DNA from: Candidatus Sumerlaeota bacterium
GTDB lineage: Bacteria; CG03; SLGR01
Length of the DNA: 11,813 nucleotides
Assembly (NCBI GenBank): GCA_007136585.1
Contig: SLGR01000116.1
Location: 1 to 11,813 of the forward strand
Reading direction: 5' to 3'
Shown: in pieces, positions 1 to 11,813 of the stretch
Numbering within the stretch: position 1 is the stretch's first letter
Layout: each line of letters begins with the position of its first letter
Notes under the pieces: model-generated
Seen by the model: the letters and a program-made list of their open reading frames with translations, nothing else
Told to the model about the DNA's origin: nothing
The model's database searches: none
Translations under genes and position numbers: made by a program

Positions 1-13
1 AAAAGGAGGAGTT

Positions 14-2440
14 ATGAGGAAATTTATCGTGATTATGATCGGGGCAGCGGTGCTGGGTATGCCTGTAAAGGCGGCAGCGGCGGAGCCGCTCCTGCTGGCG
101 GATTTTGATGATGTGAGTCCGGGAACCTGGTATCTGGAAGATGTGGCATCTGCGGAAAGAGATGATTCACTCTGGCAGCTTCCTACAGTTGAGGGGTGGT
201 CCTTAAATCTGAGCTGGGATATAAGCGGCGAACCCGAATGGGCCGGGGGAGGGATTGCCGGGCTTGATGTGGATGCTACGAATTACAGCGAGCTCTCGTT
301 CTGGATTTATACCGGGACTCCCGGACTTGATATAAAGGTAGCTATTAGGAGCGAGGAAGTGGAACCTCAGGAAGCCAAGGTAAATCTGATAGATTATCTT
401 ACCACGGTTCCTGATACCTGGCAGCAGGTAAGCATTCCTATTTCGGCTTTTCTCAGGGTAAATAAAGAAGTGGATCTTGAAAACCTGAATGTGGTAAGCT
501 GGATCTCAGATCCCGGTGATACCGAGGTTGTTTATATGAATATTGATAACGTGCGCCTTACCTCGCAGCCCCGTACCCCCGCGTACTCCCTTATATACAG
601 CGGCGGGCTTCTGGGCGGCGGGGATCTGCCGGGGGATACAAGCATCTGGTGGGACCAGGCGGCAAGCACGGAGACCACGGATGTAATAGAAGTCCAGGTT
701 GACCCGGTCTATGCGGTCTCCTGGGAGACAACCCCTGAAGTTATATACGAGAATATTCCGGATACAACCAACTGGTTTGTCCTGGAAGTGCTTAACGAGG
801 GAAATACAGCCGACAGGATAGAGCTTTCCACTTCAGTGGTCAAGGGAGAGTCCTGGCCGGCCAGCATATACTGGGATGTTGACGGAAGCGGGGAGTTTAA
901 TGAAGGGGACCCCGAACTCTGGGATTCAATCGGGACCATACCGGGGACACCCCATAAGTTTCTCGTAAGGGTCGAGATACCTTCCGGAGCGGTTATTGAC
1001 TCAAGTATGACCCTCAGGGTTACGGCAAAGAGCTCGGGGGATAATGACGGGTGGGAAGGAAAAGAGGATACTGTAAGTTATGATTTCACCATAGTCGCTG
1101 GCGAGCCTCCCGAGAGCCTTCTGGCAAACCCCTCTTTTGAGGAGCAGGGGACAGATCCCGATGAAACCTGGAACCCTCTTTACTGGGGAGTTGAAGGTAC
1201 TGCAAGCAGAGAGGAGTGGGAATCGCGGACGGGGAACTGGTCGCTTATGATAAAAACTGATGGAGAAGACCCCGGGTCCGGGTACGCCTACCAGTCAACC
1301 TCCGCCGCCCCCGGTTACGAGTATACGCTCAGCGTATGGGCCTTAAGGGAAGCGGGAGATCCGGAAGACGATGTCCCTCTTTATATTGAGCTGGAATGGC
1401 TTTACGGCGACGAGGAGGTTATTGACTCTGTAAGAAAGGATTTTGACCCGCCGGTCAGGGCAAGTGAGGGAGGCCCCGGATGGGCAGAGTTTACGCTCTC
1501 ATCGGCCGCACCCGCCGGAACCGAGTATATCCGGGTAAAGCTGGGCGGTGAGAACGTGGATACTGGAGGTTTCTTTGACGATGTGGTTCTTCAGGAAACC
1601 CCGGTTATTGAAGAGCTCCTCGTTAACCGTTCGTTTGAGGAGGGGTCCGGTCAGGGTAATGAACTTTCGCAGGCTTATATCTCCGGGTGGACCCACGACG
1701 GAGCCGCAGGGTACTGGGTTGAAGGGGGCGGAGGTGACCCGGATGCCTATGACGGGGATTATATGATTAAGCGGTATGCCGCGGGAACATACATGTACCA
1801 GGATTTCGGGGCGGTAGAAGGCTCGACGTACTCATTAAGCGTATGGGCTTATGATGACAGCACCGAAGCGTTGGGCGCGGGTTCACGGCTTGAACTGAAG
1901 GTGGAGTGGTATGATTCAGGAGATGTTCAGCTTAGCTCGGTTATCATAGATACGCTCTCCGGAGGAGAGGTCACCGATGCGTGGTATGAGCTTAGCGGGG
2001 AGGCTGAGGCTCCCGCTGATACCGAGTACGGGCGTATAGTGATAACCACCGAGGATGACGGAGACTGGTCTGGATCCGTTTACTATGACCTGGCATCTGT
2101 GGAAGGGCAGAAACCTGTGCTGCCGGTCTTTCCTGCTGTAAGTATAGTAAAATCAGCGGATAGGGTCTCGGCACGCCCCGGCGACGAGATAATCTATACT
2201 ATAACTTACGGGAATACGGGGGCCGAAGCCAGTAACGTTGTGATAGTAGACGCGGTCCCGTTTAATACCGTACTTGTGGATTCTGTAGGATCCGAGGGCG
2301 GAGTGACCGTGGAATACTACTACGGGGGCCAGTGGGAGCCGGATTATGATTCTGCTGCGGAGAAGATAAGATGGAACGTCGGAAGCCTCGGATACAATGT
2401 TACGGACCAGGAGGCTGTATTTACCGTAGAGGTCAGGTAA
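14..2440 (+). CDS. Secreted multidomain protein with jelly-roll modules and a C-terminal DUF11 domain
   Basis: Likely an exported surface or extracellular protein that binds carbohydrate or mediates adhesion; I see no catalytic domain. The ATG follows a strong AAGGAGG (3-9). Residues 1-23 form a signal peptide (basic start, hydrophobic core, AxA-type end). Residues about 25-184 resemble a CBM11/CIA30-type jelly roll. Residues 188-365 look like Ig/NEW3-type beta domains with an acidic DVDGSGEFNEGD stretch, a possible calcium-binding loop. Residues 369-527 and 535-698 are two CBM_4_9-like modules, each opening with an N-x-SFEE motif. Residues 705-808 match DUF11 (SIVKSADRVSARPGDEIIYT). The first CBM-like module is nearly copied in the next gene. 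The DUF11 domain stops right after its penultimate strand, so the 3' end may be frameshifted (see findings). There is no FlgD-like sorting domain. Domain names are by pattern recognition; export is the firmest claim. Confidence 0.75.
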   Translation: MRKFIVIMIGAAVLGMPVKAAAAEPLLLADFDDVSPGTWYLEDVASAERDDSLWQLPTVEGWSLNLSWDISGEPEWAGGGIAGLDVDATNYSELSFWIYTGTPGLDIKVAIRSEEVEPQEAKVNLIDYLTTVPDTWQQVSIPISAFLRVNKEVDLENLNVVSWISDPGDTEVVYMNIDNVRLTSQPRTPAYSLIYSGGLLGGGDLPGDTSIWWDQAASTETTDVIEVQVDPVYAVSWETTPEVIYENIPDTTNWFVLEVLNEGNTADRIELSTSVVKGESWPASIYWDVDGSGEFNEGDPELWDSIGTIPGTPHKFLVRVEIPSGAVIDSSMTLRVTAKSSGDNDGWEGKEDTVSYDFTIVAGEPPESLLANPSFEEQGTDPDETWNPLYWGVEGTASREEWESRTGNWSLMIKTDGEDPGSGYAYQSTSAAPGYEYTLSVWALREAGDPEDDVPLYIELEWLYGDEEVIDSVRKDFDPPVRASEGGPGWAEFTLSSAAPAGTEYIRVKLGGENVDTGGFFDDVVLQETPVIEELLVNRSFEEGSGQGNELSQAYISGWTHDGAAGYWVEGGGGDPDAYDGDYMIKRYAAGTYMYQDFGAVEGSTYSLSVWAYDDSTEALGAGSRLELKVEWYDSGDVQLSSVIIDTLSGGEVTDAWYELSGEAEAPADTEYGRIVITTEDDGDWSGSVYYDLASVEGQKPVLPVFPAVSIVKSADRVSARPGDEIIYTITYGNTGAEASNVVIVDAVPFNTVLVDSVGSEGGVTVEYYYGGQWEPDYDSAAEKIRWNVGSLGYNVTDQEAVFTVEVR
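1118..1597 (+). repeat. Duplicated jelly-roll module, copy 1 (within gene 1)
   Basis: Encodes residues 369-528 of the first protein. It is strongly similar at both protein and DNA level to 2820-3281 in the next gene. Two stretches are base-for-base identical between copies: 1313-1341 matches 3003-3031 (29 bases) and 1361-1386 matches 3048-3073 (26 bases). Identity that includes third codon positions points to a fairly recent intragenomic duplication or to gene conversion. Confidence 0.85.
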
Positions 2441-2514
2441 GCAAAACGGGCAGGTAAATAAAACCGTAAGCGCCGTTTATGTAATAAAAGGGCTTCTTTT
2501 ACCGGAGTCAGAAA

Positions 2515-2543
2515 TTGTGTTTCCGGCGGTGGTGTTGTATATT
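2515..2543 (+). promoter_or_regulatory. Candidate sigma-70-type promoter for genes 2-3
   Basis: TTGTGT (2515-2520) and TATATT (2538-2543) are separated by exactly 17 bases. The -10 matches consensus at five of six positions, the -35 at only three. Transcription would start near 2550, about 50 bases before the gene 2 start. This is a pattern match only; the genes could equally be read through from upstream. Confidence 0.3.
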
Positions 2544-2577
2544 AAAAAGATGAAGGTACGTAATATGGGATACGGGT

Positions 2578-2582
2578 GAGGT
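2578..2582 (+). promoter_or_regulatory. Weak, distant ribosome binding site for the TTG-started gene
   Basis: GAGGT is the only Shine-Dalgarno-like stretch before the gene at 2598, and it lies 15 bases upstream of the TTG, further than usual. An in-frame TAG at 2592-2594 rules out a start further upstream in this frame. Initiation may therefore be weak, or helped by ribosomes arriving from upstream. Confidence 0.3.
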
Positions 2583-2597
2583 AAAACCCTTTAGAAT

Positions 2598-4535
2598 TTG
2601 AAGTTGTCTTTACTTGGTAAGAGCTGCGGCGCGTTCTGTAGCCACTTGACGGGGTTTATTCTTCTTCAGGCGGCGGCAGCGCTGATAACGGCGGGTATTT
2701 TTACCCCGTCACACGCGTCGTGGTATATTCTAAACAGGGCTACCGCCTCCTGGGAGTTTGAGTCTGTAGGGCACACCCTGGTGTCAAACGAGGTCGCAAC
2801 CGCGTACGCGGCTGATAACCTGCTTCTGAACCCTTCTTTCGAGGAGCGGGAGGGAGAGGATGAGTGGAATCCGCTCCACTGGGACCTTGATGGAAATGTC
2901 TCAAGGGAAGAGTGGGAGCCCAGGAGCGGTGACTGGTCTCTGATGATTCAGGACTGGAATAGCGGAACCGGGTATGCCCACCAGTCAACCTCCGCTGTCT
3001 CAGGTTACGAGTATACGCTCAGCGTATGGGCTGTAAAAGAAGGAGCCCCGGAAGACGATGTCCCTCTTTATATGGAATTTGAATGGCTGGACGGAGACGC
3101 GCAGGTTATTGACTCCGTAAGAAAGGATATTCTTCCCCCGCTCAGGGAAGATGATGGAGGCCCCGGATGGTCCGAGTTTACGCTCTCATCGGCAGCCCCC
3201 GCCGGGACCGGGTATATCCGGGTGAAACTTGGCGGTGAGAACGTGGAGGAAGCCGGTTATTTTGACGATATCCTTCTTACGGAAAAAGCCCTCATCCCCG
3301 GGAGTGTATCCCTTGACTCGGATAATTACTACACGCTCTTTTCATCGGCGGTTATTACCGCTATTGATATTGATAGCAGCCTTAACCCTGGTGCCGAAGA
3401 TACGGTAAGCGTAAAGGTAACTTCGGATACTGACGATGACGGGTTTAATATCACGCTTCTTGAGACCTCCTCCGATACAGGTGTCTTTACCTCCACCGTA
3501 CCTTTAAGATTCTCTCTTGAGGAGTCCCTGCCCTCTGAGAGGGTGCTTAAGGTAAGGGACGGGGATACCGTGACCGCGGAGTATACCGACGCTTCCGGCG
3601 GGGTAAGGGTGTCAACGGCCGGGTTCCATAACATTGACAGGAGGGTAGGGGGGATATACGTTGAGGAGAACCCGCCAGGTGAGAGCGATTATATACGGGG
3701 AAGGACAAGGAGCGTAAACGCCAGCGTAAGCGTATATGTATATGATATTTACGGTTCAACTCTTGCGGAGCTTACCGCGGTTTCGGATGAGAACGGGGAG
3801 TTTGCGATAGACCTCGGGGATAACCGGAGTTTCGGGATGACCCCTGACCCGGATACCGGGCATGTGAGTTTCTACGTCGGAACCCGGGATACCGACCCCT
3901 CCGGCAGGATACTTGTCAGAAACGATATAAAGTGCGTTATACGTGAGGAAAAGATAAGGTTTGAATCGGTTCCCTGGGGAGAAGGGGTTGATTACCTTGT
4001 GGGGGAAGAGGGCGCTGTTGAGTCAGGGGCCGAGCTCCTTGAGTCTGTTCCTGGAGCCGGGGGGCAGGTAAGGACAATGGTGAAGGTGGAGGGAGAGACG
4101 GCGGCTGTGGAGCCTGACGGTAGTTTCAGGATAGCCGTGGGTGACAGGTACAGGAAACACGCCTCCGTGGAGGCTCTCTTCATAGATCCCGCTTACAATA
4201 CAGCAGGGGTTGAGGTCAGGAATACCACCAGGCGGAACCAGCTCCTTCAGAACGCGCCGAACCCTTTTGTTATAAGCAGGGACGATTTTACTGTAATAAG
4301 GTACGAGGTTGAGAGCGATACTCACGTTGAGATAGAGATTTATAACCTTGCGGGTGAGCTTATAAAGACGCTGGTGGATGAGTTCAGGCCGGCGGGGCAG
4401 CATATCGCCAGGTGGTACGGTGATAACGGCGGAGTGGGGGATAATACCGGAAGGACCGTCGGAAGCGGTGTTTACGTTTATGTCATAGAGGCCGGCGGGT
4501 TCAGGGAAAGCAGAAAGATAATAGTGGTGCGATGA
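2598..4535 (+). CDS. Secreted CBM/Ig-like protein with C-terminal FlgD-like (type IX-style sorting) domain
   Basis: Inferred to be exported across the inner membrane and then to the cell surface. The TTG start gives a long signal peptide (residues 1-40, ending PSHA/SW), and an in-frame TAG sits just upstream. Residues 75-228 are a CBM_4_9-like jelly roll nearly the same as that in gene 1. Residues 235-343 form an Ig-like domain with the LLETSSDTGVFTS and VRDGDTVTAEY motifs seen in S-layer-type beta repeats. Residues 348-545 look like one or two carboxypeptidase-regulatory/CnaB-like domains. Residues 548-645 begin with the QNAPNPF hallmark and continue with EIYNLAGELIKTL and GSGVYVYVIEAGG, the FlgD-like fold that ends type A sorting-domain proteins. 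No catalytic domain is visible. The stop overlaps the next start by four bases (ATGA), so this gene and the PorV-OmpA gene are probably co-translated. The product family is uncertain; the C-terminal domain is the firmest call. Confidence 0.75.
   Translation: MKLSLLGKSCGAFCSHLTGFILLQAAAALITAGIFTPSHASWYILNRATASWEFESVGHTLVSNEVATAYAADNLLLNPSFEEREGEDEWNPLHWDLDGNVSREEWEPRSGDWSLMIQDWNSGTGYAHQSTSAVSGYEYTLSVWAVKEGAPEDDVPLYMEFEWLDGDAQVIDSVRKDILPPLREDDGGPGWSEFTLSSAAPAGTGYIRVKLGGENVEEAGYFDDILLTEKALIPGSVSLDSDNYYTLFSSAVITAIDIDSSLNPGAEDTVSVKVTSDTDDDGFNITLLETSSDTGVFTSTVPLRFSLEESLPSERVLKVRDGDTVTAEYTDASGGVRVSTAGFHNIDRRVGGIYVEENPPGESDYIRGRTRSVNASVSVYVYDIYGSTLAELTAVSDENGEFAIDLGDNRSFGMTPDPDTGHVSFYVGTRDTDPSGRILVRNDIKCVIREEKIRFESVPWGEGVDYLVGEEGAVESGAELLESVPGAGGQVRTMVKVEGETAAVEPDGSFRIAVGDRYRKHASVEALFIDPAYNTAGVEVRNTTRRNQLLQNAPNPFVISRDDFTVIRYEVESDTHVEIEIYNLAGELIKTLVDEFRPAGQHIARWYGDNGGVGDNTGRTVGSGVYVYVIEAGGFRESRKIIVVR
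2820..3281 (+). repeat. Duplicated jelly-roll module, copy 2 (within gene 2)
   Basis: Encodes residues 75-228 of the second protein and is the partner of 1118-1597. The copies differ by small in-frame gaps (copy 2 is shorter in the EERE/EWNP area) but keep long identical DNA stretches at 3003-3031 and 3048-3073. Flanking domains in the two genes are unrelated, so a module rather than a whole gene was copied. Confidence 0.85.
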
Positions 4536-6316
4536 AGAGAAACTCCGGTACAATTTTAAACAGAGTCAAGGCGGCCGGTAAGATTTCGGCAGGGATCCTG
4601 GCTGCTCTTTTATTTTCCAGCGGCGTCTCCGCGGCGGGGATACACCGGAGGGCCGGTACGGCCTCCGCGGATATCCTCAAGCTCGGGGCCTGCGCCCGGT
4701 CGGCGGCGATGGGGGGAGCCTTCACCGCTGTGCCCGGGGATCTTTCGGGTTTTAATTTCAATACCGCCGGGGCCGGTTTCATAGACGAGCCGCTCGTTTC
4801 TTTTACCCATAATTACTGGATACAGGATACCGTTTACAATTACGCGGCCGGGGTATATCCTTTCAGTTTCGGGAACCTTGGTTTCAACCTCAGGATGTTT
4901 TCAATGGGGGATGATATTATGGAGACTGAGCTTGACCTCGGCACCTTCTCGCCGGTACCCACCGGGCGCACCCTTTCAGCTTACGATACGGCGCTGGGGA
5001 TAAATTATGCCCGGGATATCAGGATCCCGGGGTTCGCGGACAGGGTGAGCATCGGGGGGAGCGTTAATTATCTTCAGAGAAACCTTGCCGATTACGATGC
5101 CAGTTCGGTATTCGGGGACCTGGGGGTAATGTGGCTTCTTCAGCTTGACGGCAGAGAGTACAGCGCCGGGGTTTCCGTAAGGAATATAGGAACCCCGGTT
5201 GATTTCGGAAATGATAAGGAGCGGCTCCCCTACGAGTTCCGCGGAGGCGGCTCGGCCCTTTTTGTCTTTCCCGGAGGACATGCGGTGAGGCCTTCGCTGG
5301 ATATTGTCAGAAGAGCCGACAGCAGGGTAACGGCAAAAGCCGGAGCCGAGTATGATTACCTTGAGATGGTTTACCTGAGAGCCGGGTACAGGGTCTCGGA
5401 TAACCCGCACGGGAACTTCTCCTGCGGAGTGGGGGTAACTATTAAACCGTTCAGGATAGATTACGCCTGGGTTCCTTTCGGGGATATTTTCGGGGATACC
5501 CACCGGTTTACGCTCACGTGGCGTCTCCGGGAGGGGCTTATAAGGCTTTTTGCCAGAGCCCGGCTGGACGCACGGGTGGAGCTCCGTGATATGCCCCGGA
5601 ACCTGGACAGGGAGAATATGGCTGTTTTTACTGTATCTCCTTCCAGGGAGTCAAGGGGGAATATTAAAGACTGGGAGTTCAGGATAGAATCAGATGATAA
5701 GAGAGAGGTTTTCACTATATCCGGGGAAGACGATCCTCCGTCCCGGCTATACTGGGACGGCGACGATAACCGAGGGTACCCTGTCCCGGAAGGTAATTAT
5801 CACTACCATATGGTGCTGCGCAATATGGACGGAGAGGAGTTTGAGACAACTCCGGACTGGTTCAGGGTCTTTTACAGGACAGGGATAAAGACCCCCGAGG
5901 AGCGAATGGCGGCTTTGAGGGAGAGTGAGGATGTGGATGTTACAGAGGAAGAAGAGACGATAGAGTTCAGGATGGCTTCCCACCTGCTTTTTGATTTCGG
6001 AGAGTACGAGTTTGATCCCGATACCGCCGCGGTACTTCCTCTTATAGCCGATGCTCTAAATATTTACTCTGAGAGTGAGATTATTATTGAGGGACATACC
6101 GATAATATAGGCGATGAGGAGTTTAATTACGAGCTTTCCCGGCGGAGAGCCGATTTTGTCAGGGATACGCTGGTTGCTTTATACGGGGTATCCCCGGAGC
6201 GTATTGAGACAAAAGGGCGCGGCCCTTCCCGTCCGATAGCGGATAACGATACTCCCGAAGGTCGGGCCCGAAACAGGCGGGTTGAGATAATAATGAGGCG
6301 GGAACCTTCGGAATAA
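4532..6316 (+). CDS. PorV-like outer-membrane barrel fused to an OmpA peptidoglycan-binding domain
   Basis: Predicted outer-membrane protein anchored to the cell wall. The signal peptide is residues 1-35. Residues about 41-335 resemble the PorV/PorQ/UPF0164 barrel family: the mature start AGTASADILKLGACARSAAMGGAF is followed by many short amphipathic strands. Residues about 362-450 form an Ig/FlgD-like linker (LYWDGDDNRGYPVPEGNYHY matches the 'WDG-D-G-xxxPxGxY' pattern). Residues 480-590 are an OmpA C-terminal domain with GHTDNIG (521-527), LSRRRA (535-540) and NRRVEI. Asp524 and Arg539 occupy the positions known in OmpA to bind diaminopimelate of peptidoglycan. In type IX secretion PorV shuttles cargo to the surface attachment complex; the four-base overlap with a gene encoding a sorting-type C-terminus fits a cargo partnership, but that is inference. 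The OmpA call is near certain, the PorV-like barrel likely. Confidence 0.85.
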   Translation: MKRNSGTILNRVKAAGKISAGILAALLFSSGVSAAGIHRRAGTASADILKLGACARSAAMGGAFTAVPGDLSGFNFNTAGAGFIDEPLVSFTHNYWIQDTVYNYAAGVYPFSFGNLGFNLRMFSMGDDIMETELDLGTFSPVPTGRTLSAYDTALGINYARDIRIPGFADRVSIGGSVNYLQRNLADYDASSVFGDLGVMWLLQLDGREYSAGVSVRNIGTPVDFGNDKERLPYEFRGGGSALFVFPGGHAVRPSLDIVRRADSRVTAKAGAEYDYLEMVYLRAGYRVSDNPHGNFSCGVGVTIKPFRIDYAWVPFGDIFGDTHRFTLTWRLREGLIRLFARARLDARVELRDMPRNLDRENMAVFTVSPSRESRGNIKDWEFRIESDDKREVFTISGEDDPPSRLYWDGDDNRGYPVPEGNYHYHMVLRNMDGEEFETTPDWFRVFYRTGIKTPEERMAALRESEDVDVTEEEETIEFRMASHLLFDFGEYEFDPDTAAVLPLIADALNIYSESEIIIEGHTDNIGDEEFNYELSRRRADFVRDTLVALYGVSPERIETKGRGPSRPIADNDTPEGRARNRRVEIIMRREPSE

Positions 6317-6385
6317 GAGGCCGCTCCGCCTGGTTTTAAAACGATTTAAACCCCGGTTATTATTAACTAATCTGATGGCGCGCTA

Positions 6386-6414
6386 TTGACTTTTAACTGC
6401 CGTTATGTTAACTT
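6386..6414 (+). promoter_or_regulatory. Candidate distal promoter upstream of the chemosensory operon
   Basis: TTGACT (6386-6391) is a five-of-six match to the -35 consensus. It is followed after 17 bases by TAACTT (6409-6414), a poor -10. If used, the leader would be about 250 bases and would include the interleaved inverted repeats at 6442-6479. Confidence 0.25.
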
Positions 6415-6441
6415 TACCTTTAATAAAATAATACTGGCTGT

Positions 6442-6479
6442 GGTGCTTGTTTCCGTCCGGGTTATGCACCCCGCCCGGA
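6442..6479 (+). promoter_or_regulatory. Interleaved inverted repeats: possible RNA pseudoknot or competing hairpins
   Basis: GGTGC (6442-6446) pairs with GCACC (6466-6470), and TCCGGG (6456-6461) pairs with CCCGGA (6474-6479). The order of the arms is 1, 2, 1', 2', which is pseudoknot topology. The loop crossing the first stem would be only three bases, so two mutually exclusive hairpins are at least as likely. I do not recognise a known riboswitch. Confidence 0.25.
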
Positions 6480-6573
6480 TACGATTCATTGGCTGGTTTA
6501 AAACTTTGAATAGGGGAATTTAATACGGGGCTGTTTATGCGGCCTTATATTGTGCAGCAGAATCGGTATTATA

Positions 6574-6604
6574 TTGTCTTGAGAGACCGTTTAAGGAATA
6601 TAAA
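6574..6604 (+). promoter_or_regulatory. Candidate proximal promoter of the chemosensory operon
   Basis: TTGTCT (6574-6579) precedes TATAAA (6599-6604), a five-of-six -10 match, with a 19-base spacer that is longer than ideal. Transcription would begin about 60 bases before the binding-protein start. Position and AT-richness favour it, the spacer counts against it. Confidence 0.3.
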
Positions 6605-6673
6605 AAACACTTTTTGAGCGTAAAGCACTTATTTAAAAACACCTTTGTAATTTAATTTAAAGGAGAAAAAATT

Positions 6674-7627
6674 ATGATAAAAAAGTTCTTATTGCTTGCA
6701 ATTTTTTTCGTTCTTTCATCGGTAAGCGGTTATGCCGCTTCTGAAATAGCGGTGATTGTTAATATAACCGAACGAATGGATTCCGCCCAGCATAAGGATA
6801 CCCTTGAAGGTTTCAAAAGCATCCTAACTGAGAGGGGGGTGAGTTTTACCACGACTTTTTACAACCTGGCGGGGCCAAAGAGCGGTGATGAAATAATCTC
6901 AGATATAGCCGGGGCCGGGCCTGATCTTGTGCTTCCGCTGGGGACTTCCCCTACAAGGCTTGCCGTGGAGAATATTACAGACCTTCCTGTTGTTTTTTCA
7001 ATGGTTCTCAATCCGATTGAACACGGTTTTGTCTCAAGCCTGGATAGGCCGGGAGGTAATGTTACGGGAGTATCACTGAATATACCGGCTTCGGAGCAAT
7101 TTAGTCTTATAAAAGATGCCGTTTCCGGAATTGAGAAGGCGGGGGTTATATATGACCCTTCCATTTCGGGAAAAGTTGTTGAATCAGCAAGAGCGGCAGC
7201 CCCCGGGCTTGGGATTGAACTGATAGAGAAACCCATAAGCGAGGCCGGGGAGATATCCGGGGCCCTTACCAGCCTCAGGCGTGAAGGGGCGGAGCTGATA
7301 TGGGCTATTCCCGACAGTACTGTGTATTCCGGCGCTTCTGTCCGTCAGGTGCTGCTTTTCAGTCTCCGGAACGCGGTGCCCGTGGCCGGGTTCTCAAGAA
7401 GTTTTGCAGAGGCCGGTGCCCTGATCGGCATATACCAGGATTACAGGGATATAGGCAGGCAGACCGGCGAGGTTGCGGTAAAGGTCATTCAGGGCCAGGA
7501 CCCCGGGAGTATTCCGGTGGCATTTCCAAGGAAACAGGTTTTTTCTCTCAATCAGCGGGTAATGGATAATTTCGGGCTGGATGTAAACAGCGGACTTCTC
7601 GAAGAAGCGGAGCATATATTCAGGTAA
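6674..7627 (+). CDS. Periplasmic substrate-binding protein, ABC_sub_bind (PF04392) type
   Basis: Predicted soluble periplasmic protein that captures a small ligand. The start has a strong AAAGGAG (6659-6665) eight bases upstream. Residues 1-22 are a signal peptide ending GYAA; there is no lipobox cysteine, so it is probably not a lipoprotein. The mature part follows the family pattern: a first lobe with [12 protein letters not shown] (86-97), then [17 protein letters not shown] (104-120) and [10 protein letters not shown] (125-134), and a second lobe with AGVIYDPS and [10 protein letters not shown]. At 317 residues it is full length for the family. No permease or ATPase gene is adjacent; 35 bases downstream is a transmembrane chemoreceptor. 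This suggests a sensory co-receptor role, as for the NspS-MbaA and LuxP-LuxQ pairs, rather than uptake. Family members have been tied to amino acids or other small organics, but the ligand cannot be read from the sequence. Confidence 0.85.
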
Positions 7628-7662
7628 AAAAGGAAGCAGCGTTAAAAAAGGAGCTTCATAAA

Positions 7663-9927
7663 ATGTTGGAAAAGTTAAACCTTAAGAATCTTTTAGGCGC
7701 CGGTCTGAGGTTCAAGGCTACGGCCTTTATAACGGTGGTTGTAATTATAGTTGCCGCTGTACTTTCAGGGTACTTTATAACCCATCAGAGGAACCAGGCT
7801 TACCAGGAGCTTCAGAGGCGCGGTGTATCGCTTACGAAGAACCTCGCGTATAACAGCGAGTACGGGGTTCTTATATCCAGTGAGGACGAACTGAATAACT
7901 TCATTAACGCTCTTGCAGAAGAGGATGATTTTGTCTATGTGATAATTCAGGATGAAGAAGGTGATATTATAGCTTCAACAAAGACGGGGCTGGAGGAGAA
8001 TGTGCTCTCAAAGGTCCGGGAACAGGAAGAGCCGACTGAAGTAATAGAAGATGCGGTTATACACACTCTGGGGACTGACAGGTGGGGCTCTGTTTTTGAT
8101 ATTGCCTATCCCATAGTCACCAGGAGCCGTGAGACCGATATACTGGGGTTTGAGATAGATACCGGGCCGGAGGATGTTCGTGTGATAGGTTCGGCCAGGG
8201 TTGGCATAACCTTGAGGGATGTGGAGCAGATGGTGATGAGGAACAGTGTGAATATAATTCTTATCACAGTGCTTATCATCATTATAGCCGGGTTCCTGAC
8301 AAGTTTCTCGGTAGGAAAACTTTTTATGGAAACGCTTAATCAGCTTGTACTGGCCGCGGAGGCCATCGGGCGCGGCGAACTGAAGGGAACCTTGAAGTTA
8401 AAGGCTTCAAAAGATGAGTTCGGGCAGCTGGCCGTCGCTTTTAAGAATATGCAGTCACAGCTTTCAATAATGGCTGAGCAGGCCCAGGCCCTTGCCGATG
8501 ACGACCTGCAGAACGAGATACTCAACGAGAAAGTGCAGGGTGACCTGGGAGACGCTTTCTTTACAATGGTAAATAACCTCAGGGGGTTTGCAGAGATAGC
8601 TGAGCTAATAAGCAAGGATAATATATATCACGATCATATAAACCGGTTTATTGAACAAAATGCCGATAGTACCGGTTCAAAACGCGGAATACTTACCGTT
8701 TCTTTCCTGAATATGCTTACGATGATAAAGAAAACAGTATCCCAGGCTGAGATAATAGCCAACGACGACCTGTATAACGAGAAGCTTACTACGGAGGATA
8801 AGGGAAACCTTGGCGGGGCTTTCTCCGAGATGGTGAGAAAACTGAGGAACCTGGCCAAACAGGCTGAGTATATCGCGGAAGGCGACCTGCGTAATAAGGC
8901 CCTCTCTGAAAAGGGGACCGGCACGCTCAGCGCTGCGTTTGCGAGTATGGTGGTAAGCCTAAGAAAGCTTTCTGAGCAGGCTGATGCCATAGCGGAGGGT
9001 AACCTGCGGGCACCGATACTCAGGGAGAAGATCCAGGGTGACCTCGGCAACGCTTTCAATAAAATGGCGGATAACCTCAGAAAGCTTATCGGAAGCGTGC
9101 AGGAAGTTGCCCTTCATGTAAGCAAATCCGCCAACGAAACCCTTGAATCAAGCCGGAAATTGCTTACCGGGGCCAAAAAACAGACTGAGAAAGCTGAGGA
9201 GTCCTCAACAGCCGTTATGGAGATGACAAGTTCCATACAGGAAGTATCCACAAACGCGGTCAACGCGGAGAAAAAATCCAATCAGGCCAGTCAGGCCTCT
9301 TCTAAAGGGGTAAAAGTAGTAAAGGATACCGTTGAAAGTCTCAGCGAGATAACATCCAATGTTGACGAGGTCGCTTCCAGAATGAGCGAACTGGAGAAAG
9401 GCTCCAGGGAGATAGGGAAGATCGTAAACGCTATATCGGAAATTTCAGAGCAGACCAACCTTCTTGCCCTGAATGCGACCATAGAGGCGGCAAGAACCGG
9501 AGAGGCCGGAAAGGGGTTTGCGGTTGTTGCAGATGAGGTCAAGAAACTTGCCGAGCGGAGCGCCTCGAGCGCAAAAGAGATAGCCTCCATAATCAAGAAT
9601 ATTCAGGAAGATATGAATATCACCATGGACGCTATGGGGAAAAACAAGGAAAGCACGGCAAAGGCTGTTTCTGTTTCCAGCTCTCTGGACGAAACTTTTA
9701 AATCAATACAGGATATAATTAAAGACACAAAGTTGAGTATTGATGAGATAACCACAGCCATGAGGGAGCAGGAGACTGCCAGCGCTAACATAGAGGTGTC
9801 TGTGAATTCCATTAAGGAGGTTATACAGGAGTCCGAAGCGGCAAGCGAAAAAATGACCTCACAGGCGCAGAAAGTCAACCAGATAACCAAGGACCTTCAG
9901 GCTATGCTGCAGAAATTCAACGTTTAG
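7663..9927 (+). CDS. Transmembrane methyl-accepting chemotaxis protein with a poly-HAMP stack
   Basis: Inner-membrane chemoreceptor. AAGGAG (7648-7653) lies nine bases before the ATG. TM1 is residues about 19-40 and TM2 about 195-219. The periplasmic part (41-194) resembles CHASE8-like sensor domains ([15 protein letters not shown], then a [15 protein letters not shown] strand). A normal HAMP (222-272) is followed by further HAMP-type units at about 273-309, 311-357 (divergent), 361-398, 400-437 and 439-475. Four of these share a 'QA-x-x-IA-x-x-DL' helix start and an 'LG-x-AF-x-x-M' second helix. The cytoplasmic coiled coil (480-754) has the conserved hairpin tip [19 protein letters not shown] (593-611) that binds CheA and CheW. 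There is no C-terminal CheR-binding pentapeptide. The upstream binding protein is its likely periplasmic partner. Receptor identity is near certain, the ligand unknown. Confidence 0.95.
8326..9087 (+). repeat. Region encoding tandem HAMP-type repeats
   Basis: Codes for residues 222-475 of the transmembrane receptor. The repeat unit is about 38-40 residues, and related DNA recurs, for example around GGTGACCT at 8539-8546 and 9037-9044, each followed by a similar CTTTC-containing stretch. The third unit is longer and poorly conserved, so the array probably grew by duplication and has since diverged. Confidence 0.7.
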
Positions 9928-9960
9928 GATAACTGAGAGCCGGACTGTTTAGGTGTAATA

Positions 9961-9966
9961 AAGGAG
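9961..9966 (+). promoter_or_regulatory. Ribosome binding site at unusually long spacing
   Basis: AAGGAG is the only good Shine-Dalgarno site before the soluble receptor, yet it lies 14 bases from the ATG at 9981. No better-spaced ATG, GTG or TTG is in frame between them, so the ATG is kept as the start. Confidence 0.5.
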
Positions 9967-9980
9967 ACCTGTAAATCAAT

Positions 9981-11249
9981 ATGGCCGGAGATATTATAAC
10001 CAAACTTAGATCAAAAATAGAAGAGCTGGAGATTGAAAACCAGGGGTTAAAAGCGAAGTTAAGCGAAAAAGAGGCTTCCGCGGAGCGGGTATCTTCTGTT
10101 ATTTCCGGCTACAACGAAACTCTTATAAGACTTGCGAACGGAGATACCGCGGCGCGGGTTAATACCGATACAGCTACGGAAGCCCTTTATTCCCTGGGAA
10201 AAATGATAAATAAGACTGCGGTAATGATGGGTGAGATTTCGGAAAACGCGGAGGTTGTGCAGAACGAGCTGGAAAAGAAACTTGAGTATATGAAAAGGGT
10301 GGAAATGGGGGATCTTACCGTTCTGGCCAAAGAGGATTCTCCCAATGAATCAATCGCCCAGCTTGGGCGCTCCATAAACGCCACTATTTCCGGTTTTACT
10401 GAGATTTTAAAGAAAATAAAGGCAAGTTCCTTTGCGATAGAAAGTTCTTCTTCGGAGATACTCTCGGCTACCGGCCAGCTTGCGAGCGGGCTTGCCCAGG
10501 AAGCCTCAAGTTTAGCAGAGACCACTTCCACGTTTGAGGAGCTTTCCAAGACCGCCGGCGAGATCGCAAGAAGCGCGTCTGAAGTTAAAAATTATGCTGA
10601 AAGCACGCTGGAAAGCACCAACCAGGGAAATAAACAGGTAGCCGAAAGCGTAAAAAGCATGCAGGATATTGAGGAAGTATCAAAGAAATCCGCCCAGATA
10701 ATAGTAACCCTAAGCGAAAAATCCCAGGCTATAAATGAGATTATTGAGATTATAAACGATATAGCCAAGCAGACAAACCTGCTTGCTTTAAACGCATCAA
10801 TCGAAGCGGCCAGGGCAGGTGAGTCGGGGAAAGGTTTTTCCGTTGTGGCAAGTGAGGTGGGGAAACTCGCTGAAAACGTCAAGGATTCAGCCGGAAGTAT
10901 AAGGGAACTTATAAACGAGATACAGTCACTTACCTCTTCATCAATAATGACAATGGAAGAGGTTGGGAATAAAATATCTATCGGGAAAAACGTTACACAG
11001 AAGATCAGCGAAAAATTAAACCAGATACTTGATATGGTCCAGGAGACCACTCAGCTTTCAAAGGAGATCACACTCGCCACACAGCAGCAGCAGACCGCAA
11101 CAGAACAGGCAACAAGGGCTATTGAAGAGGTCAACGAAGTCTCGCGTCAGTCCTCTGTCAGTTCACGGCAGACATCAAGCACAGCGGAGGATCTGAACAA
11201 GCTCGCGCAGGAACTTGAAGAACATATAGGAAAGTATAAATTCACCTGA
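9981..11249 (+). CDS. Soluble (cytoplasmic) methyl-accepting chemotaxis protein
   Basis: Cytoplasmic chemoreceptor-like signalling protein: no signal peptide or membrane segment is present. Residues 1-38 are a charged coiled coil ([15 protein letters not shown]). Residues about 39-88 and 98-146 are two HAMP-like units ([10 protein letters not shown] and [10 protein letters not shown] mark the connector starts). Residues 147-422 form the MCP signalling coiled coil with the hairpin tip [21 protein letters not shown] (260-280) and candidate methylation sites rich in Glu and Gln (around 364-386). The arm after the tip arginine is 144 residues against 143 in the upstream receptor, so the two are probably the same length class and could share one array. 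It lies 53 bases after that receptor and 53 before cheA. Without a sensor domain it may read the cytoplasmic state or act as an array partner. No CheR-binding tail is seen. Confidence 0.93.
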
Positions 11250-11302
11250 TTCCGCTACCGGGTTGCAGGGTTGAAAAATAATAGAGAACGGAAGTATTAA
11301 CA

Positions 11303-11813
11303 ATGGATGAAAATCTTTTAAAAATTTTCAGGCCGGAGGCAAAAGAGTACCTACAGAAGCTCAATGAGAACCTTCTTATTCTGGAAAAAGAACCGGATAA
11401 CGGAGAGGTTCTTGAGGAACTTCTCCGCGTAACCCATTCACTCAAGGGAACGGCGGCTATGGTGGGGTTTGCCGAGATAGCGGAGCTGGCCCACAAGGCG
11501 GAAGATGTCCTGAATGCCGTACAGGAACACGGGGTAGAGGATATGTCAGAGATAACCCCGGCGCTGTTTCTGAGTTTTGATACCATAGAACAGATCCTTG
11601 GCGGGGAAGAGACCGACATAGATGATATAGTAGGAGATTTAAAGGAAATAGCTTCTTTAATTTCCGGGGACGGGGGCTCCGGTGAGGCTGAAGATGATAC
11701 AGGCAAGGGGGAGAAGGGGAAAGAACCGGACAAAGCCAAAAAAGAGGAGCCACAGCAGGAAGAGGAAGAAGAGGAAGAAGAGAAAGAAGAAGAGCGGGCG
11801 GAAAAACCCCGAA
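11303..11813 (+). CDS. cheA: Chemotaxis histidine kinase CheA, N-terminal part (runs off the window)
   Basis: The central kinase of the chemosensory pathway; only the first 170 codons are present and the frame is open to the window edge. The ATG has a modest GGAAG (11290-11294) eight bases upstream. Residues 1-115 form an HPt (P1) domain with RVTHSLKGTAAMVGF; His45 is the predicted phosphorylation site, followed by the family's typical AELAHKAEDVL helix. From about residue 122 comes a low-complexity linker rich in Glu, Lys and Gly, with a run of eight glutamates, as expected between P1 and P2. The dimerisation, ATPase and CheW-like domains would lie downstream. Position right after two receptors supports CheA over another HPt-bearing hybrid kinase. 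Confidence 0.85.
   Translation, partial: MDENLLKIFRPEAKEYLQKLNENLLILEKEPDNGEVLEELLRVTHSLKGTAAMVGFAEIAELAHKAEDVLNAVQEHGVEDMSEITPALFLSFDTIEQILGGEETDIDDIVGDLKEIASLISGDGGSGEAEDDTGKGEKGKEPDKAKKEEPQQEEEEEEEEKEEERAEKPR

Follow-up and report, generated by a model that had tools for sequence, protein, structure and literature searches.

The type IX secretion system (T9SS) has been described as absent outside the Bacteroidota, with the possible exception of some other FCB phyla (PMC11285876). Its type-A cargo proteins end in a C-terminal domain (CTD) with a conserved lysine reported in the last strand (PMC11285876), and a single carrier, PorV, is said to serve all type-A cargo (PMC12618676). Within the SprA pore of Flavobacterium, the CTD of the cargo attaches to three loops of PorV; cargo and PorV then exit sideways together, and the release of PorV requires energy input (PMC10994853). 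Type-B cargo has a PorP/SprF-like carrier of its own, the gene of which lies directly downstream, and is believed to remain attached to this carrier (PMC12618676). PorP has a binding partner with an OmpA domain, PorE (PMC9143113), through which the T9SS is thought to be anchored to the cell wall, and in the crystal structure of PorE the residues Asp576, Asn584 and Arg591 bind diaminopimelate (PMC7192894).

The locus described here lies in the window, by which we mean the whole stretch of 11,813 nucleotides that was analysed. It encodes a putative cargo protein followed by a protein in which a PorV-family barrel, an Ig-like linker and an OmpA domain are fused. The features are as follows.

2598..4535, + strand: putative cargo of 645 residues that contains a carbohydrate-binding-like module and ends in a type-A sorting domain; exact start codon in doubt
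4257..4526, + strand: sorting tail of the cargo, matched residues 554-643 (TIGR04183), ending in SRKIIVVR with Lys at -6
4532..4535, + strand: 4-bp overlap, ATGA, between the cargo stop codon and the carrier start codon
4532..6316, + strand: fusion protein of 594 residues, PorV-family barrel, Ig linker and OmpA domain (open reading frame, profile matches, AlphaFold2)
4532..4636, + strand: apparent signal peptide, residues 1-35 (sequence reading; helix 6-29 in the model)
4652..5536, + strand: PorV-like barrel with N-terminal plug helices, residues 41-335 (NF033709, AlphaFold2, structural match to PorV)
5621..5869, + strand: probable FlgD-type Ig-like linker, residues ~364-446 (weak profile match here, homologous fusions, strands in the model)
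5987..6277, + strand: OmpA peptidoglycan-binding domain, residues 486-582, with Asp524, Asn532 and Arg539 (PF00691, OprF 5u1h, conservation, PorE spacing)

An earlier note on this DNA had read the fusion protein as a signal peptide, a PorV/UPF0164-type N-terminal region, an Ig linker and an OmpA domain, and this reading has largely stood. The N-terminus, read by eye, has a basic start, a hydrophobic stretch and VSA-AG near residue 34, and would serve as a signal peptide. Residues 44-331 match NF033709, the PorV/PorQ family, at E 7e-44 with 150.7 bits (cut-off 90), and the UPF0164 profile matches at E 3.7e-9, in agreement with the note. The PorV equivalog model NF033710 gave 55.5 bits, below its cut-off of 250, so by this model the protein belongs to the PorV family and is not a PorV orthologue. 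PF11751 (PorP_SprF) was absent among the Pfam matches up to E 0.1.

To examine the fold we used an AlphaFold2 model calculated from an alignment of 34 sequences, most of them without an OmpA domain, which reached a mean pLDDT of 79. The model contains 14 long barrel strands between residues 88 and 331, with pLDDT mostly 85-98. Beyond the barrel come a group of strands at residues 364-446 and a domain with the OmpA fold. Foldseek found its best PDB matches in PorV from the Flavobacterium johnsoniae translocon (chains 8gl6_F, E 9e-16, and 6h3i_F). Superposition with VIA-align gave Z 34.4 over 288 residues at 4.9 Å for PorV 8gl6_F and Z 33.6 over 281 residues at 3.3 Å for 6h3i_F, compared with Z at most 29.3 for FadL and its relatives and ~26 for BamG. 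The profile of the 34-sequence alignment likewise found PorV 6h3i_F at E 2.9e-39, with TodX far behind. The 14-strand PorV/FadL-like barrel that the earlier note had anticipated in residues 41-335 is therefore what the model shows, and it is nearer to PorV than to FadL. The proposed Ig linker fared less evenly. It is visible as strands in the model, and FlgD_ig scores above or near its cut-off in homologous fusions (46 bits in one), but in the fusion itself residues 383-428 reach only E 0.01 and 16 bits, below the cut-off of 27.

The OmpA domain matches PF00691 over residues 486-582 at E 1.6e-22 with 80.1 bits (cut-off 27.2), and its nearest solved structure is OprF 5u1h (E 1.7e-23). Asp524 and Arg539, which the note had picked out, are both present, and together with Asn532 they are invariant across eight aligned fusions. 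The three residues have the same spacing as Asp576, Asn584 and Arg591 of PorE. The C-termini of FadL-type barrels are periplasmic, so the OmpA domain would face the wall, and it may tether the barrel to peptidoglycan.

Immediately upstream, the C-terminus of the putative cargo matches TIGR04183, the T9SS type-A sorting domain, with 32.5 bits against a cut-off of 23, and a tail model that had not been trained on it found the same tail at E 1.9e-18. The carbohydrate-binding-like module of the cargo recurs in the preceding gene (14-2440). Structure prediction of the cargo from its single sequence gave pLDDT 35 and no usable fold.

This arrangement of cargo and carrier is repeated throughout the genome. 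The genome is a metagenome-assembled one, 88% complete, and the genome-wide counts come from family searches and fetched stretches. We identified 31 PorV-family matches and fetched 30 of them for analysis of their neighbours. All except two (L074 and L079) lie directly 3' of a tail-bearing gene on the same strand, giving 28/30, and a 4-bp overlap is the commonest spacing among these pairs. In other genomes 47/63 PorV genes are paired with a tail-bearing gene, and the tail was present in 6/381 unrelated background genes. When cross-validated on the window's genome the tail model found 27/27 tails, and a profile search for the type-A sorting tail gave 25 matches in the same genome. The last residue is Arg or Lys in 27/27 tabulated tails, and 22 have Lys or Arg at -6. 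With some 30 PorV paralogues, nearly all of which adjoin a tailed cargo gene of their own, the barrel of the window would be a dedicated cargo carrier and not a classical single PorV. In the open-access PMC literature we found no report of such a one-cargo-one-carrier layout for type-A tails.

The tails and barrels also vary together. Within the window's genome the distances between tails correlate with those between barrels (Mantel rho 0.46, p<=0.0005, n 25), and the nearest neighbours agree in 7-8 cases where ~1 is expected. The tail and the barrel nearest to those of the window are found together in a single pair of G007, a genome of the same order, and the barrel of that pair is itself a PorV-OmpA fusion. 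At the level of sequence the correlation shows a stable pairing, and both specific recognition and the joint duplication of gene pairs would produce it.

The window's genome has one SprA-like open reading frame of ~1,700 residues, which is shorter than SprA. TIGR04189 matches it at E 1e-53 with 182.1 bits, just short of the cut-off of 200. When five SprA-like proteins were combined into a profile, SprA was the only PDB entry that it matched (E 2.6e-20). The sov homologue for which the earlier note suggested a search is thus probably present, as a single gene for a SprA/Sov-like translocon. SprA matches were found in 15/16 genomes examined of the window's phylum, and SprA-like matches in 23/25 named genomes from the Elusimicrobia, Endomicrobium, WOR-3, KSB1, Marinimicrobia, Poribacteria, Aerophobetes and others. 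The note had also reckoned with the architecture being common where sorting-domain proteins are absent. This situation did not arise, as the genome contains the tail matches counted above in addition to the SprA-like gene. A type IX attachment machinery of the PorU kind, on the other hand, found no support: PF01364 (C25 peptidase, PorU-type) gave no match in eight genomes of the window's order, the window's genome being 88% complete, and it was matched in 4/4 outgroup genomes searched. Models for GldL, GldM and GldN gave nothing significant in any genome searched, those with full-length SprA included, so that this search has no positive control and is no evidence of absence.

The same domain order, which the note had proposed to look for elsewhere, recurs in related genomes. 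We found nine PorV-OmpA fusions in 8/16 genomes examined of the window's phylum. Their linkers are not alike: some are Ig modules, others a CsgG/FlgO-TPR insert or a short acidic stretch. On a tree of 58 barrels the OmpA label has to change four times, and strong branches force at least two of these changes. A single-clade origin of the OmpA fusions was rejected on this tree (p-AU 1e-35). Some other PorV-like barrels here carry TPR repeats or a LysM-like domain at the C-terminus, the LysM match being marginally below the cut-off. Of the barrel proteins measured, eight continue for more than 30 residues past the barrel, with that of the window counted once.

We consider it probable that the fusion is a dedicated, wall-anchored carrier of the PorV type that holds the cargo encoded upstream at the cell surface. 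We infer the secretion route, the binding of tail to barrel, the retention of the cargo and the wall binding in the cell as follows. Sec would export the cargo, and the single SprA/Sov-like pore would take it across the outer membrane. The presumably Ig-like C-terminal tail of the cargo would then bind its own PorV-type barrel at the loops that face outwards from the cell, by analogy with PorV in Flavobacterium. The tail would stay uncut, leaving the cargo on the cell surface and attached to its barrel, while the OmpA domain in the periplasm would fix the barrel to diaminopimelate in the peptidoglycan. As no PorU-type peptidase was detected in the order, retention of the cargo on its own wall-pinned carrier is the simplest reading. 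Several points count against this mechanism. Joint duplication of gene pairs could account for the correlated divergence, the SprA-like protein falls short of its cut-off and of the length of SprA, the Ig linker scores below its cut-off in the fusion, the structure model draws on 34 sequences of which most have no OmpA domain, and the genome is incomplete. PorV release in Flavobacterium needs energy, and the searches for GldL, GldM and GldN, which lacked a positive control, gave no motor component.

Several other readings of the locus have to be weighed against this wall-anchored carrier. The fusion could be a general tether between outer membrane and wall, in the role of OmpA or Pal, with the barrel merely its seat in the membrane and the upstream cargo incidental. 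It is the sole OmpA-domain match in the data for the window's genome and may therefore be the main wall anchor present. This argument rests on an incomplete genome, however, and relatives have short OmpA-domain proteins besides their fusions. Moreover, the other members of the barrel's family here, most of which carry no wall-binding domain, are likewise paired with tailed cargo, and we regard a general tether as unlikely.

It is also conceivable, if rather improbable, that the carrier hands over its cargo and then releases it. The OmpA domain would in that case merely keep the carrier near the SprA-like pore, forming an anchored secretion station. Such a role would resemble the recycling proposed for Flavobacterium PorV after delivery of type-A cargo (PMC12618676) and the anchoring of the T9SS to the wall that is attributed to PorE (PMC7192894). 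One carrier for each cargo suits stoichiometric retention better than recycling, as has been argued for type-B pairs (PMC12618676), and we found no C25 peptidase that could free the cargo. Least plausible of all, and in our view very doubtful, is a wall-anchored transporter of the FadL type for small hydrophobic compounds, fed by its tailed neighbours as surface proteins: the fold resembles that of FadL (Z 29) and there are weak matches to TodX-type profiles, but PorV matches better in both sequence and structure, and neither the near-universal pairing with sorting tails nor a SprA-like pore would be expected for FadL transporters.

Taking the fusion as a wall-anchored carrier, its features can be compared with those of the known systems. 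With PorV of the T9SS in Porphyromonas and Flavobacterium it shares the 14-strand FadL-type barrel, the top structural match (Z 34) and a genome that encodes cargo with type-A CTDs. Classical PorV, however, has no extension into the periplasm and serves as one carrier for many cargo proteins, whereas here there are ~30 paralogues, most of which adjoin their own cargo, and the one in the window carries an OmpA domain. The position of the carrier gene directly 3' of the cargo gene, the dedicated pairs and the proposed holding of cargo at the surface recall PorP/SprF with type-B CTD cargo. The fusion differs from these in having no PorP_SprF match, and the tail of its cargo matches the type-A model TIGR04183. 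PorE has an OmpA domain with the same Asp/Asn/Arg triad and joins a cargo-holding barrel to peptidoglycan, as the fusion would also do. Unlike the fusion, in which the wall hook sits in the barrel protein, PorE is a lipoprotein in its own right and contains TPR, propeller and CRD domains. By analogy, the fusion most likely does in one chain what PorP and PorE together do for type-B cargo in the Bacteroidota.

Two further barrel families invite comparison. OmpA/OprF porins also combine an outer-membrane barrel with a C-terminal peptidoglycan-binding domain, but their barrel has 8 strands and they show no pairing with cargo. BamG, of the Bacteroidota BAM complex, is another FadL-type 14-strand barrel that has been recruited as a protein-binding subunit. 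It differs from the fusion in that no OmpA domain has been described for it, its partners are others and its structural match is weaker than that of PorV.

In these Elusimicrobia-related bacteria, type-A-like tails, a SprA-like pore and PorV-like carriers occur together in a one-cargo-one-carrier layout, which is known in the Bacteroidota for type-B cargo and PorP/SprF. We tentatively suggest, with somewhat more doubt than conviction, that this is a divergent type IX-like system outside the FCB phyla. In it ~30 dedicated pairs would replace the shared carrier and the PorU sortase, the carriers would act as permanent anchors for their cargo, and wall-binding domains (OmpA, possibly LysM) would have been joined to them more than once. 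The ~30 paired tails and barrels in a genome lend themselves to a study of the code by which tails are specifically recognised, and the fusions would allow a direct test of how cargo is held at the surface when there is no sortase.

The window's barrel–OmpA fusion (4532-6316, forward strand) is the sole match to PF00691, the OmpA domain, in the whole available assembly of its genome, which may reflect assembly incompleteness. Short OmpA proteins are also present in relatives, in some cases in tandem. Proteins of about 800 residues that unite an OmpA domain with a PorV-like barrel and with FlgO/CsgG-like and TPR regions are encoded in three stretches:
L085, 1244-3655
L086, 1825-4206
L087, 2124-4535

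In six further stretches (L084, L090, L092, L093, L094 and L095) the gene for an OmpA-domain protein, in some cases barrel-bearing and in others Ig plus OmpA alone, is followed by one for a protein of about 240 residues with PASTA-like repeats, recognised by eye. The pair forms a recurring cluster.

Two genes lie 5' of the fusion, at 14-2440 and 2598-4535. The product of the former contains a DUF11 domain and, unlike that of the latter, has no sorting tail. We also observed a long carbohydrate-binding-like module, about 150 residues in length, in both products, and its two copies are closely similar. Downstream sits a chemosensory gene group (6674-11812), encoding:
an ABC substrate-binding protein
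two chemoreceptor-like proteins
an Hpt-domain protein with a CheA-like start

Elsewhere in the genome, on contig C151, a PorV-like barrel (L054, 1417-2703) carries a C-terminal LysM-like domain, which may represent a second kind of carrier wall hook alongside OmpA, its score of 20.7 bits falling just under the cut-off of 20.9. As at the fusion, the gene directly 5' encodes a product with a sorting tail.

The T9SS is usually confined to FCB phyla. An SprA-like protein was found in 23 of the 25 named genomes, and many of those bearing it fall outside these phyla.
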